A stretch of 64,000 nucleotides of DNA from Citricoccus muralis (GTDB taxonomy: Bacteria > Actinomycetota > Actinomycetes > Actinomycetales > Micrococcaceae): positions 2,604,001 to 2,668,000 of the forward strand of contig NZ_CP121252.1 of assembly GCF_029637705.1 (NCBI RefSeq). The letters run 5' to 3'. The notes beneath the pieces were generated by a model. It was not told the DNA's origin and searched no databases. It saw only the letters and a program-made list of their open reading frames with translations. Below are positions 1 to 64,000 of this stretch, piece by piece. Each line of letters begins with the position of its first letter. Position 1 is the first letter of the stretch. The position numbers and the translations under genes were made by a program.

Positions 1-429
1 CGCCGCGGCGGGCGGATTCTGAACGTGTCGTCCGTGGCCGCGCTGATGCCACGCGGCACCTACGGGGCGTCGAAATCCTGGCTGCTGGCGTTCTCCGAGT
101 GGGCGCACACCCGGTACCGGGCCGAGGGCGTGCACGTGACGGCCCTGTGTCCTGGCCCGATGCGCACCCAGTTCCACGACCGTGCCCGGATCAGCCTGAG
201 GCGCCGACCGGGGTGGTCATTCACCGCCGTCGACCAGGTGGCGTTGGAGGGCATTGCCGCCTGTCAGGAGGGTCGGGCCGTACACATTCCGGGCCGGGCG
301 GCGCGGGTGCTCTCCCGGGTGTCGCGGCTGGCGCCGTCGGGTGTGGTCGAACGTCTGGCCCGCACCGGCATCACCGCTACGGGTTCAGTGGACGCTGCTT
401 CGACGAAAAGAACTGAGAGGACATCATGA
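1..429 (+). CDS. Short-chain dehydrogenase/reductase, C-terminal part (cut by window edge)
   Basis: The frame is open from base 1, so the N-terminal Rossmann nucleotide-binding half lies outside the window; 142 residues are visible. The classical SDR active site is present: serines in ILNVSSVA (visible residues 10-11) and the Tyr-x3-Lys pair in TYGASKSW (Tyr 21, Lys 25), followed by the CPGPMRTQF loop that normally follows the active site. The substrate cannot be read; the family includes acyl-CoA, sugar and keto-ester reductases. The stop overlaps the ATG of the following stress-protein gene by 4 bases (ATGA), so the two are probably co-transcribed and translationally coupled. Confidence 0.85.
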   Translation, partial: RRGGRILNVSSVAALMPRGTYGASKSWLLAFSEWAHTRYRAEGVHVTALCPGPMRTQFHDRARISLRRRPGWSFTAVDQVALEGIAACQEGRAVHIPGRAARVLSRVSRLAPSGVVERLARTGITATGSVDAASTKRTERTS

Positions 430-938
430 CGATCATCGTGGGGTACACCCCGTCCGAACAAGCACAGGCGGCCCTGGATCAGGGGTTGCGCCTGGCCCGG
501 CTCTCCGGTGAGAACGTGGTGGTGGTCAATGCGGGCCCCGGTGGTGAAAACCGACACGCCTCGCAGTTGCGTGACAAGGACAAGGTGGCGCTGCAGGAGA
601 AGCTACAGGCTGCGTCTGATGTGGAATCCGAGTACCGGGAGCTGCTGCGCGGGAAGTCCACGGTGGAGGAGTTTGTCACCCTGTGCGCGGAGCTGGACCC
701 CTCGTATGTGGTGATCGGCAACCGCAAGCGTTCCGGATTCGGCCGGTTCATGATGGGGTCGGTGACCGATGAGCTGCTGCGCGCTCTGGAGCACCCGGTG
801 CTGTGCGTGAAGCCCTCGGCCTCCCCGCGCCCGGAACACCTCCCCACGGTGGCCGACCCGGATGTGGAGCTCGCCCCCGAGACACAGCTCGAACAGCGCG
901 AGCAGCTGGAGGATCTGGGCGAGCAACCCGAGCGCTGA
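426..938 (+). CDS. Universal stress protein, single UspA domain
   Basis: A 170-residue UspA-fold protein. It starts with the typical beta-strand TIIVGYTPS and ends the domain with the nucleotide-binding signature around residues 97-112, seen as IGNRKRSGFGRFMMGSVT (G-x2-x9-G-S/T type), which suggests an ATP-binding Usp. An acidic, Glu/Gln-rich tail of about 30 residues follows the domain. It overlaps the upstream SDR gene by 4 bases. The gene ends directly against the convergent MscS gene with no space between the two stop codons. Role by family: cytoplasmic stress or dormancy protein; no specific partner can be inferred. Confidence 0.88.
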   Translation: MTIIVGYTPSEQAQAALDQGLRLARLSGENVVVVNAGPGGENRHASQLRDKDKVALQEKLQAASDVESEYRELLRGKSTVEEFVTLCAELDPSYVVIGNRKRSGFGRFMMGSVTDELLRALEHPVLCVKPSASPRPEHLPTVADPDVELAPETQLEQREQLEDLGEQPER

Positions 939-2585
939 TCAGTCCTCGGTACGGCGCGGCTCGTCCTCGGTGCTCTGGTCGTGCTCGTCCTCGGCGGCCG
1001 CGTCGGAGGGCTCCACCACGTCGAGCTCGCCGGTGTTCTCGGCCTGCTGTCGCTTCCGGTCTTCGTAGACGTCGTCGCCGGGTCCGGCCAGGTCGCGGTT
1101 GCGCTCTATGGCGGAGATTGATCCGGTGAACACCGAGGAGTGCTCCGAAGAAACGGTCAACGGCACCGAACCGGTGGACTCACGGTGTACCTCGGTATCG
1201 GTGGACTCCGCACCGGGCACCGTGGGCTGAGGCTGGGTGGCCGGTGCCTGCCCGGGGCGCGGCACCTCGCCGGTGGTCCCGCTGGGAATGCGCGGCATCG
1301 AACGAGCATCGGTGGACTCGTCCCGGGGGTCGGAAGACGGTGCCGTAGCTGAGTCGGCCACGCCGCCGCCGTCGGTCCGGCTGGCCTCGACCAGCTCGTC
1401 TTCATCGTCGTTGTCGTTGTCGTTGTAGCGCACCGCGTAGAGAGCCTCGGGGTGATCGGCGTGAATGAACGCAACCAGGTCCTCGCGCACCAGGCAGCGC
1501 AGATCCCACAAATCGCCGGAGTTCCGGGCGGAGACCACCGCGCGGACGCGGGCCATACCGCCCACCGCGTCGGTGACCTGCATGGAGGCGTCGCGGCCAT
1601 CCCACAAGTCCGTGGATTCCAGGAGCGCCAGGAGTCTGGCGCGCAATGGCTGCATCGGTACCTGCCAGTCCAGGTCAAACTCGATGGTGCCCGAGAGCGC
1701 CGAGCCGGTACGGGTCCAGTTCTCGAAGGGGGTGGTGGTGAAGTAGCTGGAGGGGTAGATCACCCGGCGCCCGTCCCAAATCTTGACCACCACGTACGAC
1801 AGGGTGATGTCCTCGATATTGCCGAACACGTCGTCGACCTGCACCACGTCCCCGACGCGGGCGGCATCGGTGAAGGCCAGCTGCACACCGGCGAACACGT
1901 TGGTTAGGGTGGACTGCACGGCCAGGCCGGCCACCACCGAGATCAGACCGGCGGAGGCGAGAATACCGGCGCCGAGCGCGCGCACCGACGGGATGGAGAG
2001 CAGCACCGCGGAAATCGCAATCACGATGATGACCGCCACCAGGATCCGCTTGATCAGCCGCATCTGGGTCTGCACCTTGCGGTCACGTCGGTCATCAATG
2101 CCGTCGGACCCGTACTTGGACAACACCTGGCGCTCCACGATGCCCAGAATGCGCATGGCCAGCCACGCTACCGAGGTGGCCAGACCAATCAACATCGCGA
2201 AGCCGACCATCCACACCCAGCTCTCGGTCTGGTCGGAGATGCTGACGGCGATCCGGGCCGCTAGGAAACTGAGCACCGCGGCGATCGGCACCAGCAGGCG
2301 CAGCATGCGGGGGAAAGTCTCCGGGCGGCGGTGCAGCACCAGCCGCGCCACCAGGGCAATCACCATGACGACGGCGAGCGCGATACCTACCGCCACCAAC
2401 ACATTGATCACCAGCCCGAGCACCGGGCCCACCGCTTCGATGGTCTCCTCGCCGGTGGATTGCACCCCTTGGGGGACGGTCGGCCCAAGCGTCTCAGACG
2501 AGCTGGGCTCCCCGGCGGCCGCGGTGAGCAGTGTCGAGACGGTACCTGATGAGGGCAGCGCAGAAAGTCGGTCAACAAGCGTCAT
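939..2585 (-). CDS. MscS-family mechanosensitive ion channel with long acidic tail
   Basis: A 548-residue protein when started at ATG 2585 (MTLVDRLS); an upstream start at 2651 would add 22 residues that look non-coding. Several membrane segments lie between about residues 45 and 230. The pore-lining helix and MscS beta domain follow: GAGILASAGLISVVAGLAVQ, then NVFAGVQLAF and GDVVQVDDVFGNIEDITL with the IWDGRRVIYP strand typical of the family. From about residue 350 the chain becomes low-complexity, rich in Asp/Glu/Ser/Thr/Pro and presumably a disordered cytoplasmic tail of nearly 200 residues. Role: release of solutes on hypo-osmotic shock, which fits the ectoine and osmolyte genes elsewhere in the window. 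It is divergent from hisD. Confidence 0.9.
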   Translation of the reverse strand: MTLVDRLSALPSSGTVSTLLTAAAGEPSSSETLGPTVPQGVQSTGEETIEAVGPVLGLVINVLVAVGIALAVVMVIALVARLVLHRRPETFPRMLRLLVPIAAVLSFLAARIAVSISDQTESWVWMVGFAMLIGLATSVAWLAMRILGIVERQVLSKYGSDGIDDRRDRKVQTQMRLIKRILVAVIIVIAISAVLLSIPSVRALGAGILASAGLISVVAGLAVQSTLTNVFAGVQLAFTDAARVGDVVQVDDVFGNIEDITLSYVVVKIWDGRRVIYPSSYFTTTPFENWTRTGSALSGTIEFDLDWQVPMQPLRARLLALLESTDLWDGRDASMQVTDAVGGMARVRAVVSARNSGDLWDLRCLVREDLVAFIHADHPEALYAVRYNDNDNDDEDELVEASRTDGGGVADSATAPSSDPRDESTDARSMPRIPSGTTGEVPRPGQAPATQPQPTVPGAESTDTEVHRESTGSVPLTVSSEHSSVFTGSISAIERNRDLAGPGDDVYEDRKRQQAENTGELDVVEPSDAAAEDEHDQSTEDEPRRTED

Positions 2586-2735
2586 GGTTCTACAGTGCCA
2601 GATCGAACTGACATGATGCTGAACAGCACCCCACTGCGAGAGGATTCTCACGCACTGCCCACCCGAGGTTTAAACTGGACACAGCTCTGACCGACTCTGT
2701 TCCATCCCGCCGTCTGACAATTTTCCGGAGGACCC

Positions 2736-4034
2736 ATGCTCACGATCACTGACCTACGCGGCACCGAGATCACCGCGGAGGTTTTGGAGTCTGTGTTGCC
2801 TCGCGCCGAGGTGGACGTCACCGCGGCCGTGGAGACGGTGCGCCCCCTGTTGGAGCGGGTGCGCGCCGAGGGTGCTTCCGCCGTGCTGGAGATCGGTGAA
2901 GGGTTCGACGGCGTGCGCCCGGCCTTGCTACGGGTGGCCCCGGACAAACTACAGCGGGCCCTCGACGACCTGGACCCCGACGTGCGGGCCGCCCTGGAAG
3001 AATCCATCCGCCGGGCCCGGCTGGTGCACGCCGCCCAGCGCCCGGCCGACTCCACGGTGGAACTCGGTGAGGGTGCCGTGGTGGAGAACCACTGGTTGCC
3101 GGTGGGACGCGTGGGCCTCTACGTGCCCGGCGGCCGAGCCGTATACCCGTCCTCAGTGGTGATGAATGTGGTGCCCGCCCAGGCTGCCGGGGTGTCTTCG
3201 CTGGCGGTGACCTCCCCGCCGCAGCGCGATCACCACGGTGACCCGCACCCGGTGGTGCTCGCTGCCTGTGCCCTGTTGGGAGTCGACGAAGTGTATGCCG
3301 CCGGCGGCGCCCAGGCCATCGCCATGCTCGCCTACGGTGTGGAAGGCTGCCCGGGCGTAGACATCATTACCGGGCCCGGCAATGTGTATGTGGCCGCCGC
3401 AAAACGGGCCGTGTTGGGCACGGTGGGCATCGACGCCGAGGCCGGTCCCTCCGAGATTGCGGTACTGGCCGATGATTCCGCGAACCCCGCTTGGGTGGCC
3501 GCGGACCTGATCAGCCAGTCCGAGCACGACCCGATGGCCGCTTCGGTCCTCATCACGAATTCCGCCGAACTGGCCGATCAGGTGGTCGCTGAAATCGAGG
3601 CCCAGGTGCCCGGCGCCACCCTCGAGCAGCAGATCCGGCAGGCACTCACCGGCCCGCAGTCCCGGGTGCTCATCGTGGACGATCTGGATACCGGCATCGC
3701 CGTCGCCAATGCCTATGCTTCCGAGCACCTGGAAATCCACACCCACGACAACGAGGCGGTGCTGGCGAACATCAGCAACGCCGGCGCCGTATTCGTCGGC
3801 CCGTACTCCCCGGTGCCTTTGGGGGACTATTCCTCCGGGTCCAACCACGTGCTGCCCACCTCCGGCTCAGCACGATTCTCCTCGGGCCTGAACACGGTCA
3901 GTTTCCTGCGGTTGCAGCAACGCATCCGGTATCAGGAGACCGGCCTGAAGGAGTTGCAGCGCGGAATTGTTGCGCTGGCTCACTCCGAGGGGCTGCACGC
4001 CCACGGCGACGCCATCGACATCCGCTTCGACTGA
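2736..4034 (+). CDS. hisD: Histidinol dehydrogenase
   Basis: A 432-residue protein of normal family length that oxidises L-histidinol to L-histidine in two NAD-dependent steps, the end of histidine biosynthesis. Diagnostic motifs are all present: [10 protein letters not shown] near residue 120, [23 protein letters not shown], the ISQSEHDP segment, the catalytic Glu-His in [28 protein letters not shown] and [10 protein letters not shown] near the C-terminus. It is a stand-alone gene here: no other his genes are adjacent, whereas many actinobacteria have hisD leading a his operon. A purine-rich GGAGG ribosome-binding site precedes ATG 2736. Confidence 0.97.
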
Positions 4035-4035
4035 T

Positions 4036-4105
4036 GTCTGCGCAAGCGTCCACGAACGTCGCCAGATGACGTTGCCCCGTCATCTAGGGACATAGTGGCG
4101 CAGAC
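4036..4105. repeat. Nested inverted repeats after hisD
   Basis: An outer 8-base perfect repeat GTCTGCGC (4036-4043) / GCGCAGAC (4098-4105) encloses an inner 7-base perfect repeat AGATGAC (4064-4070) / GTCATCT (4079-4085). It begins two bases after the hisD stop and ends just before the promoter of the riboswitch gene. It has no T-tract. It could be a factor-dependent termination structure, an operator pair or a decayed mobile repeat. Confidence 0.45.
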
Positions 4106-4109
4106 GACG

Positions 4110-4139
4110 TTGACCCTGTCGCCTCATCGCACCTATTCT
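4110..4139 (+). promoter_or_regulatory. Predicted sigma-70-type promoter
   Basis: TTGACC (4110-4115) and TATTCT (4134-4139) are separated by 18 bases. The expected transcription start is near 4146, exactly where the SAM aptamer begins, which supports both calls. Confidence 0.6.
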
Positions 4140-4143
4140 GAAC

Positions 4144-4260
4144 ATCAGAATCACGAGTTCCAGTGCGTAGCCCTGGCTAACGGGACGGCAACCCTCTTCG
4201 CGTAGTGGGGTGCTCCAGGTGATGATTCGGCCACCGGGTCCACCGGCCGGCAAGTACCGC
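4144..4260 (+). promoter_or_regulatory. SAM riboswitch (SAM-I/SAM-IV superfamily, best fit SAM-IV)
   Basis: The core matches the conserved SAM-IV aptamer. A closing P1 stem pairs GAATCA (4148-4153) with TGATTC (4223-4228). Between them lie the CACGAGTTCCAG segment, the CGGCAACCCTC block, TAGTGGGGTGC and CCAGGTGATGA, all in the usual order. GC-rich complementary segments after P1 (about 4229-4255) could form the extra helix and pseudoknot that distinguish SAM-IV from SAM-I. The element normally lowers expression of the downstream gene when S-adenosylmethionine is plentiful, so the flavin reductase should be made under methionine or sulfur shortage. Assignment is by eye; the SAM-I/IV variant class cannot be excluded. 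Confidence 0.85.
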
Positions 4261-4287
4261 GTCTCCGCCGCCCACGGTTGCGGAAGC

Positions 4288-4302
4288 GCCTTCCAGAAAG
4301 GC
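4288..4302 (+). promoter_or_regulatory. Hairpin covering the ribosome-binding site of the flavin reductase
   Basis: GCCTT (4288-4292) and AAGGC (4298-4302) form a short stem that hides the AAAGG ribosome-binding site five bases before ATG 4307. It is a plausible expression platform for the upstream SAM aptamer acting on translation, in line with how actinobacterial SAM-IV elements are thought to work. The stem is only 5 bp. Confidence 0.4.
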
Positions 4303-4306
4303 TGAT

Positions 4307-4873
4307 ATGTCTGCTGTGACCTTTGCCCAGAAGAACGACACCACCGACTTCCCCGAGACCCGCGTCGGACTCTCTGATGACGTCTCCGCCCTGAGCCTGC
4401 GCCAGGCGTTCTCCCAGTTCCCCTCCGGGGTGGCCGCACTCGCCGGCTACGCGGGCGGAGTCAAGGAGGGCCTGGCCGCCTCGTCCTTCACTGTGGGCGT
4501 GTCCCTGGATCCGCCGCTGGTGGCCTTCGCCGTGCAGAACACCTCCCGCACCTGGCCGCGACTGCGTCACGCCGAGCGCATCGGCGTCTCGATTCTGGGC
4601 GAATCCCAGACCGGGGTGTGCACCCAGCTGGCCTCCAAGAACGGTGACCGCTTCGAGGGCCAGAACCTGCAGGTCTCCGAACAGGGTGCCGTGTTCTTCG
4701 ATGACGCCGCCCTGTGGTTGGAAACCTCCGTGTACGCCGAGCTACCCGCTGGCGACCACCACATGGTGTTGCTCCAGGTGCACGGGGTCTCCGCCGGAAC
4801 CGACGCCGCCGAGCCGCTGGTATTCCACCGCTCCGCGTTCCGAAACCTCCGCACAGCCGAAGGCAATGAGTAA
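4307..4873 (+). CDS. Flavin reductase family protein (FMN-binding split barrel)
   Basis: A 188-residue protein with the flavin reductase-like signature: LRQAFSQFPSGVAALAG (residues 28-44), GLAASSFTVGVSLDPPLVAF (about 52-71), then SRTWPRL, ISILGESQ-like strand and the histidine-rich GDHHMVLLQV strand. Family members reduce FMN with NAD(P)H, often supplying reduced flavin to a partner monooxygenase. Control by a SAM riboswitch suggests a part in sulfur or methionine economy, for example feeding a desulfonating monooxygenase; no such partner is adjacent, so this is inference. The S4-domain gene follows after 18 bases and is probably in the same transcript. Confidence 0.88.
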   Translation: MSAVTFAQKNDTTDFPETRVGLSDDVSALSLRQAFSQFPSGVAALAGYAGGVKEGLAASSFTVGVSLDPPLVAFAVQNTSRTWPRLRHAERIGVSILGESQTGVCTQLASKNGDRFEGQNLQVSEQGAVFFDDAALWLETSVYAELPAGDHHMVLLQVHGVSAGTDAAEPLVFHRSAFRNLRTAEGNE

Positions 4874-4891
4874 GCGGGTACCCTGGATCGT

Positions 4892-5263
4892 ATGACCCGC
4901 ACCCGTCTCGACGCTTGGCTGTGGGCGGTGCGTATGTATAAGACCCGCTCCGCCGCCACGGCGGCAGTCAAAGGCGGTCACGTGAAGGTCAACGACGCTC
5001 CAGCCAAGCCCGCCCAACCGGTCAACATCGGCGATACGGTGCGGTTGCGTCAGCCCGGCCGAGAGCGGATTCTCGAGGTCACCGGTCTGATCGCCAAGCG
5101 GGTGGGAGCCCCGGTGGCCGTGCAGCATTATCGGGATCACTCGCCCGAGCCGATCCCGCGGCACCTGCTCGCTGTACCCCGTCGGGACCGCGGCGCCGGG
5201 CGTCCCACCAAGAAGGAGCGCCGTCAGCTCGACGAGCTCCGCGGACGCGACGCACACCAGTGA
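4892..5263 (+). CDS. S4-domain RNA-binding protein, Hsp15-like
   Basis: A 123-residue protein with an N-terminal S4 fold: RLDAWLWAVRMYKTRSAATA, then GGHVKVNDAPAKPAQPVNIGD, the classic alpha-L RNA-binding motif of residues 4-55. A basic tail follows (RRDRGAGRPTKKERRQLDEL). This arrangement is that of the Hsp15/YrfH group, which binds 50S subunits carrying stalled nascent chains. It lies 18 bases behind the flavin reductase, so the SAM riboswitch may affect it too. Confidence 0.88.
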   Translation: MTRTRLDAWLWAVRMYKTRSAATAAVKGGHVKVNDAPAKPAQPVNIGDTVRLRQPGRERILEVTGLIAKRVGAPVAVQHYRDHSPEPIPRHLLAVPRRDRGAGRPTKKERRQLDELRGRDAHQ

Positions 5264-5447
5264 ACGCCTACTGAAGGCCAGCTGGTAACCGAAGTAAAGT
5301 TCATCCCCGCCCGATCAGGTCTTTTTCTCTGAGAAGCCCGATTGTTACGATGTGATCAACGTGTTTGGCGCGCGCTCCCACCGTGTGCAAATCTCGCCGA
5401 CGCGTCTACCCGCGTCGATCAGCCGAGACCACAGGAGGTGCTTTCGC

Positions 5448-6575
5448 ATGTCGCGTCCACGCACCTTCTCCGCCACCTCATGCCGTCGTGCCGGTGTGAG
5501 CCTCGGTCTCGGGCTCCTCCTCGTTCTACCCGCCGGCACCGCTCTGGCCACCCCAGAGCAGCCGAGTCCCGAGCAGGAATCCAGCGAACAGCTCGATCAG
5601 GTTGAGTACAGCCAGCTGTCGGCGTCCCCTGATACCGGGGCCTCCACCGCGCTCGGCACCACCGCTCCCGTGACCCCCAGCGAGAACGAATCCGACGCCG
5701 CAGAAGAGTCCGACACCCAGTCTCCAAGCGTGGCGCCCTCCACGCCGTCGTTCGAACTGGTTTGTCCCGTGCATGATGGTGCCAGTCTGGAACCTGGCGA
5801 AGAAGTCACCATCAAAGTCCAAATCAATGGTGAAGCAGCCGAACCGGTCACCATGACGGTTGACACGCCTTCCGCAGGGGGAAGCGTTCAGGTTCAAGGC
5901 ACCACCGCGGTGTATAGAGCACCGAGTTCCTACACGAGCAACCAGGACTACTTCAATCTGACGGTCACCGACGCCGACGGAACCCGGAAATCGTGCAACG
6001 TGACGGTGATCTTCGCCCCGACAACATCCCCGACGGCCACGGAAATTACCAGCCCCACACAGTCCCCGAGCCCCTCGCCCACGGAGCCGACCACCCGCAC
6101 GCCCACCGCATCCCAGACCCAGACCGCCACGCAGACGGTGACCGTCCCGGCCCCCTTGCCCTCGGTGACCACGCGAACCCCCTGGTTCCCCGGTGGCGAC
6201 AGCGGGAACAACTCCGGCGGACATTCGGGCGGCAACACCAGCTATCAGGGCCCCTTCGCTCCGGTGCCGCCGCACCAGAACGGCGATAATGGCACGGGCG
6301 ACGACGGCGCCGAGGCCCCCACCGCGATCGATACCGCCACGGTGTCGGTCACCAGCGTCCCGCCCAGCCCGGAGCCAGAGAACACCAGCGTCACCGAGGA
6401 CGCCGACGCCCAGCCGGACGCCTCCGATGCCGAGGCTGCGGGTCAGCAGGATCCGGCGCGCATGGCCGCCCCCGGGTGGCTGCTTCCGGTGGGTCTGATC
6501 GCCATCGTGCTGCTCATCGCCGCCGGGCTCCTCGCCTGGACCAACCGTCACCGCGGCGGCAGCAACCACCGCTAA
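5448..6575 (+). CDS. Secreted, C-terminally membrane-anchored Ser/Thr/Pro-rich protein
   Basis: Start chosen at ATG 5448, which has an AGGAGG ribosome-binding site ten bases upstream; the open frame extends further but codes for no signal peptide there. The 375 residues comprise a signal peptide (basic SRPRTF..CRRAG, hydrophobic core, cleavage near TALA), an acidic Ser/Glu linker, a small beta-rich domain with two cysteines (LVCPVHDG and RKSCNVTV, about residues 105-190) resembling an Ig-like fold, and long Thr/Pro/Ser and Gly/Asn stretches. A C-terminal hydrophobic helix (LLPVGLIAIVLLIAAGLLAW) and a basic end follow. There is no LPxTG motif, so anchoring is probably by the membrane helix. 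Function unknown; it resembles surface stalk proteins. Confidence 0.75.
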   Translation: MSRPRTFSATSCRRAGVSLGLGLLLVLPAGTALATPEQPSPEQESSEQLDQVEYSQLSASPDTGASTALGTTAPVTPSENESDAAEESDTQSPSVAPSTPSFELVCPVHDGASLEPGEEVTIKVQINGEAAEPVTMTVDTPSAGGSVQVQGTTAVYRAPSSYTSNQDYFNLTVTDADGTRKSCNVTVIFAPTTSPTATEITSPTQSPSPSPTEPTTRTPTASQTQTATQTVTVPAPLPSVTTRTPWFPGGDSGNNSGGHSGGNTSYQGPFAPVPPHQNGDNGTGDDGAEAPTAIDTATVSVTSVPPSPEPENTSVTEDADAQPDASDAEAAGQQDPARMAAPGWLLPVGLIAIVLLIAAGLLAWTNRHRGGSNHR

Positions 6576-6599
6576 ACCGCGGTCCCACTGAGCTCCCGC

Positions 6600-7877
6600 T
6601 TAGTTCGAGTCGGCGTCTCGGTTCTCGTCGTTCGGTCCGGTGCGGTGATTGATCAACCGTTCCGTGCCGGAGACCGCCAGCATCGCGCAGGCGAACCACA
6701 CGCCGCCGCCCGGCCCCCACGGCCCGGCCACCACACCTGCGGCCACCGGTAACACCACCTGGCCCACCCGGTTCGTCATCAGCCGCAGCGCCAACGCCGG
6801 GCTGCGCCACGCATACGGCACCGCCTGAGAGATCAGCGTCATCGACAACGGCTGACCCAACCCCAGGGTGAGACCGCCCAGCGAAATCAGCACCCCGGCC
6901 GCCCAGAATGCGCCTTCGAGTTGCAGAGTGAACGGCACCATAGCGATGGCCAGGGCCGAGACAAACAGCGACACCAACACCAGGTGGCTACGCCGGTAGC
7001 GGCGCACCAACATCGGCAGGAAAATACGCGACACCACCGAGGCCGCCCCGCGCAATGCGAGCAGCACACCCACCGCCAGCGGAGACACCCCGGCCGCCTC
7101 ACCCACCAGCGGCAGGAACGCAATCAGGATGTCCAAAATAGCCAGCAGCGCCAGCGAGGCCAGCATGTTCGAGGCCACCCCGGGACGGCGCACAATACTG
7201 AGCATGGTCGGCTTTTCCGCACCCGCCGGCGGAACCTGCCGCAGCTGAGAGGTGGTCGGGTCCGGCAACGGGCGCAACACAAACAGCACCGGCGCCGAGA
7301 GCACCGCGGCCGCCGCGCCGATCCACAACGCCAGGGTGATGCTCTGCCCCAGCCCGGCCCCGGAAGATTGTGCCACCGCCAGCGACACATTGCCCAGCAG
7401 CAGCCCGGACAGCAAGGGCCCGGTCATCTGCCCCACCGAAAATGCTGCGGTGAACCAGCCAAAAGCGGCATCCATCTGGTGGGCCAGGGAACGCCGGGAA
7501 ATCATCGACTGCCCGGCGATCGTGAACATCAGGTGCCCCACACCCAGTACGGCCGAGCCCACCATGATCAGCCACGCCTGGCCGGCCAGCGCCAGGATCG
7601 CCCCGCCGAGACCAATCAGCACACCACCGGCCGTCATCAACCCCCGCAGCGAACCCACCTTCGAGGTGAGCCGGCCAAACGGCATCGCCATGAAGAGCGG
7701 CAGCAGCGCGTACACCGCGGTCGCCAGGCCAATGGCGGTCTCCCCGAACCCCATCGACAGCAGTTTGTAAGACGTCACCGGGCGCAGCAGGTTGATGGAG
7801 GTCTGCGTCAGCACGGCCGCGCCCACGATGAGCCACAGCCACGCTAGCGAGTTCGGTGAGGACTTCGGTCGGGTCAT
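6600..7877 (-). CDS. MFS transporter
   Basis: A 425-residue polytopic protein with about 12 predicted helices. The MFS motif-A region after helix 2 is seen as FGRLTSKVGSLRGL, and a central loop (PTTSQLRQVPPAGAEKPT) divides two six-helix halves. The start overlaps the stop of the small membrane protein upstream by 4 bases (ATGA). It is the last gene of a minus-strand operon beginning with the acyl-CoA ligase. Substrate unknown; the operon context suggests an organic acid or a breakdown product. Confidence 0.85.
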   Translation of the reverse strand: MTRPKSSPNSLAWLWLIVGAAVLTQTSINLLRPVTSYKLLSMGFGETAIGLATAVYALLPLFMAMPFGRLTSKVGSLRGLMTAGGVLIGLGGAILALAGQAWLIMVGSAVLGVGHLMFTIAGQSMISRRSLAHQMDAAFGWFTAAFSVGQMTGPLLSGLLLGNVSLAVAQSSGAGLGQSITLALWIGAAAAVLSAPVLFVLRPLPDPTTSQLRQVPPAGAEKPTMLSIVRRPGVASNMLASLALLAILDILIAFLPLVGEAAGVSPLAVGVLLALRGAASVVSRIFLPMLVRRYRRSHLVLVSLFVSALAIAMVPFTLQLEGAFWAAGVLISLGGLTLGLGQPLSMTLISQAVPYAWRSPALALRLMTNRVGQVVLPVAAGVVAGPWGPGGGVWFACAMLAVSGTERLINHRTGPNDENRDADSN

Positions 7878-8395
7878 TTCCCTGGTGCCACCTCAGGCGC
7901 CAGTATCCGCTTCACGCCGAGAACCAGGGCGGTCACCAGCAGCACGATCAGCAGCGCATCGGCCGCAATGTACGCGTAGTGCATGCCCGATCCGCCATCA
8001 GAAACACCGGCCAACACCGCATCGGTATGCGAGGCCAGCAGCGGGCGGATCACCGCCGACTTCACCGCCAGCACGGCCAGCGCGCCCAGGTACCACCAGC
8101 GCCCACGGGTGCTTGGCCACGCGGCCGCCCCGCGCCAGAGCACCACCAGTGCGGCGATCAATACGACGGCGAGCGCCAGCTCGGTCAGGTTCATCGCCAA
8201 AAACACCCGCCGGCCGATGCCCAGTCCCAGCGGGATGGTGATGCCCGGGGCGGTGAACTTCAGCGGCGCCTCGATCAGCGAAATCCCGATCATCAGTCCC
8301 AGCCACACGGCCGGAACCCACAGCAGTGCCGCCCGCGCCCACCGCGGTCCCACAGTCAGTCCAGGGGTCGACCCAGGATTCGAAGGAGCAGTCAT
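7874..8395 (-). CDS. Small integral membrane protein, function unknown
   Basis: A 173-residue protein with four predicted membrane helices: ALLWVPAVWLGLMIGISL, LTELALAVVLIAALVVLW, WYLGALAVLAVKSAVIRP and YIAADALLIVLLVTALVLG. Between helices 1 and 2 lies a conserved-looking EAPLKFTAPGITIPLGLGIG stretch. ATG 8395 has an AAAGGTG ribosome-binding site; a GTG at 8398 is the alternative. It overlaps both neighbouring MFS genes (TGATG upstream, ATGA downstream), so all three are translationally coupled. I do not recognise a characterised family. Confidence 0.7.
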   Translation of the reverse strand: MTAPSNPGSTPGLTVGPRWARAALLWVPAVWLGLMIGISLIEAPLKFTAPGITIPLGLGIGRRVFLAMNLTELALAVVLIAALVVLWRGAAAWPSTRGRWWYLGALAVLAVKSAVIRPLLASHTDAVLAGVSDGGSGMHYAYIAADALLIVLLVTALVLGVKRILAPEVAPGK

Positions 8396-9711
8396 CACGC
8401 ATCACCTTTCGTGGAGTGGGTTGAACGCAGGCGCCGTCCGTGGGAGCGCAGGGCCAGGGCGAGGCCCACGCACACCAGGTACGCCGCCGTGACGAGCAGC
8501 CAACCGGAGTCGAAGCTGCCGGTCAGATCGTGCAGCCAGCCCATCAGCAGGGGCCCGAGCGCGAAGCCCAAGTACATGCCCATCGAGTTAATGCCGGAGG
8601 CCGCCCCGATGCGGTGGGCCGGAATGGTGCTCATCAGCCCGACATTGATCACCACATTCGCCCCGAGCACCGTCATCCCGTGCAGCGCGGCGCCCACCCA
8701 GACCAGGGCTGCGGTCCCCGTGGCCCCAGCCACCAAAAACGCGGTGACAGCGAGTAGCGCACCCAGGCAGATCAGTAGCAACAGGGTCGAGGGGCGCCAG
8801 CCGGCTTGCATACGGCGTCCCCACCAGATGCGGAAGACCACGCCCACCACGCCGGATACGGCCGCGGCTACCCCGCCGAGCACCAGCGAGAAACCGATCT
8901 CCTCCACAGCGAACAGGGGCAGGTACACGTTGGTGGCCTGCATGCCCAACCCGGAAAAGAGTGCAATGGCAGCGAAGTAGTAGACCACCCGGGGCAGCCG
9001 ATCCTCGGTGGTGGTCGTCGATCGGCTGGTCACCGGAGTGGACGCGGAGCGAGAAGGGGACGACGACGGATCAGCGCCAGACCCAGCAGCCGTGTCGGCG
9101 GGGCGGCGTGAAGCCAGCGTGCGGGCCGAGGGCACCACCTTCAGGCTCAGCGCCCAGATCACCACGCACACCAGGGCTGCTCCCAGGGCGGCGCCTGTCC
9201 ACCCTAGAGCCAACGCAACCGCGGGAAAAAACAGTCCGGCAAACAGCTGTGAGGCCTGAACACCGGACTGCTTCACGCCCACCCAACCGGTGCGCTGGGC
9301 GGCGGGGACCGCGCGGATGATGATCCGGTTCGTCGTCGGATTCGAGATCGCCTGTGCGGGGCCGGCCAGCACCGCCGCCACGATCAGCAGCCAGTACTGC
9401 GACGAAAACGCAGCCACCACGAGGGCCACCGCCGAGCCGCCGAAAATTAGCAACATCTGCGACCTGGCGCTCATCACGTCCGCGCGCCGGCCCAACCAGA
9501 TACTCATCACGGCCGCGGAAGCGAACACCACTGTCACCACTCGGCCCAGCTCACCGGCGGTCATGCCGAAACGCTCAATAATCAGCGCGGACGAAACCGA
9601 TACCCCGTAGTTGAACAGCGGGCCGGCGCCCATGGCGCACAGCAAAATGAGCAACAACCCCACCGACGGCCGGGAGGCCGGGGCTGGGGCGGGCTGCGCG
9701 GGGAGAGTCAC
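8395..9711 (-). CDS. MFS transporter
   Basis: A 438-residue, roughly 12-helix carrier with the helix 2-3 motif LGRRADVMSARSQ and a central cytoplasmic Ser/Thr/Arg-rich linker (about residues 200-235). It starts at GTG 9711, 25 bases after the thioesterase gene, and overlaps the next gene's start. The pattern is like cyanate/nitrate-type or monocarboxylate MFS carriers, but the substrate is not readable. Two MFS genes in one coupled operon may split import and export, or work on related substrates. Confidence 0.85.
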   Translation of the reverse strand: MTLPAQPAPAPASRPSVGLLLILLCAMGAGPLFNYGVSVSSALIIERFGMTAGELGRVVTVVFASAAVMSIWLGRRADVMSARSQMLLIFGGSAVALVVAAFSSQYWLLIVAAVLAGPAQAISNPTTNRIIIRAVPAAQRTGWVGVKQSGVQASQLFAGLFFPAVALALGWTGAALGAALVCVVIWALSLKVVPSARTLASRRPADTAAGSGADPSSSPSRSASTPVTSRSTTTTEDRLPRVVYYFAAIALFSGLGMQATNVYLPLFAVEEIGFSLVLGGVAAAVSGVVGVVFRIWWGRRMQAGWRPSTLLLLICLGALLAVTAFLVAGATGTAALVWVGAALHGMTVLGANVVINVGLMSTIPAHRIGAASGINSMGMYLGFALGPLLMGWLHDLTGSFDSGWLLVTAAYLVCVGLALALRSHGRRLRSTHSTKGDA

Positions 9712-9736
9712 TCCCCCAGCCTACGCCTGGGGACGG

Positions 9737-10291
9737 TTACCAGCGGTGTGGCGCAGGCTTTCGTGACGACGGCAGTGCCGCCTGCTCGCGCCAGGCCAGC
9801 AGCCATTCCGGGACCTTGCGGTCGGCCGGGATCGGCTGACCCTTCTCGGCAGCCACGGCCAGGATCTCTTCGTTGGGCACCGGGCCATTCGGGCCGCGCA
9901 ATCGGCCGGCGATGTAGCCGCGGGCGTAGATCTCCCCGTCGACCACAAAACGCTGTTCGAAGTACATGGAGCGATCGTCCACCCCGAGGAACTTGGTTTC
10001 CAGGGTGTAGGACTGCCAGAGTTCCAGAGACTTGCGGAAGGTGATCATCTCCGACTGCACCACCGGCGTCCACTTGCGCTGGCGCATCTCATTCCACATA
10101 TCGCAGCGCACCAGCAGGTCGAACCGGCCCAGATCCATCAGCGAGAGGTACATCCCGTTGTTGATGTGCAGGGCGATGTCGACGTCGGTCGGCAGCGCCT
10201 TCAGCGGCAGCGAGGAGGTGTCCCAGAGGGTGAGTTTCGAGCGACGACGCGAACGGATCAACAGCAGGAGAGTACGCAAGAGCAGATGCAT
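9737..10291 (-). CDS. Hotdog-fold acyl-CoA thioesterase family protein
   Basis: A 184-residue protein of the 4HBT/Them6-like group. The hotdog helix is clear in DIALHINNGMYLSLMDLGRF (about residues 37-56), where the family has DxxxHxNN-type residues, followed by beta strands VVQSEMITFRKSL, YTLETKFLG and SMYFEQRFVVDGEIYARGY. The N-terminus is hydrophobic and basic (LLLRTLLLLIRSRRRSK) and may sit on the membrane. Family members hydrolyse acyl-CoA esters. Position directly behind the acyl-CoA ligase (31 bases) fits release of CoA or relief of acyl-CoA overload in the same pathway. Confidence 0.78.
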   Translation of the reverse strand: MHLLLRTLLLLIRSRRRSKLTLWDTSSLPLKALPTDVDIALHINNGMYLSLMDLGRFDLLVRCDMWNEMRQRKWTPVVQSEMITFRKSLELWQSYTLETKFLGVDDRSMYFEQRFVVDGEIYARGYIAGRLRGPNGPVPNEEILAVAAEKGQPIPADRKVPEWLLAWREQAALPSSRKPAPHRW

Positions 10292-10322
10292 ACCCCCATG
10301 CTACCTGCGAGTATGCTCCCGG

Positions 10323-11885
10323 TCACACCGTGCCGTACTGCTTGCGCAGATCGGGCTTGCGGATCTTGCCCGACGCCGTGCGCGGCATCTCCTCGACGAA
10401 GATCACCGACTTCGGAATCTTGTAGCGGGCCAGCCGTCCCTGCAGGTGTTCCAGCACCTGAGCCTCGGTAAGCTCGTGGCCATCCCGAATCACGATGGCC
10501 GCGCGCGGCACTTCACCCCACTTTTCGTCCTCGACACCGAACACCGCGACTGCTGCGACGGCGTCGAGCTGGGCGATTTCCTGCTCGACCTGGGCCGGGT
10601 AGATGTTCTCACCACCGGAAATGATCATGTCCTTGATCCGGTCCGAGATAAAAAGGAAGCCGTCCTCATCGAAGTAGCCCATGTCCCCGGTCTTCAGCCA
10701 CACACCGTCCTCGGCGTGCACGAAGGACGACTGGTTCGCTTCTTCGCGGTTCCAGTAGGAAGCAATGACGTTGGGGCCCTGCACCTGGATCTCGCCGACC
10801 TCACCAGCGGGCAGCACCTCGTTGAGCGGGTCCACCACGCGTACCTCGGTGTGGAAGTGCGGCAGACCGCCCGAGCCCTGCTTATCGCGCGAGTAGCGGC
10901 CGGGCAGGGTGGTGGCGCCGGGCGAGGTTTCGGTCATGCCGTACCCCATGGTGAAGCTCAGCCCGCGCTGTTCGTAGATGTCGAGCACGCGCAGCGGCAC
11001 CGCAGAACCACCACAGGTCAGGTTGCGCAGCGAGGAGAGATCGGTGGAATCCCAATCCGGGTGCTCGGCGAGCATCTGGTAGGTGGTGGGCACTCCGGAG
11101 ATGCCGGTCGCGCGATGCTTCTCAATGAGGTGCAGTACCCGGCCGGGCTCGAATTTCGGTTCGAGCACCACGGTGGCACCCTTGAGCAGGGTGGGCAGCA
11201 CGCCCATACCCAGGGCGGCGACGTGGAACATCGGGGCGATCATCAACGAAACATCCTTCGAGGTGTAGTCGAAGTCGGTGATGACATTGAGCGCGTTCCA
11301 GGTCAGGTTTCCATGGGTGAGCATTGCACCCTTGGGGTTGCCGGTGGTTCCGGAGGTATAGAGAATCACGGCCAGGTCGTCCAGCCCAATCTGCACATCG
11401 GGGTGGACTGCCGCACCGGAGGCCAGCAACTCTTCGAAATCCATCGGCTGCAGGTCACCGTCGGCGGGCTCAAGGGCGGCGGCCGGCCCGTCGTCCACTA
11501 AGGCCAAGGTCTGCACAGGAGTCTTCCGCGCGGCGGCGAGCGCCAGCGGCGCCAATGTAGTTGAGGCAATCAGCACGGTAGAGCCCGAGTCGTTGAGCTG
11601 GAAGCCCACCTCGGGCGGAGCCAGTCGGGTGTTCAGCGGCACGAACACCGCACCGAGTGCGGTGGTGGCGAACAGGGTTTCCAGGAAAGACGGGTAGTTC
11701 TCGCCCAGATAGGCCACCCGGTCGCCCTGGCCGATCCCGCGATCGGCCAGGGCGGACGCCAGGCGGTTGATCCGCTCGTCGAGTTGATCGTAAGTGAGTT
11801 CACCGGCGGCAGAGACCAGGGCGATCCTGCCTGCGGACTTCACTCGACGACGGTGGATCCAGTCACCCAGACCTCGGTTGATCAT
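10323..11885 (-). CDS. Acyl-CoA synthetase (AMP-forming, ANL superfamily)
   Basis: A 520-residue ligase that activates a carboxylic acid via an acyl-AMP to the CoA thioester. Motifs in order: the P-loop LYTSGTTGNPKGAMLTH, substrate-site region YGMTETSPGATTLPGR, the adenylation motif with catalytic Asp in LKTGDMGYFDEDGFLFISDR, the hinge KDMIISGGENIYPAQVE and the C-terminal catalytic lysine in PRTASGKIRKPDLR. Start ATG 11885 has AAGGAG upstream; a GTG at 11894 lies too close to that site. Chain length is typical of FadD- or benzoate/feruloyl-type ligases, and the acyl substrate is not defined by sequence. It is the first gene of a five-gene operon with a CRP/GlxR-like site just upstream. Confidence 0.93.
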   Translation of the reverse strand: MINRGLGDWIHRRRVKSAGRIALVSAAGELTYDQLDERINRLASALADRGIGQGDRVAYLGENYPSFLETLFATTALGAVFVPLNTRLAPPEVGFQLNDSGSTVLIASTTLAPLALAAARKTPVQTLALVDDGPAAALEPADGDLQPMDFEELLASGAAVHPDVQIGLDDLAVILYTSGTTGNPKGAMLTHGNLTWNALNVITDFDYTSKDVSLMIAPMFHVAALGMGVLPTLLKGATVVLEPKFEPGRVLHLIEKHRATGISGVPTTYQMLAEHPDWDSTDLSSLRNLTCGGSAVPLRVLDIYEQRGLSFTMGYGMTETSPGATTLPGRYSRDKQGSGGLPHFHTEVRVVDPLNEVLPAGEVGEIQVQGPNVIASYWNREEANQSSFVHAEDGVWLKTGDMGYFDEDGFLFISDRIKDMIISGGENIYPAQVEQEIAQLDAVAAVAVFGVEDEKWGEVPRAAIVIRDGHELTEAQVLEHLQGRLARYKIPKSVIFVEEMPRTASGKIRKPDLRKQYGTV

Positions 11886-11925
11886 GCTCTGCACTCCTTG
11901 GAAGCAGTTGGGAATCAGCGGCGTA

Positions 11926-11941
11926 TGTGCCGCGCCTCACA
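11926..11941. promoter_or_regulatory. CRP/GlxR-like operator upstream of the acyl-CoA ligase operon
   Basis: TGTGC-CGCGCC-TCACA matches nine of ten positions of the CRP/GlxR consensus TGTGA-N6-TCACA and lies about 40 bases before the ligase start codon. Confidence 0.5.
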
Positions 11942-12010
11942 TCTGATTCCATTTTGCACTCTGTCGTTGAGAAAATCAACCATTGAGTTCAAGTATGACT
12001 TGCGCGGTGT

Positions 12011-13033
12011 TTAGGCGCCGTCGTAAATGAAGTCCTCCAGCGCTACTTCATTGTCGATCAGCCCGGTTTCCAGGGAGAGCTCGATGATGCGCTGTACCGA
12101 ATCGGTGTTAATCTCCTGCGGGAAGCGGGAGATCGTCAGCTCCTCAATGATCTCTGGATCCAGGCTGGTGTACTCGGGCAGAATCTCGCGCACCGCGTCC
12201 GGGTTATCCTCGGCGAACTGCTGAGATTCCTTCATCGCCGTCACGAACGCGTCAACCAGCTCCGGATCCTCCTGAATGCGCTGCGAGGTGGTGAAGTAAC
12301 CGGCCACGGTCAAGTCCTCAATGGGCTCAGCGTAGGGTGCGTAGATTTCGCGCGCCCCGGTCTGACTGACAATGGTCTTGAACGGCTCCACAGCCATCAC
12401 CGCGTCGACATTGCCCGCCTCCAGCTGACCGGGCATCTCAGGGAAGGCCACCTCAGTGAGATCCATCGAATCGGGATCGCCACCAGCCTGACGCATACCC
12501 TCCTTGAGCACCGTGTCATTGATGTTATTCAGAGTATTGACAGCGATACTCTTCCCGGCCAAGTCCGCCATGGATTCGATATCCGAATCTTCGGGCACCA
12601 GCACTGCAGAGAAGTCGTCGTCAGCATTGCCGGTGGTCTGCGGGCCCGCGGCCACCAGCTCCATTTCCAGGCCCCGCGAGGTGGAAATCACCAGCGAGGT
12701 GATGTTGGAGAACCCGAAGTCCATATCCCCGGACTGTACGGCCGGCACAATGGCGGCGCCTCCCTGAGCCAGGGTCAGATTCACATCCAGACCATGCTCC
12801 TCAAAGATGCCCTCCTGGACACCCAGGTAGATCGGAGCGACATCGACGATCGGAATCACACCAACCTCAATGCTGGTGAGCTCCCCATCGGCCGCGGCCC
12901 CCGAGGCGCCCGAATCGTCCGCGTCGCTGCTGGGCGAACCTTCTCCACACGCAGTGAGCGCCAGGAGCGAGGCGGCTGCGATGGCCGTGAGGCCAGCCCG
13001 CCAACGGGCAGGGCGAGAGTGAGTGATGAACAT
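12011..13033 (-). CDS. ABC transporter substrate-binding lipoprotein, SsuA/NMT1 type (paralogue 1)
   Basis: A 340-residue lipoprotein started at ATG 13033, which has an AGGAG site upstream. A signal peptide ends in lipobox LTAC (ALTACGEGS), so it is anchored to the membrane outer face. The mature part carries SsuA/NMT1 features: VEVGVIP-like first strand (seen as IEVGVIPIVDVAPIYLGVQE), GIFEEHGLDVNL, GGAAIVPAVQSGDMDFGF, then DLAGKSIAVNTLNN and QLEAGNVDAVMAVEPF. Such proteins deliver sulfonates, aromatic acids, pyrimidines or similar small anions to a TauC/SsuC permease. No permease or ATPase is adjacent; the candidate partners lie at 22.5-25.3 kb. It is strikingly similar to the lipoprotein at 49456-50466. 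Confidence 0.9.
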   Translation of the reverse strand: MFITHSRPARWRAGLTAIAAASLLALTACGEGSPSSDADDSGASGAAADGELTSIEVGVIPIVDVAPIYLGVQEGIFEEHGLDVNLTLAQGGAAIVPAVQSGDMDFGFSNITSLVISTSRGLEMELVAAGPQTTGNADDDFSAVLVPEDSDIESMADLAGKSIAVNTLNNINDTVLKEGMRQAGGDPDSMDLTEVAFPEMPGQLEAGNVDAVMAVEPFKTIVSQTGAREIYAPYAEPIEDLTVAGYFTTSQRIQEDPELVDAFVTAMKESQQFAEDNPDAVREILPEYTSLDPEIIEELTISRFPQEINTDSVQRIIELSLETGLIDNEVALEDFIYDGA

Positions 13034-13056
13034 GAGCAGTCTCCTCATAACTAATG

Positions 13057-13072
13057 TGTTAGGTAGCTCACA
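13057..13072. promoter_or_regulatory. CRP/GlxR-like operator upstream of binding protein 1
   Basis: TGTTA-GGTAGC-TCACA, nine of ten consensus positions, 24 bases before the start codon of the lipoprotein. Confidence 0.5.
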
Positions 13073-13176
13073 CTTTAGAAGCGCGCGCAACGAACTTCAA
13101 GACCTGAAGCAATTTTGTTGAGAATCTTCACGATCTCCGGCCCCGCTCCCCGGAATCGAGGGCTTCGTCGGGGGTC

Positions 13177-14892
13177 TCACTCGTCGGCGCCGAAGGTGTG
13201 CGCCAGCACCCAAGAGGCGAACTTCGCGATCTTTGCGTCGATGACCAGCGGCGTGGTGCGCGGGCCGGCCACCCAGTCCGCAACAGGCGCCAGGTCCTCC
13301 ACCGAACGCACCGTCAGGGCCTCGCAACCATAGCCGCGGGCAATGGCGGCAATATCGGTGGCGGGAAATACCACGGTATCGAGCTGATCGGTCTCGTGCT
13401 CGAAGTGGTGCACCTCTGCTCCATAGGCGTCGTCGTTGTACACGACCACCACCAGGGGGAGCTGTTCACGCACGGCCGTATCGAGTTCGACATGGGACAT
13501 CATGAACCCGCCATCGCCGACCCCGGCGATCGCCACGCGTCCGGGCTGGGCGGTCGCCGCCCCGATCACCGAGGAGATCGCCAAACCAATGGACTGAAAA
13601 GCCAGCGGCACCGAGTACCCGCGGGTGTCCGGCACCCGGAAGTGCATGGCCGGGTAGGCGTTGAAGTTCCCCCCGTCCGGGGCCACCACGCGGTCCATGG
13701 GCAGCATCTCATCGAGGGCATTGGTCAGCATGCGCGGGTCGATCACCCCACCGTGCCCCTCGGCGGCCGGCTCGGAGCGATCCTCGAAGGGCTGATCCCG
13801 CCAGTGCAGTGAGTCGCGCAGTCGGCGGCCGACCTCCTCGGTGCGGTAGCCGGTCCGCGGCAACGAACCGACCTGCGGGTGCTCGGCGACCTGGGCCTCG
13901 AGAGCGGCACAGAGCGCTTCGGCTGCCAGCGCGGTATCGGAGAGCACCGAGCGTGTCACCGGATAGTGCAGACCAAAAGCCGAAACCGTATCGTCGATCT
14001 GGATCACCGTTTTGTTGGCCAGCAGCGCCCCGGAGCGGGTAGTCCAGCGGTTCAGTGCGGCGCCGAAGACCACCAACAGGTCCGCCTCGGCCACCAGCTG
14101 GGCGGCGCCGTCGGTGGCGAAGCCGCCCATCACATCGGTGTGCCAGGGATCGTCCACGAACAATCCGCGCCCGGCCGCCGAGGTGGTCAGCAGTGCCCCG
14201 CTGAGCTCACCCAGTCGCAGCAAGGGCTCCTCGGCATGGTGGGCACCGCGGCCGGCCAGCAGCACCGGCCGTTCGGAGGTCAGCAGGGTGTCGGCGATCT
14301 CCCGCGCGGCCTGATCATTCAGCCCCGCCGGGTCCGGGTGCACTGGCGGCGCCGCTGCCTGCACCTGCTCGATCTGGGCTTCGGAAATCTCCGCTTCCTG
14401 GATGTCCAACGGCATGGACAGCACCACGGCTCGTCGATCCACGAGGGCGCGCGTCACCGCCCGCACCGTATCCTCGACCGCACGGTTGGCACTGTGTAGC
14501 CGCTCGGCGACAGCCCCCATACCCTCGATGACTTTGTCCTGGTCGATCCAGAAGTTCGACCCAAATTGGCCCCCCGGGGTGTCGCCGGAGATCACCAGCA
14601 GCGGGGTGCGGGCCTTGGCAGCCTCCCCCAGCCCGGTCAGGGCATTCGACAGCCCGCACCCCTGGTGCACGGTGACCACCGCAAAGGTCCCGGTGACCCG
14701 CCCATAAGCATCGGCCATGCAGGCGGCCCCCATCTCATGGCGGGTTGCGGTGAAGCGCGGTGGGTGACCAGCGGGCCCCGCGGTAGCGAGTAGTGCGTTG
14801 GTGGCCCGGAAGTTTCCCGAGCCCACCACGCCGAAGACGTGCCCGGCGCCCATACGAGCGATGATCTGGCCAACGGCCTCACTGACTTTCAT
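13177..14892 (-). CDS. Thiamine-diphosphate-dependent enzyme (acetolactate synthase/benzoylformate decarboxylase superfamily)
   Basis: A 571-residue enzyme started at ATG 14892, preceded by AAGGAG. The N-terminal pyrimidine-binding domain starts with HVFGVVGSGNF and contains the catalytic glutamate in TRHEMGAACMADAYGR. A central DHS-like domain follows (about 190-330). The C-terminal diphosphate-binding motif is complete: GVGDGGFMMSHVELDTAVRE followed by VVVVYNDDAYG (GDG ... ND type). The reaction is not fixed by these motifs: decarboxylation or carboligation of a 2-oxo acid are both possible. It lies between two substrate-binding lipoprotein genes, so it may act on the imported compound or its oxo-acid product. 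It is not flanked by ilvN or ilvC, which argues against branched-chain amino-acid synthesis. Confidence 0.87.
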   Translation of the reverse strand: MKVSEAVGQIIARMGAGHVFGVVGSGNFRATNALLATAGPAGHPPRFTATRHEMGAACMADAYGRVTGTFAVVTVHQGCGLSNALTGLGEAAKARTPLLVISGDTPGGQFGSNFWIDQDKVIEGMGAVAERLHSANRAVEDTVRAVTRALVDRRAVVLSMPLDIQEAEISEAQIEQVQAAAPPVHPDPAGLNDQAAREIADTLLTSERPVLLAGRGAHHAEEPLLRLGELSGALLTTSAAGRGLFVDDPWHTDVMGGFATDGAAQLVAEADLLVVFGAALNRWTTRSGALLANKTVIQIDDTVSAFGLHYPVTRSVLSDTALAAEALCAALEAQVAEHPQVGSLPRTGYRTEEVGRRLRDSLHWRDQPFEDRSEPAAEGHGGVIDPRMLTNALDEMLPMDRVVAPDGGNFNAYPAMHFRVPDTRGYSVPLAFQSIGLAISSVIGAATAQPGRVAIAGVGDGGFMMSHVELDTAVREQLPLVVVVYNDDAYGAEVHHFEHETDQLDTVVFPATDIAAIARGYGCEALTVRSVEDLAPVADWVAGPRTTPLVIDAKIAKFASWVLAHTFGADE

Positions 14893-14957
14893 GGTTCTCC
14901 TTGTGTTCAACCCGGCAGGGTCGGTGCTGTGTAGTCGCTCTGCTCTTCCGGGGACGA

Positions 14958-15980
14958 TCACTGCGGCGGCAGCAACTCGTCGAGGTTCGGCTCCTCGGAG
15001 ATCACCCCATGCCGCGCTGCGGCCTCGCCGAGCACGGAGAGCCCTTCGCGGGAGAATTCGGAGCTAAATCGGGGCAACGTGATCCGCTCCAGCATCTCTT
15101 CGTCGATCGTGGTGTAGGTGCCGATCACCTCGCGCACTACCTCCGGGTTGTCCTGACTGAACTCCAAGGACCGCTCCATGGCACGTTGAAAGGCCTCTAC
15201 GGTGTCGGGCCGATCAGCCAGGGTTTCTTCGGAGGTGAAGTATCCGCCGATGTCCAGGTCGGGGTGCGCCTCGGCATAGGGCCAGGCGATGGGCTTCAGC
15301 CCATGGTCGAGGGCGGCGGTGAGATAGGGCTCCAGCAGCAGGGCGGAGGACACGTTGCCATTGGTCACAGCTGCTTCAGCCTCACCGAAGGCCAGCTCCA
15401 CGAACTCGATGTCTGCGCCATCAGCACCGGCTTCGTCCACAGCCAATCGGATGGCGGTGTCGCCGATGTTGTTGAGGTTGTTCGAGGAGGTTTGCTCCCC
15501 GGAGAGGTCGGCTGTTTCGTGGAGCTCAGAGTCTTCAGGGGCGACGACGGCGGCAAAGTCCGCACCGGGTTCACCGGTGGTGGTGGCCCCGTTGGAGACA
15601 TAACGCAACGGTAGTCCCTGATCACGAGCGACCATCAAGGAGACCGTATTGCCAAAGGCGAAGTCGTAGTCGCCAGCCACCACACCCGGGACCGCGACGG
15701 CACCGCCGGTGGTGTTGACGATCTCCACCTCCAAGCCCTCTTCCTCGAAGAAGCCTTCGCTGATGGCCACATGCAGCGGAGCCACGTCACCGATCGGAAT
15801 AGCCCCGACGGTAACTTGCTCCAGTTCGGCATCGTCGCCGTTGCCCGTGGCGTTGGTGGGTTCGTCGGAGCCGCACGCAGCCAGTCCAAGTGCCAGACTG
15901 GTAACGCCCAGCACCGCAATGAATCGACGGCGTGTACCGAGGCGAGTAGAGGGACGCGGGTCAGCGATGTGAGTAGTCAT
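14958..15980 (-). CDS. ABC transporter substrate-binding lipoprotein, SsuA/NMT1 type (paralogue 2)
   Basis: A 340-residue lipoprotein (ATG 15980; a GTG at 15986 would add two residues). The basic N-terminus (RLGTRRRF) and hydrophobic core end at lipobox GLAAC, followed by a Gly/Asn/Asp spacer. Shared with the other paralogues are VTVGAIPIGDVAPLHVAI, GFFEEEGLEVEI, GGAVAVPGVVAGDYDFAFGN, SNGATTTGEPG and NLNNIGDTAIR. The last visible residues LDELLPPQ replace the acidic YDGA/NDGA end of paralogues 1 and 4. It lies upstream of the ThDP-enzyme gene (66 bases) and downstream of the LysR gene (22 bases), all on the minus strand. Confidence 0.9.
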   Translation of the reverse strand: MTTHIADPRPSTRLGTRRRFIAVLGVTSLALGLAACGSDEPTNATGNGDDAELEQVTVGAIPIGDVAPLHVAISEGFFEEEGLEVEIVNTTGGAVAVPGVVAGDYDFAFGNTVSLMVARDQGLPLRYVSNGATTTGEPGADFAAVVAPEDSELHETADLSGEQTSSNNLNNIGDTAIRLAVDEAGADGADIEFVELAFGEAEAAVTNGNVSSALLLEPYLTAALDHGLKPIAWPYAEAHPDLDIGGYFTSEETLADRPDTVEAFQRAMERSLEFSQDNPEVVREVIGTYTTIDEEMLERITLPRFSSEFSREGLSVLGEAAARHGVISEEPNLDELLPPQ

Positions 15981-15990
15981 GCTCACACGC

Positions 15991-16006
15991 TATGACGCAG
16001 CTCACA
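15991..16006. promoter_or_regulatory. CRP/GlxR-like site upstream of binding protein 2
   Basis: TATGA-CGCAGC-TCACA, nine of ten consensus positions. It lies 10 bases before the start codon and overlaps the stop codon of the upstream LysR gene, a cramped position for a promoter, so this is one of the weaker members of the set. Confidence 0.35.
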
Positions 16007-16940
16007 TCTCGTCTACGGATACTTCTGCATCGATTCCATCAGCCACACTGATGGGTTCGCGCAGCCCGGAATCTCGCAGCAACGATATCGCAAGATCTCC
16101 GAACCATGACGACGCCCGCGTGCGCGGAACCCGAGGCAGATGCGCCATCACTCGAACCCTGGCATGGTCAACGGGGGCGGGCCAGTGCTCAATATTCCAC
16201 CGGGATCCCCAGCTGGCTCGCAGCGCATCGGGAACAAAGGCAATGAGATCAGCCGCGACCAGCAAGGCGGGGATGCCGGCGAAACTTTCGGTGAGCACGG
16301 ACCCCGGGGGCGCGACCGGTAGATCACGCTCAACCAAGGTGTGGCCGGTAACGGAAGAAATGACCACCCGTGGACGACCGACCACTTCCTCACGGCCAGG
16401 GCCACGAGGACCGAAGGTGCCACGGCGTGCCACGCAGACGTAGTGGTCGTAGCGCAGCAATTCCGATCGCACAGCACCGTGCACTTCAGTGGACATCACG
16501 GCCAGATCGAGCTCCCCTTCAGAGAGCTGGGTAGCGGCTTCGTCCATCTTGGGTGAGCTCACCACGAGCCGGGCGTGGGGCGCTTGCGCATGCAGGCCCG
16601 CGACCAGGGTGGGCAGAAAGGTGTGCTGTCCGACGTCGGTCAGCGCCACTCTGAAGCTCGACGTTGTCGTACGGGGGTCGAAGTGCACCACCCGGTCGAT
16701 CGCACTCTCGCCCGCTCGCACCAAGTCCGCAGTGTCTGCATAGAGCTGCAGCGCCACGCGGGTAGGCACCACACCCCGCCCCTGCTTGACGAAGATCTCG
16801 TCCCGGGTCAGTCGCCGCAACCGGTTCAGCCCGTGGGTGATGGCGGGCTGGCTGAGCTGGAGCCGCTCTGCGGCGGCCGTCACCGTCCCCTCCTCGATGA
16901 CGGCCGCCAAAACCCTCAGCAGGTTTAGGTCGAACGTCAT
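16002..16940 (-). CDS. LysR-family transcriptional regulator
   Basis: A 312-residue LTTR. The winged HTH is at residues 1-60: MTFDLNLLRVLAAVIEEG, then AAAERLQLSQPAITHGLNRL with the usual recognition helix. The effector domain follows (about 95-300) and includes ARLVVSSPKMDEAATQL and GELDLAVMS. It lies between binding-protein genes 2 and 3 on the same strand, 24 bases after the end of paralogue 3, so it may be part of that transcript and respond to the transported compound. The group with NodD/PcaQ/LinR-like helix spacing often controls aromatic-acid pathways, which is family knowledge only. Confidence 0.92.
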   Translation of the reverse strand: MTFDLNLLRVLAAVIEEGTVTAAAERLQLSQPAITHGLNRLRRLTRDEIFVKQGRGVVPTRVALQLYADTADLVRAGESAIDRVVHFDPRTTTSSFRVALTDVGQHTFLPTLVAGLHAQAPHARLVVSSPKMDEAATQLSEGELDLAVMSTEVHGAVRSELLRYDHYVCVARRGTFGPRGPGREEVVGRPRVVISSVTGHTLVERDLPVAPPGSVLTESFAGIPALLVAADLIAFVPDALRASWGSRWNIEHWPAPVDHARVRVMAHLPRVPRTRASSWFGDLAISLLRDSGLREPISVADGIDAEVSVDEM

Positions 16941-16964
16941 CGAGGCGGGCGGTGTCAGGGTGAA

Positions 16965-17987
16965 TCAGTCGATGTACAGGTCATCATCGGCCGGTGCAGC
17001 ACCGATGAATTCGTAGCGCACGGCAAGCTCGCTGATCTGGCTGATCTCGTCCTTCGGGATCTCGCCATCGAGGCGCTCCATACGCAAGTTCTGCGCGGCC
17101 TCGGGGCTGATTTCGATAAAGTCAGGCAGCAACTCGCGGGCGCCTTCCTGGTCGGCTTCAACACCGGCCAGCGACTCCTGCATGGCCGCAGCGAAGGCTT
17201 CGGCCACCTCCGGGTTCTCTTCGGCGAAGGATCCGGAGGTGAAGGTCACCATGGTGGGCATGCCCGGAATGGCGTCCTGGAAGCTGTAGCCGACCAGCCG
17301 GTTCGTCTCTTCGGCCAGGGCGTTGGACAGGAACGGCTCCGGGACCCAAATAGCGTCAGTGTTACCGGCCTCGAGCTGTGCCTGCATGTCTGGGAACGGC
17401 ATTTCGGAGAAGTTCAGCGAGGTCGGGTCCGCGCCTTCTTCTTCGGCGTCAGCCATGATGGTCAGATCTCCCAGTGTGCGCAGGGCGTTCACTGAGGTGG
17501 TCTTGCCTTCAAGGTCCGCGTAGCTCTCGATGTCGGAATCGGCGAGGGTCACCACACCGGCGATGTCATCACCCTCACCGAGGGAGTTGGAGTAGCCAGC
17601 CACGATCCGCATATCCAGGCCCTGGTCCACCGCAGTCAACACGGACAGCGGGTTACCCACGCCGAAGTCGAGCTGGCCGGAGGTGACGGCCGGGAGCATC
17701 GCCGCTCCAGCATTGGAGGTGGAGATCTCCACATCCAGGCCATGCTCTTCGAAGATGCCCTGTTCGATGCCGTATTTCACGCCAATGGACGGGGCGATTG
17801 GCAGCACACCGACGGTGACTTGGGTCAGTTCGCCGGAATCAGCGCCGCCGCCACCGCTGGCAGCGTCGTCGCCTTCGGCGCCGGACGGGGAACCGGAGCC
17901 ACAAGCGGTCAGGGCCAACAGACCGGTGGCAGCCAGTGCGGCGAGAGTGGCGCGAGCGCCTCGGGAGTGAGTTGAGATGAACGACAT
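16965..17987 (-). CDS. ABC transporter substrate-binding lipoprotein, SsuA/NMT1 type (paralogue 3)
   Basis: A 340-residue lipoprotein with lipobox ALTAC (LLALTACGSGSPSG) and a Gly/Ala/Asp spacer. Conserved parts: VTVGVLPIAPSIGVKYGIEQ, GIFEEHGLDVEI, AAMLPAVTSGQLDFGVGNPL, DLEGKTTSVNALRTLGDL, QLEAGNTDAIWVPEPF. It differs from paralogues 1, 2 and 4 in the first ligand loop (PSIGVKYG instead of DVAPIYLG-like), so its ligand is probably different. Its ATG is preceded by a GGAG-containing site. The 5 prime region carries a CRP/GlxR-like site and is otherwise AT-rich. Confidence 0.9.
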   Translation of the reverse strand: MSFISTHSRGARATLAALAATGLLALTACGSGSPSGAEGDDAASGGGGADSGELTQVTVGVLPIAPSIGVKYGIEQGIFEEHGLDVEISTSNAGAAMLPAVTSGQLDFGVGNPLSVLTAVDQGLDMRIVAGYSNSLGEGDDIAGVVTLADSDIESYADLEGKTTSVNALRTLGDLTIMADAEEEGADPTSLNFSEMPFPDMQAQLEAGNTDAIWVPEPFLSNALAEETNRLVGYSFQDAIPGMPTMVTFTSGSFAEENPEVAEAFAAAMQESLAGVEADQEGARELLPDFIEISPEAAQNLRMERLDGEIPKDEISQISELAVRYEFIGAAPADDDLYID

Positions 17988-18035
17988 GGGAGGTCTCCAT
18001 TCATGGTGAACGAAATAGACTCAAGCGCTAGCGAA

Positions 18036-18051
18036 TGTTAGCTGGATCACA
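18036..18051. promoter_or_regulatory. CRP/GlxR-like operator upstream of binding protein 3
   Basis: TGTTA-GCTGGA-TCACA, nine of ten consensus positions, about 48 bases before the start codon, in a promoter-like AT-rich stretch. Confidence 0.5.
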
Positions 18052-18169
18052 CTCTATCTAGCTATGAAGTGAGCTACAAGAGGCATGCACTTATGTGACG
18101 AAGAAAATTGTTGAATTTCATCATCCTGGTCGTTCTCAAGGATTCTGAAGCGGCGTTCAGGGACGCTTC

Positions 18170-18200
18170 GGGCCCCGCAACATCGTGTGTTGCGGGGCCC
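18170..18200. terminator. Strong hairpin downstream of the hydratase operon
   Basis: GGGCCCCGCAACA (18170-18182) pairs perfectly over 13 bases with TGTTGCGGGGCCC (18188-18200), loop of 5. It follows the last gene of the 18.2-21.8 kb minus-strand operon. There is no T-tract on the exit side, so it may be a non-canonical terminator or an RNA-stabilising 3 prime end. Confidence 0.55.
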
Positions 18201-18228
18201 GGCGGTCACTTCTGAGTGGGCGCTAGCC

Positions 18229-18699
18229 TCAGGCGTAGAAGCGCGAAAGGAAGGTAGCGACCACGGCCGGGCGCTCCTCGCCTTCGATTTCGATGGTTCC
18301 GTTGGTCACCAGGTGCAGACCGTTACCCTTGACCTCGGAAACCTCAGCGATCACACCGTGCATGCGCACACGGGAGCCGACCTTCACCGGCGAGGTGAAG
18401 CGGACTTTATCCAGCCCGTAATTCACCTTGGTGGAGACGCCGGTCACGTCGAAGAGGTCGGTCCAGAACGGGATGATCAGCGACAGGGTAAGGAAGCCGT
18501 GAGCGATCGGGGCGCCGAACGGGCCGTCCTTGGCGCGCTCGGGATCGACGTGGATCCACTGGTGATCGCCGGTGGCGTCGGCGAAGGTATTGACCATCTC
18601 CTGCGTCACCTCGATCCAATCTGAGTAGCCGAGGTCTTTGCCGGCCAGGCCGGAGACCTCGGAGAAGTCGACAACAGTCTTCGCGGTGCTTTCAGTCAT
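18229..18699 (-). CDS. MaoC-like (R)-specific enoyl-CoA hydratase
   Basis: A 156-residue single-hotdog MaoC dehydratase. The hydratase-2 motif is complete: ATGDHQWIHVDPERAKDGPF, with the catalytic Asp/His pair, then APIAHGFLTLSLI. Enzymes of this type add water to an enoyl-CoA. It is the last gene of a minus-strand group SDR - amidohydrolase - acyl-CoA dehydrogenase - MaoC. In that setting dehydrogenase, hydratase and SDR give the three oxidation and hydration steps of a beta-oxidation-like spiral. Confidence 0.9.
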   Translation of the reverse strand: MTESTAKTVVDFSEVSGLAGKDLGYSDWIEVTQEMVNTFADATGDHQWIHVDPERAKDGPFGAPIAHGFLTLSLIIPFWTDLFDVTGVSTKVNYGLDKVRFTSPVKVGSRVRMHGVIAEVSEVKGNGLHLVTNGTIEIEGEERPAVVATFLSRFYA

Positions 18700-18731
18700 G
18701 ATGGGGGTTCCTTTCCAGAACTATGAGGGGG

Positions 18732-19916
18732 TTAGACGAAGGCGCTAGTGCCGGTAATGGAGCGTCCGACGATCAGCGCGTTGATTTCGTGGGTGCCTTC
18801 GTAGGAGTAGACGGCTTCGGCGTCCGCGTGGAACCGAGCAACGTCGGTGTCCAGGGTGATGCCGTTACCGCCGCAGACCTCGCGGGCCAGGGCTACGGTC
18901 TCGCGCAACTTGCTCGCCGAGACCATTTTCGCCAGGGCGGAATTCTCGTCCTTGTAGACGCCCGACGCCTGCTGTTCCGTCAGCTGCACGGCCAGGGCGA
19001 GCGACGAGGTCACGTTCCCCAGCATCCGGGCCAACTTTTCCTGGATCAGCTGGAATCCGGCCAGTGGACGACCGAACTGTTCACGTTGGGTCACGTAGCG
19101 CACCGCAGCCTCATAGGCTCCGGCCATGGCGCCGACAGCAATCCAGGTGACGTCTGAGCGCATCAGCCGCAGGCACGATGCCACGTCTTTGAACGAGTTG
19201 ATATTGCGCAAGCGCGCATCGGCGTCGACCACGACATCGGTGTAGGTAATCTCCGCGTTCTGCATGATGCGCAAGGAGGCCTTGCGCTGGATCTTCTCCA
19301 AGGTGACCCCCTCAGCGGTGCGGGGCACCAGGAAGGCCTTGACCTGGCCGTCAGCAATATCTCGAGCAAAGGTGCACAGCACGTCGGCATCGAAGGCGCC
19401 GCCGATCCAGCGCTTGGCGCCGTTGATCTTCCAACTGCCGTCCTCCAATTGCTCCGCACGGGTGGCAAGCCCACCGGCCACGTCGGAGCCGTGGTCGGGT
19501 TCCGTGAGCGCGAAGACGCCGCGTAGCTGGTACGTGCGGATCTTCTCGTCCAGCTCACGTGCCTGCTGCTCGTCGCCGCCCACCACACAGGCGGTGCGGA
19601 ACAGCCCGGCTTGAGCGTTGTAGAACGTCGCCATGTTGATGTCGCAGCGAGCCAACTCGAAGTTGCGGAAGGCCACCAGCAGATCGCGCACCGGTTCACC
19701 CGCGGCGGCCAGTGCAGGCGGGTCCATCAGCCCCAATGACTCCAGCGGCTCCACGACCTCGGTCGGGAATCGGTCCTCGCTCCACGCGTCATTGAGATAG
19801 GGATGAACCTTCGTCTCGAGCACGTGGCGTAGCTCGGCCAGCACCGACTTCTCGGTTTCGGTGAGCCGGTCAGCGAAGCCCAGAACATCCGAATCAATGG
19901 TGTAGGGCCTGCTCAT
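18732..19916 (-). CDS. Acyl-CoA dehydrogenase, glutaryl-CoA dehydrogenase-like
   Basis: A 394-residue FAD enzyme. Signatures: FALTEPDHGSDVAGGLATRA near residue 140, WKINGAKRWIGGA, GAMAGAYEAAVRYVTQREQFG, REVCGGNGI, and the catalytic Glu in VYSYEGTHEINALIVGRSIT (about 365-384). The YEGTHxIxALIxGRxITG ending is typical of the glutaryl-CoA dehydrogenase subgroup, which can also decarboxylate; other members only dehydrogenate. ATGA overlap with the amidohydrolase gene upstream. The likely substrate is the CoA ester made by the ligase at 10-12 kb, possibly a dicarboxylic or cyclic acid; this is inference. Confidence 0.92.
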   Translation of the reverse strand: MSRPYTIDSDVLGFADRLTETEKSVLAELRHVLETKVHPYLNDAWSEDRFPTEVVEPLESLGLMDPPALAAAGEPVRDLLVAFRNFELARCDINMATFYNAQAGLFRTACVVGGDEQQARELDEKIRTYQLRGVFALTEPDHGSDVAGGLATRAEQLEDGSWKINGAKRWIGGAFDADVLCTFARDIADGQVKAFLVPRTAEGVTLEKIQRKASLRIMQNAEITYTDVVVDADARLRNINSFKDVASCLRLMRSDVTWIAVGAMAGAYEAAVRYVTQREQFGRPLAGFQLIQEKLARMLGNVTSSLALAVQLTEQQASGVYKDENSALAKMVSASKLRETVALAREVCGGNGITLDTDVARFHADAEAVYSYEGTHEINALIVGRSITGTSAFV

Positions 19917-20839
19917 GACGGGACTCCTTCCTGAGCAGCGACAGGGTCGGCGAGACCGAGCACCTTGACGGCGTTGTCCTTGAAAATCAGCGGACGGACT
20001 TCATCCTTGATCGGGAGGTCATTGAACGCCTTGACCCACTTTTCTGCAGGAATCAGCGGGTAGTCCGTACCGAACAGCAGCTTGCGCGAGAGCACGTTGG
20101 AGGCCTGGCGCACCAGCGACTCCGGGAAATATTTGGGTGACCAGCCGGAGAGGTCGATGTAGACATTCGCTTTGTGAGTGGCAATCGAGTTCGCTTCGTC
20201 CTGCCACGGCACCGAGGGGTGAGCCATGATGATGGTCAGCCCAGGGAAGTCCGCAGCGACGTCGTCAAGCAACAGCGGGTTCGAGTACTTCAGCTTGATG
20301 CCCCGGCCGCCAGGCAGCCCGGCCCCCATCCCGTTCTGGCCGGTGTGGGAGACGATCGGCAGACCGAGCTCTTCCAGGGTTTCCCAGAGCGGATAAAACT
20401 CCCGGTCAGAGGGATCGAAACCCTGCACCGAGGGGTGGAACTTGAAGCCGCGCACGCCGAGTTCGGTGGCCTGACGACGCGCCTCGGTGAGGGCGTCTGC
20501 GCCGGTGCGCGGGTCGACAGAGCCGAAGGGAATCAGCACGTCGTTGTGGCGCGCGCAGCCGGCCACGAGATCGTCTATGGAATTCGGCTTATGACCGAGC
20601 TGGGTGCGCGCGTCCACGGTGAACACCACGCCCGCCATGGACTGGCCACGGTAGACCTCGGCGATGCGATCCACCGAGGGGGTGCGCTCGTCGGCTTTGA
20701 AGTACTTCTCGGAAGCGGTGTAGAAGTCCTCCGGGAGCGATTTGTGGCCGCACTCGTCGATCTCAAGATGAACGTGCATGTCGATGGCGTCGACCGCGTC
20801 CACGTCCACCGCGCAGGTGTACAAGGTGCTGTTCGTCAT
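19913..20839 (-). CDS. Amidohydrolase family 2 (metal-dependent hydrolase or decarboxylase)
   Basis: A 308-residue TIM-barrel protein of the ACMSD-related amidohydrolase group. Metal and active-site residues are visible: HxH in DAIDMHVHLE (residues 19-28), the barrel histidine in PIVSHTGQNG, IIMAHPSVPWQDE and the conserved aspartate in FGTDYPLIP. Family members include non-oxidative decarboxylases of aromatic acids and lactone or C-C hydrolases. With the surrounding CoA-pathway genes a ring-opening or decarboxylating step is plausible. It overlaps the acyl-CoA dehydrogenase gene by 4 bases and begins 11 bases after the SDR gene. Confidence 0.87.
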   Translation of the reverse strand: MTNSTLYTCAVDVDAVDAIDMHVHLEIDECGHKSLPEDFYTASEKYFKADERTPSVDRIAEVYRGQSMAGVVFTVDARTQLGHKPNSIDDLVAGCARHNDVLIPFGSVDPRTGADALTEARRQATELGVRGFKFHPSVQGFDPSDREFYPLWETLEELGLPIVSHTGQNGMGAGLPGGRGIKLKYSNPLLLDDVAADFPGLTIIMAHPSVPWQDEANSIATHKANVYIDLSGWSPKYFPESLVRQASNVLSRKLLFGTDYPLIPAEKWVKAFNDLPIKDEVRPLIFKDNAVKVLGLADPVAAQEGVPS

Positions 20840-20850
20840 GATGGATCGCC

Positions 20851-21774
20851 TCAGGCGTCAGGCTGCAGCTCGGCCGGCAACTCGGGGAAGCGCTCCCCCA
20901 CCGACTGCTTGTTGCCCTCCAGGATGGCTTTGCCTTCCGACTGCATGGTGGCGTAGTCCCAGCCACCGTCGTGGAATTCCTGCACGACGGGTTCCGGATG
21001 GCTCCACACCTGCAGTCGGTCGCCACCCACCCCGACGGCCTGGCCGGTGATGCCCTCGGCTGCGTCGGAGGAGAGGAAGGCGATGACGCCGGCAACATCC
21101 GCGGCGGTACCGAAGCCAAGCTCCTTGCGGAAGAAGTCAGGCATGGCCTCGCCGCGCTCGTCGGCTTCCACAGCCTTCTGGAAGAAGGGCACGGTCTTAG
21201 TCATAGCGGTGGCGGCCACGGGGATGACGGCGTTGACAGAGACGCCCGCCTTCTTCATCTCCAGTGCCCACGTGCGGACCATGCCGACGATGCCGGCCTT
21301 GGCAGCCGCGTAGTTGGTCTGACCGAAGTTGCCGCGCTGGCCGGTGGGGGAACCGATGCAGACGATACGCCCAGCCACGCCATTGGTCTTGAAGTACTCG
21401 AACGCCGCGCGCACACAGGTGAAGGTGCCCCGCAGGTGCACACCGATGACGGCGTCGAAGTCGTCGTCGGTCATCTTCAGCAGTGACTTGTCGCGCAGGA
21501 TGCCGGCGTTGTTGACCAGGATGTCCAGACCGCCGAATGTTTCGACCGCGGCGTCGACAAGCTGCTGCGCGGTTTCGGAGCTACCCACGGGAGCGACCAC
21601 GGCAACGGCCTCGCCGCCAGCGGAAGTGATGGAAGCCACAGCCGCCTGGGCAACCTCTTCGTTGATGTCATTGATGACGATCTTCGCACCCTGACGGGCG
21701 AGTTCCTGGGCGTAAGCAAGGCCTAGCCCTGCGCCGGAGCCGGTAACGATCGCGACCTTACCTTCGAGTGACAT
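20851..21774 (-). CDS. SDR family dehydrogenase, MFE-2-type hydroxyacyl-CoA dehydrogenase-like
   Basis: A 307-residue SDR, longer than the usual 250. The nucleotide motif is TGSGAGLGLAYAQELARQGA (residues 11-30), with NNAGILRDKSLLKM and the active-site region CIGSPTGQRGNFGQTNYAAA ending in the Tyr-x3-Lys pair. The NNAGILRD motif and about 50 extra C-terminal residues match SDRs fused or related to peroxisomal-type multifunctional enzyme 2, so a (3R)-hydroxyacyl-CoA substrate is likely, compatible with the MaoC hydratase nearby. It is the first gene of the operon, divergent from the MarR gene. Confidence 0.9.
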   Translation of the reverse strand: MSLEGKVAIVTGSGAGLGLAYAQELARQGAKIVINDINEEVAQAAVASITSAGGEAVAVVAPVGSSETAQQLVDAAVETFGGLDILVNNAGILRDKSLLKMTDDDFDAVIGVHLRGTFTCVRAAFEYFKTNGVAGRIVCIGSPTGQRGNFGQTNYAAAKAGIVGMVRTWALEMKKAGVSVNAVIPVAATAMTKTVPFFQKAVEADERGEAMPDFFRKELGFGTAADVAGVIAFLSSDAAEGITGQAVGVGGDRLQVWSHPEPVVQEFHDGGWDYATMQSEGKAILEGNKQSVGERFPELPAELQPDA

Positions 21775-21793
21775 GGCGAATCTCCTTCGTTTA

Positions 21794-21813
21794 TGATGTG
21801 CTGTTATACATCA
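21794..21813. promoter_or_regulatory. Inverted repeat in the SDR/MarR divergent promoter region
   Basis: TGATGT (21794-21799) and ACATCA (21808-21813) form perfect 6-base arms with an 8-base spacer, 20 bases in front of the SDR start codon and between it and the divergent marR gene. Position and symmetry fit a MarR operator. Confidence 0.5.
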
Positions 21814-21945
21814 CAACCGATATAGTTGAGTTTGTCAACGAAGAATCGTCGATCGGCATCAGAACGCGCTTTTCTGCGCGTCATGGTGCGTAGGATGGTG
21901 GACCGATTCGAGCCGTACCACCGCTGGTCAGACTGAAAGAAGCAG

Positions 21946-22407
21946 ATGAGCACAGTATCCGAACCCATCGCCCCCGGCCTGGAACGATTCTTTGATTCCG
22001 ACTTGGCTCAGGAAGTCCAGTTCTTGGCCGCCCGCGCCCGCGCCCGCGGCTCCGCCCACGCCAATGCGCAGTTGCAGGACCTCGGGATCAAAGTGCGGCA
22101 ATATTCGGTGCTATCGCTGGCAGCCTCCGGCCTCAACCCTTCCCAGCGCGAGCTGGGGGTGTTTCTGGGGCTCGATCCGTCACAGGTAGTGGCACTGGTT
22201 GATCAGCTGCAAAACGATGGGCTGGTCGAGCGTCAGACCGACCCGAATGACCGTCGCTCCAAGATCGTCATCACCACGGATGACGGGCAGAAGCTCTACC
22301 AGCAAGCGCATGAAATCGTGACAGCGTCGTCCGACGTCACGCTGGGAACATTGTCCCCGCGCGAGCGCAAGCAGCTACGCGACCTGCTCATGAAGGTCGC
22401 CTTCTAA
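21946..22407 (+). CDS. MarR-family transcriptional regulator
   Basis: A 153-residue winged-helix protein. After an N-terminal dimerisation helix the HTH region is seen in NPSQRELGVFLGLDPSQVVA and the wing in DGLVERQTDPNDRRSKIVIT, which is the diagnostic DxRxxR-type wing of MarR proteins. A C-terminal helix follows. Divergent to the SDR-amidohydrolase-dehydrogenase-MaoC operon, it is the most likely local regulator of that operon, probably released by an aromatic acid or acyl-CoA ligand, as known for other MarR proteins. Confidence 0.92.
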   Translation: MSTVSEPIAPGLERFFDSDLAQEVQFLAARARARGSAHANAQLQDLGIKVRQYSVLSLAASGLNPSQRELGVFLGLDPSQVVALVDQLQNDGLVERQTDPNDRRSKIVITTDDGQKLYQQAHEIVTASSDVTLGTLSPRERKQLRDLLMKVAF

Positions 22408-22432
22408 TCAACGGGAACTCTAGAAAGCAACC

Positions 22433-22467
22433 GGGGGCGATGCAGATGATCTGCATCGCCCCCTTTT
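22433..22467. terminator. Intrinsic terminator, marR / ABC operon
   Basis: GGGGGCGATGCAGA (22433-22446) pairs over 14 bases with TCTGCATCGCCCCC (22450-22463), loop TGA, followed by TTTT. It ends the plus-strand marR gene; the stem could also serve the minus-strand ABC operon that ends at 22504. Confidence 0.85.
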
Positions 22468-22503
22468 CATGCCCCGCACAGGCGAGACGCTTCTACCTCG
22501 CGA

Positions 22504-23562
22504 TCAGAGTCCGCCACCGTGGGTGACACCGGGCTTGCCCTTGGACCGGGAGTCAGCCGAGGTCGCCGATAGCGTGTCCTCGGGACGGAAGCCCTTCTTG
22601 GCGAGCTGGATTTGCTCGTAGACGTGGTGGCGCAACTCGGTGAAGCGCTGTGAGGAACGGGTCTCCAGCTGATCACGCTCGTCGGGCAGATCAATCTTCA
22701 CGTCCTGCTGCACCACGGTAGGCGAGGAGGACAGAATGATCACACGCTGACCGAGATACACCGACTCGTCGATGTCGTGGGTCACGAACAGCACCGAGAC
22801 GCCGAGCTGCTTCCAGACCCGGCGTACCAGGTCCTCCAAGTCGGCGCGTGTCTGCGCGTCCACCGCGGCGAAGGGCTCATCCATGAGCAGGACTTCCGGC
22901 TGGTAGGCGACCGCACGGGCGATCGCCACGCGCTGCTGCATACCGCCGGAGAGCTGCCACGGATAGGAGCGCGGAACGTGCGCCAGGCCGACGGCTTCCA
23001 GCGCGTTATCGACGAGCTCCTTGCGGCGAGCCTTGTCCATGCCCTGATTCTTCAGCGGCAGTTCCACATTTTCGCGCACACGCATCCACGGGTACAGCGA
23101 CCGACCGTATTCCTGGAAGACGACGGCCATGGACTTGGGCGGTCCGGTGACCTTCTTGCCGTGCAGGGTGACTTCGCCGTTGGTGGGCGCCAAGAGCCCG
23201 GAGATGCACTTGAGCAGTGTGGTCTTGCCAGACCCGGAGGGTCCCACCAGGCAGGCGAGCTCGCCCTTGGGCAGGTCGAAGGTGAGGTTCCGGACGGCCT
23301 CGATGTCGCCACCGTCGGTGTGGTAGACCTTCTTCAAGTTGCGCACCGAGAGCATGGCCTCGCCATCGGGCAGGGTCAAGCCCACCGGCAGTAGCCCGTC
23401 GGCGGTTTCTGCGGTGGTCCCTTGGTTCGGGACGAGAGTGGATTCGGTGGGGGTGGGTTCGGTCGTCATGGCCGGGGTCCCTTCAGCTGGTGCGGTCGAT
23501 GCGGGCGCGGTGCGCCGGGATGCGGGGTCGGGGGCGGGGGTGGAATGAGGATCATGCGGCAT
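22504..23562 (-). CDS. ABC transporter ATP-binding protein, SsuB/TauB type
   Basis: A 352-residue ATPase. Walker A GPSGSGKTTLL, Q-loop VFQEYGRSLYPWMRVRENVE, signature LSGGMQQRVAIARA, Walker B VLLMDEPFAAVDAQTR and H-loop VLFVTHDIDESVYLGQ are all intact. It has an unusual Pro/Thr/Ala-rich N-terminal extension of about 70 residues; ATG 23562 has a GGGAG site and overlaps the permease gene by 11 bases, while ATG 23469 would remove 31 residues. It presumably energises the two permeases encoded directly upstream and accepts the SsuA-type lipoproteins found at 12-18 kb and 49 kb. Confidence 0.93.
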   Translation of the reverse strand: MPHDPHSTPAPDPASRRTAPASTAPAEGTPAMTTEPTPTESTLVPNQGTTAETADGLLPVGLTLPDGEAMLSVRNLKKVYHTDGGDIEAVRNLTFDLPKGELACLVGPSGSGKTTLLKCISGLLAPTNGEVTLHGKKVTGPPKSMAVVFQEYGRSLYPWMRVRENVELPLKNQGMDKARRKELVDNALEAVGLAHVPRSYPWQLSGGMQQRVAIARAVAYQPEVLLMDEPFAAVDAQTRADLEDLVRRVWKQLGVSVLFVTHDIDESVYLGQRVIILSSSPTVVQQDVKIDLPDERDQLETRSSQRFTELRHHVYEQIQLAKKGFRPEDTLSATSADSRSKGKPGVTHGGGL

Positions 23563-24325
23563 TCTCGAGCTCCCGCTGACCGTGGTACCACTTGAGCAGT
23601 ACGCGTTCGACCGCCTGGAAGATGAACGAGAGGATCACACCGATGAGGCCGAGCACCACGATGCCGGACCACATTTCCGGAATGGCGAACGAGCGCTGGA
23701 ACTGAACGATCAGGTAGCCAAGGCCGGCCGAGGAAGCGAACATCTCCGAGATCACCATCAGGATCAGCGCGATCGACAGTGACTGGCGTACGCCCGCCAT
23801 GATCTGTGGCAGCGCCGAGGGCAGGATCAGGTAGCGCACCAGGGCGAAGCCGGTGATGCCGTAGGTGTGGGAGGTGTCCGAGAGAACCTCATCCATGGAG
23901 CGCACACCTTCGATGGTGTTGAGCAGAATGGGCCACACGGCACCCAGCACGATCACCGCGACTTTCATATCGTCTCCGATGCCGATCAGGAGCATCATGA
24001 CGGGGATGAGCACGGTCGGTGGGATCGCGCGGAAGAACTCCAGCGTCGGTTCCAACAGCTGGCGCAACCAGCGGAACGAGCCGATCAACAACCCGCCGAT
24101 GATGCCGATGACGATGGAGAGAACAATGCCGATGAACAGGCGCCCCACGGAGGGCAGCAGGTCAGATTGGATGCGGTTCCACGTCCACACGTTGGAGAAC
24201 GCATTGGTCATCTGTCCCCAGTCGGGGACGAAGAAGCTGGAGGACTGCGAGGACCAGATCACCCAGGCGACCAGCAGCAGAACGGGCAGCGTCACAATGA
24301 AGAACAGGTCTTTCAGGATTTTCAA
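23552..24325 (-). CDS. ABC transporter permease, SsuC/TauC type (B)
   Basis: A 257-residue integral membrane protein of the BPD_transp_1 family with about six helices. The EAA loop that docks to the ATPase is at SHTYGITGFALVRYLILPSA, followed by LPQIMAGVRQ. Its start is probably TTG 24325, within a 4-base overlap (TTGA) with the preceding permease gene. The two permeases are clearly different proteins, so the channel is probably a heterodimer; most SsuC/TauC transporters use a homodimer. Confidence 0.9.
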   Translation of the reverse strand: MKILKDLFFIVTLPVLLLVAWVIWSSQSSSFFVPDWGQMTNAFSNVWTWNRIQSDLLPSVGRLFIGIVLSIVIGIIGGLLIGSFRWLRQLLEPTLEFFRAIPPTVLIPVMMLLIGIGDDMKVAVIVLGAVWPILLNTIEGVRSMDEVLSDTSHTYGITGFALVRYLILPSALPQIMAGVRQSLSIALILMVISEMFASSAGLGYLIVQFQRSFAIPEMWSGIVVLGLIGVILSFIFQAVERVLLKWYHGQRELENAA

Positions 24326-25329
24326 TTGACGACCTCCGAACGAACCGAGGTGTGCCAGGACAGCAGCTGCCGCTCCACCACACGCATCACGAGATTGATC
24401 AGCACGCCCAAGATGCCCGTCGCCAACACGAGCGAGTACATCGAGACGTAGGCGCCGCCGGACTGGGCCTTGGCAATTTCAGCACCAAGCCCCGGGGAGC
24501 CGATAATCAGCTGGGCGGTGATGGCCAGAATCAACGCGACCGCCGCCGCAAGACGAACGCCGGTCATCAGGTAGGGCAGCGCCGTTGGGAAGACGACATA
24601 GCGCAACCGGGCGATCGGGCCCAGACCATAGGAGCGGGCGGTGTTCATGGCCACGGTGTCCACATCCGCCACTCCGTAGAGCACCTGGATGAGGACCTGC
24701 CAGAAGCAGGCATAGACAATGAGCAGCAACGCCGATTCGATGCCGATGCCCAGCAACAGTACGGCCAGCGGGATCAAGGCCACCGAAGGCACCGGGCGCA
24801 TGAACTCGATCGTCGAGTTAGTGAACTTCTTCAAGAATGGCGAGGAACCGATGATGAAGCCCAGAATGGCGGCCGCGCTCACCGCGATGAGCATGCCGAT
24901 CAGCCAGGCTTTCAAGGTGTCCCAGACGGCCACCCAGAAAAGCGTCAACCCAAAGTTGCGGAACAAATCGACAATGGCCTCGGAAGCCGGCGGCATGAAG
25001 CGGGCGTTGACGATACCCAGAATCGGCATCAGCTCCCAGATCATGAGGAAGCCGAGGATACCGACTGCGCCCAACAGTCGTGACTTCCAGCCCCGGCGCT
25101 TCCGGCGCACCGCCCGAGCGGGTCCGGTTGCCGTTTTGCGACCCGTCGCGCCGGCCTGGGCGACGGAGCCGAACGGCGCGCCCGGGTCCGGGCGCGTGGA
25201 GATATCCAGCCCGGCACTTTTATAGCCGGCGGGGTATCGATCGGCCTTTCGTCCGGAGGCCGAGGACTCCAGCCTGTGGAGGCGATGGACGTCCTGTTCT
25301 TCACCCCCAGGTGATGGTTTTTCCGTCAT
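24322..25329 (-). CDS. ABC transporter permease, SsuC/TauC type (A), with N-terminal cytoplasmic extension
   Basis: A 335-residue permease when started at ATG 25329 (a GTG at 25362 would add 11 residues). The first 85 residues are hydrophilic and basic, with many Arg/Lys and Gly (for example TGPARAVRRKRRGWKSR), before six helices. The EAA loop is NTARSYGLGPIARLRYVVFP followed by TALPYLMTGVRLAAAVAL. First gene of the ABC operon permease A - permease B - ATPase, with a CRP/GlxR-like site upstream. Confidence 0.9.
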   Translation of the reverse strand: MTEKPSPGGEEQDVHRLHRLESSASGRKADRYPAGYKSAGLDISTRPDPGAPFGSVAQAGATGRKTATGPARAVRRKRRGWKSRLLGAVGILGFLMIWELMPILGIVNARFMPPASEAIVDLFRNFGLTLFWVAVWDTLKAWLIGMLIAVSAAAILGFIIGSSPFLKKFTNSTIEFMRPVPSVALIPLAVLLLGIGIESALLLIVYACFWQVLIQVLYGVADVDTVAMNTARSYGLGPIARLRYVVFPTALPYLMTGVRLAAAVALILAITAQLIIGSPGLGAEIAKAQSGGAYVSMYSLVLATGILGVLINLVMRVVERQLLSWHTSVRSEVVN

Positions 25330-25367
25330 GGTCACCCTGACTCTCTTCTGTGGCGAGTTCACTAATT

Positions 25368-25383
25368 TGTGAGTTATGACACA
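25368..25383. promoter_or_regulatory. CRP/GlxR-like operator upstream of the ABC permease operon
   Basis: TGTGA-GTTATG-ACACA, nine of ten consensus positions, about 38 bases before the permease start. Read on the other strand it differs by one base from the site at 26080-26095. Confidence 0.5.
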
Positions 25384-25480
25384 CTAGAATCAGAGTAGAC
25401 GCCTCAAGCGATCAATACAAGTCATCAATAGTTATGTTTCTTAACTACTTTGCTGGTGTTGACCCAGTCGAATTCAAGGG

Positions 25481-25966
25481 TCAGCGGACGACCCACAGAT
25501 CAATGATCACGCGGTCTGGCTCGCGTTGGCCCGAACCGATCACAATCGACGTCGACAACCAGCCCCAGGCCCCCTCATCCGTGTCCGCCACCTCGAAATG
25601 CGGGGCACACCGGAAGTAGATCCGTTCCGGCGGCACCACCTCTCCGCGCACCAGTGCCTGGATGTCTTCTACGGCACCTGTGCGGTAGGCGGCGTTGGTG
25701 ACGAAGAGTCGCGCGCCGTCTTCCATGGCCACCACGTAGCGGGCATCCAGGAATGCCTCGGAGGGCGTGCGCAGCAGCTGGAAATCTGCGCCAGCGGCCA
25801 AAATCTGCCCCCGACCACGCGGGCCAGCGAAGGTGCCACCGGTAATCGGGATCACGCGGCGCTGGCCGGCGTGGGTATGCCCCACCTCAACCGGCGCGGC
25901 AACGTGCACCTCGAGTCGCCCGAGGTAGTCGAGGGCAGGCGGGGCAGGAGAAAGCGTCTCGTTCAT
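25481..25966 (-). CDS. DUF3237 family protein
   Basis: A 161-residue protein started at ATG 25966, which has a GAGGAAGG ribosome-binding site. It matches the DUF3237 pattern of a small beta-barrel: YLGRLEVHVAAPVEVG, RRVIPITGGTFAGPRGRGQI, ADFQLLRTPSEAFLDARYVV, then a C-terminal IYFRCAPHFEVADTDEGAW followed by a short strand pair. The biochemical function of the family is not established; members recur in clusters for aromatic or hydroxy-acid breakdown. It is divergent from the MHS carrier and convergent in sense with nothing else; it lies alone between the ABC operon promoter and the carrier. Confidence 0.82.
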   Translation of the reverse strand: MNETLSPAPPALDYLGRLEVHVAAPVEVGHTHAGQRRVIPITGGTFAGPRGRGQILAAGADFQLLRTPSEAFLDARYVVAMEDGARLFVTNAAYRTGAVEDIQALVRGEVVPPERIYFRCAPHFEVADTDEGAWGWLSTSIVIGSGQREPDRVIIDLWVVR

Positions 25967-26079
25967 GCTCACACCTTCCTCGCCAGCAGTTGAGGATGTC
26001 AAGAATTCTGGTTGCTCAATTTTGCGACATCGGATGCACATTATTTGTCTTTGCGGGACTGAGAAGTCGGTCGCATAGT

Positions 26080-26095
26080 TGTGTCATGACTCACA
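26080..26095. promoter_or_regulatory. CRP/GlxR-like site overlapping the MHS carrier start
   Basis: TGTGT-CATGAC-TCACA, nine of ten consensus positions. It contains the predicted ATG 26086, so if real it would act as a roadblock or the true start lies downstream. Confidence 0.35.
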
Positions 26096-27420
26096 TCGAC
26101 TCACTGACCGCGGCGCCACCCACCGGGGTGTCGCGCCGCAAGCGCCGCAAGGATCTCGTCGCCGTCAACCTGGGCAACGCCCTGGAATGGTTCGACTGGA
26201 ACATTTACGCGATCTTCGCCCCGTTCTTCGCGGCCCAGTTCTTCCGCTCGGATGATCCTCTCTCTAGCCTGCTCTCGACCCTGGCCGTGTTCGCCGTTGG
26301 ATTCTTGATGCGCCCCGTCGGCGGTTGGCTATTTGGACGTCTCGCCGATGAGAAGGGCCGACGGTTCAGCCTCACCCTGGCGATCCTGCTCGCCTCGGCC
26401 GGTTCCCTGATGATCGCCGTCGCCCCCACCTTCGACAGCATCGGGGTATTCGCCGGGGTGATCTTGCTGGTGGCTCGCCTGGTTCAGGGGCTGTCGCACG
26501 GTGGTGAGACGGGCAGCGCATTCACCTACCTCGCCGAAATCGCTCCGAGTCACCGGCGCGGCATGTGGGCGTCGACGCCGTGGCTGGGTGTCGCCGCGGG
26601 AACGATGCTCGCCACCGGGATGGGCGTGCTACTGACCGCGATCCTCGACGACGCGCAGATGGCGGAGTGGGGCTGGCGGGTGCCGTTCGCCGTCGCCGCA
26701 GTGCTTGGCCTGTACGCGCTGTACATCCGCCGCACCATGACGGAATCCGAGGTACACACCGCGGCGGTCACTGACGCGGCCCATGAAACGGGAGCTTCCG
26801 CACCGAAGACCCAGCCGCTGGGCGAGGTCATGCGCGAGCTGGCCCGGGAGTGGAAGCCGCTACTGCAGATCATCGGCCTGACCATTTCCGGCGTCGTCGC
26901 CTTCTACACGTGGTTTATTTTTGCCCCGGGGTATGCGGCGCAACAGTTTGGCATGGATGCGACGGCGTCGCTGGTCGCAGGATTGTTGGGGCAGGCGGTG
27001 TTCCTGGTGGCTATTCCGTTCATGGGGATGTTCTCGGATCGCATTGGACGCCGTCCGGTGTTGATGATTTTCGCGGCGGGCTTCGCGCTGTTGGCCTTTC
27101 CAATGGAATGGCTGCTGGGCCCGAGCCCACTGATGCTCTGGGTCACCATGGCCATGGGTTCTCTGTTGTTGGCCGCGAACTGTGCGCCGTTGGGCGCTGT
27201 GTTTGCAGAGCTGGTGCCTACCCGCCAGCGCGCCACATTGATCGGCATCGGGTATGCCACCTCTGGCGCCATCTTCGGCGGGACGGCACCGTACCTGAAC
27301 ACGTGGTTCTCCTCCCTCGGTCTTCACGAGTTGTTCGTGGGATATATGGTGTTGCTGTGCGTGATCAGCGTCCTTGTCATCTGGCGCATGCCCGAGACCG
27401 CGGGGCGTGCCTTCCGCTGA
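26086..27420 (+). CDS. MFS transporter, metabolite:H+ symporter (MHS) family
   Basis: A 444-residue carrier with 12 predicted helices. MHS hallmarks: NLGNALEWFDWNIYAIFAPF in helix 1, motif A as GWLFGRLADEKGRRFSLT, and the helix 5 segment LVQGLSHGGETGSAFTYLAE. MHS carriers move organic acids such as 2-oxoglutarate, shikimate, citrate and aromatic acids with protons. Start chosen at ATG 26086 (MTHIDSLT); an upstream in-frame ATG at 25990 would add 32 unconvincing residues. No strong ribosome-binding site precedes 26086. Next to the ABC operon and DUF3237, it is probably a second uptake route for the cluster's substrate. Confidence 0.9.
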   Translation: MTHIDSLTAAPPTGVSRRKRRKDLVAVNLGNALEWFDWNIYAIFAPFFAAQFFRSDDPLSSLLSTLAVFAVGFLMRPVGGWLFGRLADEKGRRFSLTLAILLASAGSLMIAVAPTFDSIGVFAGVILLVARLVQGLSHGGETGSAFTYLAEIAPSHRRGMWASTPWLGVAAGTMLATGMGVLLTAILDDAQMAEWGWRVPFAVAAVLGLYALYIRRTMTESEVHTAAVTDAAHETGASAPKTQPLGEVMRELAREWKPLLQIIGLTISGVVAFYTWFIFAPGYAAQQFGMDATASLVAGLLGQAVFLVAIPFMGMFSDRIGRRPVLMIFAAGFALLAFPMEWLLGPSPLMLWVTMAMGSLLLAANCAPLGAVFAELVPTRQRATLIGIGYATSGAIFGGTAPYLNTWFSSLGLHELFVGYMVLLCVISVLVIWRMPETAGRAFR

Positions 27421-27454
27421 GGTCCCCTAAAGATCGGCGGTGGTCCTCGTGCGC

Positions 27455-28366
27455 ATGACCTTGAGGCAGTTGGAGTGCTTCGCCTCGATTGCCCAGATGG
27501 GCAGCATCGCGGCCGCCGCCGAGAACCTGCACATCTCTCGGACCTCCGTAACGGACGCCTTGGATACATTGGAGAAAATCACCGGAACCCAACTATGCGT
27601 GCGCAGCCGCAGCACCGGGGTGGAGCTGACGGTAGCCGGCGAGGATTTTCTCACCCGGGCCGAGGAGATCCTCTCGGCTGCTGAACGACTGGAATCACCG
27701 GTATCGGATCAAGGACTCCAGGGGGCACTCTCGGTGGGGTGCTTTTCGTCACTGGCGCCCACCGTGTTGCCCGCGGTGTGGGCGGAGCTGTCGCAGGAGC
27801 ACCCCGAGCTGGAGTTGACGGTGACGTCGACGCACCGCGACGACATGCTGGCCGGGTTGAACAGCGGTGTTTTCGACGTGATCCTTGGGTACAACCTCAA
27901 TGTGCTACCGGGCATCTCCACGGCCACGCTGTACGACACCCAGATGTACGCGCTCCTACCAGCAGATCATCGCCTGGCGGCGGGGCCGATGGCGCGGATC
28001 GAGGATCTGGCCCAGGAACCACTGCTGCTAATGGATGTCTCCCCCAGCCGCGAAGACATCCTTTCGTATTTCGCCCACCACACGGTGACGCCCCAGGTAC
28101 GGTTCCGAAGCCCGCATTTCGAGCTGATTCGGTCGCTCGTGGCGCGCGGTTTGGGCTATTCGTTATTCATTCAGCGCCCCGCCGGTGACCAGAGCTACGA
28201 GGGACTGCCCCTGGCGTGCTTGCCACTGGATCCACCCACCCATGTCGAGCGGACCTGTGTGGCGTGGTCGCGCAAGCGGGCACCGTCCGCACTGATCCGC
28301 GCGTTCGTTGCGGCTGCACAACGTCACGGTGAAGGGCTGCGCCCTTCCTCACACGGCACGGCCTGA
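27455..28366 (+). CDS. LysR-family transcriptional regulator
   Basis: A 303-residue LTTR (ATG 27455; GTG 27440 is an alternative). HTH at residues 1-60: TLRQLECFASIAQMGSIAAA, AENLHISRTSVTDALDTLEK, then the LCVRSRSTGVELTVAG linker helix region. Effector domain contains LQGALSVGCFSSLAPTVLPA and the C-terminal RSLVARGLGYSLFI loop typical of OxyR-like effector domains. It lies 34 bases after the MHS carrier gene and is probably co-transcribed; it may control that carrier or the adjacent SSS symporter. Confidence 0.92.
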   Translation: MTLRQLECFASIAQMGSIAAAAENLHISRTSVTDALDTLEKITGTQLCVRSRSTGVELTVAGEDFLTRAEEILSAAERLESPVSDQGLQGALSVGCFSSLAPTVLPAVWAELSQEHPELELTVTSTHRDDMLAGLNSGVFDVILGYNLNVLPGISTATLYDTQMYALLPADHRLAAGPMARIEDLAQEPLLLMDVSPSREDILSYFAHHTVTPQVRFRSPHFELIRSLVARGLGYSLFIQRPAGDQSYEGLPLACLPLDPPTHVERTCVAWSRKRAPSALIRAFVAAAQRHGEGLRPSSHGTA

Positions 28367-28790
28367 GCCGCAGCCCGAATCACGCGCCGGTATTGCGGTC
28401 CCAGTGGAGGTTTCCTCGCGGAAGTGGAAGCCGCGGGTTCTTGGGCTACGAGCACGGCGGCTCCAGTCAGAGTGCAGGTCAAATCGTAGGCCACAGCAAC
28501 GCCCCCAGCTCCAGAGCGTCGAGACGCAACGGAGCGTGAGGATCCGGGGAAGGAAACCATGTATTCAGCACCTGCTTCATCAGTAACACCGCATACCAGT
28601 GTCCGGAGTTTTCGGGCACACCAGTGACCACGATAGAAGATGGAGTGGGAAGCCACTTGTCATCTCGCGGGACCCGACAAAGAACACTCGAGATGTCACA
28701 GACATTTACGACGACGACACGGTTTCCATCGCTACTGAAACGTCACTTCGGTTAGCTATCCTCGCCCCACTGTGCCACAATGAGCACGTT
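28367..28790. other. Intergenic stretch, no gene recognised
   Basis: About 420 bases between the LysR gene and the structured leader of the symporter. Open frames on both strands exist but have no ribosome-binding site, no recognisable motif and Arg/Pro-rich composition expected of random GC-rich frames. No mobile-element end or tRNA was seen. The last 60 bases are relatively AT-rich and probably hold the symporter promoter. Confidence 0.5.
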
Positions 28791-28835
28791 CAGCCCGAGC
28801 TGAAGCTCATGAGATGTGAGCGACGCAGGCGCGCG

Positions 28836-29027
28836 CCGACCCCACAGGGTCGGGACTGTGCAGCCGGTCGACGATCCAGCATGAGCGCCCGACGCGGTCC
28901 GAGAGGGACCCCCGCTGGAAACGCAGCGACGGGACGAGCGTTCATTCACGCCTGAAGAGGGCGCTCGTCAGCGAGCCCGGGCCCTGCGGCGCCACCCGCG
29001 CCGCAGCCTGACCGACGAGCGAAAGGA
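28836..29027 (+). promoter_or_regulatory. Candidate cis-regulatory RNA leader with competing stems
   Basis: Four perfect hairpins lie in the leader of the symporter gene: CCGACCC/GGGTCGG (28836-28853), GGTCC/GGACC (28896-28910), GACGAGCG/CGCTCGTC (28933-28969) and CTGCGGC/GCCGCAG (28984-29006). The octamer GACGAGCG occurs again at 29014-29021, directly abutting the GAAAGGA ribosome-binding site. Hence CGCTCGTC (28962-28969) can pair with either copy, and pairing with the second copy would place the ribosome-binding site beside or within a long helix. This is the layout of a translational switch. It does not match any riboswitch class I know. Confidence 0.45.
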
Positions 29028-29032
29028 AACGC

Positions 29033-30757
29033 GTGCCGCCAGCTACGGATGCACCAGAACTCAGTCAACTCTCCATTCCCGTGGTGATCCTGCTTATTGT
29101 GATCTTCTACGGGGGAACCCTGTTGATGTCCTTCATCATCGGGCGCAAGAAGGAGAATGCCGACGCGTACATGACCGCGGGAAACCGCATCGGCTTCGGC
29201 GTTTCAGCCGCTTCGATGACCGCCACCTGGATTTGGGCATCATCCATGTACGCCTCGGCGGAAGCCGGCTACAACTACGGCGTCTCCGGACCGATCCACT
29301 ATGGTCTCTGGGGCGCGCTGATGATCCTGTTCATCTACCCGTTCGGACGGCGCATCCGAAAGGTCGCCCCACGCGCGCACACGCTTGCCGAGGTCATGTA
29401 CGCCCGGCACGGCCGGTCCTCCCAGCTGATGCTGGCCGGCTCGAATGTGCTCGGTTCGGTCATCTCGCTGACCTCCAACTTCATTGCCGGTGGCGCACTG
29501 ATCGCCATCCTCTCCCCGCTGAGCTTCGGCGCAGGCATTGTGATTGTCGCCGCGGGTGTGCTGCTCTACACCCTGTGGTCCGGATTCCGCGCCTCGGTGC
29601 TTACCGACTTCGCGCAGGTGATGGCCATGCTGGGTGCCGCCGCGATCATCATCCCGGTGATCTTCTTCGTGGCGGGTGGCCCGGGCATGTTCGAGGCCGG
29701 CGTATCCGCGGGCAACGTCACCGCCCAGCAGCAGAACTTCTTCTCCTCGGATGCGTTCATGAACCAGGGCGCACCCTACATCGCTGCCGTGCTGGCCTAC
29801 GCCATCGGCAACCAGACCATTGCCCAGCGTCTCTTCGCGGTGCGTGAGGACCTGATCAAGCCGACCTTCATCACCGCGACGGTAGGGTATGGCGCCACCG
29901 TGATCGGTATCGGCATGCTCGGCGTGATGGCACTCTACCTGGGCGTCGAGCCGCTGCAGGGCGACACCAACAACCTGATCCCGCAGATGGCCGGCACCTA
30001 CCTCGGCCCCGTGCTGCTGGCGCTGGCTTTCATCATGATCATCGGTTCGCTGTCGTCGACGGCGGACTCTGATCTGTCGGCGCTGTCCTCGATCGTCATG
30101 ACCGACATCTACGGCCAAGGCAAGGGCCGCAAGAACGTGAACCCTCGGTTCATGCTCCTCGTCGGCCGCATCACGATGATCGTCGCGACCGCCGCAGCGT
30201 TGTATTTCGCCACCGCCCGGTTCAGCATCCTGGACCTGTTGGTGTTCGTGGGCGCACTCTGGGGCTGCCTGGTCTTCCCGGTGATCGCCTCGTTCTACTG
30301 GAAGAAGGTCACCAACGCCGCCTTCACCGTCTCAGTGTTGGCCGCTCTGGCGTTCTTCCTACCGGTGCGCTTCGACTGGATTCCGGCCGTGGGCGCCTGG
30401 GGCATCGTCGTCGAGGCCCTGGCGATCGTCGGAATCGGCGTGGTACTGGGCATCATGTCCTTCGGGTTCTTCGGGATGCGCCCGGCGATCATCGTCGGCA
30501 CGGTGGCTGTCGTTGCGGTGCTGCCCTTCGGTTTCGGTTACCTGCGCGACTACCCGGTGCTCTCCGGTTCGCTCGTCGCCTACGCCGTGAGCTTCCTGGT
30601 CTGCTACTTCATGTCGTTCCGGTCCCAGCAGGACTACGACTTCAGCAAGATCGCCAAGGTGACCGGCAACTTCGATGAGTCCACCCCGGCCGCCACCGAC
30701 GTCAACGGCTCCACCGACGAACTCACCGCATCCGCTTCAACCCAAGGAGAGAAGTAA
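29033..30757 (+). CDS. Sodium:solute symporter family (SSS) transporter
   Basis: A 574-residue protein starting at GTG 29033 behind GAAAGGA. About 13 helices are predicted. SSS features: N-terminal GRKKENADAYMTAGNRIGFG, the ATWIWASSMYASAEAGYNYG region of helices 2-3 and the sodium-site-like SLSSTADSDLSALSSIVMTD. A hydrophilic Ser/Thr/Asp-rich tail ends the chain. The overall pattern resembles the urea/DUR3- and acetate-like branch; the substrate is not readable. It is followed after two bases by a 42-residue partner gene, and preceded by an unusual structured leader. Confidence 0.9.
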   Translation: MPPATDAPELSQLSIPVVILLIVIFYGGTLLMSFIIGRKKENADAYMTAGNRIGFGVSAASMTATWIWASSMYASAEAGYNYGVSGPIHYGLWGALMILFIYPFGRRIRKVAPRAHTLAEVMYARHGRSSQLMLAGSNVLGSVISLTSNFIAGGALIAILSPLSFGAGIVIVAAGVLLYTLWSGFRASVLTDFAQVMAMLGAAAIIIPVIFFVAGGPGMFEAGVSAGNVTAQQQNFFSSDAFMNQGAPYIAAVLAYAIGNQTIAQRLFAVREDLIKPTFITATVGYGATVIGIGMLGVMALYLGVEPLQGDTNNLIPQMAGTYLGPVLLALAFIMIIGSLSSTADSDLSALSSIVMTDIYGQGKGRKNVNPRFMLLVGRITMIVATAAALYFATARFSILDLLVFVGALWGCLVFPVIASFYWKKVTNAAFTVSVLAALAFFLPVRFDWIPAVGAWGIVVEALAIVGIGVVLGIMSFGFFGMRPAIIVGTVAVVAVLPFGFGYLRDYPVLSGSLVAYAVSFLVCYFMSFRSQQDYDFSKIAKVTGNFDESTPAATDVNGSTDELTASASTQGEK

Positions 30758-30759
30758 CC

Positions 30760-30888
30760 ATGACAGTGGGACTGACCATCTATGTTCTGATGTGGCCGAT
30801 CCTGGTCGCCATCATCATGTTCGTGATCGCCCGCGGATTCTTCGCTGACTGGCGCGAGGCACGCGAGGAGGGCCGGTCGATCATCTGA
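30760..30888 (+). CDS. Small membrane subunit of the SSS transporter (42 residues)
   Basis: ATG 30760 follows the symporter stop by two bases and has an AAGGAGAG ribosome-binding site about ten bases upstream. The product is one hydrophobic helix (VGLTIYVLMWPILVAIIMFV) followed by a charged amphipathic end (FFADWREAREEGRSII). Short single-helix proteins of this shape regularly follow SSS-type and NSS-type symporters in actinobacteria and are annotated as putative transporter small subunits, by analogy with MetS. A strong terminator follows 35 bases after the stop, so symporter and small protein form one transcript. Confidence 0.8.
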   Translation: MTVGLTIYVLMWPILVAIIMFVIARGFFADWREAREEGRSII

Positions 30889-30922
30889 TCCTCCGCCCGC
30901 TGATCGCAGCAGCGTTCTGCAC

Positions 30923-30961
30923 CACGTCGGCCTCCGAGCTCACCGCTCGGAGGCCGACGTG
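30923..30961. terminator. Terminator hairpin after the symporter operon
   Basis: CACGTCGGCCTCCGAGC (30923-30939) pairs perfectly over 17 bases with GCTCGGAGGCCGACGTG (30945-30961), loop TCACC, followed by TTT. It lies between convergent operons and may serve both. Confidence 0.85.
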
Positions 30962-30971
30962 TTTAACTGAT

Positions 30972-31463
30972 TCAGCCCATGAAGTGCAGCAGCACCCCGA
31001 GCCCGAAGACGCCGGTGGCGAGAATGGCGCAGCCGCATTCGACCACCATGCCCCACCCCATGGCCCTCAGTGCTTGCAGGGAGGAGCGCAACGCCAGCTG
31101 CAGGTCGCGACGGCGGACGTATTCGGCGGCGAAAAGACCCAGGGCGAAGCCGATGAACAGCCCCACGAAGGGGATCAGGAAAATGCCGACGACGGCGCTG
31201 GCGGTAGCCACAAGAATCGGACCCTTGGGGATGGCTTCGCGCTTCATGGTGCGCCCAGTGAGGACCAGGGAGGCAGACATGCCCACCAGGGCGAGAGCGG
31301 CGCCGATGACCCCGGTGGACCAGGAGGCGGATGATCCCAGGATCCAGGCCCAGGCGATCAGGGTGACGACGGCGACGGGCGATCCAGGGATGATGGGAAA
31401 GATGGTTCCGGCCACCGCGACGAGCATGAGCAGGGCCGCGACGACGGTGACGATGATCTCCAC
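30972..31463 (-). CDS. DUF456 family membrane protein
   Basis: A 163-residue protein starting at GTG 31463. DUF456 features: the first helix ending in GTIFPIIPGSPVAVVTLIAW, then a second and third helix, the basic loop LTGRTMKREAIPKGPILVAT and the glycine-rich VVGIFLIPFVGLFIGFALGL before YVRRRDLQLALRSSLQA. The function of the family is not established. It is convergent with the symporter operon and lies 24 bases downstream of the M23 peptidase gene, so both may be in one transcript. Confidence 0.85.
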   Translation of the reverse strand: MEIIVTVVAALLMLVAVAGTIFPIIPGSPVAVVTLIAWAWILGSSASWSTGVIGAALALVGMSASLVLTGRTMKREAIPKGPILVATASAVVGIFLIPFVGLFIGFALGLFAAEYVRRRDLQLALRSSLQALRAMGWGMVVECGCAILATGVFGLGVLLHFMG

Positions 31464-31487
31464 GACAGTGAAGTCTACCGCCGAGGA

Positions 31488-32321
31488 TCAGTTGGTGCTG
31501 GCGGTCTGAACGTCACTGTCTGACGAGTCAGTGGCGGTGCCGCGGCTTAGTGGCGGCAGGTAGAGCGCCGGGTCAACGGTTTCGCCATCGACGACGATTT
31601 CCAGGTGCACGTGCGGGCCGGTGGAGTTACCGGTCGAACCGGCAGCGGCCAGGGTCTCGCCTGCGCTGACGGCCTGGCCCACGGAGACGTGCAGCTGCGA
31701 GTTGTGGCTGTAGGCCGTGGTGACGCCGTTGCCATGGTCGATCTCCACGCGCCAGCCGCCGGTGACGTGCCAGCCGGCAAAGGTCACGGTGCCGTCGCCC
31801 GAAGCCTGCACGGGGGTTCCGGTGGGCACGGGGTAATCCTGGCCGATGTGGAACTGGTAGCCGTAGCCGGTGGGGTTGGAGCGCATGCCGTAGGGCGAGG
31901 AAATGCGGTTCGCGTTCACCGGGTGCGCCAGGCGCAGGTCACCGGGGAGCTCGAGCTCGCCGCCTGCCATCACGGCCTCAACAGCGGTCGAGGCGCTCCT
32001 CAGGCCCAGCTCTTCAACGGTCGGCGCTCCGGCCTCCGTGGTGGCTTCTTCATCCGAAGCGGCGGCTTCAGCAGCAACAGCAGTGTCGGCAACATCGCTT
32101 CCGGAGCCGCTGGCTTCAACAGTGCCCCCCTCGATCACGAAGCTCTCGCGCTCGGCGATGGAGTCGGATTCCTGGGCGGTCACCGAGGTGCGCTCGACGT
32201 CGAGGTTTTCCGGCTGAGCAACGAGTCCAGCAGTGAGGACCGAAAGTCCGGTGGCGCAAACAGCGGCAGAGGTGAATGCGAGACGTCGAATGGAACGACG
32301 TACCGGACGAATTTCGGACAC
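31488..32321 (-). CDS. Secreted M23-family peptidase (peptidoglycan endopeptidase)
   Basis: A 277-residue protein starting at GTG 32321. An N-terminal signal or anchor (RRSIRRLAFTSAAVCATGLS) is followed by an acidic, Ala/Ser/Glu-rich linker (about residues 35-120). The C-terminal LytM domain (about 135-255) has both zinc motifs: HxxxD in YQFHIGQDYPVPTGTPVQAS and HxH in STGPHVHLEIVVDGE, with the SPYGMRSNPTGYG entry loop. Role: cleavage of peptide cross-bridges during wall growth or division. An inverted repeat AAGCTGATC/GATCAGCTT lies in the leader near 32349-32403. Confidence 0.9.
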   Translation of the reverse strand: MSEIRPVRRSIRRLAFTSAAVCATGLSVLTAGLVAQPENLDVERTSVTAQESDSIAERESFVIEGGTVEASGSGSDVADTAVAAEAAASDEEATTEAGAPTVEELGLRSASTAVEAVMAGGELELPGDLRLAHPVNANRISSPYGMRSNPTGYGYQFHIGQDYPVPTGTPVQASGDGTVTFAGWHVTGGWRVEIDHGNGVTTAYSHNSQLHVSVGQAVSAGETLAAAGSTGNSTGPHVHLEIVVDGETVDPALYLPPLSRGTATDSSDSDVQTASTN

Positions 32322-32556
32322 TCTGCACCCCCGGTGCGCTGTACTGGAAAGCTGATCTAAAAGATCACCGTTTGATAACTTTTCGGATGATCCTGGATCA
32401 GCTTAGGGGAGATTCGAGGGAAATTCCACCGGCAAAGTGGCCGATCTAGCGCCACAAACGGCGAAAAACCGCCAAGATCCGCATGATCTCAACGGTTTAT
32501 CACTTCGTGATCATTTTGTGACCTTCAGGGCATTCACAGCCCCGGCGAGAGCCGCA

Positions 32557-32817
32557 TCACGAATTCCACTCCACCAGCGCCGAGTAGTTCGTGCCGTTAT
32601 GACTACAGTCACGCTCGGCCAGCACGAACGGCTTCAATCCCTGGCTGCGCAGGTCACGCAACACGCTCGCCTTCTCCGCGTTGCACGCAGCCCAGGTCGA
32701 TCCTGACACCACGACATTGTGATAGGCGGCAGATGCTGGGGTGGCAGCGACAGTGACCCCGGCGGCCAACATGGCGGCAGCACCGGCCGCGGACATCATT
32801 TTCGTCATGCGCTTCAT
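32557..32817 (-). CDS. Small secreted protein with one cysteine pair
   Basis: An 86-residue product when started at ATG 32817, which has AAAGGAG seven bases upstream. The signal peptide (basic MKRMTKMM, alanine-rich core) should be cut after TPASA, leaving a 54-residue mature protein AYHNVVVSGSTWAACN... with two cysteines (in WAACNAEK and AERDCSHNG) able to form a disulfide and a conserved-looking VEWNS end. Similar short proteins with a split sequence of signal, STWxxC and DCSxNG-like elements exist in actinobacteria, function unknown. No partner gene is adjacent. Confidence 0.72.
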   Translation of the reverse strand: MKRMTKMMSAAGAAAMLAAGVTVAATPASAAYHNVVVSGSTWAACNAEKASVLRDLRSQGLKPFVLAERDCSHNGTNYSALVEWNS

Positions 32818-33015
32818 CGTCGCTCCTTTGTTCACGTTTGTTCACGGACGGCGCGCTCTCGTTCCATACGATCGCGTCCGCCCATTTTCTCTAGTGACTC
32901 GCCACACGTTACGCAGGCACGCAAACAGCCTCAAGACGTGGATCTCTGCAAAAATCCAGGGAATCACCTGGTTGCCACCTTTGATGAATGTGGCCTGACT
33001 CACTAGGCTGAACTC

Positions 33016-34155
33016 ATGAAGATCGGTGTACCCCGCGAAATCAAGAACAGCGAGAATCGCGTCGCGCTGACCGACGTCGGCGTCAATGAACTCACGCGCG
33101 ACGGACACGAGATCTTCGTGGAACGCGGGGCCGGCGTGGGCTCGGGCATCACCGATGAGCATTACGAGCAGGCAGGCGGCATCCTGATCGACTCCCCCGA
33201 TGATCTTTGGGCAGATGTCGAGATGGTCGTCAAGGTCAAAGAGCCGGTCAACGAAGAGCTCTCCCGCATGCGCCGTGGCCAGATCCTGTTCACCTTCCTG
33301 CACCTGGCCGCCTCCGCGGAGTGCACCCGTGCTGTGCTGGACTCGGGCACGACGGCGATCGCCTACGAGACGGTCCACCGTGACGGCACCTTGCCGCTGC
33401 TCGCACCAATGAGCCAGATCGCCGGCCGTATCGCCCCGATGGCCGGGGCTTACCACCTCACCCAAGCCCAGGGCGGCTCGGGCATCTTGCTCAGTGGCGC
33501 CACCGGCACCCGGCGCGCGAATGTGGTGGTGATCGGCGGCGGCGCCGCCGGGGAATCCGCCGCGGTAGTGGCGGCCGGCATGGGTGCGAACGTCTCCGTC
33601 ATCGACGTCAACCTCACCCGCCTGGCCCACCTCGAGCACACCCACCAGCAGCGCTTCGCCACGCTGGCTTCCTCGGCCATGACGATTGGCTCCGCCGTCG
33701 CTGATGCCGACCTGGTGATCGGCTCCGTGCTGATCCCCGGCGCGGCCGCCCCGAAACTCGTCACCCAGGACATGGTGGCGGCCATGCGCCCCGGATCCGT
33801 GCTGGTCGACATTGCCATCGATCAGGGCGGTTGCTTCGAGGGCTCCCGCCCCACCACGCATGACAATCCGACGTATCTCGTGCACGACGCACTGTATTAC
33901 TGCGTGGCGAACATGCCCGGCGCAGTCCCCCAGACGTCGACAGCAGCTCTCAGCCAGGCCACACTCCCCTATCTGCGCCGCGTAGCTGGTCAGGGATGGC
34001 AGGATGCCCTCCGCGCAGATCGGGGACTGGCAGAGGGCCTCAACGCCCACGACGGCGTGCTCACCCAGCGTGGAGTCTTCGACGCCGTCGCCGCGGAACT
34101 GCAGCTGAACGAGCAGAACCACCTGCGCACCATCGACGAGGTCCTCGCCAGATAA
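33016..34155 (+). CDS. ald: Alanine dehydrogenase
   Basis: A 379-residue protein, normal length for the family, which interconverts L-alanine with pyruvate and ammonia using NAD. N-terminal MKIGVPREIKNSENRVALTD and the KVKEPVNEE substrate region are diagnostic, followed by APMSQIAGRIAPMAGAYHL and the Rossmann motif VVVIGGGAAGESAAVVAAGM (about residues 168-187), with SVIDVN for the ribose-binding acid. It can supply alanine for peptidoglycan, or recycle NAD when oxygen is low. Monocistronic: own promoter region upstream, strong terminator downstream. Confidence 0.97.
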   Translation: MKIGVPREIKNSENRVALTDVGVNELTRDGHEIFVERGAGVGSGITDEHYEQAGGILIDSPDDLWADVEMVVKVKEPVNEELSRMRRGQILFTFLHLAASAECTRAVLDSGTTAIAYETVHRDGTLPLLAPMSQIAGRIAPMAGAYHLTQAQGGSGILLSGATGTRRANVVVIGGGAAGESAAVVAAGMGANVSVIDVNLTRLAHLEHTHQQRFATLASSAMTIGSAVADADLVIGSVLIPGAAAPKLVTQDMVAAMRPGSVLVDIAIDQGGCFEGSRPTTHDNPTYLVHDALYYCVANMPGAVPQTSTAALSQATLPYLRRVAGQGWQDALRADRGLAEGLNAHDGVLTQRGVFDAVAAELQLNEQNHLRTIDEVLAR

Positions 34156-34188
34156 CGCGCCCCGCACCACATCAGCCGCACCAAAAAA

Positions 34189-34220
34189 GACGAACGGCCC
34201 GGACACCCGGGCCGTTCGTC
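34189..34220 (+). terminator. Terminator after ald
   Basis: GACGAACGGCCCGG (34189-34202) pairs over 14 bases with CCGGGCCGTTCGTC (34207-34220), loop ACAC, preceded by AAAAAA. The 3 prime side has only a few T residues. Confidence 0.75.
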
Positions 34221-34258
34221 GCGTTCAGGCCACCGATATCAGCACACCCTTGACTGAC

Positions 34259-34274
34259 TGTGATCCAGGTCATA
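34259..34274. promoter_or_regulatory. CRP/GlxR-like operator upstream of the ProP-like carrier
   Basis: TGTGA-TCCAGG-TCATA, nine of ten consensus positions, about 57 bases before ATG 34331. Confidence 0.45.
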
Positions 34275-34330
34275 GTCTGCATGCAACGCTGTTGCGTTGA
34301 ACGCACCCCCATGTCAAGGATCTGCCCATC

Positions 34331-35680
34331 ATGTCTTCAGACCGCCCCACCATGACCTCCGCCGAACACCGGATATCAGAACCTGAACCCAACACCGCTG
34401 GACTCGTCCCCATCACCCCGGGCACACGGCGTCGCGTCGTCGGCGCCACTTTTATCGGAAACTTCGTCGAGTGGTTCGACTACGCCGTCTACGGCTACCT
34501 CGCTTCGACCATCGCCGTCACCTTCTTCCCACCGGGCAACGAGACGGCCCAGCTACTCAGCGCCTGGGGCGTCTTCGCCGTATCGTTCCTCATCCGCCCG
34601 ATCGGCGGCTTCGTGTGGGGCTGGATCGGCGACCGTTACGGCCGCAAGACCGCCCTGTCCTGGTCGATCCTGATCATGTCACTGGCGACCTTGTGCATCG
34701 GGTTGCTGCCCACCTACGAAGCCATCGGGATGATTGCTCCCCTGCTCCTGCTGCTGATTCGCGTGATTCAGGGATTCTCTGCCGCGGGTGAGTACGCGGG
34801 CGCCTCGGCCTTCCTCGTGGAGTACGCACCGCGGGGAAAGCGCGGCCGCTACGCCAGCGTGGTGCCAGCCTCGACCGCCAGCGGCTTGCTGTTCGGCCTG
34901 CTCTTCGTCACGGTGCTGACCGGCGTCCTCGGTCAGCCCACGATCTCTGAGTGGGCTTGGCGCATCCCCTTCTGGCTAGCCGGACCCCTGGGCATCATCG
35001 GCCTGTACATCCGGATGCGGCTGGAAGATACCCCCGCTTTCGCGGAGCTCGCGGAAAAGGACGATGTCGTGCGCGCACCATGGCGCGAGCTATTCGTGGA
35101 CAACTGGCGCGTGCTGCTGCAGACATTCGGGGCCGCGCTGCTGAACGCCGTCGCCTTCTATGTGCTGCTGAGTTACATGCCGAATTATCTGGAGACGCAG
35201 CTGAACCTTTCGGTTACGGAAGCCAATGTGATGACGTCGATCTCGCTGATCACCTACATCGGGTTCATCGTGATCACCGGCGGCCTCTCGGACCGACTGG
35301 GTCGCAAGAAGGTGCTGCTCTCGGCCTCCGTCACGATGTTTGTGCTGGCGATCCCGGCATTCATGTTGCTCGACGAGGGCTTCTTCATCGGCACCTTCGT
35401 CCTGGTCATCATGGGCGCCACGCTCACCCTGAATGACGGCGTGCTGCCGAGCTACCTCTCCGAGCAGTTCCCCACGAAGATCCGCTATTCGGGATTCGCG
35501 GTGTCCTTCAATACCGCCAACGCCCTGTTCGGCGGGTCTGCGGCTTTCGTCGCCACGCTGCTGATCTCCTGGACCGGATCGACGCTCGCCCCGGCATGGA
35601 TGCTCATGGTCGCAGCTGCTATTGCATTCGTATCCGTCATGATGTCGAAGGAGACTTCGCACCAGGCACTGCGCACCTGA
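34331..35680 (+). CDS. MHS-family MFS transporter, ProP-like (osmolyte/organic acid:H+ symporter)
   Basis: A 449-residue carrier. MHS signature residues: GATFIGNFVEWFDYAVYGYL in helix 1, motif A GWIGDRYGRKTALSW, RVIQGFSAAGEYAGASAFLV in helix 5. Compared with the carrier at 26 kb it has the aromatic helix 1 pattern (FDYAVYGYLA) and ProP-like motifs but lacks the long C-terminal coiled coil of E. coli ProP. It faces the ectABC operon across a shared terminator, which suggests uptake of ectoine, proline or betaine, but the CRP/GlxR-like site in front of it points equally to a carbon source. Confidence 0.85.
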   Translation: MSSDRPTMTSAEHRISEPEPNTAGLVPITPGTRRRVVGATFIGNFVEWFDYAVYGYLASTIAVTFFPPGNETAQLLSAWGVFAVSFLIRPIGGFVWGWIGDRYGRKTALSWSILIMSLATLCIGLLPTYEAIGMIAPLLLLLIRVIQGFSAAGEYAGASAFLVEYAPRGKRGRYASVVPASTASGLLFGLLFVTVLTGVLGQPTISEWAWRIPFWLAGPLGIIGLYIRMRLEDTPAFAELAEKDDVVRAPWRELFVDNWRVLLQTFGAALLNAVAFYVLLSYMPNYLETQLNLSVTEANVMTSISLITYIGFIVITGGLSDRLGRKKVLLSASVTMFVLAIPAFMLLDEGFFIGTFVLVIMGATLTLNDGVLPSYLSEQFPTKIRYSGFAVSFNTANALFGGSAAFVATLLISWTGSTLAPAWMLMVAAAIAFVSVMMSKETSHQALRT

Positions 35681-35692
35681 TCTGAAGACACA

Positions 35693-35738
35693 GACGGCGG
35701 TCCGCCACGCGGAATGAACCGTGGGGCGGACCGCCGTC
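35693..35738. terminator. Bidirectional terminator between the ProP-like carrier and ectC
   Basis: GACGGCGGTCCGCC (35693-35706) pairs over 14 bases with GGCGGACCGCCGTC (35725-35738); the loop of 18 contains further pairing. It lies between two convergent genes. Confidence 0.8.
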
Positions 35739-35777
35739 GTTCAAGCAGCCGGAGCTAGCCGGCACAGACCGTCTTGA

Positions 35778-36203
35778 TCAGACGCGAGCCTTGGTGGGCA
35801 CCTTGCGTGAGGAGCCTTCCTCGGTCACCAGCGGGTAGACGCCGTTCTCATCGTGGGTCTCACGACCGGTGACGGGAGGGTTGAACACGCAGGCCATCCG
35901 CAGCTCGGTTTCGGCGCGCACAGTGTGCTTCTCGTGGCCGTCGAGCAGGTACAGGGTGCCGTCCTTCAGCTCGTGTACCTCACCGGTCTCCTCGTTGGTG
36001 AGGGTGCCGGTGCCCTGCACGCAGTACACGGCCTCGATGTGGTTCTGGTAGTGGAACGTCGAGGTGGTGCCGGCGTAGATCACGGTGTCGTGCATGGAGA
36101 AGCCCACGCCCTCGCGAGCCAGCACGATCCGGCGCGAACGCCAGGTCTCGGACTGCACATCGCGCTCGGTGTCGTTCAGGTCGTTCAGGTTCGTCACGAT
36201 CAT
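35778..36203 (-). CDS. ectC: Ectoine synthase
   Basis: A 141-residue cupin, the typical EctC size, which closes N-gamma-acetyl-diaminobutyrate to ectoine. Diagnostic sequences: [40 protein letters not shown] (cupin motif with the metal-binding Glu/Tyr/His residues), [20 protein letters not shown] and [16 protein letters not shown]. Last gene of the operon, 57 bases after ectB, and followed by a strong terminator. No ectD hydroxylase gene follows. Confidence 0.97.
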
Positions 36204-36260
36204 GGAAGATCCTTTCTCGAAAAGTCAGCTCAGGGGTGAGACGGCGCAAAGCCGTCCGGA

Positions 36261-37565
36261 TCAGGAGGTCACCAGGGTGTTGCCGGTGGTGTCTTCGACG
36301 GCGATCTCCACACCGGTCACGGCGCTCACGGCCTCGGTAATGATGTTGAGGCCACGCTGTAGCTCCTCCAACGGGGTGGTCAGCGGGGGCATGACCTTCA
36401 GCACCTCGTCCTGAGGGCCGGAGGTCTCCACCAGCAGTCCGCGCTGGAACGCCTCGGCGGCCACCTTGCCGGCCACCTCCGGGTCCTCGAAGCAGACGCC
36501 AGTGAGCAGTCCGCGGCCACGCACCGAGGAGCCGTCTACGGCAGCGGCGATCTTCATCAGCTTGTCCTGGGTGAGATCAATGGCCTCAGCGAGCTGGCCC
36601 TTCTCGAAGGAGTCATCGCTCCAGAATTCCTTGAATGCGGTGGTCGCGGTGACAAACGCCAGGTTGTTCCCGCGGAAGGTGCCGTTGTGCTCGCCGGGCT
36701 CCCAGACGTCCAGCTCGGGCTTGAACAGGGTCAGAGCCAGCGGCAGGCCGGAGCCGGAGATCGACTTGGACACGCACACGATGTCCGGGGTGATGCCCGC
36801 TTCCTCGAAGGAGAAGAACGAGCCGGAGCGGCCACAGCCGGCCTGAACGTCGTCGACAATCAGCAGAATGTCGTGGCGCTGGCACAGATCGGCCAGGCCG
36901 CGCAGCCATTCGGCGCGAGCGGCACGCAGGCCGCCTTCACCCTGAATGGTCTCGACGATGATGGCGGCGGGCTTGTCCACGCCGGAACCGGAGTCTTCCA
37001 GCACGCGCTCGAGCCAGATGAAGTCCTCGGTTTCGCCGTTGAGGTAGTCGTCGTAGGGGATCTTGGAGCTGTTGGTCAGCGGGATGCCGGCGCCCTTGCG
37101 CTTCATCGAGTTACCGGTGACCGACAGCGACCCCAGGGTCATGCCGTGGAAAGCGTTGGTGAAGGAGAGCACGTGCTGACGGCCGGTCACCTTACGGGCC
37201 AGCTTCAGCGCAGCCTCCACGGTGTTGGTGCCCGTCGGGCCGGGGAACATCACCTTGTAGTCCAGATTGCGGGGCTCCAGGATGAGCTCGCGGAAGGTGG
37301 TGAGGAATTCGCGCTTGGCCGGGGTCATCATGTCGAGCGAGTGCAGCGGGCCACCGCCAGCAATGTACTCGGAAATGGCAGCCACCAGCTTCGGGTGGTT
37401 ATGGCCGTAGTTCAGCGCGCCAGCGCCGGCGAAGAAGTCGAGGTACTCGGTGCCATCCTCGGAGACCTGCTTCGATCCGGATGCCTTCTCGAAGACGGCG
37501 GGCCAGCTGCGGCTGTAGCTGCGGACGGCGGATTCGGTGGTTTCAAAGATCTCGTTGTTCATCAT
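36261..37565 (-). CDS. ectB: Diaminobutyrate--2-oxoglutarate transaminase
   Basis: A 434-residue class III aminotransferase that makes L-2,4-diaminobutyrate from aspartate semialdehyde and glutamate. EctB features: N-terminal [78 protein letters not shown] and the PLP-binding lysine in [33 protein letters not shown] is also typical. It follows ectA after 84 bases. Confidence 0.97.
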
Positions 37566-37649
37566 TGGTCCTTCCTGAAGGCCATGTTGAGGTGAGGTGT
37601 TCGAGTAGTGGTGAGTGGGGGTTTATGGGAGGGGGATCGAGATGGACAG

Positions 37650-38237
37650 CTAGCGGATGCCTGCGTCGTGATGCGCATCATCAGAGCCAAACAGCGGCTC
37701 GATGCGGTGGAGGAACTCGGTGTCGTGTCCGTCCGGGTACATCTCGGGGGTGAACAGAGCCGTGACCACATGGTCGGCTCCGCGACGACGGGCCAGCGAG
37801 GCAAACAAGGCTTTGGAGCCCTCGTTGTCGTCGGTGATGGTGGTTTCCAGGGCGTCAGCCCCGGTGCGCTCGACCAGTTCGTCCAGCATGAGGGAAGCCA
37901 GGCCGACTCCGCGGGCGGATTCGCTGACTGCCACCTGCCAGATCATCAGGGTCCGCGGCTCATCGGGGCGCAGGTACCCGGTCACGAAGCCAATGGGGGC
38001 TCCGTTGCGCTCGGCCAGCAGCGAGGTGCTGCCGAAATCCCTGCTCCAGAGCAGGTAGTAGTACGAGGAGTTCAGGTCCAGGACCTGGCTGTCTCGTGTG
38101 AGCGTCCACAGGGCGGCACCGTCATTCACCGTCAGCGGGCGAAGAACGACGTCCTGGGAGTCAGGTGAAGTGCTATCTCTCGTTTCAAGGTTGGTTGTGG
38201 TGCTGTCTGTTCCGGTGGTGTCACTTTCATCAGGCAT
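37650..38237 (-). CDS. ectA: L-2,4-diaminobutyrate acetyltransferase
   Basis: A 195-residue GNAT enzyme that acetylates diaminobutyrate, the second ectoine step. The first about 30 residues are a Thr/Ser/Asp-rich extension; the domain begins with VVLRPLTVNDGAALWTLTRD and has DLNSSYYYLLWSRDFGSTSL, GFVTGYLRPDEPRTLMIWQV and the acetyl-CoA loop VSESARGVGLASLMLDELVE. First gene of the ectABC operon; the 5 prime region has the tandem TGTGACC repeats described separately. Confidence 0.95.
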   Translation of the reverse strand: MPDESDTTGTDSTTTNLETRDSTSPDSQDVVLRPLTVNDGAALWTLTRDSQVLDLNSSYYYLLWSRDFGSTSLLAERNGAPIGFVTGYLRPDEPRTLMIWQVAVSESARGVGLASLMLDELVERTGADALETTITDDNEGSKALFASLARRRGADHVVTALFTPEMYPDGHDTEFLHRIEPLFGSDDAHHDAGIR

Positions 38238-38590
38238 CGCTCTTCACGATAGCGACCTGAGAAATGCTTTCAACCGCGCCAGGAGCGCGATCCGGGCTTA
38301 TTCGTGACCGTTCGACCCCGGCGCATCGGCAAGGGCACAACGATTTCCACGGGGACGGTCAGGTCCTCACACGCCGAATCGATTTGTTACCAAGTTGTGA
38401 CCTTTACTGTGACCTGGCTCTCTAAAATGGCAGCAGAAGCGTTTCGCTTCCCCGACGTGACCGGAATCTCCGCGCCGACGCGCGCCGATGTCCTTATATA
38501 ACGGCATATAACGGCGCATGACGCCCGCGTCGCAGTTCTTCATATACTTGATCCGCCTGTCTATCACTAGCAATTACCAAGGAGCCACCC
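38238..38590. promoter_or_regulatory. Divergent control region between ectA and metQ
   Basis: No gene is seen in these 353 bases. Two tandem elements stand out. TGTGACC occurs at 38396-38402 and again at 38408-38414, spaced by 12 bases, upstream of ectA. ATATAACGGC occurs twice head to tail at 38496-38505 and 38506-38515, i.e. exactly one helical turn apart, about 75 bases before metQ. Both layouts are typical of binding sites for cooperating regulator dimers. No SAM aptamer was found in front of metQ, in contrast to the flavin reductase at 4.3 kb. Confidence 0.5.
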
Positions 38591-39499
38591 ATGCTTACTT
38601 CGTCAACGCGACGCCACGCGCGTCTACTCTCCGTCTCCGGAATCGTCCTGGCTGGCGCCTTGGCACTGTCCGCTTGCGGTGGCGACAGCGACGCCGAACT
38701 CGGCACCGAGGAGAACCCTGTGCAGCTGGGCGTCGTCGGCGCTTCCGAGCCGTACTGGGCCACCTTTGAAGAAGCCGTCGAGGCAGACGGCATCAGCATC
38801 GACATCGTGGACTTCACCGAATACACGCAGCCCAACCCGGCCCTGTCTGAAGGCGAGCTGGACATCAACCAGTTCCAGCACATTCAGTACCTGGCCGACT
38901 ACAACGTCTCCGCCGGTGACGATATCCAGCCGATCGGCGCCACCGCCATCTACCCGCTGGGCTTCTACTCCGAAAAGTACGACTCCATTGACGAGATTCC
39001 GGACGGAGAAGAGGTCGTCGTCCCCAATGACTCCGTCAACCGTGCGCGCGGCCTGCTGGTGCTGCAGTCTGCCGGGCTGATCACCCTGCGCGACGGCGGC
39101 AATGCCTCGTCGAACCTCGAAGACGTCATTGCCGAGGAGTCCCGCGTGACCGTCACCGAGCTCGACGCCGCAGTCACCGTGACCTCGCTGCCCGACGTTG
39201 CGGGCGCCATTGTCAACAACGACTTCATCAACGATGCCGGCCTGAGCCCAGAGGACGCTCTGGCCGAAGATGATCCGAACGACGAGGCCGCTCTGCCTTA
39301 CGTCAACATCTTCGCCACGAAGGCCGAAGACGTCGACAACGAGGTGTTGAACCGCATCGTCGAGATCTACCAGACCGACCAGGCCGTGCTGGACGGCGCT
39401 CAGGAGTCCGCTGGTGGCACCGCCGTCTTCCTACAGACTCCGGCATCCGAATTGCAGGAATCGCTGACAACCACCGAGGACGCACTGCGCGCCGAGTAG
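38591..39499 (+). CDS. metQ: Methionine ABC transporter substrate-binding lipoprotein
   Basis: A 302-residue NLPA-family lipoprotein with lipobox ALSAC (GALALSACGGDS). NLPA features: VQLGVVGASEPYWATFEEAV, FTEYTQPNPALSEGELDINQ, FQHIQYLADYN, ATAIYPLGFYSEKYDSIDEI, VVPNDSVNRARGLLVLQSAG. The protein binds methionine outside the cell and delivers it to MetNI encoded directly downstream. It starts at ATG 38591 behind AAGGAG. Confidence 0.93.
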   Translation: MLTSSTRRHARLLSVSGIVLAGALALSACGGDSDAELGTEENPVQLGVVGASEPYWATFEEAVEADGISIDIVDFTEYTQPNPALSEGELDINQFQHIQYLADYNVSAGDDIQPIGATAIYPLGFYSEKYDSIDEIPDGEEVVVPNDSVNRARGLLVLQSAGLITLRDGGNASSNLEDVIAEESRVTVTELDAAVTVTSLPDVAGAIVNNDFINDAGLSPEDALAEDDPNDEAALPYVNIFATKAEDVDNEVLNRIVEIYQTDQAVLDGAQESAGGTAVFLQTPASELQESLTTTEDALRAE

Positions 39500-39587
39500 A
39501 ATCGTCTGTCCCAGCCTGTCGTCGGTCGGCGTCCTCCTCGAGAGGACGCCGGCCGACGTCGGGCATCACAGGAAGGACCATCCACTT

Positions 39588-40619
39588 ATGGCCCATATTT
39601 CGCTGAAGGGCGTCTCCAAGGTCTACCCCGCACCACGCCGCGGATTTGCAGAGACCGTGGCCGTGGATGATGTCACGCTCGACATTGAACGGGGCGATGT
39701 CTTCGGAATCATCGGCTACTCCGGTGCCGGGAAATCGACCCTCGTCCGGCTGATCAATGCACTCGAGCCGGTGACCGCAGGCTCCATCACTATCGACGGC
39801 GTCGACATCACCGCCCAGTCCGCGTCAAAACAGCGTGCCATGCGCACCGGAATCGGCATGATTTTCCAGCGGTTCAATCTGCTGTCGTCTCGTTCGGTGC
39901 GTCGCAACGTGGAGTATTCACTCGAGGTCGCCGGAATGGGGCGGAGCGAACGCAAAAAGCGTGCTCTGGAACTGCTCGATTTCGTCGGTCTTGCAGACAA
40001 AGCCGGTGCATTCCCGGAGCAACTCTCGGGTGGGCAACAGCAGCGCGTTGGCATCGCCCGCGCGCTCGCTGCGGATCCGCCGATCCTGCTCGCAGATGAG
40101 GCCACCTCCGCGCTGGACCCGGAGACGACGGACGAGGTCCTCGATCTGCTGGCGCGCGTCAACCGCGAGCTCGGTATCACCATCGTGGTGATCACCCACG
40201 AGATGGACGTCATCGCCCGGATCGCCAACAAGGTCGCGGTCATGGAGCGCGGCCAGGTCGTCGAGACCGGCAACACCTACGATGTCTTCACCAATCCGCA
40301 GACCGCCACGGCGAAGCGCTTCGTGCGCACCGTGGTGCGCAACCTGCCCTCCGGCGACGAGCTCACCGAGCTGCGCTCCCACCACGAGGGCCGGCTCTTC
40401 ACCATCTCCTTCACGGACGAGGGTGTCTCCGAGGCCCGCGTGTTCGGCGCCCTGGCCCGAGCAGGAGTGGACTTCAACCTCGTCTACGGCGGGGTGGATT
40501 CCATTCAGGGCCGCGTCTATGGCCTGCTGACCATCGCCGTGCGCGGTGATGCGACCGCCGTCGACCAAGCGGTCGGCTCCATCGGTTCCAGCGTGAAAGT
40601 GGAGGAGGTCTTCGCATGA
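39588..40619 (+). CDS. metN: Methionine ABC transporter ATP-binding protein
   Basis: A 343-residue ATPase with Walker A GYSGAGKSTLVRLIN, signature LSGGQQQRVGIARALA, Walker B ILLADEATSALDPETT and H-loop VVITHEMDVIARI. The C-terminal about 80 residues form the regulatory ACT-like NIL domain (FTISFTDEGVSEARVFGALA, VYGGVDSIQGRVYGLLTIAV), which lets intracellular methionine inhibit transport. It overlaps metI by four bases (ATGA). Confidence 0.96.
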   Translation: MAHISLKGVSKVYPAPRRGFAETVAVDDVTLDIERGDVFGIIGYSGAGKSTLVRLINALEPVTAGSITIDGVDITAQSASKQRAMRTGIGMIFQRFNLLSSRSVRRNVEYSLEVAGMGRSERKKRALELLDFVGLADKAGAFPEQLSGGQQQRVGIARALAADPPILLADEATSALDPETTDEVLDLLARVNRELGITIVVITHEMDVIARIANKVAVMERGQVVETGNTYDVFTNPQTATAKRFVRTVVRNLPSGDELTELRSHHEGRLFTISFTDEGVSEARVFGALARAGVDFNLVYGGVDSIQGRVYGLLTIAVRGDATAVDQAVGSIGSSVKVEEVFA

Positions 40620-41287
40620 GCGACATCATCACCGAAGTCAGCGCGCTGATGCCAACCCTGCTCGACCAGGCCGGCATCATGCTCTGGATCGTCGCACTGT
40701 CCCTTCTCTTTGGCGGAATCGCGGGGCTCATTCTGGGACTGTTGCTCTATGTCACCCGCAAGGGCGGCATCCTGCAGCAGCCAATCATCTTCTGGGTGAT
40801 CAACATCCTGGTGAACACCTTCCGCCCGGTGCCCTTCATCATCTTCATCGCCGCCGTGCAGCCTTTGGCACGTGTGGTGGTCGGCCGAGGAATTGGTGCC
40901 GAAGCCGTCGTTTTCGGCATCTCGATCGCGGCCAGCTTCTTCATTGCCCGCCTCGTGGAACAGAACCTGATGTCTGTTGACCCCGGCGTCATTGAGGCAG
41001 CTCGCGCCATGGGCGCAGGCCCTTGGCGCATCATTTGGACGGTTATTCTTCCCGAAGCACTCGGACCGCTGGTGCTGGGCTACACCTTCGCCATCATCGC
41101 CCTGATCGATATGTCCGCGGTGGCCGGCATTATCGGCGGCGAAGGCTTGGGCAACTACGCCGTCGCCTACGGCTACCGGCAGTTCAACCCGGTGGTCACC
41201 TGGTCCGCGTTGTTCCTCATCGTGATCGTGGTTCAAGTGATTCAGGCGCTGGGCAATATTCTGGCCCGCAAGATCCTGCGTCGATAA
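40616..41287 (+). CDS. metI: Methionine ABC transporter permease
   Basis: A 223-residue, five-helix permease. NTFRPVPFIIFIAAVQPLAR and the EAA loop PGVIEAARAMGAGPWRIIWT are those of MetI; VLPEALGPLVLGYTF-like sequence follows. Third gene of metQNI, closed by a terminator 17 bases later. Confidence 0.95.
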   Translation: MSDIITEVSALMPTLLDQAGIMLWIVALSLLFGGIAGLILGLLLYVTRKGGILQQPIIFWVINILVNTFRPVPFIIFIAAVQPLARVVVGRGIGAEAVVFGISIAASFFIARLVEQNLMSVDPGVIEAARAMGAGPWRIIWTVILPEALGPLVLGYTFAIIALIDMSAVAGIIGGEGLGNYAVAYGYRQFNPVVTWSALFLIVIVVQVIQALGNILARKILRR

Positions 41288-41303
41288 CAACCGACAACGC
41301 GAA

Positions 41304-41351
41304 CGAAGGCGTTCCAGGAGTTCTGGCTCCCGGGACGCCTTCGCCGTTTTT
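41304..41351 (+). terminator. Terminator after metQNI
   Basis: CGAAGGCGTTCC (41304-41315) pairs with GGGACGCCTTCG (with one G-U pair), and an inner AGGAG/CTCC stem extends it; the exit side runs into CCGTTTTT, a good intrinsic terminator. Confidence 0.85.
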
Positions 41352-41450
41352 CGGGTGCCCGACCCCTAGGAAACCATTGAAACTGGGAGTAGCCTGGAAG
41401 GACACTTCGGTCCGATAGAGTTCATCCGCAGTCGAACAAAGGAGTTGGCC

Positions 41451-42401
41451 ATGGATCGCCCCGACCTATCCCCCTCATCCCATGACCCGCTGGGAGTTCT
41501 CGTCGGTTTCGACGGCTCCCGTCACGCCACCGCCGCGCTGCATTGGGGAGCCGCCGCTGCCCAGCGCCGCGGCACGACCTTGAGCGTCGTCGCAGCGTTC
41601 ACCGCTCCGATGCTGATCACCGGTCACGTGGACGCCGCAGGCGGCAGCGTCGGAGTCGATGCCGCACGCCGCGCCACCGAGCAGGTGCTGCAGCTGGCCC
41701 GTGACACCCTCGACGGTGCGGGATTCACCTCAGAGAGCCTGCCGACCCGGTTCTTCACCGTCAACGAAGACGCCACCGGTGCCCTGGCCCGGCTGTCAGA
41801 GAATGCCGATCTGATCGTGATCGGCCGGCGCGGCCACGGCCGATTCTGGTCACGCGTGCTCGGGTCCGTCTCCGCCGCACTGCCGGCCCACGCCCAATGC
41901 CCGACGGTGATTGTGGGCGCCAGCGACGAAGACGTCGAGGACATCACCCGGGTCACCGAGGACACCCGCCCGGTGACGGTCGGCGTCGACACCTCACCCA
42001 CCGCGCGGAAGGCAGCCCTGGCAGCAGCGGATGAGGCTATTGCCGCCGGGGTTCCGCTACGCGTGGTGCTGGTGCTACCGTCCTTCACCGGCCCGCCGTC
42101 GACCTACACCGACGCGGCTGCCCAGCTCGAGACCCAGTCCAAAGATGCCGCCCAACGCGGTCTTGACGCCGAGCTGAACTGGATCCGCGAGCAGCGCCCG
42201 GAGGTGGAACTGCAGGGAACCATCATGCGTGGCGTTCCCGCCGAGGCGATGATCGAGGCCTCGGGTTCGTCGCAGCTGACCGTGGTCGGCTCCCGCGGAC
42301 GCGGTGGCTTCGCCTCACTGCTCCTCGGTTCGGTCTCCCGAACCACGCTGTCGAACGCGAAAGGCACCATAATGGTGGTGCCGAAAGACCGGAAACGGTA
42401 A
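41451..42401 (+). CDS. Universal stress protein, tandem UspA domains
   Basis: A 316-residue protein started at ATG 41451 behind AAAGGAG. It has two Usp domains. Domain 1 (about 12-155) ends with VIGRRGHGRFWSRVLGSVSA, domain 2 (about 170-310) ends with VVGSRGRGGFASLLLGSVSR and ILVVP-like strand (IMVVPKDRK). Both carry the GxxG-x9-GS nucleotide motif and probably bind ATP. Such tandem Usp proteins are common in actinobacteria and rise in dormancy or low oxygen. Own terminators lie on both sides, so it is monocistronic. Confidence 0.93.
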   Translation: MDRPDLSPSSHDPLGVLVGFDGSRHATAALHWGAAAAQRRGTTLSVVAAFTAPMLITGHVDAAGGSVGVDAARRATEQVLQLARDTLDGAGFTSESLPTRFFTVNEDATGALARLSENADLIVIGRRGHGRFWSRVLGSVSAALPAHAQCPTVIVGASDEDVEDITRVTEDTRPVTVGVDTSPTARKAALAAADEAIAAGVPLRVVLVLPSFTGPPSTYTDAAAQLETQSKDAAQRGLDAELNWIREQRPEVELQGTIMRGVPAEAMIEASGSSQLTVVGSRGRGGFASLLLGSVSRTTLSNAKGTIMVVPKDRKR

Positions 42402-42423
42402 ATTTCCGCCACACAACGATGAT

Positions 42424-42456
42424 GCGGGGCGCTCCATTTCCGGGGCGCCCCGCGTT
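42424..42456. terminator. Terminator between the double Usp gene and the small membrane protein
   Basis: GCGGGGCGCTCC (42424-42435) pairs with GGGGCGCCCCGC over 12 bases with one G-U pair, loop of six, followed by GTT; it lies between convergent genes. Confidence 0.75.
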
Positions 42457-42464
42457 CCTGTTGT

Positions 42465-42683
42465 CTAAGAAATCAGCTCGTCAGTGGCGATCAGATGTCG
42501 CTCCGGAGATGCGACGAGCTTCGATAACATCAATGCCCTGGCGATGAGTGCGCCCACCATAGCCAGGACACTGGCAAGCGCAGACTCTCCCCAACTGACG
42601 CTCAGCACTACCGCGAGCGTCATCAACAGCGCTGTGCTGATCCCCAGTACTGCATAGTTGGGTTTGCCGTGGCGAGTAGGCAT
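42465..42683 (-). CDS. Small membrane protein, two helices, unknown function
   Basis: A 72-residue protein with two predicted helices, AVLGISTALLMTLAVVLSVS and ALASVLAMVGALIARALML, joined by a short loop WGES, and a polar C-terminus. ATG 42683 has an AAGGAG-like site (gaaaggagcc) upstream. It is 30 bases downstream of the YdcZ-type gene on the same strand. No family recognised. Confidence 0.55.
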   Translation of the reverse strand: MPTRHGKPNYAVLGISTALLMTLAVVLSVSWGESALASVLAMVGALIARALMLSKLVASPERHLIATDELIS

Positions 42684-42713
42684 GCGATGGCTCCTTTCAG
42701 ATCGCTGCGAGAT

Positions 42714-43673
42714 TCAGACTAACCGGACGAGGATGACGCCGAGGGCCATCACCACCAGGGCGAGCAGTTGGGCGGGGACCACCGGTTTGCGCTGAACGTG
42801 GACCAGTCCGAAGTGGTCCACCAGCAGGCTGCCCGCCATCATGCCGAGCAACACCGCGACGACAGTGGCACCGGCGCCGATCTGCGGCACCAGGAACGCG
42901 TTGCCCGCCACGTAGAGCGAGCCGAGCACGCCACCGAGCCACATCCACCAGGGGTTGCGCCCTGCAGTTGGTCGCGTCAGCTGGAGGCGAGGCCGGGTGA
43001 CTAGCAGAATCATCAGTAGCACGACGACGCCGGTGGCGAAGGACACGGTGGAGGCCTTCAGCGAGGAGCCCAGCTCCTGACCGAGGTGTCCGTTGATCGC
43101 AGCCTGGGTGGCGAACATCGCCCCGGCGATCACCCCGGCACCGCGCCACCACCACAGGCTCCGGCCCTGCGACTCCGACGTCGTGTTGACTGGCTGAGAC
43201 GTCGCCGAGCGCAGTCTGCGGGCGGTCCGTTGGCCTACCAGCACCACGGCGAGCACACCGGCGAGCATGAGTAGCGCCCCGGCCACCCTGGTCAGCGTCA
43301 GGGGTGCTTCCGTGACTCCGAACCAGGCGAACTGGTCAACTAACAAACCCATCAGGATTTGCCCGGCCAGCGGAATGATCGCGGTCTGAACGGCGCCAAT
43401 TTTGGGGACCAGCAGCACGGACGTCGTCATCGCCACCACGCCCAGCGGTCCGCCCAGCCACGACCACCAGTCGAATCCGGCCGCCTCCGCGGGGTCGAAG
43501 AAGAGGCTCCGTTCCACGGACAGGGTCAGCACCGTCAGGAAGCTCAGGCCCACGGTGAACGACACCAGCGACATCACCCAAGGGCTGACCACCGCGGCGC
43601 GCAGGCGCGCGTTGATCCCGCCCTGGATGGGCAATAGGAAACCGGTGACGACACCGAGCAACAGCAGATTCAC
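42714..43673 (-). CDS. DMT-superfamily protein, tandem YdcZ (DUF606) domains
   Basis: A 319-residue protein of about ten helices starting at GTG 43673. The two halves each show a YdcZ/DUF606 repeat: VVTGFLLPIQGGINARLRAA with FDWWSWLGGPLGVVAMTTSV, and VIAGAMFATQAAINGHLGQE with NPWWMWLGGVLGSLYVAGNA. Most YdcZ proteins have a single domain of about 150 residues, so this is a natural internal duplication and fusion. Substrate unknown; the superfamily exports small metabolites. It lies 38 bases downstream of the TetR gene, perhaps in its transcript. Confidence 0.85.
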   Translation of the reverse strand: MNLLLLGVVTGFLLPIQGGINARLRAAVVSPWVMSLVSFTVGLSFLTVLTLSVERSLFFDPAEAAGFDWWSWLGGPLGVVAMTTSVLLVPKIGAVQTAIIPLAGQILMGLLVDQFAWFGVTEAPLTLTRVAGALLMLAGVLAVVLVGQRTARRLRSATSQPVNTTSESQGRSLWWWRGAGVIAGAMFATQAAINGHLGQELGSSLKASTVSFATGVVVLLMILLVTRPRLQLTRPTAGRNPWWMWLGGVLGSLYVAGNAFLVPQIGAGATVVAVLLGMMAGSLLVDHFGLVHVQRKPVVPAQLLALVVMALGVILVRLV

Positions 43674-43711
43674 ACCAGCTACCGTATACCGCCGACCGCA
43701 GAGTTCGCGGA

Positions 43712-44254
43712 TCAGGCGTCGTCGGGAATCATCTCCAGGATCCGCTGAGACAGCACGGCCCGCTGCTCCTCGCTCAGAGCCGGGGTGTGCACGTAGTCGT
43801 GGAGCCAGAGCCCGTCGGCAAGGAGTTGAACGAGGTAGGCCTGCTGGCGCAGGTCGTCGTCCTCGATCCCCTCAATGTCCGGGGACCAACGGCGTTCGAC
43901 CTCGAGCCAGTATTCGTCGAACTCGGGGTGGCTGCGGGCGTCGATTTCTAACAGCAGCTCGGCTTTGGTGGCCGGGCGGGTCAGAGAGATCACCATTGCC
44001 CGCAACCGGCGCGCCTGAGACACCTCGTGCGCCGGTCCACCGGCGGCGGCGATGAGCTCGGCTTCCCAGTTCGCAGCCATGTACTCGTGCAGTGCTCGCA
44101 AGATCGCGTCGCGGGAGGGGAAGTGGTAGATGATGCCGGATTTCGACATGCCGGAGGCTTCCGCCAGCGACTCATAGGAGATCGCCTCCAGTCCTTCGGC
44201 CTCGATCAGCTCAATGGCTCGTTGCAGAATGCTCTCGCGCTTGCTCGTCCTCAA
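43712..44254 (-). CDS. TetR-family regulator (TTG start inside the upstream MFS gene)
   Basis: A 180-residue TetR protein. The start was set at TTG 44254, which has an AAGGGAG site ten bases upstream; it lies inside the 3 prime end of the MFS gene (44-base overlap). N-terminal HTH: ILQRAIELIEAEGLEAISYE then SLAEASGMSKSGIIYHFPSR, a standard TetR recognition helix. The ligand domain includes LLEIDARSHPEFDEYWLEVE. Transcribed with the MFS pump, and probably binding the perfect palindrome at 45741-45766 in front of it. Confidence 0.88.
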   Translation of the reverse strand: MRTSKRESILQRAIELIEAEGLEAISYESLAEASGMSKSGIIYHFPSRDAILRALHEYMAANWEAELIAAAGGPAHEVSQARRLRAMVISLTRPATKAELLLEIDARSHPEFDEYWLEVERRWSPDIEGIEDDDLRQQAYLVQLLADGLWLHDYVHTPALSEEQRAVLSQRILEMIPDDA

Positions 44255-45740
44255 CAGCGACGGCTCCCTTCGGGTTGTCTCGGAAACAGTATGCCGTGAT
44301 GGCGGCGGAGAGCACAGCCACCGCGGCAACGATGATGAGCACCGTCAGGTACGCGGTATCGTAGGCTCCCACCGCCGCAGCACCGTGCACGGCATGATCC
44401 ACCCCGTGGTCGACGTCGTGCGCCACCGCCTCCGGGGCGTTCAGCGCATAGACCAGCGGCATCAGACTGCCCAGCACCGCCACCGAGATCAGGGTGCCGA
44501 ACTCATAGGAAACCTCCTCGACGGACGCGGCCATGCCGGCGCGGCTGCGCGGAGCCGAACCCATGATGGCGGTCGAGGCCACGGAAGCAGCCAGCCCGCC
44601 GCCCATGCCCACAAGCATCAGCGACACCACGAACATCCACAGCGGGGCGGACGCGATGAAGGCCAGAATCGCTCCGGTCAGCCCCAGCGCCATCAGGGTG
44701 AACCCTCCGGAGATCAACGGGAGGAAGCCCAACCGGTGCAGGTTCGCCCCGCCCAACACCGCCATCGGAATGGCGGGCACGGCCACGGATGCAACGAGCA
44801 GCCCGGCCTCGAGCGGGGAGAAATCCGCCACCGTCTGGAAACGCTGGGTGGTCATCAGCTCGGTGCCGGACATGATGACCATCATCAGCCCAGCCGCCAG
44901 CACGCCGCCGGTGAAAATGCGGTTCTTGAAGATACCGAACACCAGCAGCGGCTCGGTGAGGCGCTGCTGCCGGCGGACAAAGAGGACCGCGCCGACGACG
45001 CCAAGCACCAGCCCGGCGGCCAGCACGATTCCGGAGCGGTTGGCGTTGGCGACCTCCTTGATGCTCAGCACCAGGCCGACCATCGCCGCCATGGCCCACA
45101 CCGAGGAGACGGCGTCCCAGTGCTTGGCCGGGTTGGCGAGATTCGGCGGGGCAATCAGCGCGGTGAAGATCAGGATGAGCACCACCACCGGCACGTTGAT
45201 CAGAAACACCGAGCCCCACCAGAAGAACTCGAGCAGTAGTCCGCCCATCACCGGTCCCATCGCGGCGCCCACTACAGCCACGGAACCCCAGATGCCGATG
45301 GCGGTGTTGCGCTCTCGCTCGTCGGTGAAGGTAATACGAATCAGCGCCAGGGTGGCCGGCATCATGGTGGCCGCGCCCACTCCGAGCAGGGCGCGGGCGG
45401 CCACCAGGAACCAGGCGCTGGGCGAGAACGCCGCGGCCAGCGAGCCGAGCCCGAAGAGAATCACTCCGAGGGTGAAAATGCGCCGGTGCCCGATGCGGTC
45501 ACCCAGGGTGCCGGTGCCCAGCAGCAGCCCGGAGAGCACCAGCGGGTAGGCGTTGATGATCCACAGCGACTGGGTGGCGGTGGTATCGAGCTGATCGCGT
45601 AGCTCGGGCAGGGCGGTGTAGAGGATCGAGTTGTCGGCGCCGACCAAGAAGAGTCCGGCACTGATCACGACGAGGAACGTCCAGCGCTGAGCCGCACTCG
45701 TGGGCGCGGTGGCGTGCGGTGAAAGAGCTTGCATGCCCAT
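44211..45740 (-). CDS. MFS multidrug transporter, 14-helix DHA2 (QacA/SmvA/LfrA-like)
   Basis: A 509-residue protein with about 14 helices. DHA2 motifs: DTTATQSLWIINAYPLVLSG, motif A GTLGDRIGHRRIFTLGVILF, helix 5 motif C-like GIWGSVAVVGAAMGPVMGGL with the following FFWWGSVFLINVPV. Such pumps expel cationic dyes, quaternary compounds or fluoroquinolones by proton exchange. A hydrophilic His/Asp-rich loop (HDVDHGVDHAVHG) sits near the C-terminus. Transcribed from a promoter with a palindromic operator and coupled to the tetR gene. Confidence 0.92.
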   Translation of the reverse strand: MGMQALSPHATAPTSAAQRWTFLVVISAGLFLVGADNSILYTALPELRDQLDTTATQSLWIINAYPLVLSGLLLGTGTLGDRIGHRRIFTLGVILFGLGSLAAAFSPSAWFLVAARALLGVGAATMMPATLALIRITFTDERERNTAIGIWGSVAVVGAAMGPVMGGLLLEFFWWGSVFLINVPVVVLILIFTALIAPPNLANPAKHWDAVSSVWAMAAMVGLVLSIKEVANANRSGIVLAAGLVLGVVGAVLFVRRQQRLTEPLLVFGIFKNRIFTGGVLAAGLMMVIMSGTELMTTQRFQTVADFSPLEAGLLVASVAVPAIPMAVLGGANLHRLGFLPLISGGFTLMALGLTGAILAFIASAPLWMFVVSLMLVGMGGGLAASVASTAIMGSAPRSRAGMAASVEEVSYEFGTLISVAVLGSLMPLVYALNAPEAVAHDVDHGVDHAVHGAAAVGAYDTAYLTVLIIVAAVAVLSAAITAYCFRDNPKGAVAVEDEQAREHSATSH

Positions 45741-45766
45741 AACTGTACCAAACGTTCGGTACAGTT
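45741..45766. promoter_or_regulatory. TetR operator palindrome
   Basis: Nine-base perfect arms AACTGTACC (45741-45749) and GGTACAGTT (45758-45766) with an 8-base centre AAACGTTC, i.e. the ACC-n-ACGTT-n-GGT pattern of many TetR pump operators. It touches the start codon of the MFS gene, which fits autoregulated repression. Confidence 0.85.
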
Positions 45767-45805
45767 ATGAGCTCGAGGAAGGAGACGTTCGCCACCTGGA
45801 ACGGC

Positions 45806-46177
45806 TTAGCTGGGTGCGGATTTTTCGCGCTTCCAGTAGCCGCAGAAGGTGACATGCGACTTCGGAATCCCGCAGCCCTGGTCGATCATGGCGACCTCGG
45901 TACCGGGCTGCACCGCGACGGCCCAGGGGCCGGCCACGCCGTCGTCGCCGTGCACCAGGAAGTCCACGTCCGTTTCGGCCGGCAAACCCGGCGCGGCCTG
46001 GCGGAAGGCACGCACCGTGTAGCTCCGGATCACCGGACGCGTTCCTTGAGGCAGGGTGAGGTACTTGAGGTAGCCGCCCATGCCGAACCGCTGCGACATC
46101 CGCTCGAAACTGGAATTCTCGGACACCTGGGTGGTCACCAGCCCGGAGTCGGCGTGGGCGACGGTGATGTTGCTCAT
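45806..46177 (-). pseudogene. Siderophore-interacting protein with central part deleted
   Basis: A 123-residue frame from ATG 46177. The first about 95 residues are the FAD-binding beta domain of siderophore-interacting ferric reductases: YLKYLTLPQGTRPVIRSYTV, VDFLVHGDDGVAGPWAVAVQ, PGTEV. The sequence then jumps to an ending typical of the very C-terminus of the same family (IPKSHVTFCGYWKRE). About 130-150 residues, i.e. the whole NAD(P)H-binding half except its last strand, are missing, while the reading frame is kept. It cannot function as a normal SIP reductase; a residual flavin-binding role is conceivable. In-frame internal deletion is the simplest reading. Confidence 0.75.
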
Positions 46178-46338
46178 GGGACAGTCCTGTCTGATCGCTG
46201 GCCTCACGGATCACGCGGCGCGGTCATGACAGGACGTAGACCATCGGGCTCCCCTCCGCGATGGGCGTTGTCGTTGATGGTGCTCCTCCAGGGCGCCTTG
46301 AACAAGCCTCAGCGGCAAGCTAGTAGCGCGCTCAGGCG

Positions 46339-46527
46339 TCAGGACAGGTCATGGCGCAGCCCGTGGTAGATGGCGACGCCAAGGAACAAAACGATGGCGA
46401 GCCAGACGTTACCGGCGGCCTCCAGGAAGGGGCGGTCGAACATCCAGGCAACCAGGCCCACCATTCCGGCCACCGCCACGGCGTACAGACCTAGCACCAG
46501 GGCCAGGTAGGCGATTCGGTTCAGCAT
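46339..46527 (-). CDS. Small membrane protein, two helices
   Basis: A 62-residue product from ATG 46527, which has a GGGAGGA site upstream. Two hydrophobic helices (YLALVLGLYAVAVAGMVGLV and NVWLAIVLFLGVAIYH) flank a short loop with DRPF. It lies 30 bases downstream of the MFS gene on the same strand. No family recognised. Confidence 0.55.
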   Translation of the reverse strand: MLNRIAYLALVLGLYAVAVAGMVGLVAWMFDRPFLEAAGNVWLAIVLFLGVAIYHGLRHDLS

Positions 46528-46557
46528 CGTCACTCGTCCTCCCACCCACAGGGAAAC

Positions 46558-47682
46558 TCATGCCAGGGTCAGCACCGACACCAGGGCCGCACCCAGGCCC
46601 AGTCCGACATCGAAGATGATGTTCCAGGCCGCACTCATGCGGTCGGTTTGTAGCCGGGTGTGGGCCCGGCGCATCAGCACGGTGAGCACGGTAGTCTGCA
46701 CGATGCCCGAGGCCGCACCGATCAGGGCAGCGGCGATCATCACGGTGGCGGGGCCGGAGCCGACCATAAACCACGCGGACCCAACGGCGAGCACCGCCAG
46801 CGCGGCACCGGCCAGCACGCGGGCCGAGACGTGGTCGATGACGGCGCCGGTGGCCAGCCTGCCCAGCGCCACCGAGAACTGGGTGGTGGCGGTCGCGAGC
46901 ACGACCACCCAGGCGGCCGAGGTCAGAGCGAGCACGCTCATCGACGACAGCGCCACCGCGTAACAGGTGACGGCAATCAGGTGCCCGGTCAGCGCCACAC
47001 TGCTCAGCCACAACAGTGGACTCCGCGATACAGGCCTCCCACGGCGTTCCGTCGAAGATGCTGCGTCGTCGGTATCACCGACATCCGCCGCCTGCAGCGC
47101 CTCGCCGGCGTCGTGCCCCGAACCGACCTGTAGTTCCGCCGTACCGGCAGGGACCCTCACCAGCGTGGTCGCGGCCAGCCCGAGCCCGGACGCAATGCCG
47201 GCCATGGTCAGGGTGCCGCCGGGGCCCACCTGGGTGACCAGCAGCATGCCCAGCGGACCGCCGATCAGCCCGCCCACGGCGTTGGCGAACCCGAATAGCG
47301 CCAGGGCGGGGGCGATGCGCTCCGGCGCCACCACCTCTTTCGCCCAGGAGGTACAGGAGATCACGAACACCCCGAATCCAGCACCGAACAGCACGATGCC
47401 GGGCCAGTGGTCCAGCCAGGGCAACGCCACCGCCCCGGCCACCATCAACGCCAGCCCCAGCCGCACCGCACGCACCCGAGGCGTCAACCAGCGCCCGGCC
47501 CACACGATCACCGGCTGAATGAGCACCACCACGGCCATCAGCACCGCCACCAGGGTTCCCGGCGCCACCGAACCGCTCGAGAGAATCAGGGCCGCGCTCG
47601 GGTACACCCCAAAGAAGCAGGCGAATGCCGCCGCAGCGGTGAACGCGACTCCCACCTCGGGCCGCAGCGGTGCTCGCCTCAT
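46558..47682 (-). CDS. MFS transporter
   Basis: A 374-residue carrier with 11-12 predicted helices. Helix 4-5 region FGAGFGVFVISCTSWAKEVV and the second-half motif FSVALGRLATGAVIDHVSAR are MFS-like; a short charged central loop (DAGEALQAADVGDTDDAASS) separates the halves. Its ATG overlaps the TGA of the acetyltransferase gene by one base (TGATG). Substrate unknown. Confidence 0.8.
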   Translation of the reverse strand: MRRAPLRPEVGVAFTAAAAFACFFGVYPSAALILSSGSVAPGTLVAVLMAVVVLIQPVIVWAGRWLTPRVRAVRLGLALMVAGAVALPWLDHWPGIVLFGAGFGVFVISCTSWAKEVVAPERIAPALALFGFANAVGGLIGGPLGMLLVTQVGPGGTLTMAGIASGLGLAATTLVRVPAGTAELQVGSGHDAGEALQAADVGDTDDAASSTERRGRPVSRSPLLWLSSVALTGHLIAVTCYAVALSSMSVLALTSAAWVVVLATATTQFSVALGRLATGAVIDHVSARVLAGAALAVLAVGSAWFMVGSGPATVMIAAALIGAASGIVQTTVLTVLMRRAHTRLQTDRMSAAWNIIFDVGLGLGAALVSVLTLA

Positions 47683-48158
47683 CAGCGCCCGTACCGGTAT
47701 GGGTGGCTCCAGGGCCAGGCCACCGCAATCCAGTCCACTAACGCGAGCGCCAGCACTTCATCCAGGTGCGCGTGATCAGCGCGCACCCAGGACTGCACCG
47801 ATACGTCGCGCTCGGGCCGCCGGGCAGCCTCCGGAATCTCCGCGGCCGGGTACAGGTATACGCACCCCACCACCTCATCGGCCGGGTTCAGCACGGTGAA
47901 GGTGAATCCGCGCCGGGCCTCGAAGTCGCTCGCATGCCGTTCCAGGTCCGCCCGGTTCCGTTCCGGCGTCATCCCCTCCACCGGCGGCCACGACCCATCG
48001 GGATATCCCGGGGTGGCCCGAATGTGTTCCACGCTCGAGCTCCACGCCGCCAGGTCCGCCTCGTTGTGCTGCGGCCCCAGCGGCTCGAGCCGGAACTGCT
48101 CGGTGACCAGCGAGCGCGGCGGGTCGAAATCTGCGGGGAGGAACTCCTGCGGTGCCAT
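47682..48158 (-). CDS. GNAT-type N-acetyltransferase
   Basis: A 158-residue protein of the GNAT fold: N-terminal FRLEPLGPQHNEADLAAWSS, middle FTFTVLNPADEVVGCVYLYP forming the beta4-beta5 pair, and the VQSWVRADHAHLDEVLALAL segment near the acetyl-CoA site, where the usual Q/RxxGxG/A loop is weakly conserved. Acceptor unknown. It is the first gene of an acetyltransferase - MFS - small membrane protein group, divergent from the alcohol dehydrogenase. Confidence 0.75.
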   Translation of the reverse strand: MAPQEFLPADFDPPRSLVTEQFRLEPLGPQHNEADLAAWSSSVEHIRATPGYPDGSWPPVEGMTPERNRADLERHASDFEARRGFTFTVLNPADEVVGCVYLYPAAEIPEAARRPERDVSVQSWVRADHAHLDEVLALALVDWIAVAWPWSHPYRYGR

Positions 48159-48199
48159 GAACCGAGCATAGCCCCGAGGCCATCTGATAAACAGGAGGC

Positions 48200-49243
48200 A
48201 TGACGACGAACGCCACCGCCCTGATTGCCCCCTCCACCGGCGCCGCTTTCGAGCGCGGCCAGATCCCCCGTCGCGACCTCGGTGCCGACGATGTACGCAT
48301 CGCCATCGCCTACGCCGGAATCTGCCACTCCGATATTCACCAGGTTCGCAGCGAATGGGGCCCGGGCACCTTCCCCATGGTGCCCGGCCACGAGATCGCC
48401 GGTGTTGTCACCGAGGTCGGCCCGGAGGTCACCGACTTCCAGCCCGGCGACCGGGTGGGTGTCGGTTGTTTCGTGGACTCCTGCGGTGAGTGCGAACCGT
48501 GCCAGGCCAGCGAAGAGCAGTTCTGCACCCGCGGCACCGTGATGACCTACAACTCACAGGAGTATTCGGGTGAGCCCACCTACGGCGGCTACTCCACCGA
48601 AGTGGTGGTCCGCGCCGGCTACGTGCTGCGCATCCCCGAAGAGCTCAGCCTCGACGCCGCCGCTCCCCTGCTCTGCGCCGGCATCACCACCTACTCCCCG
48701 CTGCGGCACTGGAATGCCGGACCGGGCAAGCGCGTCGCCGTGGTAGGCATGGGTGGACTCGGCCACATGGCGGTCAAGTACGCTCACGCCCTGGGCGCCC
48801 ACGTCACCGTGCTCTCGCAGACCCGCTCCAAAGAAGACGACGGTCGCCGCTTCGGCGCCGATGACTACCGCGCTACCTCCGAAGACGGCACCCTGGAGTC
48901 GTTGCGAGGCAGCTTCGATTTGATCATCAACACCGTCTCCGCCGACGTCGATCTGGACGCCCTGCTCGCTACTCTCACCCTGGACGGGGTCCTGGTGTTC
49001 GTGGGCCTGCCCGAGAACCCGCAGTCGCTCTCCGTGTTCTCACTGACCTCCGCCCGGCGCGTGGTGACCGGGTCGAATATCGGTGGCATCCGTGAGACCC
49101 AGGAAATGCTGGACTTCTCCGCCGAGCACGGCATCGCTGCCGAGGTGGAAGTGATCTCCGCTGACGACGTCGACGCCGCCTACGAGCGGGTGCTGCGCTC
49201 CGATGTGCGCTACCGGTTCGTCATCGACGTCGACACCCTCTAA
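48200..49243 (+). CDS. Zinc-dependent NADP-type alcohol dehydrogenase, YahK/CAD-like
   Basis: A 347-residue medium-chain dehydrogenase. Catalytic zinc: Cys in [20 protein letters not shown] and His-Glu in [11 protein letters not shown]. Structural zinc: four cysteines in [20 protein letters not shown]. Rossmann motif: [20 protein letters not shown]. This set matches the YahK/cinnamyl-alcohol dehydrogenase group, which reduces a broad range of aldehydes with NADPH. Monocistronic on the plus strand. Confidence 0.93.
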
Positions 49244-49253
49244 CTAAGCGCGG

Positions 49254-49452
49254 TCAGCCGTCCAGGTAGCGGAGACGCAGAGCGCGCCCGGTGCTGGCCA
49301 GCAGGGCGGCCAGCACCAGGGTTCAGTTCCCACCAGCGGAATCGCGGCATCGGATGACCGTCACCTGGCTCGATCTTGCGCGCCGCGCGGCGTCGTCGCC
49401 ATTCGGCGAAAACACTGGCGAGCGTAGCAAACCGAGATGACGCCTGCCTCGG
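49254..49452 (-). pseudogene. Remnant of a conserved actinobacterial membrane protein (ends kept, middle lost)
   Basis: On the minus strand an N-terminal piece without start codon reads SRFATLASVFAEWRRRRAAR followed by KIEPGDGHPMPRFRWWEL. A shift of frame leads to a C-terminal piece LVLAALLASTGRALRLRYLD ending at the TGA 49254-49256. I recognise both pieces as the two ends of one conserved actinobacterial hypothetical membrane protein of over 200 residues, so well over 100 residues and the frame were lost between them. The hairpin GGTGCTGGCC/GGCCAGCACC (49290-49317) lies in the C-terminal piece. Confidence 0.55.
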
Positions 49453-49455
49453 GGA

Positions 49456-50466
49456 TCAGGCGCCGTCGTTGAGCAGGTCTTCGATGGCAATCGGCTCGTC
49501 GATCAGACCAATCCGGTCGGAAATGTCAATGATCTGCTGCAGCGACTCCCGGTGATGCTCCTGCGGGAAGAGCGGGATGGTGGTCTTCTCCAGCGTCTCC
49601 GGCGAGGAGGTCGTGTACTCGGCGATCACCTCGCGTACGATCTCCGGGTTCTCCTCGGAGAACTGCTGCGACTCCTTCATGGCGGCAGCAAAAGCCTCAA
49701 CCAGATCCGGGTCACTCTCAATCAGGCCCTCGGTAGCGAAGTACCCGCCGATGGAGAGATCCTCCACGGGCTGCGAGAACGGCCCGAAAATGCGCTCCAG
49801 GCCGGCCTCGTCGCCGATCACGGCGAACGGATCGACCGCGGTGATCGCATCCACATTCCCGGCCTCCAGCTGCGGAACCATGTCCGGGAACGCCACTTCC
49901 ACGAAGTTGATGGAGTCAGCATCGCCACCCTCCTGCTCCATGCCCTCAGAGATCACGGAGTCGAAGATGTTGTTCAGCGTGTTGACGGCAACGGTCTTGC
50001 CTTCAAGGTCCGTGATGGACTCAATGCCGGAATCCGGGTTGACCATCACGGCAGCGAAGTCTTCCAGCTCGCTGCCGGTGGTCTGCGGACCGGTGGCGAC
50101 AATCTTAATCGGCAGACCACGGTCGCGCGCCACCACCAGGGAGGTCACGTTCGAGTAGCCAAAATCGAGGTCCCCGGACTGCACACCGGGCACGATGGCG
50201 GCGCCACCCTGGGCCTGAGTCAGCGTGAGGTCCAGGCCATGCTCCTCGAAGATTCCTTCGCGCTGACCCACGTAGATGGAGGCGACGTCACCGATCGGGA
50301 TCACACCCACCTCCACCGGAGTCAGCTCACCCTGTGCCTCGGCGGAAGCCTCTTCCTCGCCGCCGGAGGGAGAACCCTCACCACAAGCGGTCAGCAACAG
50401 TGCCCCGGCGCAGGTCAGGGCGGCGAATCCAGCGGTGCGTCGTTTCGACGTCGTCAACGTGAACAT
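49456..50466 (-). CDS. ABC transporter substrate-binding lipoprotein, SsuA/NMT1 type (paralogue 4)
   Basis: A 336-residue lipoprotein with lipobox LLTAC (ALLLTACGEGSPSGG). It is a close match to paralogue 1 throughout: VEVGVIPIGDVASIYVGQRE, GIFEEHGLDLTLTQAQGGAA, ATGPQTTGSELEDFAAVMV, GKTVAVNTLNNIFDSVISEG, QLEAGNVDAITAVDPFAVIG and the acidic end EDLLNDGA. No ABC membrane or ATPase gene is nearby, so it probably uses the permeases at 22.5-25.3 kb. Start ATG 50466 is preceded by AAGGAGAG. A CRP/GlxR-like site lies upstream. Confidence 0.92.
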   Translation of the reverse strand: MFTLTTSKRRTAGFAALTCAGALLLTACGEGSPSGGEEEASAEAQGELTPVEVGVIPIGDVASIYVGQREGIFEEHGLDLTLTQAQGGAAIVPGVQSGDLDFGYSNVTSLVVARDRGLPIKIVATGPQTTGSELEDFAAVMVNPDSGIESITDLEGKTVAVNTLNNIFDSVISEGMEQEGGDADSINFVEVAFPDMVPQLEAGNVDAITAVDPFAVIGDEAGLERIFGPFSQPVEDLSIGGYFATEGLIESDPDLVEAFAAAMKESQQFSEENPEIVREVIAEYTTSSPETLEKTTIPLFPQEHHRESLQQIIDISDRIGLIDEPIAIEDLLNDGA

Positions 50467-50536
50467 AGAGAGACTCTCCTTCAGTGGCTCCGGCCGGGCC
50501 GAAGTGATGCGAGTAGATGAGTGGTGAACGTTCTAT

Positions 50537-50552
50537 TGTGAGCATGAACACA
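50537..50552. promoter_or_regulatory. CRP/GlxR-like operator upstream of binding protein 4
   Basis: TGTGA-GCATGA-ACACA, nine of ten consensus positions, about 70 bases before the start codon, in an AT-rich promoter region shared with the divergent oxidoreductase. Confidence 0.5.
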
Positions 50553-50720
50553 TCGTGGCTTGAGTGTAAATCATTGAATATTCGGCGGCAATCACCCGTC
50601 TTCATAAATAGTTCGCATACCCCTGAATTGGGCACCCGGCTCGCCAGGATGGTTCGTCCCTCAGCGGACAACTAGCCCACGACATTGCGCCGGGTTCACG
50701 GCAGTGCCATCGTCAAATCC

Positions 50721-51740
50721 ATGTCCGAGAACATCAGCACCCAGGTCCAACTCGTGTCCCGCCCGCAGGGGTGGCCGACTCAGGAAAACTTCCGCACCGT
50801 CCAGGTGACCCTGGACGAGCTGGCCCCCGGGGAGGTGCGCGTTCGCAACAGCTACCTCTCAGTGGACCCGTACATGCGCGGCCGCATGAGTAACGCGAAG
50901 AGCTATGTAGCGCCGTTCGGGCTCGAGGAGACCATGACCGGCGGCGCCGTGGGTGTCGTCACTGAGTCACATGACGAGTCGCTGCCTGTGGGCACGCTGG
51001 TGCTGCATCAGCTCGGCTGGCGTGACATGGCCCAAGCCCCGGCGTCTCAGTTCCGCGCGGTGCCGGAGATCCCGGGCGTGGAGCCCTCGGTGTACCTCGG
51101 CATTCTGGGAATGACCGGGCTCACGGCTTATGTTGGGCTGACCACCATTGCCCCGGTGGCCGAGGGCGACACCGTATTCGTTTCCGGTGCAGCCGGTGCG
51201 GTGGGTACCGCCGTCGGCCAGATCGCACGCCTGCTGGGCGCCTCCCGGGTGATCGGTTCTGCCGGGTCCGCGGAAAAGATCGCACTGCTCACCGAAAAGT
51301 ACGGCTTCGACGCCGCCCTGAACTACAAGGACGCCCCGGTCCGCGAGCAGCTGGCAGAGCTGGCGCCCGAGGGGATCGACGTGTTCTTCGACAACGTCGG
51401 CGGTGACCATCTGGAGGCGGCCCTGGATGTGTTCAACGACGGCGGCCGCGGCGCGCTGTGCGGGGCGATCTCGACCTATAACAGCACCGAAACCCCATCC
51501 GGGCCGGACAACATGGTGAACATGATCAAGCGGAGCCTGCGGCTGCGTGGCTTCACCGTGGGTCACCACCTCGACCAGTCCGCCGAGTTCCAGGAACGGA
51601 TGGCGCAGTGGTTCAGCGCCGGAAAGATCACCTACGACGAGACCGTGGTGGAGGGCATCGAAAACTCCGTGGATGCGTTCCTCGACATGATGCGCGGAGC
51701 CAACACCGGCAAGATGGTCGTCCGCATCCCTCAGGGTTGA
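50721..51740 (+). CDS. NADP-dependent medium-chain reductase, CurA/PTGR/leukotriene dehydrogenase group
   Basis: A 339-residue zinc-free medium-chain reductase, started at ATG 50721 (MSENISTQVQ). Group signatures: VRVRNSYLSVDPYMRGRMSN near residue 45, YLGILGMTGLTAYVGLTTIA, VFVSGAAGAVGTAVGQIARL for NADP, FDAALNYKDAPVREQL and VFFDNVGGDHLEAALDV. Enzymes of this group reduce the double bond of alpha,beta-unsaturated ketones and aldehydes. Monocistronic, divergent from binding protein 4. Confidence 0.92.
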   Translation: MSENISTQVQLVSRPQGWPTQENFRTVQVTLDELAPGEVRVRNSYLSVDPYMRGRMSNAKSYVAPFGLEETMTGGAVGVVTESHDESLPVGTLVLHQLGWRDMAQAPASQFRAVPEIPGVEPSVYLGILGMTGLTAYVGLTTIAPVAEGDTVFVSGAAGAVGTAVGQIARLLGASRVIGSAGSAEKIALLTEKYGFDAALNYKDAPVREQLAELAPEGIDVFFDNVGGDHLEAALDVFNDGGRGALCGAISTYNSTETPSGPDNMVNMIKRSLRLRGFTVGHHLDQSAEFQERMAQWFSAGKITYDETVVEGIENSVDAFLDMMRGANTGKMVVRIPQG

Positions 51741-51837
51741 CCGTATTGTGAGAAGCTGGATGGGTACGTATCCGGCGGGACGACCCGCACGGTAACCCTC
51801 ACGAGCTGGGACGACCCTGCAGAATCGGTCGAACATC

Positions 51838-53007
51838 GTGACCTCTGTGACCTTCTCCTCCACCCTGCGCACCGTGCTCACCCGCGGCGCCCTCGCTCGT
51901 CTCGCCCTCGGCTGGGGCGCTTTCGCTCTCCTGCTGTTCGCCGGCCCGCTGCTCGGTGACGCGGCTGGACTCTCCACGCTGGCGCTCTTCACCGTGTTAC
52001 TGGCGATCATCGGCGTCATCGTGGTCTGCGCCTTCGGGGTGGTCACCCAGGCGGAGCATCTGGCGCACCGGCTGGGCGACCCCTACGGCACCCTGGTGTT
52101 GACCCTGTCCATCGTGCTGATCGAGGTCATCCTGATCTCGGCGGTGATGCTCGGCCCCGGCGATCATGCCACCATTGCGCGCGACTCCGTGATGGCCGTG
52201 TCGATGATCATCCTCAACCTGGTGGTCGGGGTGGCCCTGCTGGTGGGCGGATCCCGCCACGCGAACCTGCAACCGAATAGCACCGGGGTGTCCGCGTATC
52301 TGTCACTGCTGGTGGTGTTGGGGACCGTGGCTTTTGCGCTACCGCAGCTGATCGGGGAACAGGGCGCGTACACGGCGGGCCAGGCCGTGCCGGTCGCGGT
52401 GCTGACCGTGCTGCTGTACGGATTCTTCCTGTACCGACAAATGGGGCCGCAGCGCCGCGATTTCCAGGAGGTCGACCTCGCTCACCCTTCGGGTCGGGCG
52501 CCGGGCTCCGACGGTTCCCATGCGGCGAGTGTCACCGAGGTGCTGCGCATGCACCGAGCGGAGATTCTCAGCCGGGCGGTGGTGCTGGTGCTCACGGTGA
52601 TCCCCATTGTGCTGCTCTCCCACGACATGGCGGCTCTGCTCGACGTCGGTTTGGACCGCTTGGGGGCTCCCGTGGCCCTCTCCGGGGTGTTGATCGCGAT
52701 GATCGTGTTCTTGCCGGAGACGATCACGACGTTCCGCGCGGCCTGGGGTGGTGAGATCCAGCGCGTGAGCAACCTCTGCCACGGCGCCCTGGTGTCCACG
52801 GTGGGGCTGACGATCCCCGCGGTGCTGACGATCGGGCTGCTCACCGGCCAGTCGGTGATACTCGGCGATGATCCGACCGGGCTGGCCCTGTTCGCCGTCA
52901 CCCTGTTGCTGACACTCACGAGTTTCGCGGGCAAGAAGGTCAGTGCGCTACATGGTGCTGCTCATGTGCTGCTGTTCCTGCTCTACGGAATCACCCTGTT
53001 CACCTAG
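51838..53007 (+). CDS. Cation/proton antiporter, CaCA (Cax/ChaA) family
   Basis: A 389-residue, about 11-helix exchanger starting at GTG 51838. Two Na/Ca-exchanger repeats carry the acidic alpha motifs: GDPYGTLVLTLSIVLIEVIL in the first half and VFLPETITTFRAAWGGEIQR in the second. A short charged loop (LAHPSGRAPGSDG) divides them. This is the ChaA/y4hA pattern: export of Ca2+ (or Na+/K+) in exchange for protons, useful under salt or alkaline stress. Confidence 0.9.
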   Translation: MTSVTFSSTLRTVLTRGALARLALGWGAFALLLFAGPLLGDAAGLSTLALFTVLLAIIGVIVVCAFGVVTQAEHLAHRLGDPYGTLVLTLSIVLIEVILISAVMLGPGDHATIARDSVMAVSMIILNLVVGVALLVGGSRHANLQPNSTGVSAYLSLLVVLGTVAFALPQLIGEQGAYTAGQAVPVAVLTVLLYGFFLYRQMGPQRRDFQEVDLAHPSGRAPGSDGSHAASVTEVLRMHRAEILSRAVVLVLTVIPIVLLSHDMAALLDVGLDRLGAPVALSGVLIAMIVFLPETITTFRAAWGGEIQRVSNLCHGALVSTVGLTIPAVLTIGLLTGQSVILGDDPTGLALFAVTLLLTLTSFAGKKVSALHGAAHVLLFLLYGITLFT

Positions 53008-53024
53008 GGTGGCCGCACGGCCCG

Positions 53025-53282
53025 TTACTCTGAGGCGGACTCGGCCGCGGAGCGACCTGCCTGGTTGAGGTGGTCGTCCACGTGGTCCACGGCGGCCTGG
53101 ATGCCCTGACCCGATTCGAGCTTCGTGAGCCCCTGTTCCAATACGGCGCGTAGATCGGCGGAACGCAGGTCCTCGTATTCGTGGTTTGTGAGCTCGGAGA
53201 TCAATTCCTGAGCGACGGCAGCACGCTCAGCCCGGGTCAACGACCGGGCTGCGTTGAGCACCTCAGGAAGATTTGATTCCAC
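53025..53282 (-). CDS. Small helical protein, possibly antitoxin-like; unknown
   Basis: An 85-residue, almost wholly alpha-helical, acidic protein from GTG 53282. The first helix pair ARSLTRAERAAVAQELISEL resembles the N-terminus of addiction-module components of the type found in RelB-like or Unstab_antitox proteins, but no toxin gene is adjacent. The rest (LRAVLEQGLTKLESGQGIQA) is low complexity. The gene sits between the convergent antiporter gene and the monooxygenase gene. Confidence 0.5.
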   Translation of the reverse strand: MESNLPEVLNAARSLTRAERAAVAQELISELTNHEYEDLRSADLRAVLEQGLTKLESGQGIQAAVDHVDDHLNQAGRSAAESASE

Positions 53283-53303
53283 ACCACTAGTCTACGCAGT
53301 GTT

Positions 53304-54443
53304 TCAAGGGGTCGAAACTGTCACGGCGTCCTGGGCGAGCTGCTTCTCGATGGCGCGCACGGCGTCGCGGCCGGCCCGGTTGGCACCGACCGTCGACTGC
53401 GATGGGCCGAAGCCGATGAGGTGCAGACGCGGCTCAGCGTCGGCCTGGGTGCCACGCAGTTTCACCCCACCCAGATCGGTGCGCAGCTGCAGGTCTTCCA
53501 GGTGGCGCAGGTCCCCCTTGAAGCCGGTGGCCCAGAGGATGGCGTCGACCGAGGTGAAGGACCCATCCGCCTCGCGCACCCCGTGTGGCTCGATAGCAGC
53601 GAACATGGGACGCCGGTTCAGGGCGCCGCGTTCGCGGGCGGCTCGGGTGTAGGCGGCGTCCGGTGGCAGACCGGTGTAGGAGACCACACTGCCGGTGGGA
53701 CGTCCGGCTTCGACGTCGGCGGTCACGCGGCGGATCACATCGCGTCCATATTCCATGTCGAATTCGTCGGTCATCCACCGCAACGGTGTGCGGGTGTACC
53801 AGACGGTGTCGGTGACCCGCGAGATCTCCTCGAGTTGTTGCAGCGCCGAGATGCCGCCGCCAACGATCGCGGTGCGCAGCCCTCGGAACTGCTCCAGGCT
53901 CGTGTAGTCCCGGGTGTGTAGCTGCAGGCCTTCGAAGGTGTCGGCTCCGGGGTAGGCCGGCAGGGTCGGATTGTTCCAGGTGCCGGTCGCGTTGATCAGG
54001 TACTCGGCGCGCCAGGTGCCCTGCGAGGTCTCCACGAGGAAACCGTGCCGGCCGGAGGCGTCGTCGCGCGTGACCCGCTCGACCGTGACCGGGCGCAGAA
54101 TCGGCAGATTGAACTGAGTTTCAAACTCCCCGAAGTACCGTGGCACCGCCTGATTGCTGGGTTCCTGTGGGTTCATCTGCGGCTTCGGCGTCCTGGGCAA
54201 ATCGAAGATGGCGTTGAGGGTGCCGACGCGCAGCGACTCCCAACGGTGCTGCCAGGCACCGCCGGGGCCCGGGTTCGCATCAAGCAACACAAAAGTGTGC
54301 GCGCCGTCGGGGTGCTCGAGGGCACTGTCGAAGCCCGAGCGCTGCAGGTGGAAGCCCGCCGAAAGCCCCGCCTGACCGGCGCCGATCACCAGCACCGTCA
54401 CATCCCGGACGCCCGACTCTGTGTGTACTGAGTTTTCCGCCAT
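53304..54443 (-). CDS. Flavin-containing monooxygenase-like NAD(P)-binding oxidoreductase
   Basis: A 379-residue protein from ATG 54443 (MAENSVHT); the frame stays open for another 555 bases upstream, but that part overlaps the transporter gene and is not coding. FAD motif VLVIGAGQAGLSAGFHLQRS (residues 16-35), the GPGGAWQHRWESL stretch typical of Trk/FMO-type enzymes, and the NADPH motif TAIVGGGISALQQLEEIS. ILWATGFKGDLRHL is the ATG motif. Related proteins oxidise S or N centres or act in metal/thiol metabolism. Transcribed with the EamA exporter and TetR regulator. Confidence 0.88.
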   Translation of the reverse strand: MAENSVHTESGVRDVTVLVIGAGQAGLSAGFHLQRSGFDSALEHPDGAHTFVLLDANPGPGGAWQHRWESLRVGTLNAIFDLPRTPKPQMNPQEPSNQAVPRYFGEFETQFNLPILRPVTVERVTRDDASGRHGFLVETSQGTWRAEYLINATGTWNNPTLPAYPGADTFEGLQLHTRDYTSLEQFRGLRTAIVGGGISALQQLEEISRVTDTVWYTRTPLRWMTDEFDMEYGRDVIRRVTADVEAGRPTGSVVSYTGLPPDAAYTRAARERGALNRRPMFAAIEPHGVREADGSFTSVDAILWATGFKGDLRHLEDLQLRTDLGGVKLRGTQADAEPRLHLIGFGPSQSTVGANRAGRDAVRAIEKQLAQDAVTVSTP

Positions 54444-54454
54444 CACACTGAATA

Positions 54455-55366
54455 TCAACGGCTGGTGGTGGCCCGGTATTCCGCCGTGGGAGCCACCGTG
54501 AGCAGGGCCAGCACCAACGCCATCAGGGCCAGCCCGATCCAGCCCAGCGGGGTCAACCGCTCCCCTACAATCAGCACCGCGAGCAGGGTGGCGATGGCCG
54601 GTTCCGTGAGCGTCACTGTCGTGGCAGTACTCGCCGACACGCGGGTGAGTCCGAAGCCGAAGAGCAGGTACCCGAGGAACATCGGCACCAGAGAAATGTA
54701 GGCCGCCACCGCCAGGGCTTCCGATGACGCCACCAGCGGCGCACCCGTGATGAAGAGCACCGGTAAAAGCAGGGCACCGCCGAGACCGAACACTGACCCC
54801 ATCGAGGCCGCTCGGCTCACCCCGGAACTCATGAGTCGGTGAGTGGTCCAGGAGTACAGGGCGTAGGTGGTGCCGGCGACCAGCCCGAGAGCCACCCCCA
54901 GCAGGGTCGGGGCCAGCCCGCGGGTAGAGTCGTTCATGGTCGAGACGCAGAGCATCACGCTGCCGGTGATGCCGAGTCCGGCGGCGAGCATCCACCACCG
55001 GCTCAGGGCGCGGCCTTCCACCACGCGCTCCAACACCCCGGAAGCCAGTGGCGCGGAGGCAAGCGACACCACAGAACCAATGGCCACCCCGGCCGTGTGC
55101 ATGGAGCTGTAGAACGCCAGCGGATACAAGAAGACGGCGAGCGCGCCGATCAGCACCAGACTGCGTTGCTGTTGCAGTTGAGGCCGCGCCGTACGAAGCG
55201 CCGGAATGGCAATGAGCGCCTGCAGAAGCCCGCCCACGCCGAGTGCGGCAGCGCCGATGGCCAGCGGGCCGGCGCTCGGTGCGAAAGTCGCGGCGGTACC
55301 GGTGGTTCCCCAGAGCAGGGAGGTGACCGTGATGGCGGCGAGTCCGGCTCCGCGCCCGGTGTTCAC
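54455..55366 (-). CDS. EamA/DMT-family transporter
   Basis: A 303-residue protein with ten helices and two EamA repeats: the first starts AAITVTSLLWGTTGTAATFA, the second contains GVALGLVAGTTYALYSWTTH and VTLTEPAIATLLAVLIVGER near its end. GTG 55366 overlaps the tetR stop by 4 bases (GTGA). EamA proteins usually export amino acids or other metabolites; here probably the ligand or product linked with the monooxygenase. Confidence 0.9.
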   Translation of the reverse strand: MNTGRGAGLAAITVTSLLWGTTGTAATFAPSAGPLAIGAAALGVGGLLQALIAIPALRTARPQLQQQRSLVLIGALAVFLYPLAFYSSMHTAGVAIGSVVSLASAPLASGVLERVVEGRALSRWWMLAAGLGITGSVMLCVSTMNDSTRGLAPTLLGVALGLVAGTTYALYSWTTHRLMSSGVSRAASMGSVFGLGGALLLPVLFITGAPLVASSEALAVAAYISLVPMFLGYLLFGFGLTRVSASTATTVTLTEPAIATLLAVLIVGERLTPLGWIGLALMALVLALLTVAPTAEYRATTSR

Positions 55367-55938
55367 CGCAGTCCTGCCAGCAGTCCGACGGCCAGTTCGC
55401 GGGCCCGGTAGAGTCGCACTGTCTGGCCCTCGAGTCCGGCGCGGATCATCGCCCCCTCCAACAGGAAAGCACAGTGTTCTGCCAAGATGGCCGCACGTTC
55501 GTCGTCGACGATCTCCCGCAGGTGCTCGAGCAGAATCTGCTCCACCTGTTCCTTGTGCGCACGCACCGCTTCACGCCCCTCGGACCCGGCGGTGAGTTCT
55601 GCCGCGGCGTTGAGCAACCCGCACCCGCGAAAACCCAGCTCCGCTTCGCGTTCGCCATGGTCGATGTAGGCATCGAAGACGGCGAGCACCGCCTCCGACG
55701 GTGTCGAGGCAGCATCGACGCGCTGCTGATAAAGGACCAGCCATTCCTGGTGGCGCTCGTCGATGTAGGCACCCACCAGCTCCCCCTTGGAGGAAAAGTT
55801 GTTGTACAGACTCTTCTTCGCCACCTGCGCCTCGGCGGTGATGGTGTCGATTCCGGTGGCCGTGAGTCCGTCCGTGTAGAACAGCCGCGATGCCGCACCG
55901 AGCAGCTTCGTGCGGGCAGAAATTCGCTCCGAGGTCAT
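55363..55938 (-). CDS. TetR-family regulator
   Basis: A 191-residue TetR protein. HTH: KLLGAASRLFYTDGLTATGI, DTITAEAQVAKKSLYNNFSS with the recognition helix, then KGELVGAYIDERHQEWLVLY. The YxRxGxxATGIDxIxxxAxVxKxSLYNxF pattern is that of the LmrA/YxaF-type subgroup. First gene of a tetR - exporter - monooxygenase operon, with a palindrome 37 bases in front. Confidence 0.92.
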   Translation of the reverse strand: MTSERISARTKLLGAASRLFYTDGLTATGIDTITAEAQVAKKSLYNNFSSKGELVGAYIDERHQEWLVLYQQRVDAASTPSEAVLAVFDAYIDHGEREAELGFRGCGLLNAAAELTAGSEGREAVRAHKEQVEQILLEHLREIVDDERAAILAEHCAFLLEGAMIRAGLEGQTVRLYRARELAVGLLAGLR

Positions 55939-55974
55939 GTGGTCCTCTTCTGTGGTCGCGCATCAAGAATGCAA

Positions 55975-55996
55975 GTAGGTAGATCAGTATACCTAC
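55975..55996. promoter_or_regulatory. TetR operator palindrome
   Basis: GTAGGTA (55975-55981) and TACCTAC (55990-55996) are perfect 7-base arms with an 8-base spacer (GATCAGTA), upstream of the tetR start. Probable autoregulatory operator for the whole operon. Confidence 0.75.
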
Positions 55997-56059
55997 CGCG
56001 ATGACGTCATGCCTCGCGGGAGAAATGCCCGCACCGAAGAGCAGAAATTGGTCATGGCA

Positions 56060-56227
56060 GCCCCTGGGCGACGAGGCGGACGTGCTCGAGCGCATGCATC
56101 ACGAGTTCATCCCCACCCAAGGGCTGCGCCTGAGCAACACCCACCATGAGGTGTACTTCAGCGACGTCAGACGCACCGCCCCGAGTGGATGCGCACGCTA
56201 CTGCGGCAGTCGGTCACACCGACCTGA
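56060..56227 (+). pseudogene. Remnant of a GyrI-like small-molecule-binding protein (frameshifted)
   Basis: The plus strand reads LERMHHEFIPTQGLRLSNTH, HEVYFSDVRRTAP and then, after loss of one base near 56173-56180, EWMRTLLRQSV up to a TGA at 56225. The HHExYxSDxRRTxPxxxxTxLRQ ending is typical of the GyrI-like domain. Only the last about 55 residues are recognisable and no start codon or N-terminal domain remains. It occupies part of the 351-base stretch between the TetR operon and the butanediol dehydrogenase gene (55939-56289); apart from the operator nothing else is seen there. Confidence 0.65.
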
Positions 56228-56289
56228 CCGCGTCCGCGCACCCGGCGAATCCACCAAATCTGCCCGGCGAATCCACAATGAGCGAGGGG

Positions 56290-57357
56290 TTACAGCCCCT
56301 TGCCCGACGGCGACACCAGAATCTTCACCGCCGTCTCGTTGCGGTTGATCAAGGTGTCGAACCCTTCGTCGATCAACCCGTCCAACCCGATCTTGCCGGT
56401 AATGAACGGCTTGAGGTCGATCTTGCCCTCTTCCACCAGCTTGATGGTGGCCGCATGGTCGAAGGAGTAGCCGATGGTGCCGCGCAGATCGAGTTCCTTG
56501 AGCACCAGGGTGGCCAGGTCCGCCTCCGGACGGTGACCCCAGATCGACTCGTTGACGATGACGCCGCCGGGACGCACGGCGTCGAAAAGCATGTTCAACA
56601 CCACGTCCACCGAGGTGGCTTCGAAGCCGACGTCGGCACCCTTACCGTCGGTCAGCTTCCGCACTTCTTCGGCCACATCCACGTCGCGCGGGTCGAAGGC
56701 GTAGTCGGCCACGCCGGTCTCCAACGCCTTCTGACGCCGCAGTTCGGACAGTTCGGACACGATCACGGTGATGTCCAGCGCCTTCAGCACCGCCGCCGTC
56801 AGCACACCAATCGGCCCGGCACCGCCGATGATGGCGACGTCGCCCGCTGCGGCCTCGGAACGGCTCACCGCGTGGTGGGCCACCGAGAGCGGTTCGATCA
56901 GTGCGGCCTCATCCAGACCCACCTTCTCGGAAATGGGGTGCACCCAGTGCCGGTCCACGGCGATCTGCTCGGCGAGCCCGCCACCACGGCCGCCCAGGCC
57001 GATGAAGTTCATATCGGGCGAGAGCTGGTAATTCTCTTTTCCGTAATACTCCTCGTGGATGATGTAGGGCTCGACCACCACGTGCTGGCCGACCTCCAGA
57101 TCGGTGACGCCTTCACCGAGTGCGGCCACGGTGCCGGACATCTCGTGGCCAAGCGTCACCGGCGCGGATTCGCCCGAGATGGGGTGCGGGTGGCCTGCCG
57201 GCGGCACGAAGATCGGGCCGTCGAGGTATTCGTGCAGGTCGGTGCCGCAGATCCCGCACCAAGCGACGTCGATCAGCACCTCGCCGGCGCCGGCCACGGG
57301 GGCCTCAATGTCTTCAATGCGGATGTCTTTGCGGTCGTAGTAGCGTGCAGCACGCAT
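56290..57357 (-). CDS. Zinc-type 2,3-butanediol dehydrogenase-like (BdhA group)
   Basis: A 355-residue medium-chain dehydrogenase. Catalytic zinc ligands in VAWCGICGTDLHEYLDGPIF and VTLGHEMSGTV; Rossmann GGAGPIGVLTAAVLKALD. It aligns closely with BdhA: GGRGGGLAEQIAV, DEAALIEPLSVAHHAV, and the ending IDEGFDTLINRNETAVKILV. As in that group, the four-cysteine structural zinc lobe is absent (sequence EPYIIHEEYYGKENYQLSPD). Likely reaction: acetoin to butanediol interconversion, or a related secondary alcohol. It stands alone on the minus strand, with an AGGAGG-type site before ATG 57357. Confidence 0.88.
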   Translation of the reverse strand: MRAARYYDRKDIRIEDIEAPVAGAGEVLIDVAWCGICGTDLHEYLDGPIFVPPAGHPHPISGESAPVTLGHEMSGTVAALGEGVTDLEVGQHVVVEPYIIHEEYYGKENYQLSPDMNFIGLGGRGGGLAEQIAVDRHWVHPISEKVGLDEAALIEPLSVAHHAVSRSEAAAGDVAIIGGAGPIGVLTAAVLKALDITVIVSELSELRRQKALETGVADYAFDPRDVDVAEEVRKLTDGKGADVGFEATSVDVVLNMLFDAVRPGGVIVNESIWGHRPEADLATLVLKELDLRGTIGYSFDHAATIKLVEEGKIDLKPFITGKIGLDGLIDEGFDTLINRNETAVKILVSPSGKGL

Positions 57358-57528
57358 GACGTGATCCTCCTAAAAATCTCGACGGAAGCATTCTTGCTTC
57401 CCCACCATGGTGGCCCCGGACACCCGGCGAAGGTAAGGGTCCATGGACGAGATCACCCCGGTTCCTCCCCGGTGATCCGGGGGTTTTCCCCATGGCGTCG
57501 CCGCCCGGCACCGCGTACCGTCGTCAGT

Positions 57529-57783
57529 ATGCAGAAATTCTTCACGTCCATCCGCCGTCTCGGATTCCGCCGCGGCCCGGCCCGCCTGGCCGGGGGCATC
57601 GCCGGCGGCATCGCCCAGCATGTGGGCATCAACGTCTGGCTCGCCCGACTGTTGGTGCTCGTCTCGTTCCTACTGCCGGTGGTCGGCGTCGGGTTCTACC
57701 TCGTGATGTGGGCGCTGACCCCGTGGCAGGACGGATCCATCCCGCTGGAGCGCGCCCTCGGCGGCAACCCCGAGATCCGCTGA
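57529..57783 (+). CDS. PspC-domain small membrane protein
   Basis: An 84-residue protein from ATG 57529. PspC features: RRGPARLAGGIAGGIAQHVG, INVWLARLLVLVSFLLPVVG and FYLVMWALTPWQDGSIPLER, i.e. the basic PspC helix then one membrane helix ending in the conserved YLxxWxLxP motif. In other bacteria PspC senses envelope stress. An inverted repeat of GATCACC/GGTGATC lies in the region upstream. No psp operon is attached. Confidence 0.85.
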   Translation: MQKFFTSIRRLGFRRGPARLAGGIAGGIAQHVGINVWLARLLVLVSFLLPVVGVGFYLVMWALTPWQDGSIPLERALGGNPEIR

Positions 57784-57786
57784 TTC

Positions 57787-58707
57787 TTATGCCTCCGGCC
57801 GGACTGCGCGGCTCACCGTTCTGATCTGGACGAGCGCAAGGTCCAGCAGCGGGGTGTCCGACCCGAGCTCCCGGGCCCGGCGGGCGAGGTCGCCCAACAG
57901 GTGCTCGGCCTCGGTGCGGTAGCCGGCGACCAGATCCCGGTATAAGGATGAGGTGAACTCCGACCCGGGCTCGGTGAGCATCGCTCGACTTGCCTGTTGC
58001 GCCGCCTCCGACACCGGATATCCTGCGTGCGCCGCCACGGCTTCCAGCTCCTGGACCGTGGCGTGGATGTGCGGGAGTCCGCCAGCATCAATGATGTCCC
58101 CGATGGGCCCGCGAAACAGGCAGGTGGTCACGCCCGCCGCAGCAATGAACATCCACTTCTCCCACAGCGCGGAGCGGATGTCGTCGCGGACCGCGAAATC
58201 GATGCCCGGCACATCCAGTGCCTCCACCACCGCAGCGGGTAGCGGCTCTTCGGTGAGCGACCCCACCGTGAGCCCGCACAGCGGCGTCAGCTGGTGAACG
58301 GTGTCCCCGTCCAGGGTGGCGACGATGCGCACGAACCCGCCGAGCGTGCGCCCCGGGTAGCGCTGCTCCACGAGATCCAAATGCGCCATCCCGTTCAGGA
58401 TCGGCAGAATGAGGGTGTCCGGACCCACATACGGCGCGATGTCGTCCAGCGCGGAATCCAATGCCGTGGCCTTCACCGCCAGCACCACCAGGTCGAAGGG
58501 TGCTGTTTCTTCACCCCGCACGAGCAAGTTCACCGGGTGGGTCCGGTCCAGCCCCGAGGAGACGAAGCGCAGGCCATCACGGCGCAGACGCTCCGCGCGC
58601 TCGGAGCGCACCAGGAAGGTCACCTCGCGTCCGGCCTCGTGTAAGTACGTGCCGAATGCGCCGCCGGTGCCACCGGCGCCCACCATCAGAATCCTCATGG
58701 ACTGCAT
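57787..58707 (-). CDS. panE: 2-dehydropantoate 2-reductase family (ketopantoate reductase)
   Basis: A 306-residue NADPH enzyme reducing ketopantoate to pantoate for coenzyme A. N-terminal MRILMVGAGGTGGAFGTYLH (GxGxxG), LVRSERAERLRRDG, the lysine in VLAVKATALDSALDDI and the C-terminal domain with LLGDLARRARELGSDTPLLD, the family's final motif. The PanE family also includes paralogues of uncertain substrate, and no panB/panC is near, so the gene name is provisional. It is convergent with PspC (3-base gap). Confidence 0.8.
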   Translation of the reverse strand: MQSMRILMVGAGGTGGAFGTYLHEAGREVTFLVRSERAERLRRDGLRFVSSGLDRTHPVNLLVRGEETAPFDLVVLAVKATALDSALDDIAPYVGPDTLILPILNGMAHLDLVEQRYPGRTLGGFVRIVATLDGDTVHQLTPLCGLTVGSLTEEPLPAAVVEALDVPGIDFAVRDDIRSALWEKWMFIAAAGVTTCLFRGPIGDIIDAGGLPHIHATVQELEAVAAHAGYPVSEAAQQASRAMLTEPGSEFTSSLYRDLVAGYRTEAEHLLGDLARRARELGSDTPLLDLALVQIRTVSRAVRPEA

Positions 58708-58721
58708 GCTACCGTCGCCCC

Positions 58722-59285
58722 ATGCAGCACTCGATCACCCTCACCCACGGCCCGGTACGATTACGCCCGCTCACACTCGACGACGCCGAGGCGCTACATC
58801 GCACCCTGTCCCCGGAGATGTGGGCCGGAATGGCCGACCCCTTCCCCGAGACCCCGGCCGCGCTCAACGAGTTGCACGCCCCCATGCTGGCATCGGAGAC
58901 CGTGCTCGCTTTCACGGTGGAGTTCGAGGGCAACATCGTCGGACGCACCGTGTTCTACGACCTGGTGCCGGGGCTGCGGGTGGAGGTCGGCTCCACGTTC
59001 CTCGCCCCTGAGGTGTGGGGCACGCTCGTGAATCCGACCATGAAGTACCTGATGTTCCGCCACGCCTTCGACGAGCTCGAGCTGCAGCGGGTGGCGCTGC
59101 GCTGCGACTCCCGCAACACTCGTTCCCACCGCGCCATCGCGAAACTGGGTGCACACTGTGAGGGCACGCTGCGGAACTTCCGGGGATCGGCAGACGGGTC
59201 TATCGTCGACGTCGACTATTTCAGCATCGTGCCAGAAGAGTGGCCCGCCGTCCGCGAGGGGCTACTGGCGCGGCTCGGTGTCTGA
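58722..59285 (+). CDS. GNAT acetyltransferase, RimJ/RimL-like
   Basis: A 187-residue protein from ATG 58722, leaving only 14 bases to the divergent panE-like gene. It has the RimJ/L pattern: VRLRPLTLDDAEALHRTLSP, LAFTVEFEGNIVGRTVFYDL, YLMFRHAFDELELQRVALRC and DSRNTRSHRAIAKLGAHCEG. Known relatives acetylate ribosomal protein N-termini or amino acids and drugs. Its 3 prime end overlaps the convergent membrane-protein gene by 24 bases. Confidence 0.87.
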   Translation: MQHSITLTHGPVRLRPLTLDDAEALHRTLSPEMWAGMADPFPETPAALNELHAPMLASETVLAFTVEFEGNIVGRTVFYDLVPGLRVEVGSTFLAPEVWGTLVNPTMKYLMFRHAFDELELQRVALRCDSRNTRSHRAIAKLGAHCEGTLRNFRGSADGSIVDVDYFSIVPEEWPAVREGLLARLGV

Positions 59286-60011
59286 TGGGAGTACCCGGGC
59301 GATGAGTGCGTCCGGGCTGATGCCTTCACGCCGGGCCGCCGTCTCAATGTGGTGCACCGCTGCGGGCGACAGCCGCGGCCCCGCTGCATCAGCGGGCAGG
59401 GGCTGAGCGTTCTTGAGCGCGAAGCTCAGCACGGGCAACACCACAATGCCCAGCGCGGCGAGAATCCAGATCACTCCTGCGGTCCGGAGATACCAGTCGA
59501 AGTCATCCAGTTCCAGACCCCAGACCGGCATCAGGACCATCACCACCCCGACTCCGATAAGCCCGAGGGTGGCGAACAGCCCGGTGCGCACCGCCCGGAT
59601 GCGGTGCTCGGCGAGCAACAGCAGGAGCGAGGCGACCGACAGGGCCGCGGTCACCACGCAGGCGGTCGCCGTCACCTCGACGGTTGGTTCGTCCCAGCTC
59701 GGCTCGCCCCACACCAGTCTGAGACACCAGAGCAGCGTGAGGAGTGCAACGGTGACCGTGACCCACCCGAACGTCTGCCAGCGTTTTCCCACCAGCACCA
59801 CACCGCAGAACACGGCGACGCTAAAAACGCCGATGAGCGCTGTGCTCGCCAGCACCTGGTAGGCGGGGTCGGAGTTAACGTCGCCGAACAGCACGATGAT
59901 GCCCGCGATCGCGGCGATCGAGAAGGAGGCGATGATCATGATCACCACCCACCGCCGGACACGCTGAGCGAACGACTTTGCGACCGTCGATGTGACGCTA
60001 CTGCTCTCCAT
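59262..60011 (-). CDS. Membrane protein with C-terminal helical segment, unknown
   Basis: A 249-residue protein with about six helices (for example VVIMIIASFSIAAIAGIIVL and LIGVFSVAVFCGVVLVGKRW). A hydrophilic C-terminal part of about 45 residues holds PAAVHHIETAARREGISPDA, resembling a short ribbon-helix motif. I do not recognise the family. It lies 41 bases upstream (in its own direction downstream) of nothing else on this strand until the acetyltransferase overlap; the aldo/keto reductase gene is upstream by 41 bases and could share its transcript. Confidence 0.65.
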   Translation of the reverse strand: MESSSVTSTVAKSFAQRVRRWVVIMIIASFSIAAIAGIIVLFGDVNSDPAYQVLASTALIGVFSVAVFCGVVLVGKRWQTFGWVTVTVALLTLLWCLRLVWGEPSWDEPTVEVTATACVVTAALSVASLLLLLAEHRIRAVRTGLFATLGLIGVGVVMVLMPVWGLELDDFDWYLRTAGVIWILAALGIVVLPVLSFALKNAQPLPADAAGPRLSPAAVHHIETAARREGISPDALIARVLPSDTEPRQ

Positions 60012-60052
60012 AGTGACCTCTCAGACGTTCTCGGCAGACGATGTGTGCCGCG

Positions 60053-60985
60053 TTAGGGCAGGTGGTGCCCAGCGGCGCGGAACAATCCGTACCATTCTCC
60101 ACGGGTCAGGGGCAGCGTGGACCCGGCGGCGGCGTCGGCTACCCGCTGCGGTGTCGTCGTGCCTAGCACCACCTGCATGGTCGCCGGATGCCGGGTGATC
60201 CAGGCGGTGGCGATCGCGATCGGGGCGACGCCGTACTTCTCGGCCAGCCGGTTCAGCTCGGCATTAAGCCCCGGATAGTCCGGCGAGTCCAGGAACACCC
60301 CGCCGGGCCCCTGGAAGGGAGACCATGCCTGCAGGGTGATTCCGTGGATCCGTGAGTACTCCAGCAGCCCACCGCCGTCGAGGGTCACGGCATCGGGCGT
60401 GGCCAGCATATTGGCGGTGAGCCCCTGGGCGATGATCGGTGCGTGCACGAGTGACAGCTGCACCTGATTCACCACCAGCGGCTGGGTGACCGCCGTCTTC
60501 AGCAGGTCGATCTGCCGCGGGGTGTGATTGGAGACGCCGAAGGCGCGCACCTTGCCGGCCGCCTCCAGTTCGTCGAAGGCCCGCGCCACCTCCTCGGGCT
60601 CCACCAGCGCGTCCGGGCGGTGCAGCAGCAGCACGTCCAGATAGTCGGTGCGCAGTGCCGCCAGGGATCGGTCGACCGAGGCGATGATGTGCTCGTAGGA
60701 CTGGTCGTATCCCCACGGCTCGTCCACAATGCCGGTTTTCGACTGCAGGACGATCTCCTCGCGCTGCGCTCCGCTCAGTTGCAGGGCTTCGGCGAAACGT
60801 CGCTCACAGTGGTGGTAGCCGCCGGGGTGGTTGAAGCCGTACAGGTCGGCATGGTCGAACTGGGTGACCCCGGCCTCGCGCGCGGCCGTGTACACGGCGC
60901 GGATCTCGGCATCGGTTCGGTCGGCGATGCGCATCATGCCGGCGATGATGTTCGGGACGGTGGACACTGCGTTCTGCTCGGTCAT
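60053..60985 (-). CDS. Aldo/keto reductase, YdhF-like
   Basis: A 310-residue TIM-barrel oxidoreductase from ATG 60985 (MTEQNAVS); the frame continues upstream without support. Catalytic tetrad: Asp and Tyr in GVTQFDHADLYGFNHPGG, Lys in IVLQSKTGIVD, and His in DVLLLHRPDAL. FGVSNHTPRQIDLLKTAV and LNRLAEKYGVAPIAIATAW are family landmarks. NADPH-dependent reduction of aldehydes or ketones; physiological substrate unknown. Confidence 0.9.
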   Translation of the reverse strand: MTEQNAVSTVPNIIAGMMRIADRTDAEIRAVYTAAREAGVTQFDHADLYGFNHPGGYHHCERRFAEALQLSGAQREEIVLQSKTGIVDEPWGYDQSYEHIIASVDRSLAALRTDYLDVLLLHRPDALVEPEEVARAFDELEAAGKVRAFGVSNHTPRQIDLLKTAVTQPLVVNQVQLSLVHAPIIAQGLTANMLATPDAVTLDGGGLLEYSRIHGITLQAWSPFQGPGGVFLDSPDYPGLNAELNRLAEKYGVAPIAIATAWITRHPATMQVVLGTTTPQRVADAAAGSTLPLTRGEWYGLFRAAGHHLP

Positions 60986-61115
60986 GAGGCTCAGCCTAGC
61001 GCTCCGGGCCCCTTTCCGGCAGCGCGAAGCGCAGGCAGAATCGCTCGCACACCACGGGCATGTCTGGGGTGTACCCCCGAGGATCAAGGAGCCCACTGAC
61101 GTGGTCGAAGCGACA

Positions 61116-62279
61116 TCAGACTTTAATGCGGTAGCCGCGCTTGACGACAGTTTGAATCAGATCGGCAGGAATGGCCCTTCGAAGACGGGACACCCACATT
61201 TCGAGAGCGTGGCCGGAGTCGCAGTAGCGGACTTTCTCCAGTAGATGTTCGCGCGAGAGTACCGACCCCTCGGCTTCCACGAGGGCGCGCAGCAAGGCGA
61301 GCGGGCCAGGAGCCAGACGGACCGGCGCCTCGCTGACCTCCGGGATGGTCAGCTGAACCCCACGTAGCTCCACCGGACCATACTGGGTCTGCAGACGTAA
61401 CGCGTGGTGCCGTTCGAGATGGTCGCAAACCTTCTTGATCATTGCGCCCAGCCGCCAGCGATCGGGGATCACCGTTTCGATACCGATCTCGGTCAGCGGC
61501 GCGACGGTCACGCCTCCGACTCCCGCGCAGATCACGTCGGTTTTCAACGCCTCCACCAGCTCCTCGTGTTTGCGGTACTGTCGGGCCACACCCAGGAACG
61601 CCTCAACAGCGGGCGCGGCGGTGAAGGTAAGTACGTCTAGCTGGCGCTCGATGACGGCGTCGATCATGCGCAGCAGGGCATTATCCTCGGCGGGCCGCGC
61701 CCAGGTGTAGGGCATCACGGTGACCACGCGCGCACCAGCGTCTTCCAAACGGCGAATGTGCCCGTGATCCGCCATGCCGTGCAGCTGGAGGACCACTGTT
61801 TTGCCGGCGATGTCACGCTGAATCAGCATGTCCAGCACCGTGTCGGTGCGCTCGTCTTCGGCCGCGCCGTCGTCATCGAGACCGGAGGCTCGCACGGCAC
61901 CACGGGCTTTGGGACCGCGCACCAGGATCGTCGCCCTCTCCAGGACGTCACGCAACTCAGACCAGACCCCATAGGTGTCAGCAGCCTCGACCCAGCGTCG
62001 CATGCCGTATGCGGTGGTGATGATGGCGTAATCGGGCTTCACGTCGATGACCTTGTACGTGTCTTGCTGCAGGCTCACCGACTCGGTCAACGGGGCGATG
62101 CGCAGCGCCGGTGCATGCATCACTTCGGCGCCGCGACGCCGGAAAGCGGAGATGAGCTCCTCACTGCGCCGGTCCGAGGTCACCCCGATACGAAACCCCG
62201 CGAGCGTCTGCGGTAGAGCAGACCCTGCTCTGAGGTCGGGCTCGGAGCATGCAGGCTGATGTGCTGCGCTCATCTCCAC
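61116..62279 (-). CDS. NnaR-like regulator: uroporphyrinogen-III synthase domain fused to winged helix
   Basis: A 387-residue fusion. Residues about 25-270 form a HemD-type domain (FRIGVTSDRRSEELISAFRR, LVRGPKARGAVRASG, VLQLHGMADHGHIRRLEDAG, VLTFTAAPAVEAFLGVARQY). Residues about 285-387 form an OmpR/PhoB winged helix with LSREHLLEKVRYCDSGHALE and the wing IQTVVKRGYRIKV. In Streptomyces such proteins (NnaR) co-activate nitrate and nitrite assimilation genes and may also act in siroheme synthesis. Start is GTG 62279 or ATG 62273, overlapping the methyltransferase gene by 10 bases. Confidence 0.9.
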   Translation of the reverse strand: MEMSAAHQPACSEPDLRAGSALPQTLAGFRIGVTSDRRSEELISAFRRRGAEVMHAPALRIAPLTESVSLQQDTYKVIDVKPDYAIITTAYGMRRWVEAADTYGVWSELRDVLERATILVRGPKARGAVRASGLDDDGAAEDERTDTVLDMLIQRDIAGKTVVLQLHGMADHGHIRRLEDAGARVVTVMPYTWARPAEDNALLRMIDAVIERQLDVLTFTAAPAVEAFLGVARQYRKHEELVEALKTDVICAGVGGVTVAPLTEIGIETVIPDRWRLGAMIKKVCDHLERHHALRLQTQYGPVELRGVQLTIPEVSEAPVRLAPGPLALLRALVEAEGSVLSREHLLEKVRYCDSGHALEMWVSRLRRAIPADLIQTVVKRGYRIKV

Positions 62280-63091
62280 GCGCCCGCCTGCAAGGCCGCT
62301 TCCCGAACGACTGCCACAGCCGATTCACCGGTTCCGGGCCCGTTGGCCGCGAGCCGGACGACGTCACCGATGACTAACACCGCAGGTGAGGTGATTCGCT
62401 GGGACGCGGACGCGAAGAGGATGTCGCCCAACGAGGCAAGACACACACGCTGAGAGGGGCTGTACCCCTTCTCGATGATGCCGACCGGAGTCGACGAGCC
62501 CAGCCCGTGACGACGCAGTCCCTCCACGGTGTGGGCAAGCGTACCTACACCCATCAGCACCACAATGGTCCCGCCCAGACTGGCGAGCCCCGAGAGTTCC
62601 TCTTCCGACAGCGGGTCATGACCGGAAATGACGGTGAAGGCCCGGGTCACCCCGCGTGCGGTCACCGGAATGCCGGCCGCGGCCGGAACCGCGACGGCGG
62701 ACGTCACCCCCGGAACCACGGTGACGGGAATACCGGCCTCCCTGCAGGCGGCGACCTCCTCGCAACCGCGGCCGAAGACAAATGGGTCACCCCCTTTGAA
62801 CCGGACGACATGTTTTCCGGTACGTGCCGCGTCGATCATCATCCGATGGATGCTCTCCTGGATGACCCGATGATGTCCCGGACGTTTGCCCACGTCGAAG
62901 AGCTCGGCGCGAGGCGCCCAGGACCGCAGATCGTCGGAGGGCGCCAGCCGGTCGTAGTACACGACATCGGCCTCAGCAAGAGTGTCACGGGCACGCACGG
63001 TCATCAGGTCTGCGGCTCCTGGCCCGCCGCCGACCAGTGTCACACGCCCAGGTGTCGTGGTGGTTCCTGCCGTCGTCATCATCAGGCTCAT
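62270..63091 (-). CDS. cobA: Uroporphyrinogen-III C-methyltransferase (SUMT)
   Basis: A 273-residue SAM-dependent enzyme that methylates uroporphyrinogen III twice to precorrin-2, the entry to siroheme. Motifs: VTLVGGGPGAADLMTVRARD, VVYYDRLAPSD, VRFKGGDPFVFGRGCEEVAA, VPGVTSAVAVPAAAGIPVTA and FTVISGHDPLS. It contains no fused CysG dehydrogenase domain. It overlaps nirB by 4 bases (ATGA), so it clearly supplies siroheme for the nitrite reductase. ATG 63091; a second in-frame ATG lies 9 bases later. Confidence 0.95.
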   Translation of the reverse strand: MSLMMTTAGTTTTPGRVTLVGGGPGAADLMTVRARDTLAEADVVYYDRLAPSDDLRSWAPRAELFDVGKRPGHHRVIQESIHRMMIDAARTGKHVVRFKGGDPFVFGRGCEEVAACREAGIPVTVVPGVTSAVAVPAAAGIPVTARGVTRAFTVISGHDPLSEEELSGLASLGGTIVVLMGVGTLAHTVEGLRRHGLGSSTPVGIIEKGYSPSQRVCLASLGDILFASASQRITSPAVLVIGDVVRLAANGPGTGESAVAVVREAALQAGAWR

Positions 63092-64000
63092 ACCGCACCA
63101 ACCTTCTGGCCGACGAGCACCGGAAGCTGCTCGTGAACGCCCTCCTCCGTCGCCTCGACCGAGGCGCAGGCGTCAGTCGCAGTGGACCGGACGGGGATGA
63201 CCGGACCGATCAAGACGGGACCATTCCCGGCCACGGATGAGGCCTTCTCCTGCTCGGAGGCCGGACGGGGCTGATCACGCTCCATGACGTATTTCAGGTC
63301 CGTGTCGGGCGCATCCGGGGCGTTCACGAAGCTGCGGAACCGACGCAGCTTATCCGGGTCCCTCAGCGTGGCCGCCCATTCGTCCTCGTAGCGATCCACA
63401 TGTTCAGCCATTGCCCTCTCGAGGTCTTCAGCGATGCCCAGGGTGTCCTTCACGACGACGTCGTAGATATGATCTACCCCTCCGGGTAGTTCCTCGATCC
63501 ACCGGGCGGTACGTTGCATCCGGTCAGCGGTGCGCACGTAGTACATGATGTAACGGTCCAGGTACTTGATGAGCGTCTCATCATCGAGGTCCTTTACCAG
63601 CAGCTGGGCGTGGACCGGAGTGGCACCGCCGTTGCCTCCGACGTAGAGGTTCCACCCATCTGGAGTGGCGATGATGCCGGCATCCTTGCCGCGAGCCTCG
63701 GCGCATTCCCGAGCGCAGCCGGAGACACCGAACTTCATCTTGTGCGGCGAGCGCAGCCCTTTATACCGCATCTCCAGACGAATGCCCATGGCCACCGAGT
63801 CCTGCAAGCCGTAACGGCACCAGGTGGCACCCACGCAGGACTTCACGTTGCGCAGCGCCTTGCCGTAGGCCTGACCGGATTCGAACCCGGCGTCAACCAG
63901 TCGCTGCCAGATAGCCGGGAGCTGCTCCAGCCGCGCGCCGAACATATCGATACGCTGGGCCGCAGAAATCTTGGTGTACAGGCCGAATTCTTGGGCCACC
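63088..64000 (-). CDS. nirB: Nitrite reductase [NAD(P)H] large subunit, C-terminal part (cut by window edge)
   Basis: The last 303 residues of NirB. The siroheme/[4Fe-4S] cysteine motif is intact: VKSCVGATWCRYGLQDSVAM and VSGCARECAEARGKDAGIIA (C-x5-C ... C-x3-C). WNLYVGGNGGATPVHAQLLV and YLDRYIMYYVRTADRMQRTA follow as in the family. After the usual end (FVNAPDAPDTDLKYVMERDQ) there is an extra tail of about 60 residues, rich in Ala/Val/Ser, up to the stop. NirB reduces nitrite to ammonia. No nirD gene follows; cobA is directly coupled instead. Confidence 0.95.
   Translation of the reverse strand, partial: VAQEFGLYTKISAAQRIDMFGARLEQLPAIWQRLVDAGFESGQAYGKALRNVKSCVGATWCRYGLQDSVAMGIRLEMRYKGLRSPHKMKFGVSGCARECAEARGKDAGIIATPDGWNLYVGGNGGATPVHAQLLVKDLDDETLIKYLDRYIMYYVRTADRMQRTARWIEELPGGVDHIYDVVVKDTLGIAEDLERAMAEHVDRYEDEWAATLRDPDKLRRFRSFVNAPDAPDTDLKYVMERDQPRPASEQEKASSVAGNGPVLIGPVIPVRSTATDACASVEATEEGVHEQLPVLVGQKVGAV

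Follow-up and report, generated by a model that had tools for sequence, protein, structure and literature searches.

Among the described leader RNAs closest to the one considered here, the TIGR03647 motif is a riboswitch candidate found before another symporter pair, for which control of translation is suspected (PMC6429828). The Na+ riboswitch (DUF1646 motif; PMC9337991) and the Li+ riboswitches (PMC9646797) are likewise leader RNAs tied to ion transport. The locus analyzed here lies in a 64,000-nt stretch of DNA (the window) that is part of a 3.13 Mb single-contig genome, and it consists of an SSS symporter gene with a small partner gene. Sequence comparison indicates that the stretch before this symporter is a genuine, lineage-specific, conserved leader RNA, which most likely acts in cis.

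Symporter Locus and Extent of the Leader

The features that delimit the leader and its downstream genes are as follows.

28752–28787, forward strand: promoter-like block (TTAGCTATCC at 28752–28761, CACAAT at 28776–28781), partly conserved in the alignment of seven leaders
29021–29027, forward strand: ribosome-binding site (RBS) GAAAGGA; AAAGGA is present in all six leaders that reach the RBS
29033–30757, forward strand: SSS gene (574 aa), with a match to PF00474 and a score below cut-off against the NCBIfam superfamily model TIGR00813
30760–30888, forward strand: putative transporter small subunit (42 aa), matching NF038354 above cut-off

The symporter starts with GTG at 29033, as checked in the letters. 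A small ORF resembling the 42-aa partner lies 3′ of the SSS gene in all five relatives examined, in each case four bases past the position of the symporter stop codon by the script's count. The leader is about 245 nt long and extends from about 28788 to 29032, up to the RBS and GTG. The conserved RNA thus begins 48 nt upstream of the start given in the first-pass annotation (28836), and the interval 28836–29030 considered there leaves out the 5′ strands of helices P1, P2, and P3, which reach to 28835.

Transcription likely starts near 28783–28788, because the block at 28752–28787, kept partly in all seven leaders, fits a promoter; a start downstream of 28940, which the first-pass annotation had named as a result that would speak against its reading, is not indicated. 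Promoter and start are predicted by this comparison only, since no sigma-70 consensus site was found near the leader. A search of the leader found no terminator-like site. No upstream ORF with a consistent stop was common to at least five of the six leaders, and the start columns shared by five to six of them gave inconsistent lengths and stops. A peptide-coding leader (attenuation) was rejected on the grounds that the six leaders have no conserved upstream reading frame.

Relatives and Distribution

The genome-contig scan for the symporter turned up 561 relatives, and the 80 best loci were retained; the symporter is encoded by 92 of 395 family genomes (E up to 1e-150). The 132 entries collected were 131 loci plus one fragment of the window; 119 were located by tblastn, and 13 short pieces without a tblastn match were dropped. 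After removal of duplicates, 98 distinct upstream regions (window included) remained, which form lineage groups and singletons when compared by sequence. The group of the window's leader contains L002 (a Micrococcaceae MAG), L003, L004, and L040 (all Yaniella), and L085. A partial copy, L134, is the seventh; it ends at a contig edge and was counted only for domains I–II, P1–P2, and hairpin IIIa. The six related leaders and the window align from GTTCA (28788) to the RBS. The comparative sample is only seven sequences from two neighboring genera, with a single genome of the window's genus in the set compared.

At E up to 0.05, the R1 covariance model of this leader matched 8 of 395 family genomes. 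Of these matches, seven are strong (E below 1e-13, one copy each) and belong to the window and six genomes of one genus (g21), and the eighth (G221) is weak (E 0.03). The position of the leader is constant, with one strong match per genome in the seven genomes, and it precedes an SSS gene in six of them, the seventh being the copy at the contig edge. In an order-wide sample, the window alone was matched (1 of 396 genomes), the six g21 genomes evidently not having been drawn; that sample also gave one weak match (L139).

Several observations concern other symporters of this family. Yaniella genomes can encode a further symporter, 70–73% identical (G048:C1:108520-110115, L080), which has no R1 leader match. 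Three records named Brevundimonas (L069, L071, L077) contain symporters 72–74% identical to that of the window, which suggests transfer between phyla as judged from identity, Brevundimonas being an alphaproteobacterium. An internal TAG stop occurs in the aligned stretch of L099 and L103, two of four such symporter matches in the family search.

Folding Energy

The minimum free energy of 28836–29050 is -100.1 kcal/mol (z = -2.42; 2 of 200 shuffles were as good). Across the 200 nt before symporters, the median z is -0.92 versus -0.58 for upstream controls (Wilcoxon p = 0.024), and values below -2 occur in 16 of 97 leaders versus 16 of 95 controls. Folding energy was therefore set aside as evidence, being hardly distinctive across orthologous leaders, and the case for the leader rests on covariation.

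Conserved Fold and Covariation

The fold has three domains followed by a hairpin before the RBS.

28788–28804, forward strand: domain I, hairpin TTCAGC/GCTGAA, with a double change from A-U to G-C in the window and one mismatch each in L003 and L085
28805–28886, forward strand: domain II, a long hairpin containing P1–P4, from the consensus fold and structure counts
28805–28811/28880–28886, forward strand: P1, GCTCATG/CATGAGC, fully paired in all seven sequences, with two double changes (G-C to A-U in L002, C-G to U-A in the window)
28821–28824/28867–28870, forward strand: P2 core of domain II, CGAC/GTCG
28828–28835/28857–28865, forward strand: P3, GGCGCGCG with TGTGCAGCC, hardly varying and so of little weight for covariation
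28836–28838/28851–28853, forward strand: P4, CCG/CGG, likewise hardly varying and of little weight for covariation
28887–28982, forward strand: domain III, closed by PB (GCCCG at 28887–28891, CGGGC at 28978–28982), arms hand-chosen
28896–28910, forward strand: hairpin IIIa, GGTCC/GGACC (28896–28900/28906–28910), helix hand-chosen
28986–29004, forward strand: hairpin IV, GCGGCGC/GCGCCGC, varying on both sides and partly broken in four of six leaders

The domain I hairpin and the long domain II hairpin (P1–P4) are shown by comparison of the leaders, in which helices are kept by compensatory changes. Counted over 34 pairs in the seven sequences, pairing holds in 97.0% of cells, against 94.8 on average in shuffles, and five pairs are double-changed (shuffle mean 0.8); none of 500 shuffles reaches either value. 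Further pair types are not in excess of shuffles (304 of 500 reach the observed number). Slid structures pair 30–39% of cells, a biased control in that the structure was derived from the same sequences. Both sides are changed somewhere in 10 of the 63 pairs of the RNAalifold consensus, most invariant bases of which sit in domain II, and its covariation term is +0.11, i.e., about zero, so that by its own measure there is none. Column-shuffled alignments also yield double-change stems (6–19 in 20 shuffles versus 20 observed), and single short stems of the unbiased scan therefore prove little. The compensatory changes in orthologous leaders for which the first-pass annotation had proposed a test are present, in seven sequences only.

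Domain III closed by PB, hairpin IIIa, and hairpin IV are supported by hand-chosen helices, which weigh less than the seven-sequence shuffle counts for domains I–II; moreover, some positions of the hand-typed arms are first occurrences and not true places. PB has 5–6 bp in all six leaders, with changed pairs in L085. Four pairs of IIIa are kept in all seven sequences, in relatives via GGUC/GACC, GGUC/GGCC, and GGUU/AACC. The breaks in hairpin IV affect three outer pairs in L085 and one pair each in L003, L004, and L040. The 5′ strand of P1 can alternatively pair with GUGGG just 3′ of it (97.6% of cells, no double change), and a switch between P1 and this local hairpin is possible; the evidence favors P1.

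Repeated Octamers Near the Ribosome-Binding Site

The first-pass annotation had proposed a translational switch built on a repeated octamer. Its sequence elements are present letter for letter: GACGAGCG at 28933–28940, CGCTCGTC at 28962–28969, and GACGAGCG again at 29014–29021, where the third octamer touches the GAAAGGA at 29021–29027. The perfect hairpins CCGACCC/GGGTCGG (28836–28842/28847–28853) and GGTCC/GGACC (28896–28900/28906–28910) also exist. Two features matter here.

28933–28969, forward strand: octamer hairpin; inspection of relatives by eye shows hairpins here that differ in sequence
29014–29021, forward strand: third octamer copy; its perfect alternative pairing is not conserved

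In the proposed switch, 28962–28969 would pair either with 28933–28940 (open) or with 29014–29021 (closed). The window has perfect complementarity for both states, and among 2000 body shuffles a fraction of 0.0025 matches the RBS segment over 8 bp by Watson-Crick pairing. An exact repeat in this geometry had been called a hallmark of a switch, but the triple is only mildly unusual and is expected somewhere in 64 kb: when the 195 nt are dinucleotide-shuffled 5000 times, 1.8% of the shuffles contain an 8-mer with its reverse complement twice, and of 1277 overlapping 195-nt segments of the 64 kb, 27 contain a triple of this kind.

The relatives speak largely against the switch. The RBS-adjacent segment reads GTTCGAGCG, GTTTGAGCG, or GTTAATAG in the five relatives; none has the perfect alternative helix or more than five contiguous Watson-Crick pairs, and the longest Watson-Crick match between this segment and domain III is 4–5 bp, a length that shuffles give too. 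If G-U pairs are admitted, matches within domain III reach 6–8 bp in the five relatives, a figure with no shuffles behind it. The aligned columns of the alternative helix favor the switch in that 67% of cells pair (reached by 3 of 500 shuffles), with a covariation score reached by 4 of 500; against it, two pairs fail in five of six sequences, and its two double-changed pairs are reached by 57 of 500 shuffles. For four of the five relatives, one can still draw the helix in a broken 5-of-7 form, which aligns weakly. The helix 28933–28940/28962–28969 pairs in 65% of cells, and its covariation score is reached by none of 500 shuffles, in a poorly aligned region; a hairpin at this site is plausible.

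The competition of the octamer hairpin with the copy at the RBS is most likely particular to the window, and the repeated octamer looks like a local coincidence rather than the switch; as the mode of control we regard the octamer switch as very unlikely. The earlier reading accordingly stands in part: the SSS gene and its 42-aa partner are indeed preceded by a structured leader, and the octamer switch is unsupported.

A Pseudoknotted Leader on Orthologous Symporters

The orthologous symporter of Arthrobacter, Paeniglutamicibacter, and relatives has a different leader, with crossing helices A and B (a covarying pseudoknot). These helices are the two longest of 13 stems listed in an unbiased scan of 15 aligned leaders. 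In alignment A7, which took 15 of 28 located leaders and in which L044 failed, helix A occupies columns 4–10/111–117 and helix B columns 26–31/137–142. The 3′ strand of B sits in the loop of a hairpin just before the RBS. Pseudoknot and last hairpin together have 32 double-change cells (shuffle mean 14.7; 0 of 500 shuffles reach this), nine double-changed pairs (12 of 500), and 23 further pair types (37 of 500). Across 23 leaders, of which several are nearly identical, one B pair never mismatches, being G-C in 10 and A-U in 13; another is C-G in 22 and U-A in one, and the outermost counted position is unpaired in 12. The last hairpin pairs in 64% of cells, with several rows out of register; it was recovered with at least five pairs in 19 of 23 rows and as stems of four in the other four.

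The R2 covariance model matched 23 Micrococcaceae leaders at E up to 0.026; these sites (L028, L042, L063, L073, and 19 other loci) lie within about 210 nt before the symporter start. The other 31 of the 54 listed R2 matches have E values of 0.11 or more; among them, L037, L041, and L044 (2892–2997) lie in leaders, L027 lies further upstream of the gene, and one weak match lies in the window (47710–47787, minus strand), the remaining weak matches being taken as chance without individual inspection. In the order sample, R2 matched 4 of 396 genomes, two weakly (L142, L143). Rfam at E up to 2 gave nothing in the leaders of L140, L141, and L124.

Six Nocardiopsis leaders of one cluster (L033, L037, L043, L044, L053, L060) have, by hand placement, the same order of A 5′ strand, B 5′ strand, A 3′ strand, and last hairpin, with the B 3′ strand in the loop, and their A sequences differ from the Micrococcaceae ones. 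For L053, the last arm was first placed on a copy within the gene, but the correct arm can be seen in the sequence. A seventh Nocardiopsis locus (L021) is a singleton outside this set. R2 reaches Nocardiopsis leaders weakly (L037, E 0.11; L044, E 8.6), and a common origin of the two forms is therefore no more than possible.

The pseudoknotted leader and that of the window are alike in preceding orthologous genes, in length, and in structure reaching up to the RBS. They differ in that A and B cross in the former and the B 3′ strand lies in the last hairpin loop. A link between the two was rejected, as R2 gives no match on the window leader. Orthologues of one symporter may stand, in different actinobacterial lineages, under two or more leader RNAs not described before (the domain II leader in the window and Yaniella, and the crossing-helix pseudoknot in Micrococcaceae and Nocardiopsis), perhaps separate riboswitch classes that sense the same substrate or Na+, a proposal we put forward tentatively and hold short of probable. 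Two different conserved leaders on orthologous genes would allow separate solutions to the same control problem to be compared.

Proposed Mechanism and Alternatives

Taken as a whole, the locus is on balance best explained by a structured leader RNA in cis control of the symporter and its small partner, a reading that comparative analysis makes probable, if not strongly so. The leader of about 245 nt would exert this control in the organism of the window and in Yaniella. Domain II would be the sensing part (for a small molecule, an ion, or a protein), and the output would comprise everything from PB up to the GTG, presumably acting on translation because no terminator was seen. A leader RNA sensing the symporter's substrate would give a direct way to find that substrate.

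For the window alone, one form of output can be drawn with the following element.

29030–29037, forward strand: CGCGTGCC around the GTG start, forming 8 bp with 28828–28835, the P3 5′ strand

The invariant GGCGCGCG strand (28828–28835) would be either in P3 or paired with CGCGTGCC, hiding the GTG. In the window, the modeled ensemble energies are nearly equal (-133.5 kcal/mol with P1 and P3 fixed, -133.7 kcal/mol with the start pairing fixed); in five relatives, the start-pairing fold is 6–10 kcal/mol worse. Even when P1 and P3 are held in place, the unpaired fraction of the GTG is only 0.21 in the window and 0.08–0.40 in relatives. The same strand also has a six-pair match with the 3′ arm of hairpin IV in the unbiased scan. 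This start-pairing switch is a hypothesis for the window that we consider unlikely, all the more so since the computed P3 fold also leaves most of the GTG paired.

The leader could instead serve to bind a regulatory protein or small RNA through the domain II hairpin. Such a site would fit the shape of domain II, a single long irregular hairpin rich in invariant bases, and the restriction of the leader to one clade among those sampled, but no candidate protein emerged, and we find this reading rather doubtful. An ordinary 5′ structure that stabilizes or insulates the mRNA without sensing would account for the GC-rich, strong fold in the window and for an RBS that is about half or more unpaired (fraction 0.49–0.83 in unconstrained folds of six leaders at 37°C). 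The same fractions bear on the thermosensor suggested in the first-pass annotation, in which the RBS would be held in a weak, temperature-labile helix. As to mere stabilization, the invariant blocks GCGCGCGCC and CTGTGCAGCC appear to exceed what a stabilizing hairpin needs, and this explanation is improbable; if the leader merely stabilizes the message, its interest is small. Chance, in the form of GC-rich intergenic palindromes under no RNA constraint, could draw on the hardly distinctive z-scores, the commonness of octamer triples, and the near-zero covariation term, but it is set against the compensatory changes, the slide controls, and strong covariance model matches that fall at the leader only, which make it highly improbable. 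Cis control by a structured leader thus remains the preferred reading.

Comparison With Known Leader RNAs

Rfam holds, as we assume, the Na+ and Li+ riboswitch classes. With Rfam 15 at the gathering cut-off, the whole window gave only SAM-IV at 4149; this riboswitch (4149–4262, 77.6 bits) lies just before a 188-aa ORF (4307–4873) that by eye resembles a flavin reductase domain protein. The region 28700–29130, searched at E up to 10, gave two chance matches, and at E up to 2, the loci of four of the six relatives gave none in the leaders. The suggestion in the first-pass annotation that the structured leader belongs to no Rfam family is borne out by these searches. The guanidine-I riboswitch, which GGUCCGAGAG and ACGGGA in our view resemble, was dropped, Rfam giving no such match at E up to 10. 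Gene neighborhood was rejected as a clue to the substrate: ten neighbor proteins at nine loci are mostly of different families, with DNA methylase twice and two proteins without a family.

Term searches of the text of PMC11109978, PMC8632094, and PMC9337991 returned the word symporter zero times, and no description in the open-access literature searched was recognized as the window's leader. The leader RNA is undescribed in the sources searched and belongs to a known kind, that of structured leader RNAs. From the Na+ and Li+ riboswitches (PMC9337991; PMC9646797), it differs in having no Rfam match beyond the two chance ones. Its nearest precedent in the literature searched is the TIGR03647 motif (PMC6429828). 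Judged by the description of that motif, its small-subunit gene precedes the large one and its RBS lies within a hairpin; in the window the large gene leads and has no TIGR03648 match.
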